DNA of 64,000 bases. It comes from Roseovarius mucosus DSM 17069. Lineage in GTDB: Bacteria > Pseudomonadota > Alphaproteobacteria > Rhodobacterales > Rhodobacteraceae. Location of the stretch: NCBI RefSeq assembly GCF_000768555.3, contig NZ_KN293990.1, positions 1 through 64,000 on the forward strand, given 5' to 3'. Within the stretch, counting starts at the first letter, position 1; each line of letters opens with the position of its first letter. The position numbers and the translations under genes were made by a program. This document shows positions 1-64,000 of this stretch, one piece after another. The notes beneath the pieces were generated by a model that saw only the letters and a program-made list of their open reading frames with translations, was not told the DNA's origin and did not search any database.

Positions 1-148
1 GGAAGTGAATCATGTTCTCATAACCGCGTCGAGGGCCGACTTTTTCAGCAGCCTGTTAAGGCTCTGCGCAGCATCCTCCAATGCCCTGAGGTCCGCAGTG
101 CGGGACGAAGCTGACGCTGGCCTATCCGCAGAAGTGCATCCCGAGCAC

Positions 149-1051
149 TCAGGCGACGGCATTCGCGATGCGTATGTCCCTCCCAGGAGGTGCATCGAAA
201 AGACGGCCGTATTCCCGAGTGAACTGCGTCACGCTAGCGTAACCGACCGTGTGGGCTGCCTGCGCGATCTTCGCGCCCTCTGCCAGCATGAGCCGCCTCG
301 CTTCAATCAGGCGAAGCTGCTTCTGGAACTGGAGAGGCGAAAGGGTCGTGATGGCGCGGAAGTGCTTGTGGAACGCGGGCTCACTCATTGCGGCGGCCTC
401 CGCGAGTTCCTCGACCCTGATCGGACGGGCGTACTCCCGCCGCAGGATATCGACCGCGCGCGCGATCCGTCCCGCGTGGCTGTCCGGCACCCCGAGCGCA
501 GCGATGGCGGGGCCGTGAACCCCCATGAGAAGCCAGTAATGCAGCTCGCGCAGCAGGCCGTCGGCAAGGACCGAGAGGGCCTCGGGCCGATCCAGCAGGC
601 GCGCAAGTCGAAGGGAGGCATCGATGACCTCTGTGTCAATCGGCTCCACCCTCACGGGCGGCGCTTTACCCGACCGCACGGAGACGGCCGAGCGCAATGC
701 TCGCAGGATCGCGGGGTCGAGTTCGAGCACGAGCGCGTAGTAGGGTTCCGCGATGCTAGCGTGGGCGATCCGGCTGACTGTCGGGATATCCGCCGCGATG
801 ACCATCGCCTCCCCCGGCGCATATTCGAAGCTCGCGCCCAGCGTCGTCACACGCTTCCTTCCCTGCAGCAGCATGGCGATCACGGGCTTCTGGACGGCAA
901 CCATCAGCTCTCCCGGGTGCAGGGCACGCACTACGGACAGGCCTCGGGCCGGAGTCGGCGCCGAACCGTCGGGCCCGGCATTGGCGTCGGCGAACCGGCG
1001 GCAATGGACGAGCAACTGAGCAAGGGGCGAACTGCTTTGGGCAATGGTCAT
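149..1051 (-). CDS. AraC family transcriptional regulator
   Basis: A 300-residue regulator with the two-part layout of the AraC_N/HTH_18 family. The N-terminal half is a cupin-like effector domain (segments around HPGELMVAVQKPVIAMLLQGRKR and FEYAPGEAMVIAADIP). The last ~100 residues carry two helix-turn-helix motifs (VEELAEAAAMSEPAFHKHFRAITTLSP; KIAQAAHTVGYASVTQFTREYGRLF). The frame is open further upstream, but the start at 1051 (MTIAQSSSP) fits the usual length of the family. It is divergent from the oxidoreductase gene at 1192 with ~140 bp between, so it probably controls that neighbour. The inducer cannot be read from the sequence. Confidence 0.9.
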   Translation of the reverse strand: MTIAQSSSPLAQLLVHCRRFADANAGPDGSAPTPARGLSVVRALHPGELMVAVQKPVIAMLLQGRKRVTTLGASFEYAPGEAMVIAADIPTVSRIAHASIAEPYYALVLELDPAILRALRSAVSVRSGKAPPVRVEPIDTEVIDASLRLARLLDRPEALSVLADGLLRELHYWLLMGVHGPAIAALGVPDSHAGRIARAVDILRREYARPIRVEELAEAAAMSEPAFHKHFRAITTLSPLQFQKQLRLIEARRLMLAEGAKIAQAAHTVGYASVTQFTREYGRLFDAPPGRDIRIANAVA

Positions 1052-1191
1052 GCAATATCTTATGTTCTGGATTGGCCTGCCGGGGAAGGGAATAATGGAA
1101 ACAGGCAAGTCTTGGCGAGGTTCAGGCAACTACAAGCGCCGGCGCACTTTTATTTCAGAGTGACACCATGACACCCTGAAAGGACACTCCC

Positions 1192-1947
1192 ATGAGCAAG
1201 ATCGCTCTCGTCACCGGCGCCAATCGCGGCCTCGGTCGCAACACCGCTCTCGCCATCGCCAAAAGCGGCGGCGACGTCATCGTCACCTATCGCTCGAACG
1301 CCGGGCAAGCACAGGAGGTCGTGACCCTCATCCGCGAGATGGGGCGCCAGGCCGTGGCGCTGCCCCTCGACGTTGCCGACACCGCAAGTATTCCGGCCTT
1401 CGTCGAAAGCCTGCGCTCGGAGTTGCGCAACACTTGGGGCCGCGACAGCTTCGATCATCTAGTCAACAATGCCGGGCATGGCGAATTCGCCCTGATCGAT
1501 GAGACCACCGAAGCGCAGTTCGATGGCCTGTTCGCAGTCCATGTGAAGGGCGTCTTCTTCCTCGCTAAAGCCCTTCTGCCGCACCTGGCCGACGGCGGGC
1601 GGATCGTGAATCTTTCGTCCGGCCTGACGCGGATCTCCTTCCCCGGCTTCGCGGCCTATTCGGCGGCAAAGGCGGCGGTCGAGATGCTCACGGTTTACAT
1701 GGCGCGGGAATTCGGAGCGCGGGGCATCGCGGTAAACACGGTTGCTCCGGGTGCCATCGAAACTGATTTCGGCGGCGGTCTGGTCCGCGACAATGCCGAG
1801 GTGAACGCTCAGTTCGCGGGGATGACGGCGCTCGGCCGCGTCGGGCTGCCGGACGACATCGGTCCGATGATCGCCAGCCTTCTGCGGGACGACAATCGCT
1901 GGGTGACTGCACAGCGCATTGAGGTGTCGGGCGGCCAGACGATCTGA
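1192..1947 (+). CDS. SDR family NAD(P)-dependent oxidoreductase
   Basis: A 251-residue classical short-chain dehydrogenase/reductase. It has the Rossmann motif TGANRGLG (residues 8-15), the structural NNAG (92-95), a catalytic Ser at 142/143 and the YxxxK pair Tyr156/Lys160, and ends with the usual IEVSGGQTI. Arg34 after the second strand (VTYRS) suggests NADP(H) preference. An AGGA ribosome site lies just before the ATG. It is divergent from the AraC regulator, an arrangement common for stress-induced oxidoreductases. The substrate is unknown. Confidence 0.93.
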   Translation: MSKIALVTGANRGLGRNTALAIAKSGGDVIVTYRSNAGQAQEVVTLIREMGRQAVALPLDVADTASIPAFVESLRSELRNTWGRDSFDHLVNNAGHGEFALIDETTEAQFDGLFAVHVKGVFFLAKALLPHLADGGRIVNLSSGLTRISFPGFAAYSAAKAAVEMLTVYMAREFGARGIAVNTVAPGAIETDFGGGLVRDNAEVNAQFAGMTALGRVGLPDDIGPMIASLLRDDNRWVTAQRIEVSGGQTI

Positions 1948-2270
1948 TCACCCTGCATGACGCGCCGGCTCCCTCGGCGCGTCATTTCATTGGCCGATCT
2001 ATGTTGCGAGAGTGGAGCGTGACGGGCCGCGCCTCGCCCCCGTTGGGCTCAAAGCGATCATGCGGCGCTGCGGCGGGCCGCATGACCGGCTCGGCGGTGC
2101 CGCAAGACGCTCGCGGCCCTCTCCGGACGTTCGCCTGGACCACCAACCCCGCGGCGCAGCTTCTCCAAACCGGACATTCACAGGACCGCGCTGCATCGCG
2201 TAGGAGCCAGAGGTCCTCAGTGCGAAACGCAGCGCCACATCGTTGCGGTTGCTCCAAATTTAGTTTGTGT
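1948..2270. other. Intergenic spacer, no gene seen
   Basis: About 320 bp between the SDR gene and the 3' end of the TIR/SLATT operon. Small open frames exist on both strands, but none has a recognisable domain or ribosome site. The base composition drops at about 2250, which may mark the edge of the transferred defence cassette. Confidence 0.5.
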
Positions 2271-3044
2271 TTATTTTCTGTCGAGCATATCGGCGTATGC
2301 CTCAAACATGAGGTGTGCTTCGGGCCACTTATCATCGATTGTAAGCAATGCTTCTAGCACATGATGATCGCCTTCCCGTTTAGCCTTTGACATTGCCCAG
2401 AGAAGGTAATCCAAAGTAATCGGGCTTCCCGCTGCTTCAAACGCATATGTATTATTGATTGGAGCGTGAGATGGAAACCTCGCATTTTGCACTTCAATCT
2501 TCTCTCGAAGTTGCTCTGACTTAGCTCGTAAAGAAGCCGCTTCTGCTCGCGCAGCGGCAGCTTGATGCGCGGCGACAGTTTCTTGAGCTGCGGCCAGCTG
2601 CGCCTTAAGTGCATGCAATTCTTCTTGAGTTGGGCGGGGCGGAACTTCAATTGGGCCAAGAGCTCTGAGTAGGGCTTCTAGGGAAGCTCCGTACTGATCC
2701 TCATTTCTAAAATCTCCATAAAGCTTTCCTTTAAGAAAACCAGGAAGCGGCACATCCTCAAGAAGCAATGGCAGGACAACTACCCGCTGTTCATCAATCT
2801 CTCGATTTGATGCAATATCTAGCTCTCGCTGCACCCAAGCACTTTCAATCGATACGCCCGAGAGAAGAGCGCAAACATGGTCCACTTGATCAAGGCCATC
2901 TCTGATTTTCTCAATCAATGAATCACCGATGTTGATTTCGGCCTCATCAATCCAAACTGTATGCCCATTCGCTCGAAGGTCAGCGGCGAGCTTCCTAGCA
3001 AAGGGTTTGTCAGGATGCGAGTGGCTAAGGAAAACGTAAGACAT
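2271..3044 (-). CDS. TIR domain protein with coiled-coil and C-terminal domain
   Basis: A 257-residue protein. Residues 1-135 form a TIR domain: the first strand and box 1 (YVFLSHSHPDKPFARKLAADL), HTVWIDEAEINIGDSL, and the putative catalytic glutamate E74 in SAWVQRELDIAS, the position used by NAD-cleaving TIRs. Residues ~140-190 are an Ala/Gln/Glu-rich coiled coil. Residues 195-257 form a small helical C-terminus that I do not recognise. It is the last gene of a minus-strand operon behind a ThsB-like TIR gene and a SLATT membrane protein. I infer an NAD-hydrolysing or NAD-product-sensing role in antiphage signalling. Its lower GC than the flanking genes points to transfer. Confidence 0.8.
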   Translation of the reverse strand: MSYVFLSHSHPDKPFARKLAADLRANGHTVWIDEAEINIGDSLIEKIRDGLDQVDHVCALLSGVSIESAWVQRELDIASNREIDEQRVVVLPLLLEDVPLPGFLKGKLYGDFRNEDQYGASLEALLRALGPIEVPPRPTQEELHALKAQLAAAQETVAAHQAAAARAEAASLRAKSEQLREKIEVQNARFPSHAPINNTYAFEAAGSPITLDYLLWAMSKAKREGDHHVLEALLTIDDKWPEAHLMFEAYADMLDRK

Positions 3045-3122
3045 GTTGCGCTTCGTCGGTCTTTGACCGGCCCTCCGTATGAAAATAATTTGGCGCCGTA
3101 TCCGCCACCGCGCATCGCTCTA

Positions 3123-3989
3123 CTACGCTTGCTGCCGCGCGACCCACTGGGTGTGTTCTCGCGAGAAGGCCTGCTCCGCATCGTTTACGAACTCAGAAAA
3201 ATTCTCCTCCTCATTTATTTCCTCGACACGATTCTGAATTATTCCGATTTCGTGAGCGGTAAGAGTGTATGAGGAGGCTAGTTCATTGAACTTTTTGATC
3301 TGCGTCCAGCCAATGAAAGAAGAGGCCATGACAATCACCGGCTCGATGGGCCAGAGTTCCCAATTCGGGTATTCCACTCGGGTAAGCGCCAGACCAATGG
3401 CGACCGCGTACGCTGCGATGCCCAGAAACATCCATCGCTTGCTCGCTCGCTTGTTGGCACCGGCCTTCGCCGCATACCATTTTCGCTGATCCTTGATCCG
3501 ATGCTCTAAATAGAACACTTTCCGCTGCTCAAGATTAAGCGAACGAACTTCTTCCATGCTTGCCGGGATTTGTTGTTTAGCAGCGCTGTCAGGCGGCATC
3601 TTGTCACCAATGAAGCGATTGGCCTTTAAAATGGCCAGAAGATGTTCCCTGAACTCCCCTCTCGGTATAGTGATGGAGTCCGCATCCTCGAATGGGCTGG
3701 ACCTCATCACAAAGCGCCACGACGAGGTCTTAATCGACTCCGCTAGCGCTCTTCCTCGATACCAATCTTGCTCAGGTTTCATCCAACTCCGACAGATGAG
3801 GACGCCTAACGAAGCAAGGAGAACAACCGCATAAACGATGAAGAAGGTGGGTTCCTTGCTCCAATTCATCGAAAGAACTGCAGCTAAGAACAGCAGAGCG
3901 TATTCAATTCGAATCAGAGAAAGATAGGTGGATTGCGACTTGGCGGACAAGTCGCCGGCAGTCTCGTACAGCGCCGGATACTCAAACAT
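3123..3989 (-). CDS. SLATT/DUF4231-type membrane effector
   Basis: A 288-residue protein with four hydrophobic segments: two near the N-terminus (IEYALLFLAAVLSM; FFIVYAVVLLASLGVLICRS) and two near residues 185-225 (WMFLGIAAYAVAIGLAL; PVIVMASSFIGW). After the second helix it has WYRGRALAESIKTSSWRFVMR, and at the C-terminus FVNDAEQAFSREHTQWVARQ; both are hallmarks of SLATT/DUF4231 proteins. SLATT proteins are predicted pore-forming effectors of nucleotide-signalling defence systems. The gene starts 3 nt after the ThsB-like gene, and the second TIR gene follows after 78 nt. I infer that it is the membrane-disrupting effector of the operon. Confidence 0.72.
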   Translation of the reverse strand: MFEYPALYETAGDLSAKSQSTYLSLIRIEYALLFLAAVLSMNWSKEPTFFIVYAVVLLASLGVLICRSWMKPEQDWYRGRALAESIKTSSWRFVMRSSPFEDADSITIPRGEFREHLLAILKANRFIGDKMPPDSAAKQQIPASMEEVRSLNLEQRKVFYLEHRIKDQRKWYAAKAGANKRASKRWMFLGIAAYAVAIGLALTRVEYPNWELWPIEPVIVMASSFIGWTQIKKFNELASSYTLTAHEIGIIQNRVEEINEEENFSEFVNDAEQAFSREHTQWVARQQA

Positions 3990-3992
3990 AAT

Positions 3993-4403
3993 CTAGGGCA
4001 CCAGACGGCGGATTGCAGACACAATAGAGGCCGAGTTCCATGCCACCATCTCATCCGCGCAGTTAACGACCGACTGAGGAGTGCGCTGCTCTCCCCAGCG
4101 TTTTATCCCGAGAATTGGTTTGCCGATTTTCTTTGCGAAATCCATTTCGTATTGAATCCAGTCACTGTGGTTTACATACATGCCGGAGACTATCACTACG
4201 CACTGAACTGGCCGAATTTGGCGCTTCATCTGCTCGCCTAATTCTTCAGAACTCATGCCCACGAAGGCTTTGTCCTCGGGTACAGAGTAGTTGGACCACT
4301 TGAAATTTTGTGCATCGTTCAGAAACTTGACGGCCCTCGTGTAGCGGTCACTGTATTTCCAAGCATGGCTGATGAAGAGCTTATGGTCGTGTAGGTAAGG
4401 CAT
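3993..4403 (-). CDS. ThsB-like TIR (DUF1863-type) protein
   Basis: A 136-residue protein that is entirely one TIR-like domain of the MTH538/DUF1863 type, the type found in Thoeris ThsB. It has HKLFISHAWKYSDRYTRAVKFL, FKWSNYSVPEDKAF, a hydrophobic strand CVVIVSGMY, and a conserved glutamate E86 in DWIQYEMDFA. In Thoeris, ThsB makes a cyclic ADP-ribose isomer after phage detection. It is the first gene of the operon, with a strong AAGGAGG ribosome site. No ThsA (SIR2-SLOG) gene is nearby; the SLATT membrane protein occupies the effector position. The TIR assignment is secure; the signalling role is inferred. Confidence 0.82.
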   Translation of the reverse strand: MPYLHDHKLFISHAWKYSDRYTRAVKFLNDAQNFKWSNYSVPEDKAFVGMSSEELGEQMKRQIRPVQCVVIVSGMYVNHSDWIQYEMDFAKKIGKPILGIKRWGEQRTPQSVVNCADEMVAWNSASIVSAIRRLVP

Positions 4404-4910
4404 TGAGTCCTCCTTCTCGCGTTACTCTATGTCAGCATTACTGACGCGCCAAGTGCGAGTCGGGCTGGGACGGGAATGATAAGCGTACATGTTACCCCGA
4501 TTCAGTCGACAGTGGGAACGCTGGCCTTTCCCCTTGTCCCGTTCCTGCCAACATCCACGCGGAAAGCCAAGGTTTTCCGCTCAACACGTCGATGGTTGAC
4601 CATCAATCTTTGCATGTCATACGCAACGCCCTCCCATTGAGATGAGGAGACCTCTTTGAACAAAGGTCATGTCCGCAGCTGCTGACCAGGTCACCGGCTC
4701 GCCGGCTTTCCAATCTTCTGTGATTGGAATCGAGCAGTAAAATATGGCCAAAGCGGACATCCGTTGATCCTGCGGAGAACGACCACTTCCCGCCCTTGAT
4801 TCCGATGATTACGTAAGGTCGTTCGACCTCCTTCCAGGTCCCATTGTGATCGAAACTCGATTGATAATAGACAATTATCACCATACGATCGTCGAAACTA
4901 AGGAGCAGAC
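4404..4910. other. Divergent intergenic region between two defence operons
   Basis: About 500 bp between the minus-strand TIR operon and the plus-strand HigA-methyltransferase operon, holding the promoters of both. A minus-strand frame (4603 to ~4900) contains a stretch around HNGTWKEVERPYVIIGIKG that looks like a fragment of a larger protein, but it has no good start, runs through the higA promoter and ends in low-complexity sequence. No HigB-type toxin frame was found on the plus strand. Confidence 0.45.
4863..4879. promoter_or_regulatory. Palindromic operator candidate upstream of higA-like gene
   Basis: The perfect inverted repeat GATAAT-N5-ATTATC is centred ~40 nt before the GTG start at 4911, in an AT-rich stretch that can also supply a -10 element. 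HigA-type regulators bind such short palindromes at their own promoter, so autoregulation of the five-gene operon is likely. An AAGGAG ribosome site follows at about 4899. Confidence 0.45.
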
Positions 4911-5189
4911 GTGACCCATCCCGGAATCCTTGTTCGCCAAGAATGCCTTGACCCCAACGGCCTCTCCGTGACCGACGCCGCACAGGTGCTCGGGTGCAAC
5001 CGTCAGACCCTCAGCAACCTCCTGAACGGGCGATCCGGCATCTCTCCAGAGATGGCGCTGCGCCTTGAGAAGGCGTTCGGCACCTCCGCCCGCTCCTGGA
5101 TGGAACGACAAATGAACCACGAGCTGGAAACGGTCATGGCGCGCGCCCATGAGATCGAAGTCCAGCCATTTACGAGGCAGACCCCATGA
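4911..5189 (+). CDS. HigA family HTH regulator/antitoxin (no HigB partner)
   Basis: A 92-residue XRE-type protein of the HigA subfamily: HPGILVRQECLDPNGLSVTDAAQVLGCNRQTLSNLLNGRSGISPEMALRLEKAFG is its helix-turn-helix core. GTG start with AAGGAG 6-7 nt upstream. There is no HigB toxin gene on either side. Instead its stop overlaps the methyltransferase start (ATGA at 5186-5189), so it is translationally coupled to a restriction-like operon. I infer that it is a controller (C-protein-like) repressor of that operon, not part of a classical toxin-antitoxin pair. Confidence 0.85.
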   Translation: MTHPGILVRQECLDPNGLSVTDAAQVLGCNRQTLSNLLNGRSGISPEMALRLEKAFGTSARSWMERQMNHELETVMARAHEIEVQPFTRQTP

Positions 5190-7918
5190 ACCCCGTTGAA
5201 ATCGAGCAGGCCATTTCCGACCTCGCCGAAACCCCCTTTGATGCGGCCGAATTTCCATTTGCCTTCCTTGAGGCCTTCGGGCGCAAGGCGACCGAGATCA
5301 AGAAGCTGCGCAAGGGCGACACCAACAAGTCGGACCTGGGCGGAGTTCTGCAACGCAACAACATCCACATGGCAACCTGCGCGCCGGGTGAGGTCTCCCA
5401 GACCCTCGCCGCACTGAAGGACAGCCCTGCCACGACCAAACACAAGGCCAAGTTCATACTCGCGACAGACGGCCAGACCTTCGAGGCCGAGGATCTGATC
5501 GGCGGCGACACCGTGGCCTGCGCCTACAAGGACTTCCCCGACAGCTTTGGCGTCTTCCTTCCCCTCGCAGGCATCTCGACCGTCAAGCAGATCAAGGAAA
5601 GCGCCTTTGACATCAAGGCGACGGGCCGCCTGAACCGCCTCTATGTTGAGCTGCTGAAGGACAACCCCGATTGGGGCAAGGCCGAGCGTCGGCACGACAT
5701 GAACCACTTTATGGCGCGGCTGATCTTCTGCTTCTTCGCGGAAGATACCGACATCTTCACCACCGCCGACCTGTTCACCGGCACGATCGACCGCATGTCG
5801 AACCGCGACGGCACCAACACGCATGAGGTCATCAGCGAAATTTTCCGCGCGATGAACGTAGCCACCAAGGACCGCGCCAGCGCAAACCTGCCCCGTTGGG
5901 CCGATGCCTTCCCCTATGTGAACGGCGGCCTGTTCTCCGGCTCGACCGAGGTGCCGCGCTTCTCCAAGATCGCACAGCGCTATCTCAGCCATATCGGCGG
6001 GCTGGACTGGACCAAGATCAACCCCGACATTTTCGGCTCGATGATCCAGGCGGTCGCGGATGAGGGCGAACGCTCTGTCCTCGGGATGCACTACACCTCT
6101 GTGCCGAACATCCTGAAGGTGCTGAACCCGCTCTTCCTCGATGATCTGAACGCGGCGCTGGAGGAGGCAGGCGACAACGCCCGTAAGCTGCTGAACCTGC
6201 GGTACCGCATCGCCAAGATCCGGGTGTTCGATCCAGCCTGCGGGTCGGGCAACTTCCTTGTCATCGCCTACAAGCAGCTTCGCTCGATCGAGGCCGAGAT
6301 CAACCGCCGTCGGGGCGAAGCCGATCGCAAGACGGACATTCCCCTGACCAACTTCCGCGGCATCGAGATCCGGGATTTCTCGGCCGAGATCGCACGCCTG
6401 GCGCTGATCATCGCGGAATACCAGTGCGACGTGACCTATCGCGGTCAGAAGGAAGCGCTGGCCGAGTTCCTGCCGTTGGACAGTCAGAACTGGATCACCT
6501 GCGGCAACGCTCTGCGGCTAGACTGGCTGTCGATTTGCCCGCCCACGGGGACAGGCGTGAAGTTCCAATCCGAAGATCTGTTTCAGACGCCTTTGGATCA
6601 GGCTCAGATCGACTTCGATAACGAGGGCGGGGAAACCTATATTTGCGGCAACCCTCCATACAAGGGCGCGAGGAAGCAGGAGCCATACGAGAAAAACGAT
6701 CTTGAGAGAACATTTAAGGGACATGCTGACTTCAAAGATGCTGACTATGTGACAGGGTGGTTTCTCAAGGCATTTGATTTTGTTTCGAAAACACCCGCTG
6801 CTTTCTCATTCGTTGCTACAAGTTCCATATGTCAGGGGGAGCAGGTCCAGTTCATATGGCCACGCATGTGGGCTGAAGGACAGGAGATACACTTCGCGCA
6901 TACTCCTTTCAAATGGCAGAACAATGCTACCGATAACGCTGGTGTTTACGTCGTAGTGGTGGGTGGCCGTAGAAAAGGTTCGGGGCAGAAGTTCATCTAC
7001 GAGGATGACACGAAGAGATCTGTGGGCAATATCTCGCCTTATTTGACGGCGGGCGAGAACGTTGTTGTTCGATCAGCAGATCGTCCAATCTCCCAGCATC
7101 TATCAAAAATGATAATGGGAAATATGGCTAGGGATGACGGCCATTTAATTCTGTCACCAGACGAAGGGCGCGCCCTACTAGAGGCAGAACCGTCGGCCGA
7201 AGCTTTTTTGGTTCCATTGTTGGGAACCAAGGAAATCGTGGGCGGAACATTCCGGTATGCTCTGCATCTAAAAGAGGCTACGCAGGAAACTTGGTCGAAA
7301 ATTCCTTCGATCGTAGAGCGAGTAGAACGAGTAAAATCATTCAGGATGTCTTCAAAAGCCAAGACGACCAATGGTTACGCGTCAGTTCCGTATCGTTTTG
7401 CTCAGTATTGCCATAGGAGCGAGCCTGCTTTGGCTTTTCCCTCTGTGACGCCGGAGGAGCGAAGCTTTACAACACCAATCCTAATTGCCTCTGATACGAT
7501 GGTCACGAACCTTGCTTATATCACCTATGGTTTTTCGATGTTTGAATTGTCACTTGCATCCTCCACAATGCATCTAGCGTGGGTTCGCGCGGTGTCCGGG
7601 CGTCATGGAACAGGTGTAAGATATACGCCATCAATTTCATTTCATACCTTCCCCGTCCCAAAGCTGACCGAGAAAAACCGTGAAGACCTGACCCGCTGTG
7701 CCGAAGACATCCTTCTGGCGCGCGAGGCGCATTTCCCGGCCACCATCGCGGACCTCTACGATCCTGAAAAGATGCCCGCCAACCTCCGCGCGGCCCATGA
7801 CCGCAACGACGAGACCCTGGAACGCATCTACATCGGCCGCCGCTTCAAGAACGACACCGAACGCCTCGAAAAACTCTTCGACATGTACACCAAGATGACG
7901 ACGAAGGTTCCGGCCTGA
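5186..7918 (+). CDS. MmeI-type class I DNA adenine methyltransferase
   Basis: A 910-residue N6-adenine DNA methyltransferase. The SAM motif DPACGSGNF is at residues 349-357 and the catalytic NPPY at 489-492. Residues 1-330 resemble the N-terminal/helical spacer of MmeI-like enzymes (MARLIFCFFAEDTDIF; VNGGLFSG; LGMHYTSVPNILKVLNPLFLDDL). The C-terminal ~400 residues hold the target recognition domain. No PD-(D/E)xK nuclease motif is obvious at the N-terminus, so cleavage is probably done by partners. The stretch from ~6650 to 7650 is visibly lower in GC than both flanks, as if the recognition domain had been replaced. It overlaps higA by 4 nt and is followed after 1 nt by the next gene. Confidence 0.9.
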   Translation: MNPVEIEQAISDLAETPFDAAEFPFAFLEAFGRKATEIKKLRKGDTNKSDLGGVLQRNNIHMATCAPGEVSQTLAALKDSPATTKHKAKFILATDGQTFEAEDLIGGDTVACAYKDFPDSFGVFLPLAGISTVKQIKESAFDIKATGRLNRLYVELLKDNPDWGKAERRHDMNHFMARLIFCFFAEDTDIFTTADLFTGTIDRMSNRDGTNTHEVISEIFRAMNVATKDRASANLPRWADAFPYVNGGLFSGSTEVPRFSKIAQRYLSHIGGLDWTKINPDIFGSMIQAVADEGERSVLGMHYTSVPNILKVLNPLFLDDLNAALEEAGDNARKLLNLRYRIAKIRVFDPACGSGNFLVIAYKQLRSIEAEINRRRGEADRKTDIPLTNFRGIEIRDFSAEIARLALIIAEYQCDVTYRGQKEALAEFLPLDSQNWITCGNALRLDWLSICPPTGTGVKFQSEDLFQTPLDQAQIDFDNEGGETYICGNPPYKGARKQEPYEKNDLERTFKGHADFKDADYVTGWFLKAFDFVSKTPAAFSFVATSSICQGEQVQFIWPRMWAEGQEIHFAHTPFKWQNNATDNAGVYVVVVGGRRKGSGQKFIYEDDTKRSVGNISPYLTAGENVVVRSADRPISQHLSKMIMGNMARDDGHLILSPDEGRALLEAEPSAEAFLVPLLGTKEIVGGTFRYALHLKEATQETWSKIPSIVERVERVKSFRMSSKAKTTNGYASVPYRFAQYCHRSEPALAFPSVTPEERSFTTPILIASDTMVTNLAYITYGFSMFELSLASSTMHLAWVRAVSGRHGTGVRYTPSISFHTFPVPKLTEKNREDLTRCAEDILLAREAHFPATIADLYDPEKMPANLRAAHDRNDETLERIYIGRRFKNDTERLEKLFDMYTKMTTKVPA

Positions 7919-7919
7919 G

Positions 7920-8333
7920 ATGTTCGCTCGTGTTCCCTACGCCGACCTCAACTCCCGACAGCGGGAAAACTACAACTTTCACAAGCTTGCGGCCCGCATG
8001 GCGGACTACGGGTTCAACTGCATTCGGCTGACGGATGATTGGCAGGGAGCCGATTTCATCGCGGTTCACGTTGACGGTGAAACCTTCCTCAAGGTGCAGT
8101 TGAAGGGGCGACTGGTCATCGACCGGAAGTACCTCGGCAAACAGATCTACGTCGCCTTTCTGCACGGCGATGAGGCCTATCTCTACGACCATGATGCCTT
8201 TGTTCGGCACCTGGAGACGAATGGACTGATCGGGGATGCCAGCGTGACCTGGCATGACAAAGGTTTCCGCAGTTGGCCCAGCCCGCCAGCATGGGCCATC
8301 ACCTATTTGCAAGACTACAGGATTTCCGCATGA
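7920..8333 (+). CDS. Small PD-(D/E)xK-like nuclease candidate
   Basis: A 137-residue protein between the methyltransferase and helicase genes. The N-terminal helix ENYNFHKLAARMADYGFNCIRL is followed by DDWQGADFIAVHVDGETFLKVQLKGR, which matches the order of a PD-(D/E)xK core: Asp in GAD, then a hydrophobic strand ending in QxK (a Gln variant seen in Mrr-type nucleases). It starts 1 nt after the methyltransferase stop, and its stop overlaps the helicase start (ATGA at 8330-8333). I infer a DNA cleavage or end-recognition subunit. The fold call rests on motif order only. Confidence 0.6.
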   Translation: MFARVPYADLNSRQRENYNFHKLAARMADYGFNCIRLTDDWQGADFIAVHVDGETFLKVQLKGRLVIDRKYLGKQIYVAFLHGDEAYLYDHDAFVRHLETNGLIGDASVTWHDKGFRSWPSPPAWAITYLQDYRISA

Positions 8334-10372
8334 CCAAGTCTGTTCCCTCTGTTTCCGTTTCCTATCCGGCCAATGGCAGCTCCACCAAGTCCAACGAGCT
8401 TGGGATGCGCACTATGCAGGAGCGCGCCTATGAAAAACGGGGCGAGCAATACCTGCTGATCAAGTCGCCGCCCGCCTCGGGGAAAAGCCGGGCGCTGATG
8501 TTCATCGCGCTCGACAAGCTGCACAATCAGGGTCTGAAGCAGGCCATCATCGTGGTGCCGGAGAAGTCGATCGGATCGAGCTTTGCCGATGAGCCGCTGT
8601 CGAAGTTCGGATTTTGGGCCGACTGGACCGTCGCGCCGCGCTGGAACCTCTGCAACGCGCCCGGTGGTGACAGCGGCAAGGTAGGGGCGGTCGGCAAGTT
8701 TCTGGAAGGCGACGACCAGATCCTCGTTTGCACCCACGCCACTTTCCGCTTTGCCGTCGACAAGTTCGGGATCGAGGCCTTCGATGACCGGCTGATCGCG
8801 GTGGACGAATTCCACCATGTCTCGGCCAACCCCGACAATAAGCTGGGCGCGCATCTCGGCACCCTGATCGCCCGTGACAAGGCGCATGTGGTCGCCATGA
8901 CCGGATCGTATTTCCGCGGCGACACCGAGGCCGTCCTGTCGCCCGAGGATGAGGCGCGGTTCGAGACCGTGACCTACACCTATTACGAACAGCTCAGCGG
9001 CTACACCTACCTGAAGACGCTCGACATCGGGTATTTCTTCTACAGCGGTTCCTATGCCGACGAGTTGCTGAAGGTACTGGACCCGACCGAGAAGACGATC
9101 CTGCACATTCCGAACGTCAATTCGCGCGAAAGTACGAAGGACAAGCATCGGGAAGTCGAACACATCATCGACGCCTTGGGCGATTGGCAGGGCACTGACC
9201 CGGCCACGGGCTTCCAGCTGGTGAAGCGCCCCGATGGGAAGGTGCTGCGGATCGCCGACCTGGTGGATGATGATCCGGCCAAGCGAGACAAGGTTTCCGC
9301 CTCGCTCAAAGACCCGAGCCAGAAGAACAATCGCGATCATGTGGACATCATCATCGCGCTCGGGATGGCGAAGGAAGGCTTCGACTGGATCTGGTGCGAA
9401 CACGCCCTGACCGTAGGATATCGTTCGAGCCTGACGGAGATCGTGCAGATCATCGGACGGGCCACACGGGATGCAAAGGGCAAGACCCATGCACGCTTCA
9501 CCAACCTGATCGCTGAACCGGATGCTTCGGAAGAAGCGGTACGCGAAGCCGTCAACGACACGCTGAAGGCCATCGCGGCGAGCTTGCTTATGGAGCAGGT
9601 GCTGACGCCCAAGTTCGAGTTCAAACCGAAGACCCCAGCCAATACGGCACAGGACGGCTTCGACTATGGCGAGAATGGTTATGACGACAGCAAGTGCAAT
9701 GTGGGCTTCAACGAAGAGAAGGGTACGTTCCAGATCGAGATCAAGGGCCTGACCCAGCCCAAGAGTCCGGAAGCGAACCGCATCTGTGAGAACGACCTGA
9801 ACGAGGTCATCACGGCCTTCGTGCAGGACAAGACCACGATTGAACGTGGGCTGTTCGATGAGGAAATGGTCCCGGAAGAGCTGACCCAGGTGAAAATGGG
9901 CAAGATCGTTCGCGACAAGTATCCCGAGCTGGACGAGGCCGATCAGGAGGCCGTGCGCCAACATGCTATTGCCGCGTTGAATTTCACGCAACAGGCCAAG
10001 AAGGCACTGTTGGGGGATGGCACCGACGCGCCGTCCAACACCGCCTTTGTCGATGGCGTTCGCCAGTTCGCCCTGAGTGTCAAAGAGCTGGACATCGATC
10101 TGATCGACCGGATCAACCCGTTCAGCGAAGCCTACGCAATCCTCGCCAAAACCATGAGCGAGGAGAGCCTGAAAGAGGTGGCGGCCGTGATTGAAGCCAA
10201 GAAGATCAAGTTGTCCCCCGAGGAAGCTCGAGACCTCGCCAAGCGCGCTGTGAAGTTCAAGCAGGAGCGCGGGCGGTTGCCATCATTGACGTCCACGGAC
10301 GCGTGGGAGAAACGCATGGCCGAAGGCGTGGCCTTCCTTACCCGAATGAAGCAGGAGGCGATGAATGGCTAA
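8330..10372 (+). CDS. Superfamily 2 DEAD/DEAH-like helicase
   Basis: A 680-residue ATPase counted from MTKSVPSVSV at 8330, chosen because it overlaps the upstream stop as ATGA; an in-frame start at 8273 would overlap by 60 nt. Motifs in order: Walker A PPASGKSRA, a Walker B variant VDEFHH in place of DEAH, motif III MTGSY, and motif VI QIIGRATRD. This is the layout of restriction-type translocases. The ~280 residues after the helicase core are of unknown fold. It is probably the motor of the operon's nucleic-acid-processing complex. The 3' end overlaps the GIY-YIG gene by 8 nt. Confidence 0.88.
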   Translation: MTKSVPSVSVSYPANGSSTKSNELGMRTMQERAYEKRGEQYLLIKSPPASGKSRALMFIALDKLHNQGLKQAIIVVPEKSIGSSFADEPLSKFGFWADWTVAPRWNLCNAPGGDSGKVGAVGKFLEGDDQILVCTHATFRFAVDKFGIEAFDDRLIAVDEFHHVSANPDNKLGAHLGTLIARDKAHVVAMTGSYFRGDTEAVLSPEDEARFETVTYTYYEQLSGYTYLKTLDIGYFFYSGSYADELLKVLDPTEKTILHIPNVNSRESTKDKHREVEHIIDALGDWQGTDPATGFQLVKRPDGKVLRIADLVDDDPAKRDKVSASLKDPSQKNNRDHVDIIIALGMAKEGFDWIWCEHALTVGYRSSLTEIVQIIGRATRDAKGKTHARFTNLIAEPDASEEAVREAVNDTLKAIAASLLMEQVLTPKFEFKPKTPANTAQDGFDYGENGYDDSKCNVGFNEEKGTFQIEIKGLTQPKSPEANRICENDLNEVITAFVQDKTTIERGLFDEEMVPEELTQVKMGKIVRDKYPELDEADQEAVRQHAIAALNFTQQAKKALLGDGTDAPSNTAFVDGVRQFALSVKELDIDLIDRINPFSEAYAILAKTMSEESLKEVAAVIEAKKIKLSPEEARDLAKRAVKFKQERGRLPSLTSTDAWEKRMAEGVAFLTRMKQEAMNG

Positions 10373-11555
10373 CAACTTTACGGACGATGATGACGCCCTT
10401 CTCGCTGAATTGGGGATCGAGGTCGAAAAGAAAAAGCAGGTGAAGCGCACCCCCCGGGAAGAGCGGATCATCGCCGGGTTCGAGGATATTCAGAAGTTTG
10501 TTTCTGAAAATGGACGCCTGCCGCGCCATTCAGAGGATGGTGACATCTTTGAGCGGCTCTATGCAGTGCGCCTAGAACGGTTGCGGGAGCTTCCTGAAGC
10601 AATGGACCTCCTTACTGATTTTGACGGCGGTGGCCTTCTATCCGGTGCAGCCCCATTGGTAGAAGACGAAGAACTGGACGACGATGAGCTTCTTGCTGCG
10701 CTCGGTGTGGAAGTGGAAACGTCACCAATTATGGAGTTGAAACATGTCCGATCGGCCGTCGAACGCAAGGCTGCGGAGGACGCCGCCAATCGCCAGAGGT
10801 GCGAGGATTTCGATAAATTCAAACCGCTCTTTGAAAAGGTGCAGCGAGAACTGGATAATGGTGAACGTGAGACGCGCCCATTCGAATTGAAAGCCGAAAT
10901 CCAAAAAGGACGCTTCTTTATCGTTGAGGGGCAGAAAGCGTACGTCGCGGAGATGGGGGAGAGCACTCTCACAGATCAAGGGCGCACGGATGCCAGGTTG
11001 AGGGTCATTTTCGACAATGGCACGGAAAGCAACATGCTGATGCGCTCTCTACAGCGGGCTCTAAACAAAGACGACGCAGGTCGCCGGATCACGGAATCCG
11101 TTGCAGGCCCACTTTTTTCTGACGCCCCAGAGGAAGGTGACAGCACAACTGGCACGATATACGTTCTACGCAGCAAATCCGAACACCCCATGGTCGCCGA
11201 GAACCGCGATCTGGTCCACAAGATCGGTGTTACGACACTTGGTGTTGAGAAGAGAATTGCAGGCGCACAGCTGCAGCCTACCTTCCTCATGGCGCAAGTA
11301 GAAGTGGTGGCGACCTATGAACTCTACAACATCAACCAGACCAAACTGGAGAACCTGATCCATCGTATCTTTGGGGCGGCCCAGCTCGACATTCAAATCC
11401 CAGATCGTTTCGGACGCCCCGTGACCCCGAGAGAATGGTTCCTCGTTCCACTATTTGTGATTGATGAGGCAGTCGAGAAGATCCGGGATGGCTCCATCAC
11501 GAACTTTCGCTACAATCCAGATAGTGCAAGTCTGGTACCGAGAGAGAGTATCTAA
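10365..11555 (+). CDS. GIY-YIG nuclease family protein (T5orf172-like)
   Basis: A 396-residue protein. The acidic N-terminus carries two similar short segments (DDDDALLAELGIEVE and DDDELLAALGVEVE). A linker with KxRTPREERI-type helices leads to a C-terminal GIY-YIG domain: GTIYVLRS for GIY, HKIGVTTLGVEKRI for YIG plus the catalytic Arg region, and a Glu in NQTKLENLIH. The form resembles the T5orf172/Mug113 branch. It is the last gene of the five-gene operon, so it probably supplies a second nuclease activity. Its GC is lower than that of the helicase gene. Confidence 0.82.
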   Translation: MANNFTDDDDALLAELGIEVEKKKQVKRTPREERIIAGFEDIQKFVSENGRLPRHSEDGDIFERLYAVRLERLRELPEAMDLLTDFDGGGLLSGAAPLVEDEELDDDELLAALGVEVETSPIMELKHVRSAVERKAAEDAANRQRCEDFDKFKPLFEKVQRELDNGERETRPFELKAEIQKGRFFIVEGQKAYVAEMGESTLTDQGRTDARLRVIFDNGTESNMLMRSLQRALNKDDAGRRITESVAGPLFSDAPEEGDSTTGTIYVLRSKSEHPMVAENRDLVHKIGVTTLGVEKRIAGAQLQPTFLMAQVEVVATYELYNINQTKLENLIHRIFGAAQLDIQIPDRFGRPVTPREWFLVPLFVIDEAVEKIRDGSITNFRYNPDSASLVPRESI

Positions 11556-11620
11556 CCGCGCTGGCCAACTGAGCCTCAATATTCATCGCTTCTGTTGACC
11601 AACTTGCTCCCGGAGATCAC

Positions 11621-11937
11621 GTGCTCCCACTTCGCGTCAGGCCAAAACCGCGAGAAACTCTGCCGTCGTTCCTATCCAGGATGGCGGCGGCAAATGGCTG
11701 CGGATCGGCCCAGTTTTCGATCGAAATGGGATTTTCTATAAAGCGTGTTCTGAACCTTGAACCATGGCCGCTCGAACGGCTCTGTCAAATGGCAGGTATC
11801 GATGAGCACGAGATGGAAGACTTGGTCTCCTGGACAGGAACTAGCATTGGAGAAGCGAGGACGCGCTTTCGGAATGAAGTCTTTGTTTCACGCGCTCTTC
11901 GAAATCCGACGGTCAGAGGCTGTCCCGCCTGCTTGAG
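11621..11937 (+). pseudogene. TniQ family protein, 5' fragment cut by IS21
   Basis: About 105 codons from a GTG start (LPLRVRPKPRETLPSFLSRMAAANGCGS) match the N-terminus of TniQ proteins and end at the first zinc-binding knuckle GCPACL. The frame then runs into the left end of the IS21 element at 11938. The rest of the gene is not found on the far side of the IS, so it was lost. It differs from the intact TniQ at 57763, so it belonged to another element. Confidence 0.7.
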
Positions 11938-12064
11938 TGTCAATGTGCATTCAAAACTGACCCGGTTTGATCATTTAAAAATGACCCGCCCCTGAGGTGG
12001 CAAAGCCCACAGGCGAGCGGCCTTCAAATAGCAGGCTCGTCTGTGGGCTTTGCTTTTTTCAGGT

Positions 12065-12796
12065 TCAGGTTTTGTTGCGGGATTTGCTTTGGGCGAAGCG
12101 GAAAGATGTGTTCCCGGTCTCGATGATGCTGCAGTGGTGCGTGACGCGATCAAGCAGGGCAGTCGTCATCTTGGCGTCACCGAATACAGACACCCACTCG
12201 CCGAACTCAAGGTTGGTCGTGATGATGACACTGGTGGTTTCATACAGTTTGCTGATCAGATGAAACAGCAGCGATCCGCCGGATTTTGGAAACGGAATAT
12301 AGCCAAGCTCGTCGATGATCACGCAATCCAGCGCTGTCAGTTGCTTGATGATCTTTCCGGTGTTTCCCTCAGCCTGCTCCGCGATCAGGGCATTGATCAG
12401 ATCGACGGCGTTATAGAACCGAACCCGCTTGCCCTGATTGACCAGGTTGGTTCCCAAGGCGATCGAGATATGCGTTTTGCCGGTGCCGGTTCCGCCGACA
12501 AGAATGATGTTGTGCGCGTCCTTGGTGAACTGGCCAGAGCAGAACGGGTCGATCTGCGCTTTGGTGACGGTCGCAGCGCCATAATCGAAGGTGGCAAAGT
12601 CCTTGTGATGGGGGAATTTGGCAATGCGCATCTGATATTGAATGGATCGCACGCGGCGTTCCTGAGTTTCCGCGTCGATCAAGGTCTTCAACGCTGTTGT
12701 CAGGCTGGGCGGCGTGCGGGCGGACAGCAAGTCTGCCGCGCAGGCCGCCATCCCATGGAGTCTGAGGGCTGCAAACTGATCGATGAGGGCGTTCAT
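12065..12796 (-). CDS. istB: IS21 helper ATPase IstB
   Basis: A 243-residue AAA+ protein with Walker [11 protein letters not shown] and Walker [12 protein letters not shown], the IstB signature. IstB binds target DNA and activates the IstA transposase. Its start overlaps the istA stop by 4 nt (12793-12796), the normal coupling in IS21. Length is full for the family, so the element may be active. Confidence 0.95.
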
Positions 12797-14295
12797 GCTG
12801 CCGCCTTCCCGGCGTCACACAGCGCCTCATATCGCTTGCAATCGGCCTCGGGCCGCAGAGTCAGCTGCGGGTAGGTATGGGTGTCCTCCAGCGGCGGGAT
12901 CGTAGGTTCCAGCAACTGATTGACCAGGTTGATGATCGCGGGCAAGCGCAGGGTGTGCTGTTCCAAAGCCATGTCGCAAGCCGTCTCGACCACGTCAATG
13001 CCATGCTCAAGTGCCAGCAGCAGCAGGTCGACAAACTCCCGGTCGCCGCCGCATCCGCGCATGTAGTGATCCTTGATCTGTTCCATCGCCTTGGGCAGTT
13101 CCCAGCCGACAAAGGGGGCGCCATCCCGCAGGGCGCCGGGCTTGCGATCGAGCAACGGCACATAGTGCCAAGGTTCAAAATAGCTGATATTGCGCGTAAA
13201 ACGGCGTTTGTGCTCGGCGATGACCTCGTTGCACACAACCGCGACGATCCGATCGGCATAGGCGCGCAACGAGACATGGCGCCCCGCGTGTTCGGACGGC
13301 ACGCTGTAGCGATTGCTGTCGTATTGCACCAGGCAGGTGGATCTGACGCGCACGGCTTTTTCGACATAGCCATCAAAGGGGCGGCCCAGTGGGCGCAACA
13401 CGATCTTCTCATCCGCAAAAACGTCGGCAATCGTGCGATCCTGCTGATCGGGATGCCGACGGTTTGCCAACTCCTCGCAGCGCAGCCGCAGCCAGGCATT
13501 CAGCGCATCCAGATCGTCAAAGGCAAGCCTGGGAGTGAACAGCTCGCCTCGCAGAAACTGCACCTGGTTCTCGACCTGACCCTTCTCCCAACCTGACGCG
13601 GGGGTGCAGGCGACAGGCGTGAGGACATAATGGTTCATCAAGGCCAGAAAGCGTGGATGAAAGATCCGATCCTTCGATCGCGAGACATAGGTCACCATGG
13701 TTTTGGGGTTGTCGATGATCACACGGCGCGGAACACCGCCGAAGAATGCAAGCGCCCGCACGAAGGCATCCAGCACCATCTCCTGCTTCTCATTCAGATA
13801 GGTCACGACGAAAGGCTTGCGGCTGTTGCACAGACGGAAATGAGCGACATGAACCTTGTGCTCGACGCCGCCCAACATGACATACTCCTCGCTCCAGTCG
13901 AACTGAAGCGCATCGCCCGGCGCGAAATACAGCGGAATGAATGCATCACTCGTATCGGTTCCCGATGACTTCTTGAGCCCGCCGACAAAGCGCTGAACCG
14001 GTGAATAGGAGCCCGTGTAACCCTCCGCAACAAGCGCCTCATAAAGCTTCTTCGCGGTGCGACGCTCACGGCGGCGAAGCTGCAGATCGTGCTTGAAAAA
14101 CTCCCTGAGGCGCGCCTCGAATTGCGCGTTCAGCTTGTGGCCAACGCGTAGTTGCCGTTCCCGATACTGCGGTTGCTCCGGGTCCTTCAGATACTTCTTG
14201 ATCGTCGTCCGTGAGATCCCAGTCTCGCGCGCCACAGCCCGGATGCTGCGGCCATCGCCCAAGATCCAGCCACGGACCTTCATTGCCGTTTCCAT
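12793..14295 (-). CDS. istA: IS21 family transposase IstA
   Basis: A DDE transposase of ~500 residues. The N-terminal HTH is [22 protein letters not shown]. The catalytic core includes [14 protein letters not shown] (first Asp), [12 protein letters not shown] (second Asp) and [13 protein letters not shown] (Glu). A Mu-type beta-barrel segment follows. The frame is open to 14343; the [10 protein letters not shown] start at 14295 is my choice because it directly precedes the HTH. It is complete and paired with istB. Confidence 0.93.
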
Positions 14296-14410
14296 CAGTA
14301 ACACCTGCTCTTCCTCCGCGCCAAAACGCACGGATGTTAACAATGCAGGTGGGTCAATTTTAGATGATCATAACCCACCCAAGTGGGTCACTTTTGCATG
14401 CTGATTCACA

Positions 14411-14631
14411 TCGAAGGCGTCCAGTTCGGATCGGCTTGCCCGGAACGACACCGCCTCGCTCGGATCGCGCATCGCGATCCCCTCGCCCGCCTCTTCTTTC
14501 GCGAGCCGGTTTACGTGGCGCGGGGAGATGCCGAACGCAACTGCGAGGTCCTTCGCGCTCTCGCCTGCCGCAAAGCGCCGCGCAACTTCGATGCGCTCTT
14601 CAAGCTTCAGGTTTTTCGCTGGCCTCGGCAC
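14411..14631 (-). pseudogene. Mobilization-type (MobC-like) protein, 5' fragment cut by IS21
   Basis: Seventy-four codons: a helix-turn-helix (RFAAGESAKDLAVAFGISPRHVNRL) followed by AVSFRASRSELDAFD, which resembles the ribbon-helix-helix start of MobC-like relaxosome proteins. The frame enters the IS21 right end at 14410 and is lost. No relaxase gene remains nearby. The MobC reading is an inference; it could be another small DNA-binding protein. Confidence 0.4.
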
Positions 14632-15042
14632 GGGTCAGACCCCTCGGACAAAATGTGCAAACATTGGACATATCCTGCCAACGTCTTCCTTCTCTCCTTC
14701 GCTTATACTTCAATACATCAAAGCGCACAATATTACATTTTGTGCTTTGTATATTTTTGCGGGGCTTGTCGACGCTATTAAGGCCCCGCGAAGCGCAACA
14801 TGGAACGGGCGAAGTCCTCATCGATGCTCGCCAACCAGTTGGAAAAAAGCTGCCCAAACTTTTCTAGAGCGGCACGCGACGACAGGCAAACCGAGCGCCA
14901 GAGCCAGCCCCCGATCAGGCACCAGGAACACGACAACGGCCCGCGTTAAATGGCGCGGGTCACGCCCTCAGACGGCGTCGCGATGCTGTTAAGGGCGAGC
15001 GTCGGACCCCTGCGGATCTGAAGACCCGCAGGGGTGTCTGGG
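14632..15042. other. Non-coding region with oriT-like inverted repeat
   Basis: About 410 bp upstream of the mobC-like fragment with no credible gene. At 14719-14749 there is an inverted repeat, CAAAGCGCACAA / TTGTGCTTTG, separated by an AT-rich loop containing AATATTAC and followed by TATTTTTG. An imperfect palindrome upstream of a mobC-type gene is where an origin of transfer normally lies. At 15007-15034 a 9-bp perfect stem (CCCCTGCGG / CCGCAGGGG) sits just past the stop of the small gene at 15043 and may act as its terminator. Confidence 0.35.
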
Positions 15043-15219
15043 TCAGTGACCCAGTCCCTGGGAGCGGAGGTCGTCATCGCGACTGCGGGCGATCAGCGCC
15101 TCGGTCTCGAGGCTGTCGAGGGGCTCGGGATGGGCGTCTTCAAAGAAGGCGGCGAGGTAGGCCTCGAAGGCCATGTCGGCTTGCAGTTCGGCGACGTCGA
15201 TGGATCGTTCGAGTGGCAT
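15043..15219 (-). CDS. Small hypothetical protein, 58 residues
   Basis: An open frame encoding MPLERSIDVAELQADMAFEAY, then an acidic helical stretch, ending RSQGLGH. It is not in a common family that I recognise. Support comes from amphipathic, acidic coding sequence with no rare residues and from the hairpin just after the stop. It lies between the putative oriT and the Tn3 remnant and may be left over from the mobilization module. Confidence 0.4.
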   Translation of the reverse strand: MPLERSIDVAELQADMAFEAYLAAFFEDAHPEPLDSLETEALIARSRDDDLRSQGLGH

Positions 15220-15288
15220 GATGTGATCGGCCCCATCGGAAGGTTTCTTCGTAGAACCCGCTAAGGGAGAACGAAGCCTGAGCTTGTC

Positions 15289-15510
15289 TTACTGCGTGGT
15301 GTTTCTGATGACCTTGTATGCCGTTGATCTGCCTATGCCGAGATGTTTTGCGGCCTGGGCTACGGATTTTCCGGCACCGACAAGATCTTGGAGGGCTGAG
15401 ATTGTCTCTGGTGGCAATGTCGGCCGTCCAGGGTTGCGACCATGCTTTCGGGCGTTGATCAGGCCATCTTTGGTGCGCTCTGAGATCAGGCGGCGCTCGA
15501 AATGCGCAAT
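15289..15510 (-). pseudogene. Serine resolvase, 3' fragment
   Basis: The C-terminal ~73 residues of a Tn3-type resolvase remain: FERRLISERTKDGLINARKHG, then the HTH recognition domain LPPETISALQDLVGAGKSVAQAAKHLGIGRSTAYKVI. The catalytic N-terminal domain is missing. The break at about 15510 directly abuts the 5' break of the transposase remnant on the other strand. Confidence 0.8.
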
Positions 15511-15518
15511 GCAATGCG

Positions 15519-15767
15519 GGCCTGAACAAGGGTGAAGCGCGCCACTCGCTGGCGAAAGCCGTCTTTGCCCACTCGCAAGGGCGCATTCATGATCGCTCTG
15601 ACGCGGCACAACAGAAATGCGCCATGGCACTCAACCTCGCCATTGCTGCCATCACGTTCTGGAACACGATCTATATGGACAGAGCGGCCAGCCACCTTGC
15701 GCAGACCAGCCCGCTCTACGACGCCAAGCTGCTTCCACACACGTCACCGCTCGGGTGGGCGCGCTGA
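15519..15767 (+). pseudogene. Tn3 family transposase, 3' fragment
   Basis: Translation from 15519 gives GLNKGEARHSLAKAVFAHSQ, then ALNLAIAAITFWNTIYMDRA and TSPLGWAR, the conserved C-terminal end of Tn3 transposases. The upstream ~850 residues are gone. It lies divergent to the resolvase remnant at 15289, as in Tn3 itself, so one internal deletion probably removed the 5' halves of both genes. Confidence 0.75.
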
Positions 15768-16009
15768 ACCGGACCGGGGAGCGGCGGCATCCGCGGTATT
15801 GGCTACGGCTCGCGGAGACAACGATATCGCAGTGTTCATCGTAACCCAAACAAGCACAGCTCAAACAGGGGAAGAGCTGGATCAGACGCCCCTTGGAAAA
15901 TCACAGATCCACCCGTGGATAAGGTCGAGAAAGGCCCGTAGGAGCAAAAGAGATTGAAATCTGTAATGGAAGAATGGAAGATAAGTCATTGTCCGCGAGG
16001 AGATGCCCG

Positions 16010-16189
16010 ATGGGCGATGACGACGCGAAACTTTCGAACCTAAATTTGAAGATCACCGCCGACGAGCGGTGGGCCTTCAAGGAGCTCTGTGTCCGGCACC
16101 GGATGAGCCAAGTCGACGGTTTCCGTCTGGCGGCCCGGCTTCTGGAAGACCACCTCGAAGCGAATAAGAAAAAGAGTGAAGGCGAATAG
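16010..16189 (+). CDS. Small RHH-like protein preceding hsdM
   Basis: Fifty-nine residues from the ATG at 16010, chosen over the in-frame ATG at 15974 because GAGGAG lies 8 nt before it. NLNLKITADERWAFKELCVRHRMSQVDGFRLAARLLEDHL has a strand-helix-helix pattern like ribbon-helix-helix regulators. Its stop immediately precedes the hsdM ATG (16190). I infer a regulator of the type I restriction operon; the fold call is tentative. Confidence 0.6.
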   Translation: MGDDDAKLSNLNLKITADERWAFKELCVRHRMSQVDGFRLAARLLEDHLEANKKKSEGE

Positions 16190-18208
16190 ATGAACACCCA
16201 GACGACGAACACTTCCCTCGCCGATTTTATCTGGAAGAACGCAGATGACCTCTGGGGCAACTTCAAGCACGTCGACTTCGGCAAAATCATCCTGCCCTTC
16301 ACACTGCTGCGCCGTCTGGAATGCGTTCTTGAGCCGACTCGGGATCAGGTTCGCGAAACTGTCAAGAACATGAAGGACAGCCCGATTGACCTGGGCGTGA
16401 TCCTCCGGACCCAGACCGGGTACCCGTTCTACAACACCTCGAACTATGACCTGCGCAGCCTCGGCGCGACCCGGACCCGCCAGAACCTTGAGGATTACAT
16501 CGCCTCCTTCTCGGACAACGCGCGGGTCATCTTTGAACAGTTCGACTTTGCCAATACGCTCGCCCGGATGGACAAGGCCGGGGTCCTCTACAAGATCTGT
16601 CAGAACTTCGCCGCCATCGACCTGCACCCGGACGCGGTTCCGGAACGGGTGATGTCCAACGTCTACGAACACCTGATCCGCCGTTTCGGGGCGGAGGTAA
16701 ACGAGGCGGCTGAGGATTTCATGACCCCGCGCGACGTAGTCCATTTGGCAATCGAGCTGCTGCTCGACCCGGATGACCAGATGTTCATCGACAATCCGGG
16801 GCTCATCCGGACGCTCTATGACCCCACCTGCGGCACCGGCGGTTTTCTGTCCGACGGCATGGAACATGTGAACGCCCTGCGCGACCGATATTCCATCGCT
16901 CCGGTCATTGTGCCCTATGGGCAGGAGCTGGAACCGGAGACCCACGCGGTCTGCCTCGCCTCGATGCTGCTCAAGACCGTCGAGTCCGATCCGGGTCGGG
17001 ACCTGTCCAAGAACATCAAACTGGGCAGCACCCTGTCCGACGACAAGCTGACCTCTGACAAGTTCCACTACTGCGTCTCGAATCCGCCCTTCGGGAAGAA
17101 GTGGGAGCAGGACCAGACCGCCGTGGTCCGGGAACATCAGGAAAAGGGGTTCGAGGGCCGGTTCGGCCCCAAGCTGCCGCGGGTCAGCGACGGGTCGATG
17201 CTGTTCCTCCTGCACCTCCTCAGCAAGCTGGAGACGCCGGAGCGCGGCGGCGGGCGGGCGGCGATCGTCCTGTCCGGCTCGCCCCTGTTCAACGGGAATG
17301 CAGGTCAGGGTGAATCCGAGATCCGGCGTTACCTGCTGGAGGAGGACGTGGTCGAGGCGATCATCGCTCTTCCGACCGAGATCTTCTTCCGCACCGGGAT
17401 CGGCACCTACATCTGGCTTCTGTCCAACAAGAAGCCGGCCCACCGGAAGGGCAAGGTCCAGCTGATCGACGCGACCGCGATGTATGAGCCCATGCGCAAG
17501 AGCGAGGGGAACAAGCGCCGCCGGGTCGGGGACGACCAGATCCGCCAGATCGTTCAGATGTACTCCGACTTCAGCCCGACGAGGGAGAGCCGCCTGTTCG
17601 ACAGCCGGGACTTCGGCTACCGCCGGGTGAAGGTCCTGCGGCCGCTGCGAAAGAAGATCGTGATCTCACAGGAGGGTCTAGAGGCGCTCGAGTCCGAGAA
17701 GGCTTGGGAGCGCCTGACGACCGACTCGCGGGCCCTCTGGCTGAAGCTGCTCGACCGGGAGATGGGCGCGACCCATGACTGGCACTGGATGGCGACCTGG
17801 CTACGGAAGAACTCCGGCGCGATGATCAGCCAGCGGACTGTCCCGGCCGCGTTGATCAAGGCGTTCCAGAAGGCCTTCGGCGTGCACGACCCGGAGCTTG
17901 ACCCGGTTCGGGACAAGTCCGGCGCGGTCATCCCCGATGACGACCTCACGGATTTTGAGAACATCCCGCTGGGCACCGACATCCGGGATTACATGGCGCA
18001 GGAGGTGCTGCCCCATGCGCATGACGCCTATGTGGATGAGACGTTCCGCGACGAATACGACGGCCAGGTGGGCATCGTGGGATACGAGATCAACTTCAAC
18101 CGTTATTTCTATGAATACCAGCCGCCCCGCGATCTGGAGGAGATCGACGCAGAGCTGAAGGCGGTCGAGGCCGAAATCGCGGCGGTGCTGGCGGAGGTGA
18201 CGGAATGA
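16190..18208 (+). CDS. hsdM: Type I restriction-modification methyltransferase subunit HsdM
   Basis: A 672-residue N6-adenine methyltransferase. The N-terminal helical HsdM domain (FIWKNADDLWGNFKHVDFGKIILPFTLLRRLE) is followed by the SAM motif DPTCGTGGFL (211-220) and the catalytic NPPF (298-301). The C-terminal ~200 residues contain the coiled helices that contact HsdS. It is longer than classical HsdM (~500 residues), like many alphaproteobacterial forms. It overlaps hsdS by 4 nt, so the two are co-translated. Confidence 0.96.
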   Translation: MNTQTTNTSLADFIWKNADDLWGNFKHVDFGKIILPFTLLRRLECVLEPTRDQVRETVKNMKDSPIDLGVILRTQTGYPFYNTSNYDLRSLGATRTRQNLEDYIASFSDNARVIFEQFDFANTLARMDKAGVLYKICQNFAAIDLHPDAVPERVMSNVYEHLIRRFGAEVNEAAEDFMTPRDVVHLAIELLLDPDDQMFIDNPGLIRTLYDPTCGTGGFLSDGMEHVNALRDRYSIAPVIVPYGQELEPETHAVCLASMLLKTVESDPGRDLSKNIKLGSTLSDDKLTSDKFHYCVSNPPFGKKWEQDQTAVVREHQEKGFEGRFGPKLPRVSDGSMLFLLHLLSKLETPERGGGRAAIVLSGSPLFNGNAGQGESEIRRYLLEEDVVEAIIALPTEIFFRTGIGTYIWLLSNKKPAHRKGKVQLIDATAMYEPMRKSEGNKRRRVGDDQIRQIVQMYSDFSPTRESRLFDSRDFGYRRVKVLRPLRKKIVISQEGLEALESEKAWERLTTDSRALWLKLLDREMGATHDWHWMATWLRKNSGAMISQRTVPAALIKAFQKAFGVHDPELDPVRDKSGAVIPDDDLTDFENIPLGTDIRDYMAQEVLPHAHDAYVDETFRDEYDGQVGIVGYEINFNRYFYEYQPPRDLEEIDAELKAVEAEIAAVLAEVTE

Positions 18209-19488
18209 GTTACCGGAGCCATGCCGAGGTGAAACCCGCAAATGCGCCATGGATTGAGGAAATCCCGGCGCACTGGGATGAGCGCCCCTTCTATGCTGTC
18301 GCGAAGGAGCGGCGGGCGAAGAACACCGGGATGAAAGAGGATAACCTCTTGTCCCTCAGCTACGGGAATATCGTCCGCAAGGACATCAACACCCCGAACG
18401 GCCTGCTTCCCGAGTCTTTTGAGACCTACCAGATTGTCGAGCCGGACGACGTCGTTTTCCGGCTTACCGACCTTCAGAACGACAAGCGCAGCTTGCGGTC
18501 TGCGATCTGCCCAGAGCGGGGGATCATCACGTCAGCCTATCTGGCTGTGAGGTCGGAGGGGGTGCTGCCCGGTTTCATGAATTACCTGATGCGGGCCTAT
18601 GACGTGCAGAAGGTCTTCTATTCTATGGGCGGCGGGATGCGCCAGTCACTTGGGTTCGAAGACGTGCGGCGGATGTCAGTTGTCGCCCCAAATCTCGATG
18701 AACAGACCGCCATCGCCCGCTTCCTCGACCGAGAAACCGGCCTGATTGACGGCCTGATCGAAAAGAAGACCCGGTTCATCGCGCTGCTGAAGGAAAAGCG
18801 GGCGGCCGTGATCACCCATGCGGTGACCAAGGGCATCGACCCGGACGCGCCGATGAAGGACTCAGGGCAGGACTGGCTGGGCCGCGTGCCCGCCCATTGG
18901 GATGTGGTCCCGGCAACCGCGCTGTTTACGGTAAGTGGCGAACGCGCTCGGGAAGGCGATCAGATGCTGTCGGCGACCCAGAAGTATGGTGTGATCCCGC
19001 TGGCGGAATACGAGGCGCTGGAACAGCGTCAGGTCACAATGGCGGTGGTCAATCTCGACATGCGCAAGCATGTCGAACTCGGTGATTTCGTGATCAGCAT
19101 GCGCAGCATGGACGGCGGGCTCGAGCGTGCCCGCGCCGTTGGCAGCGTCCGGTCATCCTACTCCGTCTTGAAGCCCGGACCGGATGTCGAGGGGCGGTTC
19201 TATGGCGCGCTGATGAAATCCAGCCTGTACATTCAGGCCCTACGCCTGACCTCGAACTTCATCCGCGACGGACAGGACCTGAACTTCGGTCACGTCCGCA
19301 AGGTGAAGCTGCCGAAGCCGGATCTTCGCGAACAGGCGGCTATCGCCGACTATATCGAAGCCGAAACCGCCCGCATCGACGGCCTGATCTCCCTGACCGA
19401 GCGCAGCATCGACCTCCTGCGCGAGAAGCGCGCGGCGCTGATCACCGCTGCCGTGACCGGCAAGATTGACGTGAGGGCGGCGGCATGA
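18205..19488 (+). CDS. hsdS: Type I restriction specificity subunit HsdS
   Basis: A 427-residue specificity subunit with two target recognition domains, each starting with a WxxxIPAHW-type motif (WIEEIPAHWDERPF; WLGRVPAHWDVVP) and each followed by a conserved helical spacer (TAIARFLDRETGLIDGLIEKK; AAIADYIEAETARIDGLISLTE). The two halves are clearly related, as expected of the circular HsdS fold. The DNA target cannot be predicted from sequence alone. Confidence 0.95.
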   Translation: MSYRSHAEVKPANAPWIEEIPAHWDERPFYAVAKERRAKNTGMKEDNLLSLSYGNIVRKDINTPNGLLPESFETYQIVEPDDVVFRLTDLQNDKRSLRSAICPERGIITSAYLAVRSEGVLPGFMNYLMRAYDVQKVFYSMGGGMRQSLGFEDVRRMSVVAPNLDEQTAIARFLDRETGLIDGLIEKKTRFIALLKEKRAAVITHAVTKGIDPDAPMKDSGQDWLGRVPAHWDVVPATALFTVSGERAREGDQMLSATQKYGVIPLAEYEALEQRQVTMAVVNLDMRKHVELGDFVISMRSMDGGLERARAVGSVRSSYSVLKPGPDVEGRFYGALMKSSLYIQALRLTSNFIRDGQDLNFGHVRKVKLPKPDLREQAAIADYIEAETARIDGLISLTERSIDLLREKRAALITAAVTGKIDVRAAA

Positions 19489-19654
19489 CTTTTGGCGCGG
19501 ACCGATCGGTTTCTTATTGCTTTGGTAGGATTCCTGCCCTATCTAATGTCTTAACAAGACCCGCCACGCCTCGGACGGAACCTCGGTTTCGCACTGCGCA
19601 CCCCGGCGGGTTACTTGTTTTCAGGGTATCGCTTTCGCGGCACGGGGGTGCCGC

Positions 19655-20557
19655 ATGAAGTTTGAAAAACCCGCCGTTTCCCTCCCTGATCAGATCGAAC
19701 TGCTCAAGCGCCGCGGCATGATTATCGGGGACGAAGCCCAGGCACAGCACTACCTGAACTTCATCTCCTACTATCGGCTGAGGGCCTATTGGCTGCCCTT
19801 CGAGGTGCCCGCCGCGAGCAACGGCGACCACGCCTTCCGTGACGGGACAACCTTCGAGGATGTGCTGACCCTCTACATCTTCGACCGCGAACTGCGGCTG
19901 CTGGTCCTGGACGCCATCGAGCGGGTCGAAGTGGCCCTGCGCGCGCAATGGGCGCATCACATGGCGATGACCTATGGCCCCCATGGCTATCTCGAGCAGG
20001 GCCACTATGCCCATATCGGGCGTCATGCGTCCGCCGTTGCCGAGTTGAACAAGGAATTCACCCGCTCGCGCGACACGTTCGCGACCCACTATCGCGACAA
20101 ATACACCTCGCCGAAGCTGCCGCCGGTCTGGATGGCGGCAGAGGTCATGTCCTTCGGGTTGCTGTCGAAATTCTACAGCGACCTGAAACTGCGCAGCGAT
20201 AGGAACGCCATCGCAGCCCCCTTCGCGCTGGACGAAAAGGTGGTCACGTCTTTCGCCCATCATATCAGCCATGTCCGCAACATCTGCGCCCACCATGGCA
20301 GGCTGTGGAACAAGCGCTTCACGGTGAAGATGACCACACCAAGATTTCCTGCGAAGCTGCCCGTCGCCATGCGAGATGCCGATCCACGCTATCTGCACAA
20401 CACTCTGGTGACGCTCGATTATCTTTTGGCCCTGATCGCGCCGAGCAATGAATGGAAACAGCGCCTTGTTGCGCTGATCGACGGCTGCCCGTTGGCCGAT
20501 CCTGCCAGCATGGGCTTTCCAGCGGATTGGCGCGTCAGATCGGTATGGAAGGTATGA
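19655..20557 (+). CDS. Abi family (AbiD/F-type) HEPN protein
   Basis: A 300-residue Abi_2 family protein. The N-terminus has [41 protein letters not shown], and near the C-terminus lies the HEPN ribonuclease motif R208-NICA-H213 in [13 protein letters not shown]. Abi_2 proteins cause abortive infection, probably by RNA cleavage. It starts 166 bp after hsdS and sits inside the type I restriction locus, before the GIY-YIG gene and hsdR, so it may act as a back-up when restriction fails. Confidence 0.88.
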
Positions 20558-20612
20558 AAATGCCGGTTACTGCCCAATCAAAGCTGGCAAAACTCCTGAA
20601 AGAGGTGGCCGC

Positions 20613-21539
20613 ATGACCACAGGCGAAACCTTCGGCCGGACCATCCAGCTTTTCCTGGTCGACGGGAAGCCCACGGGCTTGCGCAAGGCGACGATCCACG
20701 GCTGGACGGGTCTTTTGTTCGTCAGCGGCGCCTCGGCCTTCGGCGACCTAACTGCCCGGGCCGAGGTGGACCGGACCGGGGTCTATATCCTGTCCGGCCC
20801 GGACCCGGACAAGCCCGGCGTGACCCGGGTCTATATCGGGTCAGGCAACTCAGTGTCCGAAAGGATCGAACAGAGCGCGAAGAAGCGTGACTTTTGGGAA
20901 ACCGCGATCACCGTCACGACCAGCGACGACGACCTGTCCAAGGGGCACGCCGAATACCTCGAGGCCCGGCTGATCCGGGTTACCACGCAGGCAGGCCGGG
21001 TGACGCTTGACAACGGCACCCAGCCCGACACCGACCGCCGCCGCCTGCCTGAGGCGGATGTCGCGAACATGGAGCAGTTCCTCGCGAACCTGCGGATTAT
21101 CCTGCCGGTCATCGGGCTCGACATGCTGAAACCTCAGCCCCGCGCCGTGACTCAGGTCGCGAAACCCGCTGATGATAGGACCGCCGAAGAGGTCCATTTC
21201 GAGATCCGCCACAAGAGCGGCGTCCAGGCGACCGCCGTCGAAGAAGACGGTGAGTTCGTGGTGCTGGAGGGGTCCGAGGCCCTGATCGGGACCGGGTATG
21301 TCCAGCAGAGCTATGGTGGCCTTAAAGACAAGATGATCGCCGAGGGCGCCTTGGTGCCGCACGCGGAGGACCGGATGCGCTTCGCCAAACCCTGGCCGTT
21401 CAGCAGCCCGTCAGCCGCCGCGGCGGTGGTGCTTGACCGGAACAGCAACGGGCGGCTGGAGTGGAAGGTTCGGGGGTCGAAGTTGAATTATCACGAGTGG
21501 CAGCAGGCGCAGGCCGGCGGATCGGAGGTGACGGAATGA
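20613..21539 (+). CDS. GIY-YIG nuclease family protein with DUF4357 domain
   Basis: A 308-residue protein. The GIY-YIG core is GVYILSG (56-62) and VYIGSGNSVSERI (73-85, with the Arg), with a Glu in HAEYLEARLI. The C-terminal third (EEDGEFVVLEGSEAL to DRNSNGRLEWKVRGS) is a DUF4357-type domain, common in proteins encoded next to type I restriction genes. Its stop overlaps the hsdR start (ATGA at 21536-21539), so it is translationally coupled to the restriction subunit. Whether it acts in restriction or independently is unknown. Confidence 0.88.
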   Translation: MTTGETFGRTIQLFLVDGKPTGLRKATIHGWTGLLFVSGASAFGDLTARAEVDRTGVYILSGPDPDKPGVTRVYIGSGNSVSERIEQSAKKRDFWETAITVTTSDDDLSKGHAEYLEARLIRVTTQAGRVTLDNGTQPDTDRRRLPEADVANMEQFLANLRIILPVIGLDMLKPQPRAVTQVAKPADDRTAEEVHFEIRHKSGVQATAVEEDGEFVVLEGSEALIGTGYVQQSYGGLKDKMIAEGALVPHAEDRMRFAKPWPFSSPSAAAAVVLDRNSNGRLEWKVRGSKLNYHEWQQAQAGGSEVTE

Positions 21540-24500
21540 GCGACCTGCATCACGAGAAGCACCTCGAGTCCTACATCGTCCAGAAGCTCGCCGCGTCGGG
21601 CTGGTTGGTTGGGTCGACCGACGCCTACGACGCGGACCGTGCCATGTACCCGGAGGATCTGGAAGCCTGGCTACGGGCCACCCAGCCGCAGAAATGGGAC
21701 CGCCTACAAGCGATGAATGGCGACAAAACCCTGACGGTCGTCATGGACCGGATAGAGACGGCGCTGGAGAAACAGGGGATGGTCCAGACGCTGCGCCGGG
21801 GCCTTTCGATCGCCGGTGCCGGCCACCTCGACCTGTCCGAGGCGGCCCCGGAGGACCAGCGTAACGATGCGGTCCTGCACCGCTACGCATCGAACCGGCT
21901 GCGGGTCGTGCCGCAGCTGAAATATCACCCGGGCCGCGAGCTCGCCATCGACCTCGGCCTGTTCCTGAACGGCCTGCCGCTAGCCACGGTCGAGCTGAAG
22001 ACGGATTTCACCCAGTCGGTCGAGCACGCGAAGGCCCAGTACCGGACAGACCGCCACCCGGCCGATCCGATCACGAAACGCACGCACTCGCTCCTGACGC
22101 AGCATCGGGGCGCCGTGGTTCATTTCGCGATGTCGGACAGCGAGATCTGGATGACCACCAAGCTCGCGGGCGAGGACACCTTCTTCCTGCCCTTCAACAA
22201 GGGGGATAACGGCCGGGCCGGCAACCCGGCGCGGGCCGACGGTGAATACCCCGTCGCCTATTTCTGGGAGGAGATCTGTCAGCCCGACGCGTTCCTGCGG
22301 ATCTTCCACAGCTTCGTCTATGTCGAGAAGAAAAACGTGGTCGACCTGAAGGGGAACTGGTCGGTCAAGGAGACCCTGATCTTCCCCCGGTTCCACCAGT
22401 TCGACGCGGTCAACAAGATGATCGGCGACGCGAAGGAGAAAGGCCCGGGGCACCCCTACCTGTGCGAGCACAGCGCCGGGTCCGGAAAGACCTCCACCAT
22501 CGCCTGGACGGCGCATGACCTGGTGAAGCTGCGCCGGGACGACGGGACGCCGATCTTCGACACGGTGATCATCGTGACGGACCGGAACGTGCTGGACGGG
22601 CAGCTGCAGGACGCGGTCCAGCAGATCGACCACCAGAAGGGGCTGATCGCGGCGATCGACCGGGAGACCTCGTCGAAGTCGAAGAGCGAGCAGCTTAGCG
22701 AGGCGATGCTGAAGGGCACCCCGATCATCGTGGTGACCATCCAGACCTTCCCCTTCGCTATGGAGGCGATCCTGACCGAAAAGTCCCTCCGGGACCGGAA
22801 CTTCGCGGTGATCATCGACGAGGCGCATAACTCCCAGACCGGGAACACAGCGTCAAAACTTCAGGCGACGCTGGCCCTGTCGGCCCGGAAGGACGCGGCG
22901 GACATGACGGTCGAGGACATCCTCCTTGAAATACAGCAGGCCCGGAAACGCCCGGCGAACGTGTCCCATTTCGCCTTCACCGCGACCCCGAAACATTCGA
23001 CCATGATGCTGTTCGGACGGCCGACGGACCCGACGAGGCCCGCGTCGGACGACAACCTCCCGGTCTCGTTCCACAAATACGAGATGCGGCAGGCGATCGA
23101 GGAGAAGTTCATTCTCGACGTGCTGCGGGGCTACGTGCCGTACAAGACCGCGTTCAACCTCGGTCAGGAGATCGTCGAGGAAAAACGGGTCGACGGGAAG
23201 GCGGCCAAGCGGGCCCTGGCGAAATGGATGACCCTCCATCCGACGAATGTCACCCAGAAGGTCCGCTTCATCATCGAGCACTTCTCGAAGAACGTGGCCC
23301 ACCTGCTTGACGGGAAGGCGAAGGCAATGGTGGTCACCAGTTCCCGGGCCTCTGCGGTCCGGTACAAGCGGGCCTTCGACGCCTTCATCGCCGCGAACCC
23401 GGAATACGGCAACATCCGCGCCCTCGTCGCCTTCTCGGGCAAGCTGACCGGGCGCGAGGTGATGCACCCGAACGACGAGCTGCTGCAGGGGGACGCGTTC
23501 GTCGTTGAGGAGGACGCGGAGTTCACCGAGGTGAATATGAACCCGGACGCCGGCGGCAAGGACCTGCGCCACGTTTTCGACCGGCCGGAATACCGGGTCA
23601 TGCTGGTGGCGAACAAGTTTCAGACCGGGTTCGACCAACCGAAGCTGGTCGCGATGTATGTGGACAAGAAGATCGCGAACGCGGTCGAGATCGTTCAGAC
23701 CTTCTCCCGCCTGAACCGGACCTTCCCTGGGAAGGACCAGACCTTCATCATCGATTTTATAAACGATCCGGACGTGGTCCGGGCCGCTTTTGCCCAGTAT
23801 GACAGGGGCGCCAAGATCGAGGAAGTGCAGGACCTCAACGTCATCTATGACCTGAAGGAGTTCCTCGACGATCAGGGGGTCTATGACGACACACACGTCC
23901 TCGACTTCCAGAAGGCCCGGTTTCGGACAGCGACAGCCGCTGCTACCGGCACCGATGACGAGGCGGCACACAAGGCGATGTACGCTGCGACGCAGGAACC
24001 GACCGACACCTATAACCATCGGCTCACGGAGCTTCGAAACCGGGCCACAGAGGCCGAGGACGCCTGGCAGAAGGCGAAAGCGGTCGGGAACGAGGACGGG
24101 ATGAAGTGCGCCGATCACGAGCGCGAACAGGTCGAGACGGCGATCGTGTCGCTGACGGATTTCAAGGCGGGCCTAGCTCGGTTCGGACGCCTTTACGCCT
24201 ATGTCGCGCAGCTGGTCGATCTCGGTGATCCGGACCTTGAGGTCTTCGCCGCTTTCTCGAAACTGCTCGCGAACCGACTGAATGGGGTTCCAGCGTCCGA
24301 GATCGACCTGCACGGGATCGCGCTGACCGGCTATGACATCGTGGAGCGAGAGGAGCCTAGCAACGGCGAGGATGAGGAGCCCCCCACCCTCGACCCCATA
24401 AAGGGCGGCGGCGGCGGCGGACGGCCCGGTGCCCTACCGGTCTACATGCAGGAGCTGATTGAGCGCCTGAACAGCCTCTTCGGAGAGGCGACCCCGCTCG

Positions 24501-24769
24501 AGGACCAGGTCGCTTTCGTGAACCAGGTCGCCGCAATTACCCGCCAGAACCCGGTTGTGATGGCCCAGATCGACAAGAACAGTAAGGATCAAGCGATGAA
24601 GGGGAACCTCCCCGGCGCGGTGCAGGCGGCAGTGGTCCGGGCCATGTCCTCGCATAGCGCGCTCGCCACGCTTCTCCTTAGCAAGGATCGGCAGGCACTG
24701 CCGATCCTTGAAGGGGTGATCTACGAGATCCTGAAGCGGGGCGAGGCGTTGGACCTCACTCCTGATTGA
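21536..24769 (+). CDS. hsdR: Type I restriction subunit HsdR
   Basis: A 1077-residue motor nuclease. The start at 21536 (MSDLHHEKHL) overlaps the upstream stop. The N-terminal PD-(D/E)xK nuclease uses Asp139 and ELK (153-155) in AIDLGLFLNGLPLATVELK. Walker A SAGSGKTST is at ~313-321, DEAH at 428-431, and helicase motif VI-like sequence in VQTFSRLNRTFPGKDQ. The C-terminal region binds HsdM/HsdS. The locus hsdM-hsdS-abi-GIY-YIG-hsdR is complete. Confidence 0.96.
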   Translation: MSDLHHEKHLESYIVQKLAASGWLVGSTDAYDADRAMYPEDLEAWLRATQPQKWDRLQAMNGDKTLTVVMDRIETALEKQGMVQTLRRGLSIAGAGHLDLSEAAPEDQRNDAVLHRYASNRLRVVPQLKYHPGRELAIDLGLFLNGLPLATVELKTDFTQSVEHAKAQYRTDRHPADPITKRTHSLLTQHRGAVVHFAMSDSEIWMTTKLAGEDTFFLPFNKGDNGRAGNPARADGEYPVAYFWEEICQPDAFLRIFHSFVYVEKKNVVDLKGNWSVKETLIFPRFHQFDAVNKMIGDAKEKGPGHPYLCEHSAGSGKTSTIAWTAHDLVKLRRDDGTPIFDTVIIVTDRNVLDGQLQDAVQQIDHQKGLIAAIDRETSSKSKSEQLSEAMLKGTPIIVVTIQTFPFAMEAILTEKSLRDRNFAVIIDEAHNSQTGNTASKLQATLALSARKDAADMTVEDILLEIQQARKRPANVSHFAFTATPKHSTMMLFGRPTDPTRPASDDNLPVSFHKYEMRQAIEEKFILDVLRGYVPYKTAFNLGQEIVEEKRVDGKAAKRALAKWMTLHPTNVTQKVRFIIEHFSKNVAHLLDGKAKAMVVTSSRASAVRYKRAFDAFIAANPEYGNIRALVAFSGKLTGREVMHPNDELLQGDAFVVEEDAEFTEVNMNPDAGGKDLRHVFDRPEYRVMLVANKFQTGFDQPKLVAMYVDKKIANAVEIVQTFSRLNRTFPGKDQTFIIDFINDPDVVRAAFAQYDRGAKIEEVQDLNVIYDLKEFLDDQGVYDDTHVLDFQKARFRTATAAATGTDDEAAHKAMYAATQEPTDTYNHRLTELRNRATEAEDAWQKAKAVGNEDGMKCADHEREQVETAIVSLTDFKAGLARFGRLYAYVAQLVDLGDPDLEVFAAFSKLLANRLNGVPASEIDLHGIALTGYDIVEREEPSNGEDEEPPTLDPIKGGGGGGRPGALPVYMQELIERLNSLFGEATPLEDQVAFVNQVAAITRQNPVVMAQIDKNSKDQAMKGNLPGAVQAAVVRAMSSHSALATLLLSKDRQALPILEGVIYEILKRGEALDLTPD
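24682..24710. repeat. Perfect 13-bp inverted repeat inside the hsdR 3' end
   Basis: CAAGGATCGGCAG and its exact complement flank a 3-nt GCA loop, about 60 bp before the hsdR stop. It lies within codons for LLSKDRQALPILEG. It could fold as a stable mRNA hairpin at the end of the operon, but no T-run follows. Confidence 0.5.
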
Positions 24770-24827
24770 TCCAGCAGAACTCTTGATGCGATGAAAAAGT
24801 GGGGAAAATGGCAGCGTCCAAGAGCGT

Positions 24828-25088
24828 TCACTGAACGTACCCGCGCCGCTTCTTCACCGCTGCAAGCTTCATCAAAGCGGTGATGGCCTTGCCTTCATCA
24901 GGGTGGGTCTCGACCATCATCTGGCCACGGAAGCCAATCCGACCCCACTCGCGCACGAGGCTCGCGCGACCGAAGAGGTCGCGTTGCACGCTCAGCCGAT
25001 AGAAACGACGCATGTTGCGCGCCGGATCGATCCGGCGCATCTGCACGTCGGTCGGGAAGACATCAAGCTGGATCGGACTATGGTACAT
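24828..25088 (-). CDS. WGR domain-containing protein
   Basis: An 86-residue single WGR domain: RRFYRLSVQRDLFGRASLVREWGRIGFRGQ, then EGKAITALMKLAAVKKRRGYV. WGR domains bind nucleic acids and are known from PARP and MolR proteins; short stand-alone forms are common on rhodobacterial and rhizobial plasmids. It faces hsdR tail to tail and belongs to the plasmid accessory block that starts here. Confidence 0.88.
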   Translation of the reverse strand: MYHSPIQLDVFPTDVQMRRIDPARNMRRFYRLSVQRDLFGRASLVREWGRIGFRGQMMVETHPDEGKAITALMKLAAVKKRRGYVQ

Positions 25089-25173
25089 GTAGTGATCGAC
25101 TAAGGTTTTCTACACAATATCAGGTGGAAACCTGCGCTTCCATCTCGATTTCCCCGCGAGGGGAACAGGGGGC

Positions 25174-26107
25174 TCACGCCCCCTTCTCGAACTTCATGAC
25201 CGGGATACCGAGCCTCGAAGCCTTGTCGGCGAGGTTCTCCTGGATACCCGTGCCCGGGAACACAAGAACACCCACCGGCAGGACGTCCAGCATGGCGTCG
25301 TTGCGCTTGAAGGGTGCAGCCTTGGCGTGCTTGGTCCAGTCGGGCTTGAAGGCCACCTGTGTCACGCCGCGGGACTCGGCCCATTTGGCGGCGATGAGCT
25401 CTGCGCCCTTGGGGCTACCACCGTGCAGGAGGACCATGTCGGGGTACTTGGTCCGGACCTGGTCGAGCTTGCCCCAGATCAGGCGGTGGTCGTTGAAGTC
25501 GGTCCCGCCGGTAAGGGCGACCTTGGGGCCTGCGGGCAGCATCACCTCGGCCTCCGCGCGGCGCTTCGCGGCCAGGAAGTCGCGGCTGTCGATCAGCGCG
25601 GCGGTCATGTGCTGGCGGTTCACCATCGAGCCGGTGCGGGGGCGCCAGGTGGAGCCCGTGCTGATGGACGAACTCGGTCGCGGCGTGATCGCGCATCAAG
25701 TCCATGCAATTGCGCCGTTCGATGAGCGTCAGGCCTTCGGCCGTCAGGCGCTCAAGCTCGGTGGATTTCACCTCGGAGCCGTCCTGCTCGCGCTGGAGGC
25801 GGCGCTGCGCCTGTTCGTTCTCATCGAGCGACCGCTCGATCCGGGCCGTGGCGCGGTGGAAGAGGTTGACCTGGCCCCAGAGCACCTCTTCGAGGTCGGG
25901 TTCCATGCGGGTGTCTTCCAGGGTCGCGACGAGGGCGTCAAAGATGTCGGCGACGGCGACCGCGAGGCGCTGCCCATCAGGCATCGGGCGCGGATCGGGC
26001 TCGTCAAAGGGGCGGTAGCCGTAGAGCTGCAGCTCGTCGAGCGCATGGGCGGTCTGGGATGCGGTGTGGGCGGGTTCATATGCGTCGTCATGGGTGTGGA
26101 TCGTCAT
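25174..26107 (-). pseudogene. DUF2493 (SLOG-like) protein with frameshift
   Basis: From 26107 (MTIHTHDDAYEPAHTASQ) the frame encodes ~150 residues of the N-terminal half, up to FVHQHG. The C-terminal half (STWRPRTGSMVNRQHMTAALIDSRDFLAAKRRA, then the SLOG-like core VALTGGTDFNDHRLIWGKLD and LLHGGSPKGAELIAAKWA) is in a different frame and ends at 25174. One extra base at about 25650 explains the shift; removing it restores continuous family sequence. It is either a real disabling mutation or a sequencing error. Intact homologues are predicted nucleotide- or ligand-binding proteins. Confidence 0.8.
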
Positions 26108-26181
26108 CGGTTCTTGCCTCCGGGCCTGTCTCGTCCGCGCGTCATCCCGCGCGGCCTTCATGGGCTGCGAAAGCCGTCACG

Positions 26182-26326
26182 GGGGCCGCCCCTTCACCCC
26201 CTCTTTGGGGCCGGAACGCATGTGGAGGAGGACGGGGGGCGGCTGATTTGCCTTTCGCGATGCAAAGCGAGGGCTCGTCCCTCGCGGCGGAAATCAGTCG
26301 CCCCCCATCCTTAAAGGGGCGGCCCC
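26182..26326. repeat. Nested inverted repeats upstream of the DUF2493 gene
   Basis: An outer 13-bp perfect pair (GGGGCCGCCCCTT at 26182-26194 with its complement at 26314-26326) encloses an inner 16-bp pair (26234-26249 with 26291-26306, one mismatch) and a small CCCC/GGGG hairpin. The ~370-bp gap between the Toprim and DUF2493 genes holds no credible gene, so this structure is its main content. It could be a structured leader RNA or a small non-autonomous element. Confidence 0.5.
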
Positions 26327-26477
26327 TTTGACGGCCGCCTGCCCATCTCTTGAAGGCCGCTCGGGCGACGGGTGGATGAGTATGGCCCGGGATGAGGCGA
26401 AGGCGACGATCCAGAGCCACGACAGGGATCCGTGACCCCTGCCCCGCAGCCCCGGAGTGCCCCCTGCGCGATGCTGC

Positions 26478-27509
26478 TCAGCCTGACAGGCGATGCCGAT
26501 CCTCGGGCCCGATCTGACCTGCCAGATGCTGGCGCAGCGCGTCCGCGCCGTGCACCCGGAGATCATCGTTGAAATCCCCGAGACGCGGCTCCAGCACCCG
26601 AGCGGCAATTCCGACCTCGGTTGCTCTGGCGCTCAACCTCTCTGCCGCGCGTTGCCCGGCCGGATCGCGGTCGATGGCGATGTAGAGGCGCTGCACCCCA
26701 TCCGGCAGCTGGACTGCCCCGAGGTGACCCGACGAGAGCGCCGCCCAGACGGGCAGGCTGGGCATGGCCTCGACAAGGGACAGCATGGTCTCGATGCCCT
26801 CGCCGACGACAAGGATGTCGTCATGCGGGGTCAGCCTGACGGAATTGCCGAGGAGGTGACCCATGGCACGCCGCTGCGTCTCGACTGGCGCTTTCCCCTT
26901 TCCGTCAGGTGCCAGCCAGGTGCGATGCACGCCCTGCACGGCCCCTGCCCCATCGGTGACCGCGGCGATCAACGCCGGTCTGGGGAGGCTCCGGGTATGG
27001 CCCTCATCCCGATGCCAGCACTTCGGGTGGAAGCGCAGCGCATTCGTCAAGCCGCCTTGGGTGATGCCTCGGGAGCGGAGGTAAGTGTCGGCAAGCGTGC
27101 CTGCGACCGACACCGAGGCTGCAAAGAGCCGCGCCGCCGCCGCTGGTGTGCCACCGGGGGCCTTGGTCTTCCTTGGCACCGGCGCATCCGGGTAGACCGG
27201 CTGCGGACGGCCCAGATGCGCCCGGGCCTCGGCCAGAAGATCGGGAAAGCGGGAGATTCCGGTCCGCTCGCGGATGATGTCGAGAAGATCACCATGCTCG
27301 CCCGTGGCGCCGTCGGTGAACTTGCCGGCCGCGCCCGGTCCCGACGCGGGCCCGATCAACCGTACAAAGAGCGACCGGCCAGGGTTGTTCTGCAAATCGC
27401 CCACGATCCAGTAGGATCCTACCCGCCGTCCGGCGGGAAGGTAAGCGCGACACACGCTCTCTGCGTTTTCCGCCAGTGCGCGGATCACATCTTCGGTCTC
27501 GGAATACAT
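26478..27509 (-). CDS. Toprim domain-containing primase-like protein
   Basis: A 343-residue protein. The N-terminal segment (AESVCRAYLPAGRRVGSYWIVGDLQNNPGRSLFVRL) is typical of plasmid DUF7146/Toprim proteins. The C-terminal Toprim domain contains the conserved Glu in ILVVGEGIETMLSL and DRDPAGQRAAERL (DxD-type motif). Such proteins are thought to aid plasmid replication or primer synthesis. It starts 3 nt after the methyltransferase/helicase stop, so the two form one transcription unit. Confidence 0.88.
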   Translation of the reverse strand: MYSETEDVIRALAENAESVCRAYLPAGRRVGSYWIVGDLQNNPGRSLFVRLIGPASGPGAAGKFTDGATGEHGDLLDIIRERTGISRFPDLLAEARAHLGRPQPVYPDAPVPRKTKAPGGTPAAAARLFAASVSVAGTLADTYLRSRGITQGGLTNALRFHPKCWHRDEGHTRSLPRPALIAAVTDGAGAVQGVHRTWLAPDGKGKAPVETQRRAMGHLLGNSVRLTPHDDILVVGEGIETMLSLVEAMPSLPVWAALSSGHLGAVQLPDGVQRLYIAIDRDPAGQRAAERLSARATEVGIAARVLEPRLGDFNDDLRVHGADALRQHLAGQIGPEDRHRLSG

Positions 27510-27512
27510 GGC

Positions 27513-30500
27513 TCAGCACCCTCCGCGCGCATGTAGTCCCGTCACATAACAACGTGCAAGCAGACGATCCAGCACTTTGACCCCGCTCGCGTCCGTCGGG
27601 CAAAAGAGCCGCAGCTTCCAGCTGATGATCTCCGAGAAGAAGCCATCGGCTTTGAGCCGGTCCTTCGCGGCTTCCGTGAAGCCGGAAAGCTCGATGCGGT
27701 TCACCCCCATGACGCGGGAGCGGTGGAGTTCCATCCCCTCGGCCAGCCGCACCACGGTCTTGCCCTCCAGAACGAGGGCATGGACTTGGGGCGCCGTGAG
27801 TTGCGGCGCATCCGCAGCCAGCGTGGTTGCAACCCAAGACGGCGAGACTCGGCGGCCGATGATCCGCTGCCCGTCGTCGGTCTGCAGCCGGTAAACGCGG
27901 GTCTCATCTTGGGGGAGCTGCTTCCAGATCGGCAGCAACAGCCCCGCCACGATATGCAGGGTGGACTCGCTGAACTCGGGCACCTCGGCCAGTTCCACGG
28001 TCCAGGCGGTAACGAAGGCCGCGCGGTCGGCTTCCAGCCAATGCGTATCCTCCATGATTTTCGCTGGGACCGTGCTGGCATCAAGCGGCCGGATGAGCCG
28101 CAGGCGGGGCTCGATGGTGCCGTCATCCAGCATCAAGCTGGTCGCGGGCACCTGCACCGCCGCCCGGCCCGAGCGGCTGTTGACAAGAAGGCGCGCCTTC
28201 GGGTCATCGAGCCAGTCGAGCGCATCCGCGAGGGAGGTCGGCGTGTTGCGACGCTTTTCTGCGATGGTGAGAAGCTGGGTTTCCGCGCCGGAGCCGGGAT
28301 GGGTGTAGATCACCCGAGCGTCGGTGACGCGGAAGCTCTCGGCGCGCAGGGTCTCGAGCCCGAGGTCATAGACCCCGGCGGCGATGGCCCCCTCGATCCG
28401 TTGGTCGAGGAGTTCCTCGAAGGCCGAGAACAGGACCGCCTGCATGTCGATCGTCAGTGCCAGCAGGCGATTGAGGAAGGTCGTGATCAGCGGCAGGTCA
28501 TCCTTCAGCCCGTTGTCATCGGTCAGGATGAGGCCGGTTGCATCCTCGAAGGCCCCGAGCGAGCAATCCGCCACATCGCCGCGATAGATGCGGCGATAAA
28601 GCTGGCGCAGGGCGTCGCGGGCATAAGGCGACTCAAGGTTGTCCTCCGGCCGGAACAGCCCCTGTCCGCCGGTCTGGCGCTGGCCCCGCGTGATGGCCCC
28701 CAGCGTGTCGAGCCGGCGCGCGATGGTCGAAAGGAACCTCTTCTCCGCCTTCACATCCGTGGCGACCGGCCGGAACAGCGGGGGTTGCGCCTGATTGGTG
28801 CGATTGGTGCGGCCCAAGCCCTGAATGGCAGCGTCGGCCTTCCAGCCGGGTTCGAGCAAGTAATGCACCCGCAGGCGCTGGTTCCTGGCCCCGAGATCCG
28901 CGTGATAGCTGCGCCCCGTGCCGCCCGCATCCGAGAAGATCAAGATGCGCTTCTGGTCATCCATGAAGGCGGCGGTTTCCGTGAGGTTGGCAGAGCCCGC
29001 CCGGCTTTCCACGACCAGGCGGGCGGCAGAGCCCTCGCCTTCGCGCACGATGCGGCGCGAGCGGCCCGTCACTTCCGCCACGAGATCGGTGCCGAAGCGC
29101 TGGACGATCTGGTCGAGCGCCCCCGGCACAGGCGGCAGGCTTGCCAGATGCTCGATCAGCGCATCGCGGCGGCGCACCGCCTCGCGGCATTCCACCGGCT
29201 GGCCATCGCGCGTGACCGGGCGCGAGGAGAGGTTGCCTTCGCTGTCAGTGAATGGCTCATAGAGCTGCACCGGGAAGGAATGGGCGAGGTAGTCCAGGCA
29301 AGCCTCTCTTGGCGTGATATCCACCCGCACATCGTTCCACTCGTCCGTGGGGATCTCCGACAGGCGGCGCTCCATCAGCGCCTCACCTGTCGAGACGATC
29401 TGGATGACAGCCGCATGGCCAGCCGCGAGATCGGCGTCGATGGCGGCGATCAGGGTGGGGGTTTTCATCGAGGTCAGCAGATGGCCGAAGAACCGTTGCT
29501 TGGCGGACTCGAAAGCCGAGCGGGCGGCGGACTTGGCCTGGCGGTTCAGCGTACCGCCGGATTCGCCAGTAATGTTGGCCGCTTCCAGCGCCGCGGACAA
29601 GTTCCGATGTATGACTCCGAAGGCGAGCGCATATGCATCATAGATCCCGCGCTGCTCCGGCGTCAGCGCATGTTCCAGCATCTCGTATTCGACGCCGTCA
29701 TAGGACAGCGAGCGCGCCGTGTAGAGGCCAAGCGACCGCAGATCGCGGGCCAGCACCTCCATCGCGGCAACGCCGCCAGCTTCGATAGCTTGCACAAATT
29801 CCGCCCGCGTCGAAAACGGAAAGTCCTCGCCACCCCAGAGCCCGAGGCGCTGCGCATAGGCGAGGTTGTGCACCGAGGTTGCGCCGGTGGCCGAAACATA
29901 GACCACGCGGGCATTGGGCAGCTTGTGCTGCAGACGCAGGCCCGCCCTGCCCTGCTGCGAGGCCGTGACATCGCCGCGCTCGCCTTTCGATCCTGCGGCA
30001 TTGGCCATGGCATGGCTTTCGTCAAACAAGATCACCCCGTCGAAATCCGCCCCGAGCCAGTCGACGATCTGGTCGACGCGGGATTTCCTGGCGCCGCGTT
30101 CTTCCGAGCGCAACGTGGCATAGGTGGTGAAGAGGATGCCTTCGGTCAGCGGGATGTCTTTGCCTTGCGCAAAGCGCGACAGCGGCGTCACCAGCAAGCG
30201 TTCCTGCCCGAGTGCGGACCAGTCGCGCTGCGCATCCTCCAGCAGCTTGTCGCTTTTGGAGATCCAGAGCGCTTTGCGCCGACCCTGCGCCCAGTTGTCG
30301 AGCACAATCCCAGCCGACTGGCGGCCCTTGCCCGCCCCGGTGCCGTCGCCAAGGAAGAAGCCGCGGCGGAAACGGACGGCGTCAGCGGCATCGTCCGGCG
30401 CGGCCGAGACCATGTCGCCGGTCTCATCCACGCACCAAGACCCGGCAAGATACGCGCCATGCGCCTCACCCGCGTAGATCACGGTCTCAAGCTGGGCGTC

Positions 30501-31877
30501 GGAGAGCAGGCCGTCGCGGAGGACGCCGCCTGGCAGCTTGGGGCGATAGGTCGGTTTTGGCGGTGCGACCGAGGCCATGGCCGCAGATTGCACAAGCTTG
30601 GTCGGATGCGGTTCCGCTCCGGGGATGTCGATCGCCTGCAGACGGAAGGTCTCATAAATGGCATCCGACAGGCGCGCGGTATTGGCCTCCTCAGTCGCAT
30701 CGCGCAGCGTGTAGGCCAGATCCTCGGCCTCGATTTGTGCACTGGACTGGTGGGGCTGGGCCGCAGGGGTTACGCGCGATGGGCTGATGCCACTGCGCGT
30801 GGCGCGGGCAGGATTTCCCGGGAAGGAGGAGGTGGGGCGATTTGCTGCCGCTATGTCAGGGTCCAGCGCGAGGCGTGGGGGGACACCTGCGGAAATCTGT
30901 GACAGCAAGGTGGCGATATCGGGCGATGGCGCACGCGTCAGATCGGCGGTGATGCCGCCCGCCTCACCGCACCGGCATTTGTCGAAGACCGAAAGGCGGG
31001 TCTCGAAGCTGGTGCCGTGCTTGGCAAAAGCAGCACCGGACACAGCGCCCGTGAACACCAGATGCGCGGTCTCGGTCAGGCGTGTGAAGGTCTCGGCCCA
31101 GGCCGGGGCATCGGGCGCGAAACCCGCACCCGTGATCGCGATCAGCCGACCGCCGGGGGCCAAGCGCGCAAGCGCCGAGCGCAGATGCCGTGCCGTCGCC
31201 TCGGTCGTCCGACCAGCGACATTGGCCACAGCCGAGAATGGCGGGTTCATCAGGATGACGCTCGGGCGCAGGTCCGCGTCGAGATGATCATCGATCTGCG
31301 CGGCGTCGAAGGTGGTAACGGGCCGCCCCGGAAATAGGCGACGCAGAAGATCGGCGCGAGTGTCGGCCAGTTCATTGAGTATCAAGCTGCCGCCTGCGAT
31401 TTCGGCCAGGATCGCCAGAAGCCCGGTCCCGGCCGAGGGCTCGAGGACCAGGTAACGGGGCTTGATCTGAGCTGCCGCCATTGCAGCCAGTCCCATGGGC
31501 AGCGGCGTCGAGAATTGCTGGAAGCGCTCCATCTTCTCGGACCGCCGGGTATGCGTGGGCAAGAGGCCTGCCACCTTGGCAAGGATCGGCAGCAGGGCAG
31601 CGGGCGAGCCCGCCCGGGCCAGAAGCGCGCGGCCGAACTTCCGCAGGAAGAGGACAAGCGCCACCTCGCCCGCCTCATAAGCGAGCTTCCAGTCCCAGGC
31701 ACCATCGGCATCGGAGCCGCCAAAGGCGTGCTCCATCTCAAGCCGCAGGCGCAGCGCGTCGATCTGGAAGCCCTTCGCCAGATCGGGCTGCAACGCTTCG
31801 GCGACGGCGAGGATCGCGGGCGCGGGATTGCGAGATGGAACGGGAACGGGAGGCGCAACAGGCGCGAGATAGGTCAT
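27513..31877 (-). CDS. Fused methyltransferase / strawberry-notch-like helicase
   Basis: A giant 1454-residue protein. The N-terminal class I methyltransferase has LEPSAGTGLLAIL (146-157) and NPPF (211-214). The SNO-type helicase has Walker A GDGTGAGKG (510-518), DESH (619-622) and the C-terminal motif GLGRTNRTNQ. Such fusions are conserved on alphaproteobacterial plasmids and integrative elements and have been discussed as anti-restriction or DNA-protecting factors; their exact role is not settled. The CRCGEAGG segment near 301-308 may bind zinc. Its start is preceded by one copy of the shared leader described at 38836. Confidence 0.9.
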   Translation of the reverse strand: MTYLAPVAPPVPVPSRNPAPAILAVAEALQPDLAKGFQIDALRLRLEMEHAFGGSDADGAWDWKLAYEAGEVALVLFLRKFGRALLARAGSPAALLPILAKVAGLLPTHTRRSEKMERFQQFSTPLPMGLAAMAAAQIKPRYLVLEPSAGTGLLAILAEIAGGSLILNELADTRADLLRRLFPGRPVTTFDAAQIDDHLDADLRPSVILMNPPFSAVANVAGRTTEATARHLRSALARLAPGGRLIAITGAGFAPDAPAWAETFTRLTETAHLVFTGAVSGAAFAKHGTSFETRLSVFDKCRCGEAGGITADLTRAPSPDIATLLSQISAGVPPRLALDPDIAAANRPTSSFPGNPARATRSGISPSRVTPAAQPHQSSAQIEAEDLAYTLRDATEEANTARLSDAIYETFRLQAIDIPGAEPHPTKLVQSAAMASVAPPKPTYRPKLPGGVLRDGLLSDAQLETVIYAGEAHGAYLAGSWCVDETGDMVSAAPDDAADAVRFRRGFFLGDGTGAGKGRQSAGIVLDNWAQGRRKALWISKSDKLLEDAQRDWSALGQERLLVTPLSRFAQGKDIPLTEGILFTTYATLRSEERGARKSRVDQIVDWLGADFDGVILFDESHAMANAAGSKGERGDVTASQQGRAGLRLQHKLPNARVVYVSATGATSVHNLAYAQRLGLWGGEDFPFSTRAEFVQAIEAGGVAAMEVLARDLRSLGLYTARSLSYDGVEYEMLEHALTPEQRGIYDAYALAFGVIHRNLSAALEAANITGESGGTLNRQAKSAARSAFESAKQRFFGHLLTSMKTPTLIAAIDADLAAGHAAVIQIVSTGEALMERRLSEIPTDEWNDVRVDITPREACLDYLAHSFPVQLYEPFTDSEGNLSSRPVTRDGQPVECREAVRRRDALIEHLASLPPVPGALDQIVQRFGTDLVAEVTGRSRRIVREGEGSAARLVVESRAGSANLTETAAFMDDQKRILIFSDAGGTGRSYHADLGARNQRLRVHYLLEPGWKADAAIQGLGRTNRTNQAQPPLFRPVATDVKAEKRFLSTIARRLDTLGAITRGQRQTGGQGLFRPEDNLESPYARDALRQLYRRIYRGDVADCSLGAFEDATGLILTDDNGLKDDLPLITTFLNRLLALTIDMQAVLFSAFEELLDQRIEGAIAAGVYDLGLETLRAESFRVTDARVIYTHPGSGAETQLLTIAEKRRNTPTSLADALDWLDDPKARLLVNSRSGRAAVQVPATSLMLDDGTIEPRLRLIRPLDASTVPAKIMEDTHWLEADRAAFVTAWTVELAEVPEFSESTLHIVAGLLLPIWKQLPQDETRVYRLQTDDGQRIIGRRVSPSWVATTLAADAPQLTAPQVHALVLEGKTVVRLAEGMELHRSRVMGVNRIELSGFTEAAKDRLKADGFFSEIISWKLRLFCPTDASGVKVLDRLLARCYVTGLHARGGC

Positions 31878-31930
31878 CGGGAAACTCCGGAATGAGGGAC
31901 AGGATCAGGCCCGGACACCCTCTCTCGGGC
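31878..31930 (-). promoter_or_regulatory. Shared leader element, divergent copy
   Basis: The minus strand reads GAGAGAGGGTGTCCGGGCCT, then a spacer and CCGGAGTTTCCCG directly before the ATG at 31877. It resembles the leaders at 36342, 36963, 38836 and 46269: a GAGAG block, a GGCCT/GGCGCC block, then a CGGAG ribosome site. Confidence 0.4.
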
Positions 31931-32054
31931 ACCCTCAGGCCTGATCTTCCCCGGCCACCCTCTTCCTCTCGAACCGATGCTTGGCAGTCGCTCGGCTTGA
32001 TTTTGTTCTTGTTATGTTCTATATTGGGGATCAAGCAAGCAAGGGAGTTTCCCC

Positions 32055-32351
32055 ATGGAAAGCACAACGTACGCGCTGCCCGCGACCCCTAAGCAGATCG
32101 CCTATGCGCGGTCACTCGCCTTGCGCAACCAGACCCTCCTGCCTTGGGAGGTTCAGCAGGACCGCCGGTCGTTGAGTGCTTGGATCGAGGCGCAGGCCCA
32201 GCTGAAGCCGGTCTCCGACATGGATCGGTTGCCGACGTCGAAGCAGGTGGCCTTCGCGGAGAAGCTTGCTCGGATCAAACGGCGCGCCGTTCCGGATGAA
32301 TGCTTCCGCGACAAGGGGCTGATGTCGAAGTGGATCGACGGAAACAAGTGA
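32055..32351 (+). CDS. Small protein with duplicated motif
   Basis: Ninety-eight residues containing two copies of one motif: TPKQIAYARSLALRNQTLLP...RRSLSAWIEAQ and TSKQVAFAEKLARIKRRAVP...KGLMSKWIDGN. The pattern TxKQxxxAxxLA...LSxWI recurs in short plasmid proteins and resembles DUF3072-like helices. It is one of the few plus-strand genes in the block and is divergent from the giant helicase gene. Its function is unknown. Confidence 0.75.
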   Translation: MESTTYALPATPKQIAYARSLALRNQTLLPWEVQQDRRSLSAWIEAQAQLKPVSDMDRLPTSKQVAFAEKLARIKRRAVPDECFRDKGLMSKWIDGNK

Positions 32352-32750
32352 GCACGGCACCGGCTGGCTCCGGCCTTCCAGAGCTTCTGCCATACCGTGG
32401 CTTGGCAAACCGAGCGTGGTTGCCAACCTATAGATTGGCAGATTAGCCCCTCGGGACATCAGCCTCGGTCATACTCCTGTCCGAAGGACCAAGGTCTGGT
32501 CCCGACGGCGCGCCGGGAGGCACATCGCATCGAGATTCGGCAACCACCGCAAGTCGCCGCCGTCTCTCAAACCCGCGTCTTCATATCTCCCACCACTTGG
32601 GGCTAGCCCCTCAGTTCTTTGGAAATCTCAATATTGGAGCGTCCATAACGCTGGAAAAGTATCCTGATCAAAGACAACTATAGTGGTCTCTTGGGGCAGA
32701 GGCGTCGCCGCCCTCAGCGCGTCTATGGGAAGCCCAGAAGACCGGCGGAC
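32352..32750. other. Gap without a recognisable gene
   Basis: About 400 bp with only short, low-quality open frames. I see no repeat, hairpin with T-run or RNA signature. Confidence 0.45.
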
Positions 32751-32927
32751 TCAGTCCATCTTTGGAAGCCATGTGTTTTGCCGGAATGACCTCTCTTTCG
32801 TCCGGCGAAATGCTGCTCGTAGTGCGTCCGGAGGTGAGGGCAGACAGTCCAAAGCCTCAAAGAACACCTGATGGTCACATGGCTTCAAGTGCGTGACCTC
32901 CGCGCTATTGTCATTAGCCGGTTTCAT
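32751..32927 (-). CDS. Small DUF1778-tail-like protein
   Basis: A 58-residue frame from MKPANDNSAEV. HLKPCDHQVFFEALDCLPSPPDALRAAFRR resembles the toxin-binding C-terminus of DUF1778 antitoxins, but the N-terminal ribbon-helix-helix is missing. It lies just downstream of the RES toxin gene. It may be a truncated antitoxin remnant or a small independent gene. Confidence 0.35.
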   Translation of the reverse strand: MKPANDNSAEVTHLKPCDHQVFFEALDCLPSPPDALRAAFRRTKERSFRQNTWLPKMD

Positions 32928-32964
32928 TTCTTCGGACCTCCAAGGGCGCTTGCGCTGTAACTCG

Positions 32965-33666
32965 TCAGCCGACAGCCGTAACCGAGTAGTGCGGTGTCCC
33001 ATTCCAAACAAGATCCCAGGATGCGCCCGGTCGGACGTTCTGGATCGCGTGCGGCTCGAAGCAGACCAAGCAATTCCCACCCGGCGCAGGCGCCCGGACC
33101 GAGGGGTAGATCAGACCCCGCGATCCAGCCCGGCGAAGATGTTGGGCCAGGCTTTGGCCCTCGGGATAGCCGACAGCCGGATCCGGATGCAGTGCGGGAT
33201 GGCCTGGCTCGTCGGTCATGTCATCTAAGACGCCGATGAAATCCGCCAGCAGTTCCACATAGCGGGCGCTGTCATGATAGCTGCCCACAAAGCCGAGTTC
33301 GCGCGTGCGGTGCCAGGCCACTTCGCTGACGGACACCATCACGTCCCATGCGCAGTACCAGGCGCCGCGCTCTTCGGTGTTGAAGCGGTTTCCGCCGACG
33401 CGGGTATAGGTGAAGGCGGCGTTGACATGACTGTCGCCATAGATGCGCAGATCACGGCTGCGGCGTTGCCAGGCCAGCTCGCGCGGGTCCAGATGCGGGT
33501 TGCGGCCACGTTCCGCCAGTAGACGGCCGCTGGTCAGGCCCTCGATTTCTGCCAGGATCTCCATCTCGTCATCGGTATCGACGAGACCACGCAGGGATGG
33601 CGGCTTGTGGTAGGTGGCGGGCAGGAGACGAACGAGACCACGATCAGAAATCTCGGTCTGCTTCAT
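32965..33666 (-). CDS. RES domain toxin (NAD+ phosphorylase type)
   Basis: A 233-residue RES-family protein: RLLPATYHKPPSLRGLVD at the N-terminus, then GGNRFNTEERGAWYCAWD, the core arginine/tyrosine segment of the fold, and a later EVAWHRTREL. RES toxins degrade NAD+. The gene starts 4 nt inside the stop of the partner antitoxin gene (33663), so the two are coupled. The protein looks complete, so this is probably an active plasmid-stabilising pair. Confidence 0.85.
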   Translation of the reverse strand: MKQTEISDRGLVRLLPATYHKPPSLRGLVDTDDEMEILAEIEGLTSGRLLAERGRNPHLDPRELAWQRRSRDLRIYGDSHVNAAFTYTRVGGNRFNTEERGAWYCAWDVMVSVSEVAWHRTRELGFVGSYHDSARYVELLADFIGVLDDMTDEPGHPALHPDPAVGYPEGQSLAQHLRRAGSRGLIYPSVRAPAPGGNCLVCFEPHAIQNVRPGASWDLVWNGTPHYSVTAVG

Positions 33667-34073
33667 GCCCCACCACGCAACGCATCAAGATAGGTCCGAA
33701 CCGCGAGGATCTGTGGCAAGCCCCCGTCGATGGCGGTATCAACCGGACGGCTGCCCCCAAAGAGCGGCCCCGTGTTCGGTCGGGTGAACCAGCTTCGCGC
33801 GAGCGGTTCGGAGAAGTAGAGCTCGAGCGATTTGTAGATGCCGATCACCGCACTGAGCCGCAGCAGCTGGTCCTTGGTCAGTTCCCCGGCGAAGTCCGGC
33901 TTCTTGGCGCGCTTCCACGTGCTCTCCGACATGTCGGCAAGGCCAGCCGCTTCCTTGAGGCTGAGACCCCAGGCATCGGCCACGCGCGCATAAGCCTTCA
34001 ACGCGACGGCGTTGACCTGTGCGGGTTCCCGGATTTTCTCTGCGACTTGCATGTCGTCCTCCATTGCGCTCAA
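33663..34073 (-). CDS. Xre/MbcA/ParS family antitoxin for the RES toxin
   Basis: A 136-residue protein with an N-terminal HTH (VADAWGLSLKEAAGLADMSESTWKRAKK) and a C-terminal toxin-binding domain (FTRPNTGPLFGGSRPVDTAIDGG), the standard Xre-MbcA-ParS architecture paired with RES toxins. The start could also be the later MQVAEKIREP (34052). It neutralises the RES toxin and represses the operon. Confidence 0.88.
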   Translation of the reverse strand: MSAMEDDMQVAEKIREPAQVNAVALKAYARVADAWGLSLKEAAGLADMSESTWKRAKKPDFAGELTKDQLLRLSAVIGIYKSLELYFSEPLARSWFTRPNTGPLFGGSRPVDTAIDGGLPQILAVRTYLDALRGGA

Positions 34074-34130
34074 GATAGTTCATATGGCCCCAATGTAAAG
34101 ATCAAATGAACCACTCGCCGCCGCTGATGA

Positions 34131-34775
34131 TCACCCGAACCGTCGCCCTCTTTCGGTGAACGTGTACTCGTTCACGATGATCCCCTCCTCGATGGCCTCA
34201 TCCGAGGTGAGGTGGTCGTATTCCGCCTCAAGCTGGCGGTAGAGCCAGCGGGCTAGATCGCGCAGAGCCTCGGTCACGACTTCCTCGGCATCCTCGGTCG
34301 GCGGCTGCCAGGTCGGGCTGTCGCGCGTGACGTCCACCGACATCGAGTATTCGTGGTAGTAGCGCCCGCGATGGCTGACCTCGGCGGCGAGCTGGTAGAA
34401 GTTCCGCCGCTGTATGGCCTGCAGCCGATCCGCGATACCATGCAGCGTCACGTCCGTGGTCGCGTAGTCCCGGATGCGCGCGGCCGCGCCCTTGGCGTGG
34501 GACCAATAGCCCTCGAAGCAAGCCCCGTCGCCCTGGCTCCAGAAGCCGGAGAACCAGATGCAGGGCTTGGCCCGCGTGCCGCCGCCCATCAGCCGGACGG
34601 GAGTGGTCTTCAGTCGAATGCCGAGAATTTCGCAGACCCGCTCGAAATCCTCGTAGACCGCATCCCACCAGTCATCGTGGGGTCCAAGCTCGCGATACCA
34701 GCTACGCGCCTTTTCCTTGGCGGCATCCGAGAGTTCGGGGAACTGGTAGACCGTGGTGCAGATGAGTTCAGGCAT
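34131..34775 (-). CDS. Conserved plasmid/phage hypothetical protein
   Basis: 214 residues from MPELICTTVYQFPELSDAAKEKARSWYRE at 34775. Landmark segments are VYEDFERVCEILGIRLKT, RLMGGGTRAKPCIWFSGFWSQGDGACFEGYW and VTEALRDLARWLYRQLEAEYDHLTSDE. The family is common on rhodobacterial plasmids and in phages and is sometimes labelled an antitoxin, without direct support here. It overlaps the next upstream gene by 8 nt. Confidence 0.8.
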   Translation of the reverse strand: MPELICTTVYQFPELSDAAKEKARSWYRELGPHDDWWDAVYEDFERVCEILGIRLKTTPVRLMGGGTRAKPCIWFSGFWSQGDGACFEGYWSHAKGAAARIRDYATTDVTLHGIADRLQAIQRRNFYQLAAEVSHRGRYYHEYSMSVDVTRDSPTWQPPTEDAEEVVTEALRDLARWLYRQLEAEYDHLTSDEAIEEGIIVNEYTFTERGRRFG

Positions 34776-35187
34776 CGACGTCCTCCCCGTTGAGCGCGGC
34801 TGCCAGCCATTCTTGCGTGCTGGTCCAGTCGATGGATTTGCGCGCGCCGAGATCGATGACATGCGCGCCACCGCCGAAGGCGTCGAGGCGGGGTCGGGAG
34901 CAGGTCAGGGCATACTGGAACCCCCAGAGGCCGGTGAGTTCGAGATCTTCCGCAAGGCGCAGCACGAAGCGGATGACGGCTTCGACATCGCCGTGTTCGT
35001 CATCATGGATCCAGAGGCTGCTGCCCTCGGGGGCATCCTGCTGCACGAGATCGAAGCCAGGGACATCTGGGTCGTCGGCGTCCTGATCAGCCGCGCGCAG
35101 ATCGTGAAACAGCGCGAGTGCTCGGGCCGCCTTTTCAGGAGTGCCGACGTCGAGCAGGCATGAAAAATGGGTGAAGTAATCCGCCAT
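34768..35187 (-). CDS. Conserved hypothetical plasmid protein
   Basis: A 139-residue acidic, soluble protein (MADYFTHFSCLLDVGTPEKAARALALFHDL; FVLRLAEDLELTGLWGFQYALTCSRPRLDAFGGGAHVIDL). Orthologues sit in the same neighbourhood of alphaproteobacterial plasmids. No catalytic motif is seen. Its leader holds a perfect CCCGGCC/GGCCGGG hairpin (35211-35228). Confidence 0.75.
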   Translation of the reverse strand: MADYFTHFSCLLDVGTPEKAARALALFHDLRAADQDADDPDVPGFDLVQQDAPEGSSLWIHDDEHGDVEAVIRFVLRLAEDLELTGLWGFQYALTCSRPRLDAFGGGAHVIDLGARKSIDWTSTQEWLAAALNGEDVDA

Positions 35188-35262
35188 GGGGACCTCCTGA
35201 ATGGGGAAGACCCGGCCGAGCGGCCGGGCACTGGATTGGGGTGAAGGGATGAGCGGGGGCGA

Positions 35263-35460
35263 TCAGCCGGTTAGCTCGTCGCCCACCGCCTGTCGCGCGG
35301 CATGCGCGCAGAGCATCTGCCGGTAGAAGCGCTTACGCGCTGCCCGGAAGCCGCGAACCGCGAGCCTGTTCGGGTGCAGCGCCCGGACCGCCGCGCGCAG
35401 GACGGCGTAGGGTGAAGCCGTCACGGGCAGGCCGAGGCGCTGATAGGCTGGATCAGTCAT
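35263..35460 (-). CDS. Small conserved protein with J-domain-like start
   Basis: A 65-residue basic protein: YQRLGLPVTASPYAVLRAAVRALHPNRLAVRGF. The YxxLGLPxxASxxxVxxAxRxLHP pattern recalls the first helices of J-domains, but the HPD triad is replaced by HPN. It directly follows the DUF6915 gene (2 bp), so they are co-transcribed. Confidence 0.65.
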   Translation of the reverse strand: MTDPAYQRLGLPVTASPYAVLRAAVRALHPNRLAVRGFRAARKRFYRQMLCAHAARQAVGDELTG

Positions 35461-35461
35461 C

Positions 35462-35839
35462 TCAGCTGACCTCGACCACGGGCGAGGCGAGATGCGGATC
35501 GACCAGCGCCTCGATCTGCGTAGTGCGGCCCATCCAAGGTTCGGGCCGGATGGCTTTCACCCAATCGGCGAAGCTCGGGATGAAGCCGAGATCTTCCTTC
35601 ACATGCTGCTCGCCGACCCAGCGGGTCGGGATGACGCGCCCGGTCGAGAGGGTGAGGGTCGGGCCGAAGATCGTCTCGGCCATGAAGATGCCCTCGGCAT
35701 GGTGGCGCAGCGCCCGGTGCCGAAAGTCAGCGGTGATCTCCTTGCTGGCGTCAAACCAGGCATGCACGGCGATGAAGTCGTCGACCGTGCCGCCCCATTT
35801 CTTCACCGAGGACAGGGCGTGGAGATAGGGATGTGCCAT
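35462..35839 (-). CDS. DUF6915 family protein
   Basis: A 125-residue protein from MAHPYLHALSSVKKWGGTVDDF at 35839; the longer upstream frame is a shadow of the neighbouring gene. ITADFRHRALRHHAEGIFMAE and GRVIPTRWVGEQHVKEDLGFIPS are the family landmarks. The His/Arg-rich helix might bind metal or nucleic acid, but the function is unknown. Confidence 0.8.
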   Translation of the reverse strand: MAHPYLHALSSVKKWGGTVDDFIAVHAWFDASKEITADFRHRALRHHAEGIFMAETIFGPTLTLSTGRVIPTRWVGEQHVKEDLGFIPSFADWVKAIRPEPWMGRTTQIEALVDPHLASPVVEVS

Positions 35840-35849
35840 CGCTACCCCC

Positions 35850-36341
35850 TCAGAAATCATGGGTGGTGAGTTCGGACGACGTGAAACGTTCGTTGAACTC
35901 GAGGTGGATGCAGCGGGCCGCAGCATCGAAGCAGAACTCGCCGTAAGCGCCGTCGTTGTTCTCCCAGCCGCAATGGGTATCGGAGAGCAAGTCGTAGGCA
36001 AGCTGCTCGACGAGATCCTCCAGCGTGAGCTGCCGCATCTCGACCTCAGGGTTGTCCCATGTGAGCGCCGCGTATTCGATCTCGGTCTCCGGGAACTCGA
36101 CCGCGGTCTCGCCCGACCATGCGCCGATGCTTTCGATCTGGCCGCTGTCACCGGCACCATCGAAGGTCACGGTGACATGGGTGATGCCGGCAGCCATGAG
36201 ACCGTCAAACAGGCGATCCTTGTTGCCGGGACGCAGCGCGTCGATCCGGGCCGCGCGCGCGGCATGGGCTGCGAAAATCTGGGCCATGTCGACGGTCGAG
36301 GGTGCCATCGGCGGCGTGAGGGTGGGTTCAGTCAGGGTCAT
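35850..36341 (-). CDS. DUF6878 family protein
   Basis: A 163-residue acidic protein with family landmarks VTVTFDGAGDSGQIESIGAW, LTLEDLVEQLAYDLLSDTHCGWENNDGAYGEFCFD and HLEFNERFTSSE. It is a conserved accessory plasmid gene of unknown function. It is the first gene of a four-gene minus-strand run and is preceded by a long form of the shared leader. Confidence 0.82.
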   Translation of the reverse strand: MTLTEPTLTPPMAPSTVDMAQIFAAHAARAARIDALRPGNKDRLFDGLMAAGITHVTVTFDGAGDSGQIESIGAWSGETAVEFPETEIEYAALTWDNPEVEMRQLTLEDLVEQLAYDLLSDTHCGWENNDGAYGEFCFDAAARCIHLEFNERFTSSELTTHDF

Positions 36342-36400
36342 CGGGTGTCTCCGGTGAGGGGAAGGGATCGGAGCCAGGCCGGGCGATCTCTCTCCCCCGG
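36342..36400 (-). promoter_or_regulatory. Shared leader element, long copy
   Basis: The minus strand reads GGGGGAGAGAGATCG, then CCCGGCCTGGCTCC, a spacer, and TCACCGGAGACACCCG just before the ATG at 36341. It has the same block order as the leader at 38836 with a longer middle. Confidence 0.45.
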
Positions 36401-36443
36401 GGCAAGCTCCAATTCCCCCCTGCCCTCCTCTGTCTCTCAGGCC

Positions 36444-36962
36444 TCACGCCGCGACCTGCAGGACCCGGGCGGCGAAGGCGCGCCAGAGCGGATCGACGAG
36501 CCGCGCATCGAGAAGATCGGCGCGATGGCGCAGCCGCTGCGCCAGATCGGGCTCGCCCCAGGCAGCCACGCGGCCCGCCTGCGCGCGCAGCTGGCTCGCC
36601 TCGGTCACGACGCCACGTGCCTCAGCCGCGCTCGTCACCGGGTGGCACCAGGCGACGGCATAGTCACTGGCGGCCCCCGCCAGCACAAGGCGCTCGTCGC
36701 GGTCGAGGATCGCCAGAAGCTGGGGCGCGGCGTCAGGGGCGATCCCCTCAGCATGATCGATCGCGCCCTGCATGGCCTCAGCCAGCGTTGCGAAGCGGGA
36801 GAGGACCAGAGGGGCGGCCCGGCCCAACATCAGATCAGCCGGCGCGCGGCGCGACAGGGTCAGGGCGAAGGGTTGACTAAGGTCAGCGTCGCCAGCCGGA
36901 ATGTGCGGTGGGATGCCCCGCGCGCGGGCGGTCGGGTGGATCGGCAAGGGCAGGTCGAACAT
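36444..36962 (-). CDS. Conserved hypothetical plasmid protein
   Basis: A 172-residue Ala/Arg/Leu-rich protein (FALTLSRRAPADLMLGRAAPLVLSRFATLAEAMQGAIDHA; RLVLAGAASDYAVAWCHPV). It looks like the plasmid accessory proteins found next to DUF6878, RadC and DUF932 genes. No known domain was seen. Confidence 0.7.
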   Translation of the reverse strand: MFDLPLPIHPTARARGIPPHIPAGDADLSQPFALTLSRRAPADLMLGRAAPLVLSRFATLAEAMQGAIDHAEGIAPDAAPQLLAILDRDERLVLAGAASDYAVAWCHPVTSAAEARGVVTEASQLRAQAGRVAAWGEPDLAQRLRHRADLLDARLVDPLWRAFAARVLQVAA

Positions 36963-37000
36963 GGGAGTATCTCCGACGGCGCGGAAAGCCTCTCTCCCCG
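36963..37000 (-). promoter_or_regulatory. Shared leader element
   Basis: The minus strand reads GGGGAGAGAGGCTTTCCGCG, then CCGTCGGAGATACTCCC and the ATG at 36962. It aligns closely with the copies at 38836 and 46269. Confidence 0.5.
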
Positions 37001-37011
37001 CTTCACCGTCA

Positions 37012-37050
37012 AAGACAAAACCGCTGCCCTCTTCCTCGAAGGGGCAGCGG
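37012..37050 (-). terminator. Rho-independent terminator after the RadC-like gene
   Basis: On the minus strand a 9-bp stem (CCGCTGCCC with its complement, 37021-37029 and 37042-37050) is followed by TTTTGTCTTT. It lies 20 bp past the stop of the RadC-like gene and separates it from the next transcription unit. Confidence 0.7.
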
Positions 37051-37069
37051 TGATAGGTCCGATGGACCC

Positions 37070-37510
37070 TCAGAGCTTACCGAGGGCCCGCAGGCTCAGC
37101 TCCGTCCCCGCACCGACGATGATGTGGTCATGCAGCGTCAGCCCAAGGTACTTGCACCCCTTCTGGATCTCCTTGGTCATGCTGAGATCGGCCTCCGACG
37201 GCGTCGGATCGCCGGACGGGTGGTTGTGAATGAGGATCAGGGCGCTGGCGTTCAGCATCAGCGCCCGCTTGATCACCTCGCGCGGATAGACCGGGACATG
37301 GTCGACCGTGCCGGTCGAGAGAAGCTCATCGGAGATGATGCGATTCTTGCGGTCGAGATAGAGGACGTGGAAGCGTTCGATCGGGCCGCGGACGGTCAGC
37401 GCGCAATAGTCCATCAGCGCCTGCCAGCTGCCGATGACCGGGTTTTGGCTCAGGTAGCGGCCGAGGATGTCACGGGCCTCGAGGACGATGGTTTCTTCTT
37501 GGGGAGTCAT
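37070..37510 (-). CDS. RadC-like JAB domain protein
   Basis: A 146-residue JAB/MPN-fold protein without the N-terminal HhH domain of chromosomal RadC. The zinc motif is LILIHNHPSGDPTPSEAD, and VLYLDRKNRIISDELLSTGTVDHVPVYPREVIKRAL precedes it. Plasmid RadC-like proteins often sit with ssb and DUF932 genes in anti-restriction or establishment regions. Enzymatic activity is unproven for the family. Confidence 0.9.
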   Translation of the reverse strand: MTPQEETIVLEARDILGRYLSQNPVIGSWQALMDYCALTVRGPIERFHVLYLDRKNRIISDELLSTGTVDHVPVYPREVIKRALMLNASALILIHNHPSGDPTPSEADLSMTKEIQKGCKYLGLTLHDHIIVGAGTELSLRALGKL

Positions 37511-37591
37511 GGGGGTTCTCGCTGAATTGCGCAGGCCAAAGCCCCCTGCCCTCTCGGGGCGGGGCCAGTGGCATGCATGTGGAAGGGAAAG

Positions 37592-37620
37592 CGCGACCGC
37601 CGCGCGCGAGGGCGGTCGCG
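37592..37620 (-). terminator. Hairpin terminator after the DUF932 gene
   Basis: A 10-bp perfect stem (CGCGACCGCC / GGCGGTCGCG) with a 9-nt loop lies 16 bp past the DUF932 stop. On the minus strand it is followed by CTTTCCCTTCC, a weak T-rich tail. Confidence 0.5.
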
Positions 37621-37635
37621 TTGTCGGGCCCGGCG

Positions 37636-38835
37636 TCAGCCGACCCGGTCGAGGAGCTTCTTGGCGCGCCCCTCCATTTCGAGGCGGGCGTCCTGCTGGG
37701 TCCTGTCGCGCGCAAGCCGCGTGATGCCCTGCACAAAATCGAAGATGCTCTCGGGCGGGCGGCCCTCTTCCATCAGCACCTTCTCGATGATCTTGCCGGA
37801 ATCGGCCTTCGAGAATCCGCGTTTGCGCAGGAAGTCATCCCGATCCTCATCCGTGCGCGCGACGATCTGCTGCCGCGCCGCCTTGATGCCGTTCACGAAG
37901 CCCTGCGGCGAGGAATTGGCGAAGCGGGTCAGCGCCGGGGCGGCCTCATGCGCGAAGCGAGAAGCGGCGTATTTCGAGTGGCGGATCTTGATCTCCTGGA
38001 AATCCTCGACGCCCCAAAGGTTGCGGTTCTGGCACACCGCCCGCAGGTAGAAGCTCGCCATGCCGAGGGTCTTCGCGCCCACCTCGGAATTCCAGCAGTA
38101 GAAGCCCCGGAAGTAGAGATCGGGGGAGCCATCCGGCAGCCGACCCGCCTCGATCGGGTTGTGATCGTCGACCAGAAACAGGAAGACATCGCGGTCCGAG
38201 GCATAGAGCGTGGTCGTGTCGCGGCTGATTTCGACATCGGGGTTGTAGACCCCGGTCGACCAGTCAAGCACCCCCGGCACCTTCCAGCGCGTGTCGCCCG
38301 TGCCATTGCCCGCGATGCGCTGCACGGCCTCGACCAGCTCATGGTCATGGATGCGGCCATAGTCGGGGCCAGTCACCGCGCGCAGTTCGGTGCGACCGTC
38401 TTCCGTCTCGAAGGTCTTCACCTGCTCGGCCCGGTGGTTGGTCAGACCGTATTGCAGGTTGATACCCGCCAGCGGCGCGGGCAGCTGGCGCAGGTAGGTG
38501 GCCGGGGCTCCGACGATGCTGGCCAGCTGGCCGAAGGCCCAATGCGTGGGCGCGACCGGCTCCTGCGCTTTCGGCAGCATCAGGTGCAACCGTTCGGGAT
38601 TGTCACGCGCGGCCTCGACGCGGATGTCGGCTGTCTGCACCACACGGCTACGGCTGCGTTCGGAGCGGCCTTTCACATTGGCCCAGAGATCATCGAGCGA
38701 CAGATACCGCTCGTCATCCGGCCGGTTGAACCATTCGGACGACACCCGCCCGTTCCGCTCACCCCGGCTCACATCCACTTTCCAGCCACCAGCCCGCGCC
38801 GGCGCGACCGGATCCAGAACTTCTACAACGCCCAT
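37636..38835 (-). CDS. DUF932 domain-containing protein
   Basis: A 399-residue DUF932 protein. Landmarks: LMLPKAQEPVAPTHWAFGQLASIVGAPATYLRQLP, AVTGPDYGRIHDHELVEAVQRI, VFLFLVDDHNPIEAGRLPDGSPDLYFRGFYCWNSEVG and FYLRAVCQNRNLWG. DUF932 proteins are frequent on conjugative plasmids and phages with recombination and anti-restriction genes; their activity is not established. The start is preceded by the shared leader. Confidence 0.9.
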   Translation of the reverse strand: MGVVEVLDPVAPARAGGWKVDVSRGERNGRVSSEWFNRPDDERYLSLDDLWANVKGRSERSRSRVVQTADIRVEAARDNPERLHLMLPKAQEPVAPTHWAFGQLASIVGAPATYLRQLPAPLAGINLQYGLTNHRAEQVKTFETEDGRTELRAVTGPDYGRIHDHELVEAVQRIAGNGTGDTRWKVPGVLDWSTGVYNPDVEISRDTTTLYASDRDVFLFLVDDHNPIEAGRLPDGSPDLYFRGFYCWNSEVGAKTLGMASFYLRAVCQNRNLWGVEDFQEIKIRHSKYAASRFAHEAAPALTRFANSSPQGFVNGIKAARQQIVARTDEDRDDFLRKRGFSKADSGKIIEKVLMEEGRPPESIFDFVQGITRLARDRTQQDARLEMEGRAKKLLDRVG

Positions 38836-38878
38836 CGGCTATCTCCCGTGACAGGCGCCAGGAGCCACTCTCCCAGCC
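38836..38878 (-). promoter_or_regulatory. Shared leader element before DUF932
   Basis: The minus strand reads GGGAGAGTGGCTCCTGGCGC, then CTGTCACGGGAGATAGCCG and the ATG at 38835. Nearly the same ~40-nt leader precedes the ParB-like gene (46269) and the gene at 36962. It includes the ribosome site but is far longer than one, so it may carry an operator or RNA-level control. Confidence 0.55.
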
Positions 38879-39036
38879 TTCAACCTGTCACCGGGAAACC
38901 GGCCCTTCTCTTACTCTCAAACACGGATGTGAGGGGCGGCTATGCGGACAGAGCGGACGTTGCGGCCCTTCGACAGTTGTCCGCACTCCCGCCCGAAGCG
39001 GACACGGCCATCGTAGCGTCTGGCAGCTTCTGGCTT

Positions 39037-40107
39037 CTACCTGAGAGCTTGATTGTAGCGTTCTCTAAGTTCCTCGGTCCAAGTGTTCCAAAGGTTGCAC
39101 TTGGACAAAATCAGATATCTTGCGACTTGCTGAACGTTATAGACCTCATAAGGCCCAAGACGGTTGGTCTCAGAGGAAAATGCGTGGGCAGTCATTTTGT
39201 TGCGCAAGTACTCGCTAAAATTGATCGCGTCCGGGAGTGAAATCTGACGATCTCTAACCTCAGCACCATCAGAATAGTCCGAAAGCTGATTTAGCATTTC
39301 ATATACGGGCACTTCAGATTGGCCACCTCGGGTCACCCAATCAATCGTTCTTTCCGGATCAATCCCAGCTTTATGCAAACGTTCTTTGAATTTTCTCAGG
39401 AACTTAGGCTCCCAGTAAGGCGTTCCCTTAATATTTCGCGGATTTTCTCTACTTGCCTTTACGCCGAGATCAAGCTCTTCGATGGCCGAATATGCAAGGT
39501 TTATCGCTACAGACGTTCTCACACGCGAGGCAAAATTGGCAGTGTGTTTTTCAAACGCCTGCCCATACCGAGGATGCATTGACCATGGCGTTACACTCTC
39601 GGTTTCGTAACTCATTGCCAGCTTATGAATTGCATAGACAAGCCTATTGTTTCCCCAAGCTGCAGCAGCGACTGCTACTGCAACCGGAAGGGTGTCGCGA
39701 TAAGTAAACCATTGAAATAGGCCATCTCTTCGAAAAAGGTTCTCAAAGGTTATCTGCCGATCTGCTTGGTCATCAGAGAGTTCGAACCCGGAAGTAGGTG
39801 GGTTTTTAACTACCGGGAATCCCTCAAGAATGACGTTCGCTGCGCAGACCAATTGAATAATATTGTTCGCCTCGGTTTGCTCTGTCTCAAGCATAAGCAA
39901 CCTCCCGACTTGTTGTCCTTCCTGTCGGATACCTATGTCCTCTAACGCACTGGCCTGGGCTAATTCGCTCATACCAGTTTCGGAGAAGGCATATCGCGTA
40001 GATGGGTCAGGAATGTCTCGTGTGGACCAGTTTGCAGTGGCGCAAATTGAATGGATCAAATCAATTTCACTGGGTCTGAACACAAGGAAGCTACAAAACT
40101 CTGGCAT
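39037..40107 (-). CDS. Hypothetical protein with HEPN-like C-terminus
   Basis: A 356-residue protein, lower in GC than its neighbours. I do not recognise the family. The second half has AINLAYSAIEELDLGVKAS and, ~90 residues later, R302-NKMTA-H308 in EYLRNKMTAHAFS, which fits the HEPN Rx4-6H ribonuclease motif. There is no antitoxin partner beside it. It is inserted between the DUF932 and ssb genes of the plasmid backbone, so a stand-alone defence or abortive-infection role is plausible but not shown. Confidence 0.7.
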   Translation of the reverse strand: MPEFCSFLVFRPSEIDLIHSICATANWSTRDIPDPSTRYAFSETGMSELAQASALEDIGIRQEGQQVGRLLMLETEQTEANNIIQLVCAANVILEGFPVVKNPPTSGFELSDDQADRQITFENLFRRDGLFQWFTYRDTLPVAVAVAAAAWGNNRLVYAIHKLAMSYETESVTPWSMHPRYGQAFEKHTANFASRVRTSVAINLAYSAIEELDLGVKASRENPRNIKGTPYWEPKFLRKFKERLHKAGIDPERTIDWVTRGGQSEVPVYEMLNQLSDYSDGAEVRDRQISLPDAINFSEYLRNKMTAHAFSSETNRLGPYEVYNVQQVARYLILSKCNLWNTWTEELRERYNQALR

Positions 40108-40290
40108 TGGTCCCCCGTGAAATGTGTATAATCTGTAATCGTTCGGCCCAACTTTGCAAAGCCCGCTTGCTGCGCATTGCAGACACTGGTCCTGCCCGCG
40201 GCACGCGTAACTGTGGACTCGAAGCTACCTTGCGGCAGTGCCCCGAGCCCGGCGAGTTTCCCCGCCGGGCCCGCGGGGGAGACACCGTTC

Positions 40291-40695
40291 TCAGAACGGG
40301 ATCTCGTCGTCGCGGTCGACCAGCTCGGGGTTTTCGTTCTTGGCCGACTTCGGGCGGCTCAGGAAGTCGACCTTCTCGGCGATGATCTCGCAGCCGTAGC
40401 GGTCGTTCCCCATGCTGTCGATCCACTTGGTGTAGTGGATGCGGCCGTGGACGAGGACCTTCATGCCCTTTTCGCAATGCTCCGCGACCGTCTTGCCGAG
40501 ACCGTTGAAGCAGGTGATGCGGTGCCATTCGGTGTCCATGACCCGGTAGCCGTTCTCGTCGCGCAGCACGCGACCTTCCGAGAGGCGGGGGCGCGAGGTG
40601 GCGAGGCTGAAGTTGGTGATCTTGGTGCCGCCCTGAGTGGTGCGGACTTCGGGGGTCTGACCGATGTTGCCGGCGAGGATGACGATGTTCTGCAT
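40291..40695 (-). CDS. ssb: Single-stranded DNA-binding protein
   Basis: A 134-residue OB-fold SSB from MQNIVILAGNIGQTPEVRTTQGG at 40695; the longer open frame upstream lacks family sequence. Core segments KITNFSLATSRP and TEWHRITCFNGLGKTVAEHCEKGMKVLVHGRIHYTKW are typical. It ends in DDEIPF, the conserved acidic tip that recruits partner proteins. This is a plasmid-encoded SSB for replication or conjugative entry. Confidence 0.96.
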   Translation of the reverse strand: MQNIVILAGNIGQTPEVRTTQGGTKITNFSLATSRPRLSEGRVLRDENGYRVMDTEWHRITCFNGLGKTVAEHCEKGMKVLVHGRIHYTKWIDSMGNDRYGCEIIAEKVDFLSRPKSAKNENPELVDRDDEIPF

Positions 40696-41118
40696 GGTAA
40701 GCTTCCTTCTGTGTCCTGTCTTCGGGACCGTCCCTTCGACAAGACCCGGAAAAAGCCCGTCGGGTGACGCGTGCACGGTGGGCGGAACGGCCGCCGGAAA
40801 CCCCCAGAGGACCGGGGTGGAGCGGGCAGCCCCAAAGGGGGCAACACGGCCCGGGCTGACGCGGGGTTGCGCGCGAGAGCCCGAACGGGATTAGGGGATT
40901 GTCAGTCGAAGGGATGGCCCAGAAGACAGAGATACGCGGGGAGCCCATGCCGGACCCTGTCACCCTGCCAATCGGGGCAACTTGACCCCCAGTTCAGCAC
41001 CTCACTGGCGGCGACGACAAACAACACCCCGCCACCCCTGCCCTTGCCTTCCGGGAGTTGCAGCGCCCCACTGCGGCGGAGTATCGATACCGGGACATTC
41101 AGGACACGGAGCGCATCA

Positions 41119-41439
41119 ATGGCTGATTTCGATCTCGACGCACTGTCGCTCGGCGAGCTGAAGAAAATGCAGAAGGACGTCGCCAAGGCGATTTCAACCT
41201 ATGAGGATCGGCAGAAGGCGGAAGCCCGCGCCAAGGTAGAAGCTCTCGCCCGGGAACTGGGCTACTCCTTTGCCGAACTTGTCGGCACCGATACGAAATC
41301 CGCGCGCGCGCCTGCCGCGGCAAAATACCGGCATCCTGAAAACCCGGCACTCACCTGGTCGGGCCGGGGGCGCAAACCGCAGTGGTTCGTTGAGGCGTTG
41401 GAGGCGGGGAAGACCGCGAGCGACCTGGCCATCAGTTGA
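41119..41439 (+). CDS. H-NS family nucleoid-associated protein
   Basis: A 106-residue protein from MADFDLDALSLGELKKMQKDVAKAI. The N-terminal half is a coiled-coil oligomerisation domain; the C-terminal DNA-binding domain has YRHPENPALTWSGRGRKPQWFVEALEAGKTASDLAI with the WxGRGRxPxW hallmark. Plasmid-borne H-NS proteins commonly silence AT-rich acquired DNA, which fits the several lower-GC inserts here. Confidence 0.93.
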   Translation: MADFDLDALSLGELKKMQKDVAKAISTYEDRQKAEARAKVEALARELGYSFAELVGTDTKSARAPAAAKYRHPENPALTWSGRGRKPQWFVEALEAGKTASDLAIS

Positions 41440-41628
41440 AGACTTGACGTACGCGATCCGGCTCAGAGCGGCCGTCCGACTTCATCGCACGAACGGTTGT
41501 TTCATTTGGAGCCTAAGCTGCCTAGCAGCGCCTTCCGAAGTCTGGGAGGAAGCCACTAAAACGGCCAGACCTTGTTCTGTGGCTGTCTCTGATAGGTGCA
41601 CTCTTTGTGAACGCTTGCCGCATTGTGC

Positions 41629-42681
41629 CTATTGGTTCATGGGATTGGCGAACCTTATCTCCCGCTCAACATAAGCGAGTATTTTGGGTGCCCAGTAGTA
41701 TCCGTATGGATATTTCATTGTATCCGCTTCGTCGAATTTCGCAGCCGTTCGTTTAACACATTCACTAGGCAAAATTGCGTCTACTTGCCTCTTCATTTCA
41801 GCACTTGTGGCTGCACCAACGTTCTCGGCCGGTCCAAAATAAATCGAACCAAGGCGACGACCAACTTCGAGCGTATTCGACTCTAAGATAACAACTGATG
41901 AGAGCGAGACTACCCGTCTGGAAACTCGTATACAGAGGGTCTCGATCACCTTCCAATCGCCACGGTTCAAAGCTTTCTCGGTGCTCATGATCGCTACGAT
42001 TTCGTCTAACGAGCCCACTACGGCATCTCTTTCCTTGGCCGGAAGGAACGAATGAGAGTACTGCCTTACTATGCCCAGGACAATTTGGAACTCGTGAGGA
42101 TCGGTATTTGCCATCCAACCGAACTCGCCGTGGATCAATTCGGCGTAATCCCACAGATGGCTGCCGAAGTAGCCGAGGTTCAATGCCGCTACTAGACGTT
42201 CTCGAGGGAAGGCATAAGCCTCCGGAAGGGTAAAGTTGGGGAAATGGGTTTTGAACGTTGACGGGTTGGTACCTAGGCTTCCCACTATATCGTCCCAGAA
42301 CAGGAGGCTGACAGCTGACTTGCCCTCACTGACCCTTTTATCGGAGTACAACCTCACTTCCATCTGAAGCTTTGCGTCACGATCCCGAGTGGTCGCAATA
42401 TATATCGTGTTGAGTGCAGGCTCGAAAGCGTCGGAATTCTCCACTTCCGCTTTAACTAGATCGATCTTCAACGGTGCTGCGTACCGTTTGCATTGAACTC
42501 CGATCTTCCGTCCGATGTCGTCCGGCCCGAAGATATCGACACCTTGCTGTTGCTGACCCGGACGACCGTTCGCGGCCAGATCAGGCGAATTCCAACGGAG
42601 ACGTAGAGCATCCAAGGCAATGGCTTCGAAATCCTGCCAATTCTTCGGTTTCGGGACTTCGAGAGAATGAATTGATGTCAT
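41629..42681 (-). CDS. PD-(D/E)xK (Mrr-like) nuclease domain protein
   Basis: A 350-residue protein, lower in GC than its surroundings. The N-terminus NWQDFEAIALDALRLRW, then QGVDIFG (Asp49) and IGVQCKRY (Gln63-x-Lys65), is the Mrr/Cap4-type nuclease module used in many defence effectors. Residues 150-350 are helical and unassigned; they could be a sensor. No NTPase or partner gene is adjacent. I infer a single-gene type IV-like restriction or abortive-infection nuclease. Confidence 0.75.
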   Translation of the reverse strand: MTSIHSLEVPKPKNWQDFEAIALDALRLRWNSPDLAANGRPGQQQQGVDIFGPDDIGRKIGVQCKRYAAPLKIDLVKAEVENSDAFEPALNTIYIATTRDRDAKLQMEVRLYSDKRVSEGKSAVSLLFWDDIVGSLGTNPSTFKTHFPNFTLPEAYAFPRERLVAALNLGYFGSHLWDYAELIHGEFGWMANTDPHEFQIVLGIVRQYSHSFLPAKERDAVVGSLDEIVAIMSTEKALNRGDWKVIETLCIRVSRRVVSLSSVVILESNTLEVGRRLGSIYFGPAENVGAATSAEMKRQVDAILPSECVKRTAAKFDEADTMKYPYGYYWAPKILAYVEREIRFANPMNQ

Positions 42682-42962
42682 TGATTTCCTTGGGTGGCCG
42701 GTTGTTTCACAGTGTATACTTTACTGGCACGAAGCATAAAAGCGGACGTTCAATGCCGCAACGCAAACGGCTGCTCCGTTCGGCACAGCGGACCTTCGCC
42801 CATCACGCAGCGAACGCCCGCTCCCCCGCCCTGCGCGCAGCAATGTATCCGCCAACCGGCACACGGGCGGTCCTCAGATCGGCACCGACGATCATTCGGT
42901 CGCCGATAGACTCGGGGCGCACCTGCGCCGTGCCCGGGCGCTGGAGAAGTGAGGCCGAAGCC

Positions 42963-43127
42963 TCACCCGAAGGGATCGTACTCCGAGACGATCATAACCT
43001 CGTCGCCGTCGATTTCATCGGCGGGGACGGCGCCGTAGGATCCATCCCCTGCCTGGAAGACGACGATCGAGACCATGAGGGTGGCGGCGAGGGAGGCTGC
43101 GAAGGCGTGTGCATCTTTGCGGGACAT
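42963..43127 (-). CDS. Small hydrophobic peptide gene
   Basis: Fifty-four residues: MSRKDAHAFAASLAATLMVS, then IVVFQAGDG and an acidic tail ending SEYDPFG. A positively charged start and one hydrophobic helix suggest a membrane or exported peptide. An AGGAG site lies 9 nt before the ATG. No family was recognised. Confidence 0.5.
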   Translation of the reverse strand: MSRKDAHAFAASLAATLMVSIVVFQAGDGSYGAVPADEIDGDEVMIVSEYDPFG

Positions 43128-43510
43128 CTGTTTGGCTCCTGTCTTGGAGGCGGGGGACCATTCCCCGCGCGACAGGACCCCGCAGGCCCGAATACTGGCT
43201 GACATCACCGGGTGCGTTCGGCTCGTCCGAATCCGCCCGGCGGCACGGGCGTGCCCGTAGTCCGACCCCTCGCGGGTTGATCTCGAAGACGGGATTCGGG
43301 GCAAGGAAGGGAATGGCGAGCGGGGGATAGTGCCCTGACGACTGGAGCCGGTTGTCCCGCTGATGCTTTTGCCTCCAACCTCCCGGCCTAGATCTTGGTT
43401 GAAGACGTCCTTCCTTGGGGATGGTTCCTTTGGCGCCCCGCGACATCCGGGACAAGGTTGTGATGGATGAGAGGCCCGCGCTTGGACGGGCCCCTCGGTT
43501 TCAGTTGGGC
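43128..43510. other. Gap with hairpin after the 43511 gene
   Basis: About 380 bp without a credible gene. A GC-rich hairpin at 43471-43496 (GAGGCCCG with CGGGCCCCTC) lies just past the stop of the minus-strand gene at 43511 and may terminate it, although no T-run follows. Confidence 0.45.
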
Positions 43511-43984
43511 TCAGGCGGCCAGGTCCGCGCCCCCTGCCCTCTCGCCCTCTTCATCGCCGACGATTTCAAGTCGCGCATTGCGGTATCCTTCCTTGGCGAT
43601 CCAAAGCTCGGCCGCGGTGATGGATTCTGCCAAATGCAGCAGCTCGGTGTTGCCGCCGAAGTCCAGAAGCACGCGCACCTGCCCGGGCTTCGGATCCTCG
43701 GCCACCTCGAAGACGAGGGTGCTGTCAGCGGAATGGCTGCGCATGATGGTCACGAGGATCACCCCGTCCGAGGAGAAGTTGCCCTCATGCAGCGTGAACG
43801 ACGCGGGAGCCGTCCAGGTCGGATAGGCCCGGGGCGGCTCCTTCTTCACGAGACGGCCTACACCGTTCGAGCGCTCCCAGGCCGCCAGCTTCTTGGTGAA
43901 GCGTGCCGGGGGCTTGGGGCTGCCGTCGGTGTAGCGAATGAGCGCCCCGAGGGGGGCTGTGTCGATGATGGTTGTTGCAGACAT
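43511..43984 (-). CDS. Conserved hypothetical plasmid protein
   Basis: A 157-residue protein (APLGALIRYTDGSPKPPARFTKKLAAWERSNG; FTLHEGNFSSDGVILVTIMRSHSADSTLVFEV). This pattern is found next to ParB-like/RepABC genes on rhodobacterial plasmids. An AT-rich leader precedes it. No catalytic motif was seen. Confidence 0.7.
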   Translation of the reverse strand: MSATTIIDTAPLGALIRYTDGSPKPPARFTKKLAAWERSNGVGRLVKKEPPRAYPTWTAPASFTLHEGNFSSDGVILVTIMRSHSADSTLVFEVAEDPKPGQVRVLLDFGGNTELLHLAESITAAELWIAKEGYRNARLEIVGDEEGERAGGADLAA

Positions 43985-44084
43985 GATTCCTCATTCCGAA
44001 TGCGAGTAATCGCACTCATCTTATTGATATTGTTATGTTATAGGGTGATTGGGGGCGGAATGCCCGCCCCCCTGCTGGAACACG

Positions 44085-46268
44085 TTACTCTGCGGCCAGC
44101 ATCGACGCGCCTTCAGCAGGCAGGTCATCCGTCAGGAATGCAGGAAGGTCAGCCTCACTGACGCTGTCGGCCACTTCGGCATCGACATCCGCCCCCTGCC
44201 CTTCGGCATGGCCCTCACCGTCCAGCGCCACGAGATCGTTCCGGCGCAGGACCTCGGGCAACCAGCCGCTGCCCTTCAGCAAGCGCTCGGCCTCACTGGC
44301 CATCTCGCCTTTCTTCAGGTGATCGAGGCGTTGGGCAGTCCCCTCCCCTTTCGCCTCGCGCACGGCCTCGAGGATGCGGGCCTTGGGCACGCGGTTGAGA
44401 TAGGTGTCGACCGTCGGCTCCCAGCCCGCCTCGACCATATCGAGACCTGTCGCGCGCGCCACGAGATCGGAATGCGCCATACGACGGGTCAGACCGCTAG
44501 CAGAGATGCCTGCTCCGTAAGGATTCACCTTCTCATGCAGCGCGTTGACGCCGAAGCTGAGGCAATGCGCCAGCAAGGCCAGCCGACTGCCCTGGTCGAG
44601 AACCGTCAGATAGTCCCAGAGCGCTGCATCGTCGCCAAGCGGGAGATCGGCTTCCCATTCCGCGTGACGCTCGTCGACCAGCTTTGCCACCACGCTGTCC
44701 TTCAGATCGGGCGCCTGCGCCGACATGTAGACGTGACGCACGGATGCCTCGAGACAGCTGCCTGAAACAGAGGAGGTGCGGAACGTGTCCGTCACCAGCT
44801 TCAGAAGCAAAAGCGTCAGCGCGACATCCGGAGAGCGCCCGATCGCTTCACGCAGCGCCAGCGTCCGGTGGGCCGTCAACTCCATGACCAACCGCTCGGG
44901 CAGTGGCTTCAGCGCTCCGTCATCCTCATCCTCCGGCAAGTCAGCTCCGATCGGCTGGCCACCCGACATGATGACGGTTCCGCCATGAGCGGCACTGCCA
45001 TGGCCATCGGTGAGATCACGATAATCCCCCTGCTCCGCCACCGCAGGATCAGTACCATCCTGGACCGCGGTCTCCTCAACGGGCTCATCTTCTGGACGCA
45101 CATACCCGCGATAAACTGCCAGCGCGCCGTAGCGGTCGAGCGTGACGAATGCCCCTGCCCGCCCGATCTCCTCCGCGTCGAAGATCAACGGCCGGGTCTC
45201 GATCTTTTCCATCTCCGCTTCCAACACGCCAAGCCGCGTGTCAATCTCATCGGGAATTTCATCCTGACCCGCGTGTTCCTCTTCCATCGCGCGATACTCG
45301 GCGAGCAGCTTGGCATGAGCCGCGCCTTCGTCATCCGTCATCGGTGCCGGATCACCGGACAGGGACCGCAGGCCGTGGCTGTAGCCGTAGGGCAGGTCAA
45401 GCGCGACCTCGATCCACTTCCAGCCCTCAAGCGCAACCGTCTCAGCCTCGGCCTGGAGTTTTTCCGTCACCAGCCGATCGAGCAGGGCAGGGTCCTCCAA
45501 CCAACCGCCGTCATCGCCCTGGAAGAGGTCATGCAGCATCGTACCACCCGCCGCTTCATAGGCATCAACATTCACGAAAACCGCGCGCCGGTCGGACACC
45601 CTGACCGAGGTCTCGGTCAGCATGCGCCGGATCTGGAATGGCTCCTTGTTCCAAGATGAATTGATCACATCCCAGACCTGAACCTGACGCACGTGATCGG
45701 GGTTCACGGTGAAGGCCATGAGCTGCTCCAGCGTCATGCCATCCTCGGCATAGACCTCAAGCAGTGCAGGGGCGACAGAGGCAAGTTTGAGGCGCTGTTT
45801 CACGATCTGCGGCGTCACGAAGAAGGCAGCAGCAATCTCAGCATCGCTCTGACCCTTGTCGCGCAGGGACACAAACGCGCGGAACTGGTCGAGCGGGTGT
45901 AGGGCGACGCGCTGCATGTTTTCTGCAAGGGAATCGTCCTCGGCCAGGATCGCGGACCCCGCATCACGCACGATATAGGGAATGGGCGTCGTCTTCGCCA
46001 AACGCTTCTGCTTCACCAGCAAGGACAATGCTTGGAACCGACGACCCCCGGCTGGGATTTCGAATTTGCCGGTCTCGATGCCATCGTCAGCCAACACGGG
46101 CCGCACGCTCAAGCTCTGCAACAGACCGCGGCGGGCGATGTCTTCGGCCAGTTCCTCGACGGACACGCCAGCCTTGATGCGCCGCACATTGGACTGGCTC
46201 AGCATCAGCTTGTTGAAAGGGATATCCCGGGATGGGGACAGGGTGATTTTCTGGACAGCTTTGGTCAT
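44085..46268 (-). CDS. Large ParB/RepB/Spo0J family protein
   Basis: A 727-residue protein from MTKAVQKITLSPSRDIPFNKLMLSQSNVRR at 46268. The N-terminal ParB domain includes AEDIARRGLLQSLSVRP, GRRFQALSLLVKQKRL and a helix-turn-helix (KGQSDAEIAAAFFVTPQIVKQRLKLA). The long C-terminus is of the type seen only in plasmid accessory ParB-like proteins. It is separate from the partition protein RepB and lies directly downstream of repC, so it probably has another DNA-binding or regulatory role. Two perfect palindromes precede it. Confidence 0.9.
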   Translation of the reverse strand: MTKAVQKITLSPSRDIPFNKLMLSQSNVRRIKAGVSVEELAEDIARRGLLQSLSVRPVLADDGIETGKFEIPAGGRRFQALSLLVKQKRLAKTTPIPYIVRDAGSAILAEDDSLAENMQRVALHPLDQFRAFVSLRDKGQSDAEIAAAFFVTPQIVKQRLKLASVAPALLEVYAEDGMTLEQLMAFTVNPDHVRQVQVWDVINSSWNKEPFQIRRMLTETSVRVSDRRAVFVNVDAYEAAGGTMLHDLFQGDDGGWLEDPALLDRLVTEKLQAEAETVALEGWKWIEVALDLPYGYSHGLRSLSGDPAPMTDDEGAAHAKLLAEYRAMEEEHAGQDEIPDEIDTRLGVLEAEMEKIETRPLIFDAEEIGRAGAFVTLDRYGALAVYRGYVRPEDEPVEETAVQDGTDPAVAEQGDYRDLTDGHGSAAHGGTVIMSGGQPIGADLPEDEDDGALKPLPERLVMELTAHRTLALREAIGRSPDVALTLLLLKLVTDTFRTSSVSGSCLEASVRHVYMSAQAPDLKDSVVAKLVDERHAEWEADLPLGDDAALWDYLTVLDQGSRLALLAHCLSFGVNALHEKVNPYGAGISASGLTRRMAHSDLVARATGLDMVEAGWEPTVDTYLNRVPKARILEAVREAKGEGTAQRLDHLKKGEMASEAERLLKGSGWLPEVLRRNDLVALDGEGHAEGQGADVDAEVADSVSEADLPAFLTDDLPAEGASMLAAE

Positions 46269-46310
46269 CAGGTATTCTCCACGACGGGCGCCGGAAGCCA
46301 CTCTCCCGAT
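46269..46310 (-). promoter_or_regulatory. Shared leader element before the ParB-like gene
   Basis: The minus strand reads CGGGAGAGTGGCTTCCGGCG, then CCCGTCGTGGAGAATACCTG and the ATG at 46268. It is nearly identical in layout to the DUF932 leader 7.4 kb away. Confidence 0.55.
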
Positions 46311-46379
46311 CTCACTTCCCGTCACCCTCAAACCAACACTCCTTTCCCTCTCGATGATCGTATAGTTGCCAAGAGGCGA

Positions 46380-46395
46380 CTTAACAGCTGTTAAG
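46380..46395. promoter_or_regulatory. parS-like palindrome, copy 1
   Basis: The perfect 16-bp palindrome CTTAACAGCTGTTAAG lies between repC and the ParB-like gene. RepABC plasmids use 14-16-bp palindromes of this shape as centromere sites bound by RepB. Confidence 0.7.
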
Positions 46396-46426
46396 TCAGG
46401 CCAACCGAGCACCGAAGACGTCGAAA

Positions 46427-46442
46427 CTTAACAGCTGTTAAG
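46427..46442. promoter_or_regulatory. parS-like palindrome, copy 2
   Basis: An identical CTTAACAGCTGTTAAG lies 47 bp from copy 1. It contains the repC stop codon (TAA at 46440-46438), so the site is fixed to the end of the replication gene. Confidence 0.7.
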
Positions 46443-47661
46443 CCGCACTTCGCCGACCGATCAAAGCCATGACCATCGGACCGCAAGAGAATTCGCCCGC
46501 CGCGGCCTTGGACGTCAGCGCCCGCAAGTATCCACCCGGAGACCTGATTTCGGAAAAACGTTCCAGCATAGCCACGACGACGATCGAGGCTTGCTCTGGT
46601 CCCATGCAGCGTTGCGCTTCTTCCCAAGCGGAAACACTGATCCCCATGGCCGGCCGTACATGACAAGCCGCGTCGAAAAGTTGGTGCCAGTGTCGAATGT
46701 CGCCCTGATAGAAAGTCTTGAGCGAGGGACAGCCGGCGATTACCAGGTGGAGTGGGATTTTCGGCACCCGCCTCGTGTCATGCTCTTCACCGTCAGCCAC
46801 GGGCTCACCCGTATCATCATCAGGCGCGCCGCCCGCCGCCCCGCCTTTTTCTAAGGCAGGTTCAAGATCTATAGATTTTTTATTTGAATTATGATGGTGA
46901 CGCTCAAAATGGGCATCATTGGTGTTCATTTCTTTTGTTTCAGAGCCGTCAATGACCTTACGCGCCTGGTCAAGTAGGGTCTCCAGTTCAGTCCGAAATG
47001 CCGACAGATCCTCAAGCGAAAGCTTACGGCGAAGAGCGCGGGCTGTGAGGGCGGCCGTGTCGCTGAGCTGGTCCCATAGGCCAAGCCCGGGCAGGATCTC
47101 CTCGCCGAATTCCGCCAGAGCGGCCATGTCGCGGCGCATAAGGCTCACCACCTCCCTCAGTCGCCGCACACGGTCCTCAGCCTCACGCACAGCCTCTGCG
47201 GCCCGTGCAATCTCCTCTGCCCGGCAATAGAGCGGGGAGAGGTCGAAGCCGAAGGCAACGCGATCTTCGCCGCGCTTGCGCACATACCGCTTCCCATTGG
47301 GGCTATCGCGCCGCGTGAGCAAGCCTGCCTCTACCAACCGGGCGAGGTGACGGCGCATCGTCGAGCAAGGCATGCCGTTCAGCCGCTCGCAGATCGCCTT
47401 GTTGGATGGGAAGACGACCATCTCGGTGTTCCCGCCAAGCGCATCGTCCGGAAAGAAGCTGAGAAGTCCCTGAAGAACGGTCAGATCGCGCTCGGAAACC
47501 CCAAAGGCCGCCTGTGCCTTGGACAGCTCGCGGAGGAGCTCCCACTTGTTGACGGGCTTGCCGGGAACAGACGCCTCAGGACGCTCGACCACGCGCAGAT
47601 GGGCGTGCGATATCGGCCGCATAAACGGCGAAATCGGTGTGTAATCCATGATGTCATTCAC
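46438..47661 (-). CDS. repC: Plasmid replication initiator RepC
   Basis: A 407-residue RepC. The N-terminal winged-helix DNA-binding part has KWELLRELSKAQAAFGVSERDLTVLQGLLSFFP and VFPSNKAICERLNGMPCSTMRRHLARLVEAGLLTRRDSPNGKRY. A coiled linker (EAVREAEDRVRRLREVVSLM) and the conserved C-terminal SAWEEAQRCMGPEQASIVVVAMLERFSEI-SPGGYLRALTSKA follow. RepC initiates replication, with the origin expected inside its own gene. It is the last gene of repABC. Confidence 0.96.
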   Translation of the reverse strand: MNDIMDYTPISPFMRPISHAHLRVVERPEASVPGKPVNKWELLRELSKAQAAFGVSERDLTVLQGLLSFFPDDALGGNTEMVVFPSNKAICERLNGMPCSTMRRHLARLVEAGLLTRRDSPNGKRYVRKRGEDRVAFGFDLSPLYCRAEEIARAAEAVREAEDRVRRLREVVSLMRRDMAALAEFGEEILPGLGLWDQLSDTAALTARALRRKLSLEDLSAFRTELETLLDQARKVIDGSETKEMNTNDAHFERHHHNSNKKSIDLEPALEKGGAAGGAPDDDTGEPVADGEEHDTRRVPKIPLHLVIAGCPSLKTFYQGDIRHWHQLFDAACHVRPAMGISVSAWEEAQRCMGPEQASIVVVAMLERFSEIRSPGGYLRALTSKAAAGEFSCGPMVMALIGRRSAA

Positions 47662-47734
47662 GAAGGCAAAATTTCCCTGGCCCGCGAATCGCTTTGCGCT
47701 TGCGGGAAAGGGGCCAGATCGCTACATTCAGAGG

Positions 47735-47824
47735 TGCGAAAACTGAAGTTTTGTAGCGGGCTGGTCCCGTGCGAAACCTAAGAAAGGTCTCGTGAAGCTT
47801 GCTTCTCGGGGCCTTTTTCTTTTC
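47735..47824 (+). ncRNA. Counter-transcribed RNA (incA/RepE-type) in the repB-repC gap
   Basis: On the strand opposite repABC, a promoter TTGCGG-N17-TACATT (47700-47728) lies ahead of a ~90-nt transcript that ends in a strong terminator: a 14-bp stem with one mismatch (47784-47797 / 47802-47815), a CTTG loop and a T-rich tail. RepABC plasmids encode a small antisense RNA exactly here that limits RepC synthesis. The start point is inferred. Confidence 0.7.
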
Positions 47825-47862
47825 TGCCTGTCTCGTGCCTCCTTTTTGATTGTTGCTCTTCC

Positions 47863-48795
47863 TCAGTCTTCCGAACGCTTCCAGCGCTCGTGAAGCTCGG
47901 CGATCAGCTGCGGGGCGTTGCCCTCAAGCCAGCTGACAAAATCGCTCTCCTCGGCCTTCAACTCGAGCTTGAGTTGCTTTCCACGACGTCCGGTCGTGAC
48001 AGTGGCGGCACCGACCCCCGGAATCACCGTGCCGGGCCGCCTGCGAGGGCGAGACGAGGATGTGGTCTGTTCGGGCTTCCCTGCAGCAGAGAGGACGGCC
48101 AAAAATGCATGATCGGATTTCTCGTCAATACCGCCTTGGTAGGATGTCTTGGCCTCACCCGCCAAAACTGCAAGCAGTTCGCGATCGGCATCCGTAGCCC
48201 CCAGCAACTTCTTGAGCTCTTCCCACCTGGGCCGACCAATGCCCGGAGCGGCACCGATGGCGAGGACCAGGTCCTCCCCAACGGTGCGGACCACGCTTAA
48301 CAGCTGCGACACTCCTGCCTCGGTCAGATTGAGAACCTCGGCGACACCCTTGTTAGTGCGTTCGGATGCGCTCAAATGGTCACCGTCGAGCAAGGCTGCG
48401 GCAACAAGCGCACGTTCGATGAAGCTTAGATCCCGCCGCTCCTGGTTCTCTAACAGCTGATCACGAAGTGCCTGATCCCCCTCCATCTCTGTGACAATGG
48501 CGCGGACCTTGATCCCAAGTTCTCTGCAAGCTTCCAGTCGACGACGGCCATAGATCAGGCTGTAGCGATCACCCTCAAGCGGCCGGACGAGGATTGGTAC
48601 TCGCTGTCCGTTCTTGGAAATTGACGCCTTGAGGCCCTCAGTCTCGATCTGCAGCCGGTCATCGAGCCGACCTGTGGTTTCGATTTGGTCAGGCTCGATT
48701 TCGAAAACGCCGCCGCGCAGCCTGCGCCCCTCAAGAGCATCGGGCGCATTGCGCAGGGTCTGCAGTGGCAGTCCCAGTTTAGGCTTTCTTGCCAT
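47863..48795 (-). CDS. repB: Plasmid partition protein RepB
   Basis: A 310-residue ParB-type protein. GLKASISKNGQRVPILVRPLEGDRYSLIYGRRRLEACRELG is the ParB nuclease/CTP-binding core, and LSASERTNKGVAEVLNLTEAGVSQLLSVV is the HTH. The C-terminus holds dimerisation sequence. It binds parS and works with RepA in segregation. Its start overlaps the repA stop by 17 nt. Confidence 0.95.
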   Translation of the reverse strand: MARKPKLGLPLQTLRNAPDALEGRRLRGGVFEIEPDQIETTGRLDDRLQIETEGLKASISKNGQRVPILVRPLEGDRYSLIYGRRRLEACRELGIKVRAIVTEMEGDQALRDQLLENQERRDLSFIERALVAAALLDGDHLSASERTNKGVAEVLNLTEAGVSQLLSVVRTVGEDLVLAIGAAPGIGRPRWEELKKLLGATDADRELLAVLAGEAKTSYQGGIDEKSDHAFLAVLSAAGKPEQTTSSSRPRRRPGTVIPGVGAATVTTGRRGKQLKLELKAEESDFVSWLEGNAPQLIAELHERWKRSED

Positions 48796-49972
48796 TGCGT
48801 CCCCACGTGTTCTGGATGATCGCCGCGATCTCGTCGTTGACGGCGTTCATGGATTCGATTGCACGATCGAAAGTCTGACGCGTGAAATCCTTCTTGTCGG
48901 CCTCGTAGAGCGTCTGCTTCGTCAGCCCTGCATCAGAGATCGCAGTCGACTCAACCATGTGGTTGGTCAGCACTGACCTGCCGAACAGACCCCGGATGAA
49001 AGCAATGACCTCGGTCTGCGGGGCATCACCCACTTTGTAGCGGGTCGGCAGAAAGCGCAGCCAGTCGAAGCGAAGGTTTGCGCCAGCATCCCGGATGACG
49101 CCAAGCAGATCAGCGGTCATTCGCAGAAACTGCGACATGGACATCAGATCGAGCATTTGCGGGTGAACGGTAACAAGCACCCCTGAAGATGCTGAAAGGG
49201 CGGACATGGTTAAAAAGCCAAGCTGCGGCGGACAGTCGATGACGACGACGTCGTAGTCCGCTTCGACACTGTCGAGCGCGTCACGCACACGGGCAAAGAA
49301 TGCGCGGGCGCCGCCACGCTGAATGGCTGCCGGCGTCTCATGTTCGAATTCCATGAGCTCGAGGTTCCCGGGAATCAGGTCAAGACCACGGATGTAGGTC
49401 TTGCGGATCACGTCCGAGATCGGGACCGGTTCATCGTAGCGAACCGCATCATACAGCGTGCCACCCTCCATCAGGTCCAGCTCAGGCTGGATGCCATGCA
49501 GCGCGGAAAGGGATGCCTGGGGGTCCAGATCGATCGCAAGGACACGATATCCCTTGAGAGCCAAGCGCTGTGCAAGGTGAGCGGATGTTGTCGTTTTCCC
49601 GGACCCTCCTTTGAAGTTCACAACAGAAACAATCTGAAGCTCGTCACCGGCACGACGCCCCGGAACGTAGGTTCCAGGCTTCTTCGCGTTTGCCTCAAGG
49701 GCGTGGCGAATCTCCCAGATATCATCGAGGGTATATCGCCGGTGGCTGCCCGCAGTGGTTTCGACGTCAGCGATCTTTCCTTCTCGATGAAGCTTGCGAA
49801 GGTAGGTATGATCGACTCCAAGCAACTCGGCCGCCTCGCCGCTGGTCAGGCTGCGCATGACTTTTTTGGCGTCGGGAGGGAAGTGGGCAGCACGTTGCGC
49901 ATGAAGATTGGACGCAAGAAGCTCTGCGTAGTGCCCGATGGCAATGTCCAGGTCCTGCTCAGCTTCGCTCAT
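48779..49972 (-). CDS. repA: Plasmid partition ATPase RepA
   Basis: A 397-residue ParA-type ATPase. An N-terminal MerR-like HTH (SLTSGEAAELLGVDHTYLRKLHREGKIADVETTAGSHRRY) is followed by the deviant Walker A KGGSGKTTT (121-129) and Walker B YDVVVIDCPPQLG. RepA drives segregation and autorepresses repABC. The promoter must lie in the ~200 bp between 49973 and the divergent toxin-antitoxin operon. Confidence 0.96.
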   Translation of the reverse strand: MSEAEQDLDIAIGHYAELLASNLHAQRAAHFPPDAKKVMRSLTSGEAAELLGVDHTYLRKLHREGKIADVETTAGSHRRYTLDDIWEIRHALEANAKKPGTYVPGRRAGDELQIVSVVNFKGGSGKTTTSAHLAQRLALKGYRVLAIDLDPQASLSALHGIQPELDLMEGGTLYDAVRYDEPVPISDVIRKTYIRGLDLIPGNLELMEFEHETPAAIQRGGARAFFARVRDALDSVEADYDVVVIDCPPQLGFLTMSALSASSGVLVTVHPQMLDLMSMSQFLRMTADLLGVIRDAGANLRFDWLRFLPTRYKVGDAPQTEVIAFIRGLFGRSVLTNHMVESTAISDAGLTKQTLYEADKKDFTRQTFDRAIESMNAVNDEIAAIIQNTWGRNGKKA

Positions 49973-50139
49973 CTCTGCCTCGATTCGTGGGCGCGTTTTT
50001 TATGTGATCGCGCGTTATTTATCGAGACTATTGCCCGAGCTATCAGATTCGTGCAAGCTCTTTCTAGATTTGGTGTCAGTCGCTGCGTCATGCACAAGAG
50101 TAGCTAGGGTTTGGGGCAGGCTTGCCTTCGGAACCCGTC

Positions 50140-50165
50140 GGATATACATTACAAAACGTATATCC
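50140..50165. promoter_or_regulatory. Operator palindrome upstream of the AbrB-type antitoxin
   Basis: A perfect 8-bp inverted repeat, GGATATAC-N10-GTATATCC, ends 15 nt before the antitoxin ATG, just before the GGAGG ribosome site. AbrB/MazE-type antitoxins bind such sites to autoregulate. Confidence 0.6.
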
Positions 50166-50180
50166 ACATGGGAGGTCACG

Positions 50181-50408
50181 ATGCAGGTCGCAAAATGGGG
50201 CAACTCGCTGGCCGTCCGTTTGCCAGCGGAGCTCGTCCGAGAGCTTGGTCTCAAGGAGGGTGATCAGATCGACCTGGTCAAGGACGACGGTCGGGTCAGA
50301 GTCCGTCGCCTTGCTCGTGCGGATGAGGTGCTGACCGGCCTGCGTCGCTTCCGGGGCAAGTTGTCCGCAGCAGAACGTCTGAGCCGCGGCGACGCGCATG
50401 AGCGCTGA
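50181..50408 (+). CDS. AbrB/MazE/SpoVT-type antitoxin
   Basis: A 75-residue swapped-hairpin AbrB domain protein: MQVAKWGNSLAVRLPAELVRELGLKEGDQIDLVKDDGRVRV. The C-terminal tail (EVLTGLRRFRGKLSAAERLSR) should bind the toxin. The ATG at 50181, behind GGAGG, is preferred to a much earlier in-frame ATG. It overlaps the PIN toxin gene by 11 nt. Confidence 0.92.
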   Translation: MQVAKWGNSLAVRLPAELVRELGLKEGDQIDLVKDDGRVRVRRLARADEVLTGLRRFRGKLSAAERLSRGDAHER

Positions 50409-50793
50409 GTTCGCGGACACGAATGTCGTTCTTTACCTGCTCGACGACGGCCCGAAGGCCGATCGCGCCGAGGTCATCCTGGGGCAGGGGCCCCGGATCA
50501 GCGTTCAGGTTCTAAACGAGTCACTGGTGAACTGCCGCCGCAAAGCTGGCCTCAGTTGGGAGGAAACAGCGGCCTTTCTCGAAGGCGTGCGCGCCTTGTG
50601 TCCCGTCGAGGATCTCACCGTGCAGACCCATGACGTCGGCCGCGCTTTGGCGGAACGCTACGGCTTCTCGATCTACGACGCGATGATCGTGGCCAGCGCT
50701 TTGGTTGCGGGGTGTACCACGCTATGGAGCGAGGACATGCAAGATGGCCTGCTGGTCGAAGGCCAGCTTCGCATCGTCAACCCCTTTGCATGA
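50398..50793 (+). CDS. PIN domain ribonuclease toxin (VapC-like)
   Basis: A 131-residue PIN domain with the acidic residues in FADTNVVLYLLDDG, Glu in VLNESLVN, and SIYDAMIVASALVAGCTTLWSEDMQDG. It should cleave RNA when freed from the AbrB-type antitoxin. The pair lies next to repA, a typical place for plasmid addiction genes. Confidence 0.92.
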   Translation: MSAEFADTNVVLYLLDDGPKADRAEVILGQGPRISVQVLNESLVNCRRKAGLSWEETAAFLEGVRALCPVEDLTVQTHDVGRALAERYGFSIYDAMIVASALVAGCTTLWSEDMQDGLLVEGQLRIVNPFA

Positions 50794-50871
50794 GCGGACA
50801 ACTTCTGAGTCTGGTGCTGGCCTTAGCCTTGTAATCCTTCCATGTCGTGCATGATTTGCGGGGTTTCTGGG

Positions 50872-51732
50872 CTACTCAAGCAGCCCCAGCCTCTCAGCCC
50901 GCTCCATTAGCATCTTCACAGAGGAAGGCTGCCAGCTTGTCCGCCCGCGTGGTGTGCGTTCGCGCATCGCTTCCAGCCGGGTGCAGATCGCCTGAAGCGT
51001 GATGTCGGGGTCCGCGCCCTTGATGGCAGCGACGATGGCGGGCAGACGGTCGTCGGTTTCGCGGCGCCCGGCGCGGGCCAGCACCTCGGCCGGCAGGAAG
51101 CCGTCGCGGACAAAGGCCTTCACAGCGCGCAAGAGACGGCTTTGAGTCCAGCGACGCGCCTCGGGCAAGGGGCCGTTGATGATGCGCACCACGTCTTCCC
51201 AAGCCAAGTCGGGCCGCAGGCGGCGGACGTGGGGCACCCAGTCCTGTGCCGTCTCGTTCAGACGCTCAATGTAGCCGTCCTGTCGGGCCAGCCTCACCTT
51301 GCGCAGCGCCGCCGGATCCCGCGCGCGCAGGCCCGGATTGCCGCCAACCCGGCCTTTGGTCCGTGCGCTGGCCAGGCCAGCCTTGGTGCGTTCGCGGATC
51401 AGGGCGCGCTCGAACTCGGCCGCGGCGCCGAGGACCTGCAGGGTGAACTTGCCCTGAGGCGAGGACGTATCGATCGGATCGGTCAGCGAGCGGAAGAAGG
51501 CTCCCTTCGCCTCCAGCCGCTCGATCACCTCCAGCAGATGCGAGAGGGATCGCGCGAGGCGGTCGATCCGCACGACGACCAGCGTGTCGCCTTTGCCGAT
51601 GCGTTCCAACACCCGCGCAAGCACCGGTCGCGCACGATTGCCGCCCGAGGCCTGTTCTTCATGGATCTCGGCGCAACCCGCGGATTTCAGGGCCTGCGAC
51701 TGGGGCAGGGGGGTCTGATCTTCGGTCGATAC
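50872..51732 (-). pseudogene. Serine recombinase, major part, split by IS1111-type element
   Basis: About 287 codons from VSTEDQTPLPQSQALKSAGC to the stop. This includes the catalytic serine (VSTEDQ), RIDRLARSLSHLLEVIERLEAKG and FERALIRERTKAGLASARTKGRVGGNPGL of the Tn3 resolvase family, plus a ~130-residue C-terminal extension. The N-terminal MPLIGYAR is found at 53141-53164 on the far side of the IS. In between, an out-of-family start (MDTSRAANMGIG...) is open in frame, but functional expression is doubtful. Confidence 0.88.
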
Positions 51733-51808
51733 ATGAGGTAATCGCGGCGGCGCTGATCGAATGGATGGTGCAAGCTGCGGGGATAGAAACCTTGAAGGAG
51801 ATACCCCT

Positions 51809-52846
51809 ATGCCCATGTTTGCCGCCCTTGATGTGTCCAAGAAAGAGACGCAGGTTCATATCGTTGATGTGTCTGGAAAGTGCGTCTGGCGCGGAAAAGT
51901 GTCGACCACCCCGAGCGACATTGCGACAGTGCTGCACCCCTACGCCAAACAGCTTGAGAAAGTTGGCCTTGAGACGGGCAGCTGGAGTTCGTGGCTCTAC
52001 CATGGCCTGACCGATCTGGGTTTTGACGTCGCTTGCATGGACGCACGCCAAGCGCACGCCGCGCTTTCGGTGACAGTTAACAAGACCGATGCAAACGACG
52101 CCGAAGGTCTCGCGCATCTGTTGAGAACCGGTTTGTTCCGCGACGTGCGTGTGAAGCCATGGTGCGACCTGCGCAGACGGGCATTGCTCCGGGCCCGGGC
52201 GACGCTGGTGCGGACGGTCATCGATCTGGGCAATGCCATCCGCAGTGCCCTGCGATTGTTTGGCTTCAACATGGCCGCGGGCTCCGGCTCGGGAGGCGCG
52301 CGCGCTTTTGAGCGTCGGGTCGAACAGCACCTTGCCGAACAGCCTGGGCTTGTTCCCGTTGTGATGCCCTTGCTTGATGCCTGGCGCGCCGCACGAAAAC
52401 AGGTGGCCCGGCATGAAAGTTCGATCCGGGCCGAAGTCCGGACAGATGAGCGGTGTCAGCTGCTGATGACTGTCCCGGGGGTCGGCCATTTGAACGCGCT
52501 CGGCTTCGTAGCTGCGATCGGAGACACCAAGTCCTTTCCATCAGGGCGCACGGCAGCGGCCTGGATCGGCCTGACTCCGCGACGATACCAATCAGGTGAG
52601 ATCAATATGCAGGGCCGGATTTCGCGTCACGGCGACAAGCTGTTGCGGTCCTACCTCTATGAGGCCGCCGCCCACATCCTGACCCGCGCCAAGACCGACA
52701 GCGCCCTGAAACGATGGGGCACGGACCTGCGCGAAAAGATCGGCTTCAAACGCGCGAACGTGGCAGTGGCACGAAAACTCGCTGTGACGCTCTTTGCCAT
52801 GTTGCGCACCGGCAAGCCATTTGAGGCAGAGGGGGTGCCAGCGTAA
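51809..52846 (+). CDS. IS110 family transposase
   Basis: A 345-residue DEDD transposase. The N-terminal RuvC-like domain has AALDVSKKE (Asp), LETGSWSSWL (Glu) and NKTDANDAEGLA (two Asp). The C-terminal Transposase_20 domain has LLMTVPGVGHLNALGFVAAIGDTKSFPSGRTAAAWIGLTPRRYQSGE with the conserved serine region. The start at 51809 follows GAAGGAG. It is full length, so the element is probably active. Confidence 0.95.
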   Translation: MPMFAALDVSKKETQVHIVDVSGKCVWRGKVSTTPSDIATVLHPYAKQLEKVGLETGSWSSWLYHGLTDLGFDVACMDARQAHAALSVTVNKTDANDAEGLAHLLRTGLFRDVRVKPWCDLRRRALLRARATLVRTVIDLGNAIRSALRLFGFNMAAGSGSGGARAFERRVEQHLAEQPGLVPVVMPLLDAWRAARKQVARHESSIRAEVRTDERCQLLMTVPGVGHLNALGFVAAIGDTKSFPSGRTAAAWIGLTPRRYQSGEINMQGRISRHGDKLLRSYLYEAAAHILTRAKTDSALKRWGTDLREKIGFKRANVAVARKLAVTLFAMLRTGKPFEAEGVPA

Positions 52847-52859
52847 TCAGTCAATAAGA

Positions 52860-53125
52860 TCCACTGCTGATCGGCAGTGGTGCGTCCGCCGGGACGCCGA
52901 GCCGGTTCACCGCGTTACGCTCGCTGCAGACCCAACCGGGAGCACTGCGTTTCGAAACATTGCGGGAGCCGTTATCGGAGCTCATCATGCGGCGGCACAT
53001 GTCCGACCGCGAAGACAACCCTGACCCCGGATAGGCGGACCAAGCCACATAAGTTCAGCTGCCCAGAAGACAAAAAACGCCGCCCTTATGGCGACGTTCA
53101 AGAGAAGAAGTGCTTGACCCATAGT
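52860..53125 (+). ncRNA. Probable guide (bridge/seek) RNA region of the IS1111-type element
   Basis: The non-coding right flank contains successive stems: CCACTGC/GCAGTGG (52861-52880), GCGTCC-GCCG-GGACGC (52882-52897), and CCGGTT/AACCGG (52902-52949) enclosing a 26-nt loop. Further along, CCGACCGCGAAGAC partly matches the target strand CGACCGAAGATC next to the insertion point. IS1111-group elements encode their guide RNA downstream of the transposase. The boundaries and fold are inferred. Confidence 0.5.
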
Positions 53126-53138
53126 CCGCGATTAGACA

Positions 53139-53164
53139 ACGCGGGCATAACCGATCAGGGGCAT
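53139..53164 (-). pseudogene. Serine recombinase, N-terminal piece
   Basis: Eight codons, MPLIGYAR, then GT of the next Val codon. This is the canonical start of Tn3-type resolvases and completes the recombinase whose remainder starts VSTEDQ at 51732. Confidence 0.85.
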
Positions 53165-53281
53165 CAAAACAGTCTTTTTGCAGTTTCATACATCGCTAAT
53201 AAACGACCATTTGCCTGCGGGTGCGGGCGATTGGTTTTCCCAACCCACCTTAACTACTCTACCCTTTGGGTTGGATGCGTC

Positions 53282-53311
53282 TTGACATGAGCAAGTTGAG
53301 TCGCCATTTAT
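53282..53311 (+). promoter_or_regulatory. Promoter for the Phd/VapC pair
   Basis: A consensus TTGACA (53282-53287) is followed after 17 nt by CATTTA, ~35 nt before the antitoxin ATG. The short repeat TAGCTAGCTAG lies between the promoter and the gene and may be the antitoxin operator. Confidence 0.45.
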
Positions 53312-53345
53312 CTAGACAGATAGCTAGCTAGAATGGTGAAAAACG

Positions 53346-53588
53346 ATGTGGACTGTTCAGGATGCAAAAAACAAATTCAGCGCGGTGGTTGACGCAGCAC
53401 TTGCCGGCACGCCGCAAGAGGTGACGCGCCGAGGCAAGCCAGCGGTGGTCGTCCTGTCTTCGGATGAGTACCACCGGCTCCTGGAGGGTGCGGTAAAGGC
53501 GCGCGAGAGCTTTGCAGAACATCTGATGGCATTTCCCGGTAGGGATATCACGCGCGCCTCGGCCGCCCCGCGTGATGTAAGCTTCTGA
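53346..53588 (+). CDS. Phd/YefM family antitoxin
   Basis: An 80-residue protein: MWTVQDAKNKFSAVVDAALAGTPQEVTRRGKPAVVVLSSDEYHRLL is the Phd/YefM DNA-binding fold, and the C-terminal KARESFAEHLMAFPG binds the toxin. Its stop overlaps the toxin ATG by 1 nt (53588). Confidence 0.94.
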   Translation: MWTVQDAKNKFSAVVDAALAGTPQEVTRRGKPAVVVLSSDEYHRLLEGAVKARESFAEHLMAFPGRDITRASAAPRDVSF

Positions 53589-53989
53589 TGTACATTCTCG
53601 ACACTAACGTCATCTCGGCCGTGCGCCGTCCGGACCGAGCTCCGCAAGTGGCGGCCTGGTTGCGCGGCAAGGCTGAGCAGGAACTTTTTCTGAGTGTTAT
53701 CACGCTAGGCGAAATTGAGCGCGGCATTCGCCAGCAGGAGACCCGCGACCCTATGTTTGCCAGCGACCTCCGTATGTGGCTAGATCGAACGGTCTTGCTA
53801 TTCTCGGACCGACTGCTTGCTTTTGAGGCCGAGGATGCACGCATCTGGGGGCGGCTCTCAGCCGAGATTGGCCATACCGGTGCTGATCTGATGATCGCCG
53901 CGTCGGCGCTACGTCATGGCGCTGTCGTCGTGACCGGGAATATCAGTGACTTTGCGCCGACCGGTGCTGCGTTGGAAAATCCGTTCTAG
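53588..53989 (+). CDS. PIN domain toxin (VapC/FitB-like)
   Basis: A 133-residue PIN ribonuclease: MYILDTNVISAVRRPDRAP (first Asp), SVITLGEIERGIRQQE (Glu), IGHTGADLMIAASALRHGAVVVTGNISDF (C-terminal Asp pair). It pairs with the Phd antitoxin and is a second plasmid addiction module within 4 kb. Confidence 0.94.
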   Translation: MYILDTNVISAVRRPDRAPQVAAWLRGKAEQELFLSVITLGEIERGIRQQETRDPMFASDLRMWLDRTVLLFSDRLLAFEAEDARIWGRLSAEIGHTGADLMIAASALRHGAVVVTGNISDFAPTGAALENPF

Positions 53990-54018
53990 GCTGAGTGCCC
54001 TGTCATAGGGCAGGGGGG

Positions 54019-55134
54019 TCACAACCCCGCCGCTTTGGTCAGGTTCACCCGGAAACGGTCGCGACGGCGCTGGTAGCGGCGGGTCATCTCGGCCGAAGCG
54101 TGTCCGAGCTGCTTCTGGACGTAGCGCTCGTCCACTTCTGCCGAACTGGCAAGCCCGGCGCGCAACGAGTGACCAGAGAACAGCGCCAGACGTTCTTTTT
54201 CAGGCAGCTCGGATCGGATGCCGGCATCCAGGACCGTGCGCTTGATCAGACGGGCCACATGTTTGTCGTTCAGCCGCGTTTCCGAGGCGCGTTTGCCATC
54301 ACGCGAGATGCTGACGAAGACAGGGCCGAAGTCGATCTTGGCGAAGTGCAACCACTGTTCCAGAGCATGCACGGGGCAGGTCTGGTTCTTGGAGCCGCGG
54401 CCGACCTCGACTTCGCGCCAGCCGGTCTTGGCGTTGAGCCTCAGGAGCACGCCCTTGTCGAAGATCTCGATCCAGCCGCCGGAATCTGGTGTGTCGTCTT
54501 TGTGCACATCAAGACTGACGATTTCTGAACGGCGCAGACCTCCGGCGTAGCCCAAGAGCAGGATCGCCCGATCCCGGAGCCCGCGTAGATCGAAAGGAAG
54601 GGTGGCCACCATCGCAAGAATATCTTCGGCCAAGATGGCTTCCTTTTGTACCGGGGGCCGTGCGTGCTTGCGCTTGATCCCGGCCAGCACTGTCGCGATG
54701 TGCCGGTTCTTGCGATCGAGCGTGAACCCCCGCTGAGCGTAGTTCCAGGCGAGACCCGAGAGGCGCCGGTCGATTGTCGAGACCGATAGAGTAGGGGAAG
54801 AGCCCGAACCGGACGCCAGATCCGCGAGATAGAGCCCGATCATCTCAGGCGAGGGCGGCAGCGGCTCGGTGCCTTTCATCCGGCACCAGCGTGCAAAATG
54901 CGCCCAGTCCTTAGCGTAGGCCCTTAGCGTGTTGTCCGAGGCAGCGGCGCGGGCGTAGTCGCGGGCGGTTTCGACCAAGCGGTCGAGTGCGCCGGATCCG
55001 GCCACAGAGGAAGGAAGTGTGAGAGCCTCATTAGGCCCAGCTTCGCTGTTGTTGTCCTCGTTGATTGAAGACCCGCTTGCCGCCGCTGAGCGCGATTTTG
55101 TCGTTCTGCCGAGGTTTTTGAGACTGGGTGCCAT
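54019..55134 (-). CDS. Tyrosine recombinase/integrase, N-terminus replaced by transposon
   Basis: A 371-residue integrase. The SAM-like core-binding domain (ASDNTLRAYAKDWAHFARWCRM) is followed by the catalytic domain with Arg in GGLRRSEIVSLD, HSLRAG (His, Arg), KQLGHASAEMTRRYQRR (His and nucleophile Tyr). The first 12 codons (MAPSLKNLGRTT) are encoded by the left end of the TniABQ transposon; the original start lay at 58872-58884, beyond the other end. The reading frame remains open, so a nearly complete protein may still be made. Confidence 0.9.
   Translation of the reverse strand: MAPSLKNLGRTTKSRSAAASGSSINEDNNSEAGPNEALTLPSSVAGSGALDRLVETARDYARAAASDNTLRAYAKDWAHFARWCRMKGTEPLPPSPEMIGLYLADLASGSGSSPTLSVSTIDRRLSGLAWNYAQRGFTLDRKNRHIATVLAGIKRKHARPPVQKEAILAEDILAMVATLPFDLRGLRDRAILLLGYAGGLRRSEIVSLDVHKDDTPDSGGWIEIFDKGVLLRLNAKTGWREVEVGRGSKNQTCPVHALEQWLHFAKIDFGPVFVSISRDGKRASETRLNDKHVARLIKRTVLDAGIRSELPEKERLALFSGHSLRAGLASSAEVDERYVQKQLGHASAEMTRRYQRRRDRFRVNLTKAAGL
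55084..55098. repeat. 15-bp direct repeat, left copy
   Basis: CGCTGAGCGCGATTT directly abuts the left transposon end at 55099. On the minus strand it encodes KSRSA of the integrase. Confidence 0.8.
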
Positions 55135-55224
55135 GTGTTTTCAATGGTTTGCGGTTTTTTCATTTTGAGATTGAGTCGGGGTTATTGAGACTGTAGAGGG
55201 AAGTGAGTCGATATTTATGAGACT
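55115..55224. repeat. Transposase-binding repeats, left end
   Basis: Four repeats: TTTTTGAGACT (55115), ATTTTGAGATT (55162), TTATTGAGACT (55182) and TTTATGAGACT (55214). They are spaced 47, 20 and 32 bp apart and match the inverted set at the right end, as TnsB/TniA binding sites do. Confidence 0.75.
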
Positions 55225-55251
55225 ATCCCGCAGCCGCGCATTGATCAAGAT

Positions 55252-56895
55252 ATGTCCGATAATTTCCCAGCTGACAAGGATTGGAACGCGGCTGAGCACC
55301 GCGCCAAAGTGCTTGCTGGCCTGCCAGAACAGCTGACCCAGGATGATGCTGAACAGGCTATGCGCCAGCTTGATGTCAGCCGCGCGACACTGTTTCGCTG
55401 GCTGAAGAGGTTCCGTGAGGATGGTCGCACCTCGGCTTTGTTACCCAGCCCGCGTGGGCCGAGGCGCGGCATGCAGCCGCTTGACCCTGATGTGGAAGCC
55501 ATCGTCTCCCGTCTGTTCAAAGACCTTTACGCCACCCGCCGCAAACCTACAAAAACGCGGTTTTGGGGCGAGATCGCTGCCAATTGCAAAGATCTAGGGC
55601 TGGCCCCACCCTCCATCCGGCGTCTGGGACGTTGGCTGGAGCGACACGACCAAGCGAAGCTGATGGCCAAGAGGGAGGGTAAGGACAAAGCCGAACGCCG
55701 TCACCTGGCTACACCCGGCACCCTCACAGCGGAGCATCCCCTGGATATCGTTCAGATCGATCATACCAAGGCTGATGTCACCGTGGTCGATCCCGTGACC
55801 CGCCGTCCGTTAGGCAGGCCCACCCTGACAGTTGCGATCGATGTGCATACCCGCATGGTTCTGGGGTTTCACCTGTCGTTGGAACCGCCGTCGCTTTTGG
55901 CTGCGGCGCTTTGCCTTACCCATGCGGTGATGGACAAATCGCATTGGCTTGTGGCGCGCGGAATCGGCACGGAGTGGCCAGCGCGGGGCATCCCCAAAAG
56001 GATTCATGTGGACAATGGCGCGGAATTCCATGCCCACGCCTTCAACATCGCCTGTTCCGAGTACCAGATTGATCTGCAGCATCGCCCACCCGGCACGCCA
56101 CGCTATGGCGGCCATATCGAGCGGCTCATTGGCACGATGATGGGGGCTGTGCATTTGCTGCCGGGCTCGCATTTTTCGAACATCTTTGAGCGAGGTGATC
56201 TTGATGCCGAAGCCGAGGCGGTGATGACGCTTAGGGAGCTGGAGGTCTGGTTAGCGCTGGAAATCACCGGCTCCTACCACGCGCGGGCACACCGGATGCT
56301 CGACACGACCCCGATTGCGGTATGGGCCGCTGGGGTGGATGAGGTTGCGCTGCGCATGCCCGCCGATCCGCGTCAGTTTATGGTCGATTTCCTGCCGTCC
56401 GAGCAGCGCGTGCTGCAACGCGATGGTTTGCATCTCTTCCATATCCGCTACTGGTCGGACGAGTTGCGCTGGTTGATGGGCCGCGAAAGCCGCAAATATA
56501 TGCTCAAATACGACCCTCGCGACCTCTCGCGGATCTTCGTGCTTACCGAGGATGGGATCATCGAGGCCCGGCCTGCCGATCTGACGCGACCAGCGATTAC
56601 GCTCTGGGAGCACAGGGCGGCGCGGCGCGCTTTACGCGAAGCCGGGCGCTGTGCGGTGGATGAAGAGCTGATCTTCTCAACCATTTTGGCGCAGCGTGAC
56701 CTCGTGGACAGCGCTGAGCGGCAGACCAAGGCGATGCGACGCCATCAGGCGCGGCGTTCGCATCTGGAACCCGGTCCGATGATCGATGTGACGCCAGGTT
56801 CAGAAGCGCCGGAAGCCCTGCCTACACCAGAAAAGAAAGCCAATGCGCTACTGGATCATCCAGGTTTCGCTGTCGAGGAATGGTATGATGACTGA
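55252..56895 (+). CDS. tniA: TniA/TnsB-like DDE transposase
   Basis: A 547-residue transposase of the Mu/TnsB type. The N-terminal HTH is AMRQLDVSRATLFRWLKRFREDGRTSAL. The DDE core has IVQIDHTKADV (Asp), IHVDNGAEFH (Asp) and YGGHIERLIGTMMG (Glu). A Mu C-terminal beta-barrel follows, and the tail likely contacts TniB. It overlaps tniB by 11 nt. Confidence 0.93.
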   Translation: MSDNFPADKDWNAAEHRAKVLAGLPEQLTQDDAEQAMRQLDVSRATLFRWLKRFREDGRTSALLPSPRGPRRGMQPLDPDVEAIVSRLFKDLYATRRKPTKTRFWGEIAANCKDLGLAPPSIRRLGRWLERHDQAKLMAKREGKDKAERRHLATPGTLTAEHPLDIVQIDHTKADVTVVDPVTRRPLGRPTLTVAIDVHTRMVLGFHLSLEPPSLLAAALCLTHAVMDKSHWLVARGIGTEWPARGIPKRIHVDNGAEFHAHAFNIACSEYQIDLQHRPPGTPRYGGHIERLIGTMMGAVHLLPGSHFSNIFERGDLDAEAEAVMTLRELEVWLALEITGSYHARAHRMLDTTPIAVWAAGVDEVALRMPADPRQFMVDFLPSEQRVLQRDGLHLFHIRYWSDELRWLMGRESRKYMLKYDPRDLSRIFVLTEDGIIEARPADLTRPAITLWEHRAARRALREAGRCAVDEELIFSTILAQRDLVDSAERQTKAMRRHQARRSHLEPGPMIDVTPGSEAPEALPTPEKKANALLDHPGFAVEEWYDD

Positions 56896-57766
56896 GTTTC
56901 CCCATCTTTATCCTGCCGCCCGCCAACTGGCCGCTCTAAACGCCGAAGAACGTATTCACCGCATCCGCGCTGACCGTTGGATCTCCTATCCGCGCGCAGA
57001 GGCCGCTCTGGCGAAGCTCGAAACGCTGATGTCATTCCCTGAACGGGCCAGAATGCCGAACCTGCTCATTGTCGGTGAGAGCGGCATGGGCAAGACGATG
57101 ATCATCGAGAAGTTCACCCGCGATCACCCCGCCAGCTTCGATGAGACCACCGGCCGATTACATATGCCGGTCGTTGCGGTGCAGATGGTGTCCGGACCGG
57201 ACGAGAGCCGTTTCTATCGCCGGATTCTGGCGGCGATCGGTGCTCCTGAGCCGCCACGCGCGACGCTCGCTGTGCTCGAAAGCCTAGCCCTGCGGCTTCT
57301 GTCTGAACTGCGCCCCGGCATGCTGGTGATCGATGAAATCCATAGCCTGCAGGCGGGCACGATCCGCGAACAAGCGCGGTTCCTGAACATGCTGCGTTTT
57401 CTGGGCAATGAGTTGCGCGTGCCACTGGTCTGTGTCGGCACTGCGCAGGCGCGCAACGCGCTGCGCACCGACAATCAACTTGTCCGCCGCTTTGAGGCTT
57501 TTGCATTGCCGCCCTGGCGGGACGGGGAGGATGTCATTGGATTGATCAGCACGCTTCAACGGACCTTGCCGCTGCGGTGCGAAAGCCAGATCGATGAGAA
57601 GATGCTCACACGGATTCTGAGTGTCACTGGCGGTATCACCTCCGGCATTTTCTCGGTGATGTCACAACTGGCGATCGCCGCTATTGAGAGCGGAGAGGAG
57701 CGGATTGTGCCGAGCGATATTTCAAGCGCCGGCAAACTGCAGGCGGTTTTGGGAGAACCTGTGTGA
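56885..57766 (+). CDS. tniB: TniB/TnsC-like AAA+ ATPase
   Basis: A 293-residue AAA+ protein, starting at 56885 or 56888 (ATGATG). Walker A is VGESGMGKTMI and Walker B LVIDEIHSL; sensor-type NQLVRRFEAFALPPW follows. TniB selects target DNA and links TniA to TniQ. It overlaps both neighbours, so the three genes are translated together. Confidence 0.93.
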   Translation: MMTEFPHLYPAARQLAALNAEERIHRIRADRWISYPRAEAALAKLETLMSFPERARMPNLLIVGESGMGKTMIIEKFTRDHPASFDETTGRLHMPVVAVQMVSGPDESRFYRRILAAIGAPEPPRATLAVLESLALRLLSELRPGMLVIDEIHSLQAGTIREQARFLNMLRFLGNELRVPLVCVGTAQARNALRTDNQLVRRFEAFALPPWRDGEDVIGLISTLQRTLPLRCESQIDEKMLTRILSVTGGITSGIFSVMSQLAIAAIESGEERIVPSDISSAGKLQAVLGEPV

Positions 57767-58782
57767 CGGGGCTGGGCCGTCTGCCGGTTGTTTTCCCACC
57801 TGAAATCGACGAGCGGCTTTCGTCGTGGTTCGCAAGAATGGCGGCGTTCTATGCCATGACGGTACCGGAGTTTCTTGGTGAGCTCGGTCTTCTCCAGCGC
57901 GATGTGTTCGATTTGGAATGGCGTCTTTCGGCAGGGGAGGGGGCCTTAATCGCAGCTCGGACTGGGGTTTCGGAGGTGGCGTTGCAGGCGATGACATTTC
58001 AGGAAATCACACCGGACGCGCGGATCATGATAGCGCGGAAGACCCGGCATCACTGCCCATCTTGTCCGGCGGATGTTCACCGCAAGGCTCCGAGCTTTCC
58101 TTGGATGTTTCAGTGCCCAATTCACAGCATAGATTTTCGTGATGTTGGCGGTGCCATCCTACCTGACATCTTGGGGTCTGCGCATCTCGCGGCGCTGCAG
58201 TCACATGCCAAAACTGGGGCTGCTGTTCTGGATTCTTGGGCCCGAGGAGAAGGGCAGGGGGCTTTCGGGCCGGTCGAGATGTTGCTCTTTCTGACGACAC
58301 GGCATCGCCGGGCGTCGCCACCGAATGTTTCAGAGCAGCCTCGGATGTCATTAGGGACCCGGCGCGACTACCATGCATTTCTGACCACACCGATCATTCG
58401 GCAGGCCCTAGCCGTCATCGTACCGGAATACGATCACGTTGCGCCCGTGTTGGTCAAACCGGTCCGCCCCGGTCTGCATGCTCTGGCCCAAGGCTCGCTG
58501 TTGCAGGCCTTCGCATTGACGGTTGGTATTGGCCGGATCGCGGAGGATCCTGTCGCTCGGGTGATAAAGGTCTTGCTTGCCAGCGACGCCGACGGTCAGG
58601 AGCGGGTGAAGGATGTGCTTAGGGCATGGCCTCTGTCGGTGAGGCGACGTATCTCAGCAAGGCTCTGGCGCGCTGAACGCGACGAGAGAGTCCGCCAGAC
58701 CGCCGAGAAAGCCGCACGTGGACGCCAGTCTCATAAACTCCGGTATGTCCAGTCTCACAAATGTCGCTACAGAATCTCATGA
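57763..58782 (+). CDS. tniQ: TniQ target-selection protein
   Basis: A 339-residue TniQ with a GTG start inside the tniB stop. The N-terminal TniQ fold (PEIDERLSSWFARMAAFYAMTVPEFLGELG) includes the zinc motif HHCPSCPADVHRKAP...FQCPIHSIDF. The last ~17 residues (QSHKLRYVQSHKCRYRIS) are encoded by the transposon's right-end repeats, so coding and terminal DNA overlap. It is complete, unlike the TniQ fragment at 11621. Confidence 0.9.
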   Translation: MTGLGRLPVVFPPEIDERLSSWFARMAAFYAMTVPEFLGELGLLQRDVFDLEWRLSAGEGALIAARTGVSEVALQAMTFQEITPDARIMIARKTRHHCPSCPADVHRKAPSFPWMFQCPIHSIDFRDVGGAILPDILGSAHLAALQSHAKTGAAVLDSWARGEGQGAFGPVEMLLFLTTRHRRASPPNVSEQPRMSLGTRRDYHAFLTTPIIRQALAVIVPEYDHVAPVLVKPVRPGLHALAQGSLLQAFALTVGIGRIAEDPVARVIKVLLASDADGQERVKDVLRAWPLSVRRRISARLWRAERDERVRQTAEKAARGRQSHKLRYVQSHKCRYRIS

Positions 58783-58823
58783 ACCCCGGTATGTTTTTCA
58801 GGGAAGTGCTTGAATCTCACTAA
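58727..58823. repeat. Transposase-binding repeats, right end
   Basis: Four repeats: AGTCTCATAAA (58727), AGTCTCACAAA (58751), AATCTCATGAA (58773) and AATCTCACTAA (58813). Three of them continue into a CCGGyAT block. They are the inverted counterparts of the left-end set. The first three overlap the tniQ 3' end. Confidence 0.75.
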
Positions 58824-58839
58824 TTCCGGCATTCCGACA

Positions 58840-58854
58840 CGCTGAGCGCGATTT
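58840..58854. repeat. 15-bp direct repeat, right copy
   Basis: CGCTGAGCGCGATTT begins at the base after the right transposon end. It is identical to the copy at 55084-55098 and in the same orientation. Confidence 0.8.
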
Positions 58855-58884
58855 CCGGGTGATTTCCTGCATATCGCTGATCAT
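58855..58884 (-). pseudogene. Original N-terminus of the split integrase
   Basis: The minus strand encodes MISDMQEITR, which continues through the 15-bp repeat as KSRSA and would join AASGSSINED of the integrase once the transposon and one repeat copy are removed. This fixes the pre-insertion start at 58884 or 58872, divergent from the DUF1403 gene. Confidence 0.75.
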
Positions 58885-58997
58885 AGTTTGTGATGTCCGA
58901 TAATGCAAACTTATTGGACATAACGCAGGGGCGCAGAGTGGGGCGGTTTGCACATCATACTGTGGACGAAAGCGCCGCGATAGATTAGGGTTGTGGT

Positions 58998-59882
58998 ATG
59001 ACATATCTGTCCTCCACGATCTCCGACGACCTGAGCACCCTATCGCAACTGCCGGGCTGGGTCACCGCCACGCGTGCTGAAAGCCTTGAAGATGTTGCGT
59101 TTTTGTCTGGCGCGGCGCTGTGTCATCTGGATGTTGTGTTGGGATGCGGCCCTGTGCCCCAAGCCTTGTTGCGGGATCGGCTGGGCCTGCGGGCGGCAGA
59201 GGCTTGTGTTGCCTTGTCCGGTCGCCCCGAGCGGGCAGGGGACTTGCGAGACGCGGTGCATCTGATGCGCCGCGGTGGCCTGCCGGGACCGGCGGGAGAG
59301 GTCTATCAGTCGTGGCGGCGCGCGGCAGGCCGAGCGGTGACGGTGAAGGCTTTGGGCCGGGCCTTGCCGGCTGTTGTGCCGGCCCAGATCGCCGCGTGGA
59401 TCGATGCCGGGCAGGGCGCCTTGGTGGCGCGCGCCGCGACCGTTCTGGAAACCGTGTTGATCGAGGCGCCACGCCAAGAGGTGCCTGCGCTGATCCTTGC
59501 CGATGCGGCCCTCGCCCAGGCGCTTGGCTGGGATCATCTCGTGCCGCTGCTGGCCGCGGGACTGAAACGCGCCGACCTGCGCAAGCGAGGCGAAGAACTA
59601 CGCTTGGCCTGTCATCGCGCGCTCATCTCTTCGGCGGTCGAGGCCGTGCGCCTGTCGGCTGACCTTTCGCGCCGGGCGGCGCATTTGACGGCGGTCGCGC
59701 CAAAGCTTCGGGCGAAGGGGGCGGACGACGCGGTCGAGATGTTCCTTTCCCGCGACGCGGTGGCGCCCTCGGCTCTGCCCCTGCCGGACCGCGCCGCGCG
59801 GCGGCTGTGTGACCGGCTGGTCGATCTCGGCGCGGTGCGTGAGCTGACCGGCCGCGACACCTTCCGGCTCTACGGGGTGTAG
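58998..59882 (+). CDS. DUF1403 family protein
   Basis: A 294-residue helical protein with DUF1403 landmarks: LEDVAFLSGAALCHLDVVLG, LSGRPERAGDLRDAVHLMRRGGLPGPAGEVYQSWRRA, LILADAALAQALGWDHLVPLLAAGLKRADLRKRG and the C-terminal VRELTGRDTFRLYGV. DUF1403, ScpB and a tyrosine integrase recur together on rhodobacterial replicons. Function is unknown; the ScpB partner suggests a role with condensin-like or recombination machinery. Confidence 0.88.
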   Translation: MTYLSSTISDDLSTLSQLPGWVTATRAESLEDVAFLSGAALCHLDVVLGCGPVPQALLRDRLGLRAAEACVALSGRPERAGDLRDAVHLMRRGGLPGPAGEVYQSWRRAAGRAVTVKALGRALPAVVPAQIAAWIDAGQGALVARAATVLETVLIEAPRQEVPALILADAALAQALGWDHLVPLLAAGLKRADLRKRGEELRLACHRALISSAVEAVRLSADLSRRAAHLTAVAPKLRAKGADDAVEMFLSRDAVAPSALPLPDRAARRLCDRLVDLGAVRELTGRDTFRLYGV

Positions 59883-59884
59883 CG

Positions 59885-60481
59885 ATGGCGAAGGATCGCC
59901 CTGAGCCGGAGCTTGATCGCGAGTTGACCGACCTGCCGCCCGATCTGCGCTGGCGCGAATGGATGCGCCGGATCGAAGCGGTTCTGTTTGCCAGTGCCGC
60001 GCCGGTGCCACGTGAGGATCTGGCGCGGGTCGTGGGGCAGGGGGCCTCGGTCGATCTGCTGGTTGAGGACCTTGCCGCCGATCTGGAGGGGCGGGCCTTC
60101 GAGATCGCGCAAGTTGCCGGCGGCTGGATATTCCGGACGCGGAGCGCCTATGCGCCGGCGATCCGCGCCGCGGCGGATGTCGGGGATCAGCTGCTGGATC
60201 TGAGCGAGTTCGATGTCGCGGTCCTCGCGGCCATCGCTTACCACCAGCCGATCACCCGCGACAGGCTCAAGGATATCTTCGGCAAGGAGATCAGCCGCGA
60301 CCTGATCGGTCGGCTGCATGCGCGCGAGTTGATCGGGACCGGGCCGCGGTCGCCTCGACGCGGGGCGCCCTATACCTTCGTCACCACCGAGCAGTTCCTT
60401 GTCGCGTTTGGGTTGGAGAGCCTTCGCGATCTTCCCGATCGCGAGCAGCTGGTGGATGCGGGGGTGGTCGGCTCGGCTTAG
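59885..60481 (+). CDS. ScpB-like SMC-Scp complex subunit
   Basis: A 198-residue protein with the two winged-helix domains of ScpB: RIEAVLFASAAPVPREDLARVVGQGASVDLLVEDLAADLEGRAFEIAQVAGGWIFRT and SEFDVAVLAAIAYHQPITRDRLKDIFGKEISRDLIGRLHARELIGTGPRSPRRGAPYTFVTTEQFL. It begins 2 nt after the DUF1403 stop. A plasmid-encoded ScpB paralogue is unlikely to be the main chromosomal one because no ScpA or SMC gene is nearby. Confidence 0.9.
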   Translation: MAKDRPEPELDRELTDLPPDLRWREWMRRIEAVLFASAAPVPREDLARVVGQGASVDLLVEDLAADLEGRAFEIAQVAGGWIFRTRSAYAPAIRAAADVGDQLLDLSEFDVAVLAAIAYHQPITRDRLKDIFGKEISRDLIGRLHARELIGTGPRSPRRGAPYTFVTTEQFLVAFGLESLRDLPDREQLVDAGVVGSA

Positions 60482-60530
60482 TGGCCTAGCGGCAATCGGT
60501 CGTGCGGCTCGTTCACATGGCGTTAGTGAA

Positions 60531-60584
60531 TTTCGAATATTTCGAGTATTTCGAGTATTTCGAGTATTGCGATTGTTTCGAATG
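60531..60584. repeat. 9-bp tandem repeat overlapping a promoter
   Basis: TTTCGAGTA is repeated three times exactly (60540-60566), preceded by TTTCGAATA and followed by two diverged units. A promoter TTGCGA-N17-TATCCT starts in the fifth unit (60567). The array is placed like an operator for the toxin-antitoxin operon that follows. Confidence 0.7.
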
Positions 60585-60631
60585 GAAGCTATCCTATATC
60601 TAACTCAAGTCGTGAGAACTGGAGAGACAAG

Positions 60632-61096
60632 ATGAACGCCCTCAGAAAAGAGGCGTTTTTTGATCGCTTGCCCGATGAGGTGGAGATCAAGAACGCTGAA
60701 CAACTCAGAACAATTGTCGCTTCCCAGATCAAGGAAGGCGAGCCCACTACGCTGTCGCTTGCCCTTGAAAGCGGCGAAGTCCACACCGTAACCCTTGCAC
60801 CGGCCCTCACAGCATCTCTTCTCGAGGTGCTGCGCCTCGTATCGAGCGGTCGCGGGTTTCGGATGATCCCGGTAGAGGCCGAGCTGACGACACAGCAGGC
60901 AGCAGACTTGCTCAACGTGTCGCGTCCATTCCTGGTGAAGCTTCTTGAGGAGAAAGAAATTCCGTTCACGAAGACAGGACGGCATCGCCGCGTCCGCGCG
61001 AATGATCTGTTTGCTTACAAAGAAAAGCGTGACGCTGCCAGATCAGACGCGTTGGGCGATCTTGCGGTGATGGATGCCGAGGACGGCCTTATATGA
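60632..61096 (+). CDS. Excisionase-type HTH antitoxin
   Basis: A 154-residue protein. The MerR/excisionase HTH LTTQQAADLLNVSRPFLVKLLEEKEIPFTKTGRHRRVRANDLFAY lies in the C-terminal half; the N-terminal half (EVEIKNAEQLRTIVASQIKEGEPTTLSLALESGEVHTVTLAP) is an alpha/beta domain of its own. It overlaps the PIN gene by 4 nt, the usual pairing of HTH antitoxins with PIN toxins. Confidence 0.9.
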   Translation: MNALRKEAFFDRLPDEVEIKNAEQLRTIVASQIKEGEPTTLSLALESGEVHTVTLAPALTASLLEVLRLVSSGRGFRMIPVEAELTTQQAADLLNVSRPFLVKLLEEKEIPFTKTGRHRRVRANDLFAYKEKRDAARSDALGDLAVMDAEDGLI

Positions 61097-61668
61097 GCCG
61101 ATACGCAGATCGGTTCACGGCTCTCCTCGATGCATGCGTCATAGGCGGCGCGCTTCGTAGAAATATGCTGCTCAGCCTTGCCGAGGCCGGACTGTTCCGG
61201 CCCCGGTGGAGCAGTCGCATTCTGGACGAGACTCAGAAAGCCATCTTTCAGATCACGAAGGGCGAGACCGACGGTGTGCGTCAGAGGGCGGCCATAGAAG
61301 CCGCCTTCCCAGAAGCTTTGGTGACGGGCTATGAAATTTTCGAAGAGAAACTTGCCCTCCCAGACCCTGACGACAATCATGTCCTCGCCGCCGCCATCGC
61401 AACGTCAGCGTCCGTTATAGTGACGGACAATCTAGCCGATTTCCCGTCCGAGGCCCTGGACCCGCACGCCATCCAGGCGATTTCCGCCGACGACTTCATC
61501 GCCGACACAATCGAGTTGGATCCCTCGGAGGCCATTCTGGCCCTGCGCCGCATGCGCGAGCGTTTCAGGAATCCGGCGCTCAATGCTGCGTCGCTGATTC
61601 ACAAGTCAGAAGCACAGGGCCTTTTGCAGGTTGCAACATTCATGGATGAGTATCAGTCTTTCCTGTGA
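61093..61668 (+). CDS. PIN domain toxin
   Basis: A 191-residue PIN protein: FTALLDACVIGGALRRNMLLSLAEAGLFRPRWSSRILDETQKAI carries the first Asp and the Glu, and LPDPDDNHVLAAAIATSASVIVTDNLADFP carries the C-terminal acidic cluster. It probably cleaves RNA when unbound by the upstream antitoxin. Confidence 0.9.
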   Translation: MSRYADRFTALLDACVIGGALRRNMLLSLAEAGLFRPRWSSRILDETQKAIFQITKGETDGVRQRAAIEAAFPEALVTGYEIFEEKLALPDPDDNHVLAAAIATSASVIVTDNLADFPSEALDPHAIQAISADDFIADTIELDPSEAILALRRMRERFRNPALNAASLIHKSEAQGLLQVATFMDEYQSFL

Positions 61669-61731
61669 GGAAAAGGCCGATGGCTACTCATAGTAGAGTC
61701 ATCCGATACTATCGGCGAATGTGGCCCAACT

Positions 61732-62799
61732 CTAAGTCGCACCTTTTACGTTACTCGGTCCATGGTAAAACGCACCAGCAAGCCGAGGCACATCGAAGAA
61801 TGCCTCAAGCCGTTCGGCGTTTTCCTCGACAAGCCGCTTCGCCTGCTGTGGCAGTTCGGCACTTGCCCGCGCGAAGTCATCAAGCGCAATCGGTTCGAGC
61901 GTTGGAACGGATGTCAGACGAAGCATGCGGTCTCGCCCGATCAACAGCCCTGCCTGACCGAGGGCGTTCTGACTTTGTAGGTGCATCGCGCTTTCGATGA
62001 TAGTTCTCCAGTGGAACATGCCGCCGCGCTTGATTTGACCATCAGTCATACGAAGGTCTTGATCGCCACAACCAAGGCTCAGGATTTCGATTTTGTGCCT
62101 GTCGACGTTGAAACAGCTCATGGCATCCACCAGCGCCACCATGACGGGGTTGTTCGCCCAAACACCGCCATCGGCAAAGTGCCGGGTGCCGTTTCGGTAG
62201 GTCGAGAAGAACGTCGGTGCAGCGGATGTCGCCAATGCCACCGTGACCAGTTCTTCCTGCCAGTCGAGGCGGAAGTCAGGGTGGTGCGGGGTCTTGAGGA
62301 CGTTGACCTCGTTGAACCCATCGAAAGCGGGAATGTTCAAACGCACATTGACCGAGCCCAGTTTCCTGTTGCCAAAGCGGTCTCGAAGCGCTCGCTCCAA
62401 GGGTTCGCGGTTGTATCGATAGACGGCAAGATCGCTGGCGAACTGGTAAGCAGATCGCAGCGCGCGACCAATTCGAGTTGGCGGAGACCAAGGCCGGGGA
62501 AATATTTCCGACCCGTGGCGCATATAGATTTCCAGAACCTCCTCGGCGCGCATTCCTGCTGCCATGCCGAGTGCGATTATTCCTCCGGTTGAAGTGCCAG
62601 CGATCATGTCGAAGTAGCTAGCTGCCGAACCGCCCTTCAAGAAACGACGCTCGCATTCCGCCAGCACCGCCGCAGGCAGAATGCCTTTTATGCCGCCGCC
62701 ATCAATGGACAGTATGCGAAGATCATCTGCGGGCCATTCGAGTTGATCTCGACGGTGAAAGATGGTGCCCTGCGAGCGGCGGGATTGAGGTTGTGCCAT
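61732..62799 (-). CDS. Patatin-like phospholipase, CBASS effector (CapV-like)
   Basis: A 355-residue patatin counted from MAQPQSRRSQ at 62799. The oxyanion motif GGGIKG is at 34-39, the nucleophile Ser70 is in GTSTG, and the catalytic Asp210 in DGG. CapV-type enzymes degrade the inner membrane when they bind a cyclic dinucleotide. The C-terminal ~100 residues would hold the nucleotide-sensing part. It is the last gene of the CBASS operon and overlaps the E2-like gene by 77 nt. Confidence 0.9.
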   Translation of the reverse strand: MAQPQSRRSQGTIFHRRDQLEWPADDLRILSIDGGGIKGILPAAVLAECERRFLKGGSAASYFDMIAGTSTGGIIALGMAAGMRAEEVLEIYMRHGSEIFPRPWSPPTRIGRALRSAYQFASDLAVYRYNREPLERALRDRFGNRKLGSVNVRLNIPAFDGFNEVNVLKTPHHPDFRLDWQEELVTVALATSAAPTFFSTYRNGTRHFADGGVWANNPVMVALVDAMSCFNVDRHKIEILSLGCGDQDLRMTDGQIKRGGMFHWRTIIESAMHLQSQNALGQAGLLIGRDRMLRLTSVPTLEPIALDDFARASAELPQQAKRLVEENAERLEAFFDVPRLAGAFYHGPSNVKGAT

Positions 62800-63301
62800 G
62801 AAATATCTCCATAAGTACCGCCAACCTGGATCGCCCGCCTGACTGACTTCTGATGTGTTTGCCGGTCCCAAACCATTTTCCCGAAGCGAGCCAGCTTTCG
62901 TAGCAGCTCAGCCAGTTGGACGCCCAGGGAATGGTCGTATTGCTGATCAGGTCATCTGGCGACCATTGATCCGCTTCGTCGTCGAAGAGGCAGAGGAATG
63001 GCCCCGTACGCTCTGTTCGCGGATGAGACACGTAAACATGCGGTAGGGACCCTTCTTTGTTACCGAAACGCCTTTGCAATGTCGGTTCAAGAACCTCAAC
63101 CAGTGGCTGCAGGTACAGGTTTGATCTGCCTTCGAGCAATAGGGGTTCCGTATACTCTACCCGCAGCCGGTACGTCGTTCTGTGTGGCTGCAGATGCCCC
63201 TCCCAGACACATGTTCGCTGGCTCAGCCGGTCGCATGACCATTCGGGATAGACATCGGCCATGTCCGCAATCTGATCACCAACAGTTATCATCAGGTACA
63301 T
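62723..63301 (-). CDS. E2-like protein of short type II CBASS
   Basis: A 192-residue protein (a start at 63292 is also possible). RTTYRLRVEYTEPLLLEG...VEVLEP, then LPHVYVSHP, FLCLFDDEADQWSPDD and TTIPWASNWLSCYESWLASGKWFG fit the stand-alone E2-like proteins encoded beside CD-NTases. The likely catalytic cysteine is Cys104. E2-type enzymes conjugate the CD-NTase to a target and prime it. No E1 or JAB peptidase gene is visible in the window. The gene overlaps the CD-NTase 3' end by 26 nt. Confidence 0.7.
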   Translation of the reverse strand: MYLMITVGDQIADMADVYPEWSCDRLSQRTCVWEGHLQPHRTTYRLRVEYTEPLLLEGRSNLYLQPLVEVLEPTLQRRFGNKEGSLPHVYVSHPRTERTGPFLCLFDDEADQWSPDDLISNTTIPWASNWLSCYESWLASGKWFGTGKHIRSQSGGRSRLAVLMEIFHGTTSIPPLAGHHLSPSRSTRMARR

Positions 63302-64000
63302 TGCCCCCCATGTTCGTATTCGCGCGTGCAGGCCTCACGAGACCTGGTGCGGATGCGATCCCAGCACCAAGAGCCGGAGCAGCCAAGGACGAAACTGGTG
63401 CCGCAGGTTTCAAATGCCCGCTCGATGTCATGCCGAGCGCACCATGTTCGAGCTGGACAGTCTGTGCACGATGATAGGCCTGCAGAGCGGTCTCACCGGC
63501 CTTTTCGCCGAACAGATCGTCAAACGTCGATTGGATTACTGCCGGATCGAAGCCAACCCGCTTTAGGTTTTCGAGGCGTTCGATGAGGGTGAGCAAGTCC
63601 GCCGCCCAAAGCTGTTGATCGCTCCTTTGGGTCGGCCAACGATCGGTAAAGAGGTCCGGGTAATGTGCCGGATTGCGAACTTCAAGCAACCGCAGGTTCT
63701 GTTCGGCATTGCGGATCTGCCAGCGCATACGCTTGGCAATCGCAATCACTTCATCGACCAAACTGTCGTTTCCAGGGCCGCCATCGATTGCAATTGCTGC
63801 GATAATGGCGGCCGGGGGTTTGCGTTTGCCACGGTGATCGTCGTGCTTACGATACCGTTTATCGCGGAACCTTTTGATCAGTTGTAGGGCAACCACGCGA
63901 GGCGATTTCTGGTCGAGCGGGACGTGGCCTGGCATCGGGTGAGTGTCTGCCTTTTGCAGCGCCAGACCAGACGTCTCATTTGACAGCCGCGTGGCCAGTT
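63276..64000 (-). CDS. CD-NTase (CBASS cyclase), C-terminal part, cut by window end
   Basis: The open frame enters from beyond 64000 and covers the C-terminal ~240 residues: KSPRVVALQLIKRFRDKRYRKHDDHRGKRKPPAAIIAAIAI, AIAKRMRWQIRNAEQNLRLLEVRNPAHYPDLFTDRWPTQRSDQQLWAADL and a Gly/Ala/Pro-rich tail. This matches the helical C-terminal half of DncV-like cyclases. The catalytic GS...DxD half lies outside the window, so activity cannot be checked. Assignment rests on this segment and on the E2-like and patatin neighbours. Confidence 0.75.
   Translation of the reverse strand, partial: LATRLSNETSGLALQKADTHPMPGHVPLDQKSPRVVALQLIKRFRDKRYRKHDDHRGKRKPPAAIIAAIAIDGGPGNDSLVDEVIAIAKRMRWQIRNAEQNLRLLEVRNPAHYPDLFTDRWPTQRSDQQLWAADLLTLIERLENLKRVGFDPAVIQSTFDDLFGEKAGETALQAYHRAQTVQLEHGALGMTSSGHLKPAAPVSSLAAPALGAGIASAPGLVRPARANTNMGGNVPDDNCW

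Follow-up and report, generated by a model that had tools for sequence, protein, structure and literature searches.

What carries an insertion sequence, accurately to the base, into the catalytic-motif codons of a serine resolvase gene, and what would bring it there more than once? The question arises from a locus in the 64,000-nucleotide stretch of Roseovarius mucosus DSM 17069 DNA analyzed here (contig NZ_KN293990.1, positions 1 to 64,000; hereafter the window), in which an IS1111-type element separates the GYAR codons of such a gene from its VST codons. RNA-guided insertion into the resolvase codons by an IS1111-family element is the best explanation, and we hold it with high confidence. 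The anatomy of the element, its exact site, its recurrent insertion, the agreement between guides and targets and the conserved RNA fold are all established at the level of sequence. As a natural example of RNA-guided elements directed against the catalytic codons of another mobile system, the locus is a clear one, the resolvase being found on many plasmids. The resolvase gene lies on the - strand, opposite to the transposase gene of the element, and is cut between GYAR and VST. The two pieces of the gene and the parts of the element are the following.

50872..51730, - strand: 3' piece of the resolvase gene, (V)STEDQTPLPQ... to the stop codon (Pfam Resolvase, 1.2e-36).
53164-53139, - strand: 5' piece of the resolvase gene, MPLIGYAR plus GT, which reads ATGCCCCTGATCGGTTATGCCCGCGT (sequence; intact homologues).
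51731..53138, + strand: complete IS1111-type insertion sequence, 1,408 bp (its ends, matching core and length; the intact target allele).
51731..51737, + strand: left terminal extension ACATGAG, 7 bp, starting with the AC core (sequence; relatives; the 7+3 rule of PMC11187229).
51739..51747, + strand: left subterminal inverted repeat TAATCGCGG (inverted-repeat scan).
51809..52846, + strand: DEDD (IS110/IS1111) transposase, 345 amino acids (Pfam; relatives aligned from the same ATG).
53126..53134, + strand: right subterminal inverted repeat CCGCGATTA (inverted-repeat scan).
53136..53138, + strand: right terminal extension ACA, 3 bp, with the target's AC core next to it at 53139-53140 (sequence; relatives).

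The left junction reads GGTCGAT|ACATGAGgTAATCGCGG and the right junction CCGCGATTAgACA|ACGCGGGCATAACC, with an AC dinucleotide at each. The resolvase resumes at 51730 with A, TCG, ACC and GAA (the remainder of V, then STE), and its pieces of 26 and 859 nt make up 885 nt, the CDS length of the intact homologue on plasmid NZ_CP069372. An uninterrupted homologue in another genome of the family (L103), 90% identical to the window's resolvase across the gene, reads GATCTTCGGTCGAT|ACGCGGGCATAACC, identical over the 28 bp that span the junction. Insertion exactly in the resolvase catalytic motif, as claimed in a preliminary description of this DNA, therefore holds to the base, and the reconstruction of the empty site that it proposed is supplied by L103. 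The range that it gave for the element, 51731-53164, is right at its start and too long at its end: the element stops at 53138, and 53164 is the first base (- strand) of the resolvase ATG, so that the range takes in 26 bp of target. There is no target-site duplication; the flanks are the intact allele without extra bases when the left AC is counted in the element.

Homologues of the resolvase match 1,762 of 72,556 plasmid records, 227 of them with one place covering at least 80% of the query, and matches at E 0.001 or better, many of them short, occur in 98 of the 244 genomes of the order. One record that was examined has the resolvase gene next to a PIN/AbrB pair and repA, and near the split resolvase of the window there are likewise genes for a PIN protein and a ParA/RepA-like ATPase. 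We infer that the interrupted gene is a plasmid backbone resolvase, disabled in the window. In the element's own genome no site matches TSGANACGCGGGCRTA exactly and 37 sites match it with at most two mismatches. The reversed control gives 75 such sites, and the target is accordingly no dispersed repeat in this genome.

The transposase matches PF02371 (Transposase_20, 4.3e-24) and PF01548 (DEDD_Tnp_IS110, 6.6e-17), both above cut-off. Residues D8, E55, D94 and D97, which by position we take to be the DEDD of this transposase, are invariant in nine aligned members, as are G254, L255, S262 and G263. The non-coding stretch past the transposase stop spans 292 bp, against 78 bp ahead of the start. 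IS1111 ends have 7-bp left and 3-bp right extensions and subterminal repeats that usually measure 11-13 bp, as laid out in PMC11187229; a range of 7-17 bp is given in PMC11208160. The repeat in the window, perfect over 9 bp, falls under the usual length and within the wider range, and the extensions are ACATGAG and ACA if the unpaired base beside each repeat is counted with the repeat, the relatives being alike and having an identical core at either side. The features that sequence can test agree with the IS1111 family, with a repeat shorter than usual; membership of the group, the AC core and the subterminal repeat, all proposed earlier, are borne out by Pfam, the junctions and the inverted-repeat scan.

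The right non-coding region appears to encode a seekRNA/bridge-RNA-like molecule. An alignment (A1) of 20 right-end regions including the window's, taken from 22 distinct seekRNAs with L065 and L088 left out, yields a consensus structure of 34 pairs, 15 of them showing compensatory change in one or more of the sequences (RNAalifold), with flanking stems besides. The 5' strand of its internal loop is the predicted right target guide and the 3' strand the predicted left one.

52900..52974, + strand: predicted seekRNA target-binding module, with outer stem, internal loop holding both target guides, and inner stem (RNAalifold, 20 sequences, A1 columns 45-131).
52915..52924, + strand: predicted right target guide UUACGCUCGC, 8 of 10 positions identical to the target complement TTATGCCCGC (GYAR codons), one more rU:dG.
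52950..52958, + strand: predicted left target guide UUUCGAAAC, whose TCGA and AC match the target GTCGATAC, the complement of VST, with a mismatch at -1.

For the left guide the comparison was made against GGTCGATAC, the complement of the VST codons. The right guide at 52915-52924 comes ahead of the left guide at 52950-52958, an order read from sequence only; IS1111 seekRNAs place the complement of the top strand 5' of the match to the bottom strand, according to PMC11187229. Folded as a single sequence, the region is not more stable than its shuffles (z -1.01), and Rfam at gathering thresholds gives no match in the window. Another candidate for the right guide, CCGCGT at 52910-52915, was discarded: in the consensus fold CCGCG belongs to the outer stem, and it is the loop strand, made up of the 10 nt that follow, which agrees with the target.

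Do the loop strands follow the target from element to element? Across 18 elements, the last 5 nt of the left guide before the core are identical to the element's own target at 78 of 90 positions, against a permutation maximum of 59; across 16 elements, the right guide is so at 129 of 160 positions, against 109 (20,000 permutations in each case, with relatedness ignored). These are 18 and 16 of the 20 rows of A1, the others having a missing end or too short a flank, and in the right-guide test every target, own or permuted, could be shifted by 0 to 2 nt. Reduced to distinct targets, the scores remain above every permutation (left, 51 against a maximum of 43, 11 elements; right, 80 against 76, 10 elements). 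An anchor-free survey of 156 transposase hits comprised 67 distinct elements with both ends and 72 without, the remainder being duplicates, and 59 of the 67 were tested. The 37 AC-core elements score 290 against a permutation maximum of 267 for the left guide and 296 against 268 for the right (10,000 permutations); in the 22 AG-core elements the right guide scores 174 against 173, and the left guide, at 158 against 164, is not significant. The earlier proposal of a guide RNA in the right flank, matched to the resolvase and with loops that pair with the target once the flank is folded, is upheld in that two loop strands are predicted to pair so, with an agreement above all 20,000 permutations.

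Agreement is uneven among individual elements. The left-guide match of L039 is 0 of 5, and L065 and L088, which stand outside the anchored test, combine a good left match with a poor right one. The right guide ends 2 nt short of the core end in all four members of the window's clade that were tested; in 12 others the distance is 0 nt (8) or 1 nt (4). Between close relatives guide and target change in step: L035 differs from the window at target position -4 and in the left guide alike (C to G), its serine codon being TCC and the window's TCG, and L034 and L035 differ in the third base of the Tyr codon (TAC, TAT), with right guides that differ to match. The right guide of the window has the C of L034 though its own site has TAT, which leaves a mismatch at the third base of Tyr. 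The guide score at the own site is equalled or beaten by 10, 3 and 1 of 29 intact alleles (L103-L131 and L178, minus L109) for the window, L034 and L035, respectively. Against the same 29 alleles, G at +6 is found in four of four occupied genes (L036, with its decayed right end, counted) and in nine of the intact ones (Fisher one-sided 0.017), a suggestive difference in a small sample.

Close relatives of the element occur in five named genomes (L034-L038), on one plasmid (L039) and in further genomes; L062 and L063 are apparent repeats of L034 and L036. Seven of the eight distinct clade loci with a readable left junction adjoin resolvase VST codons: the window, L034, L035 (where the match covers only a stretch of the gene), L036 (for which the short motif VSTDDQ is the sole basis of assignment), L037 (the element being truncated), L039 (no right end found) and L043 (a remnant that has lost its left end). 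The eighth, L038, belongs to the clade and is truncated by the end of its contig; other sequence flanks it on the left. The preliminary description had suggested looking for other copies at GYAR/VST codons and had named copies at unrelated sequences as evidence against its view; seven of the eight loci are at these codons and one, L038, is not. Its suggestion that the guide evolved to hit resolvase genes is sustained as regards recurrent targeting and is too strong as regards selection. Among 20 flanking frames scanned, Pfam matches are to Resolvase (L163), DUF2726, IS1595-type and IS240-type transposase and gamma-glutamyltranspeptidase, and the other 15 have none; the group does not, then, target resolvases as a rule. 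No relatives of the element were found in viral contigs.

Beyond the element, L039 and L043 (neither with a right end found) resemble each other: both continue with a stretch that has inverted CACGACAA/TTTGTCGTG repeats and with another resolvase gene, which appears to be intact. The recurrence of this repeat stretch and second gene behind both elements suggests a shared rearrangement.

Could the repeated site instead be the legacy of a single old insertion, inherited with the resolvase by descent or plasmid transfer rather than targeted? The resolvases and the elements of the clade both diverge, as such a history would have it, and only three clade genes enter the tree test, L035 being too short, L039 too divergent and the others retaining too little of the gene. 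Yet in the resolvase tree (36 of the 37 collected sequences, the short L035 being omitted; L109 is labelled intact in it despite the intact motif not having been found there) L034 is sister to an intact gene (support 100/98). A single clade of the interrupted window, L037 and L034 genes is rejected (p-AU 0.00028; 35 sequences, L039 also being out for its long branch), and the guides, as seen above, change along with their targets. A second lineage, whose transposase is 50% identical to the window's, bears on the same point. It is carried by L006/L044, one other genome, and by L163, plasmid pOT1-5 of Haematobacter massiliensis, and it sits at GATCAG|ACC, 16 bp from the VST insertion point, in reverse orientation relative to the gene and with other guides. 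The two elements at this DQT site match at 1,447 of 1,448 positions, whereas the resolvases that they interrupt are 88% identical over 830 bp, and one clade for these two resolvases is likewise rejected (p-AU 0.029); we infer that this lineage struck the resolvase gene at least twice. Inheritance of one old insertion is, on these grounds, very improbable. Two lineages with different guides converge on one resolvase gene.

In RNA-guided insertion as proposed here, a short RNA would be made from the region behind the transposase gene, and one internal loop would carry both guides, one pairing, on the right side of the insertion point, with the top strand and the other, on the left side, with the bottom strand. 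Pairing with opposite strands on either side would confine insertion to one position and one orientation. The guides of the window's lineage would correspond to the GYAR|VST codons in a serine resolvase common on plasmids of the family, and the element would therefore repeatedly land in that gene and break it. That the RNA is made, and is bound and used by the transposase, is probable by analogy with published relatives, which also point to a circle as the intermediate and to an inactive split resolvase. One further feature would have meaning in such a circle.

53114..53119, + strand: TTGACC, a possible -35 element of a promoter that the circle junction alone would create (17 bp, then CA|ACAT).

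TTG occurs at this fixed spacing in 24 of 37 AC-core elements; the -10 is weak.

More improbable still than inheritance is a sequence-specific transposase that reads the target directly, with the right non-coding region serving as a structured end only. An analysis of DNA sequence observes no RNA, which leaves room for this reading, but the loop strands of the predicted RNA track the target across elements, and PMC11187229 has ISEc11, an IS1111 member, needing the region and the RNAs of four members co-purifying with the transposase. Hardly credible is the notion that the CGACCG...AAGA segment, which resembles GACCGAAGA of the resolvase and was the preliminary description's lead for the target-binding loop, is the target guide: it is near-constant in 20 elements of differing targets, and AAGACRAC instead tracks the element's own right end (17 of 19).

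52981..52985, + strand: possible right donor guide CUCAU, complementary to ATGAG at the left tip, weakly indicated (read from the guide table).
53004..53009, + strand: CGACCG, constant scaffold in a conserved stem (alignment, consensus fold).
53012..53019, + strand: probable left donor guide AAGACAAC, resembling the right end plus core (..TAGACA|AC; base-before-core agreement).

The segment CGACCGCGAAGAC varies at two positions only among the 20 elements with their many targets, and was rejected as a target guide; with CGACCG in a scaffold stem and AAGA in the probable donor-guide segment, neither would be one. The near-constant GAAGACRAC resembles the element's own right end and core (TAGACR|AC), and its R base agrees with the base before the core in 17 of 19 elements, L065 and L088 having been added by hand to this count; L036, with a decayed end, and L088 disagree (Fisher 0.00025 on the 18 elements with A or G). 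CUCAU is present in all three elements with the tip ATGAG, and CCCAU in 8 of the 10 with the tip ATGGG (exceptions L006 and L168).

A guide adapted to a protein motif, and not to one DNA sequence, would have third-position U pair with T- and C-ending codons by way of rU:dG; if so, one element could strike synonymous GYAR|VST variants in many resolvases. We regard this as a tentative idea, with the balance against it. Four clade members have readable guides and flanks. Eight of the nine non-identical cells in their right guides are rU:dG compatible, as opposed to 2 of 22 in twelve relatives, and eight of the nine lie at codon third positions (codons read by hand). The IS621 complex contains non-canonical pairs, G53 and G161 each being paired with T (PMC11208158). 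The left guide has its mismatch at the third position of Val in all four members. These four share descent, so the U may be drift tolerated by wobble and not the outcome of selection for breadth. Since a codon-aimed guide must cope with synonymous changes, the elements allow a direct test of natural mismatch and rU:dG use, and mismatch use by bridge or seek RNAs also bears on the off-target behavior of derived tools.

IS4321 and IS5075 are IS1111 members that target the terminal inverted repeats of the Tn21 family. The window's element is like them specialized on parts of other mobile elements, theirs being transposon ends and its own codons. With ISEc11, ISKpn4, ISPst6 and ISPa11, as these appear in PMC11187229, it shares a DEDD transposase, subterminal repeats, 7+3 bp extensions, a downstream non-coding region, the complement of the top strand placed first and the absence of a target duplication; unlike these four, which use a short linear site, attC or REP, it targets serine-resolvase catalytic codons, and its right guide has possible rU:dG pairs. 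ISEc21, in the same paper, is an RNA-guided element that likewise interrupts catalytic-motif codons of another element's recombinase, but it belongs to the IS110 group, with an upstream RNA and reversed guide order, and its target is a DDE transposase, not a serine resolvase. IS621, too, has a core dinucleotide and a bridge RNA that carries donor guides and, in its target loop, a left and a right guide; it differs in being of the IS110 group with its RNA in the left end (PMC11208160 and PMC11208158). The mechanism is thus already known, and ISEc21 is a published precedent for catalytic-codon targeting. The literature searched, which included parts of PMC3925955 and PMC3281130, yielded no account of an IS1111 element whose program is directed at the codons of a serine resolvase; within that literature, the serine-resolvase catalytic motif as a target is new, as is one resolvase gene family struck by two guide programs.

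Some relatives have targets of other kinds. The element's own genome holds a truncated relative (L042, L002; G000:C14, about 1100-1750) with a scaffold-type seekRNA and a right end, in which 9 of 10 positions are shared between the right guide CUGAUCGAGU and the right flank. The AG-core elements L011, L013, L015, L017, L052, L072, L084 and L085 are among those with a target around AGC[AG]G[AC], similar flanks and right guides AATGTCTGCT or similar; their target is perhaps a dispersed repeat. L040, L166, L172 and L173 share the target TTTTCAC|ACAGCCT or a close variant, and L172 and L173 lie near IS1182-type transposase genes, so that this target may be the end of such elements.

Around the insertion itself, PIN-domain genes at 50398-50793 and 53346-53989 flank the split resolvase, the second behind a Phd/YefM-type antitoxin gene. 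Farther along, a transposase gene at 55252-56895 with rve and Mu-transpos_C matches, presumably TniA-like, adjoins a phage-integrase-family gene on the - strand at 54019-55134.
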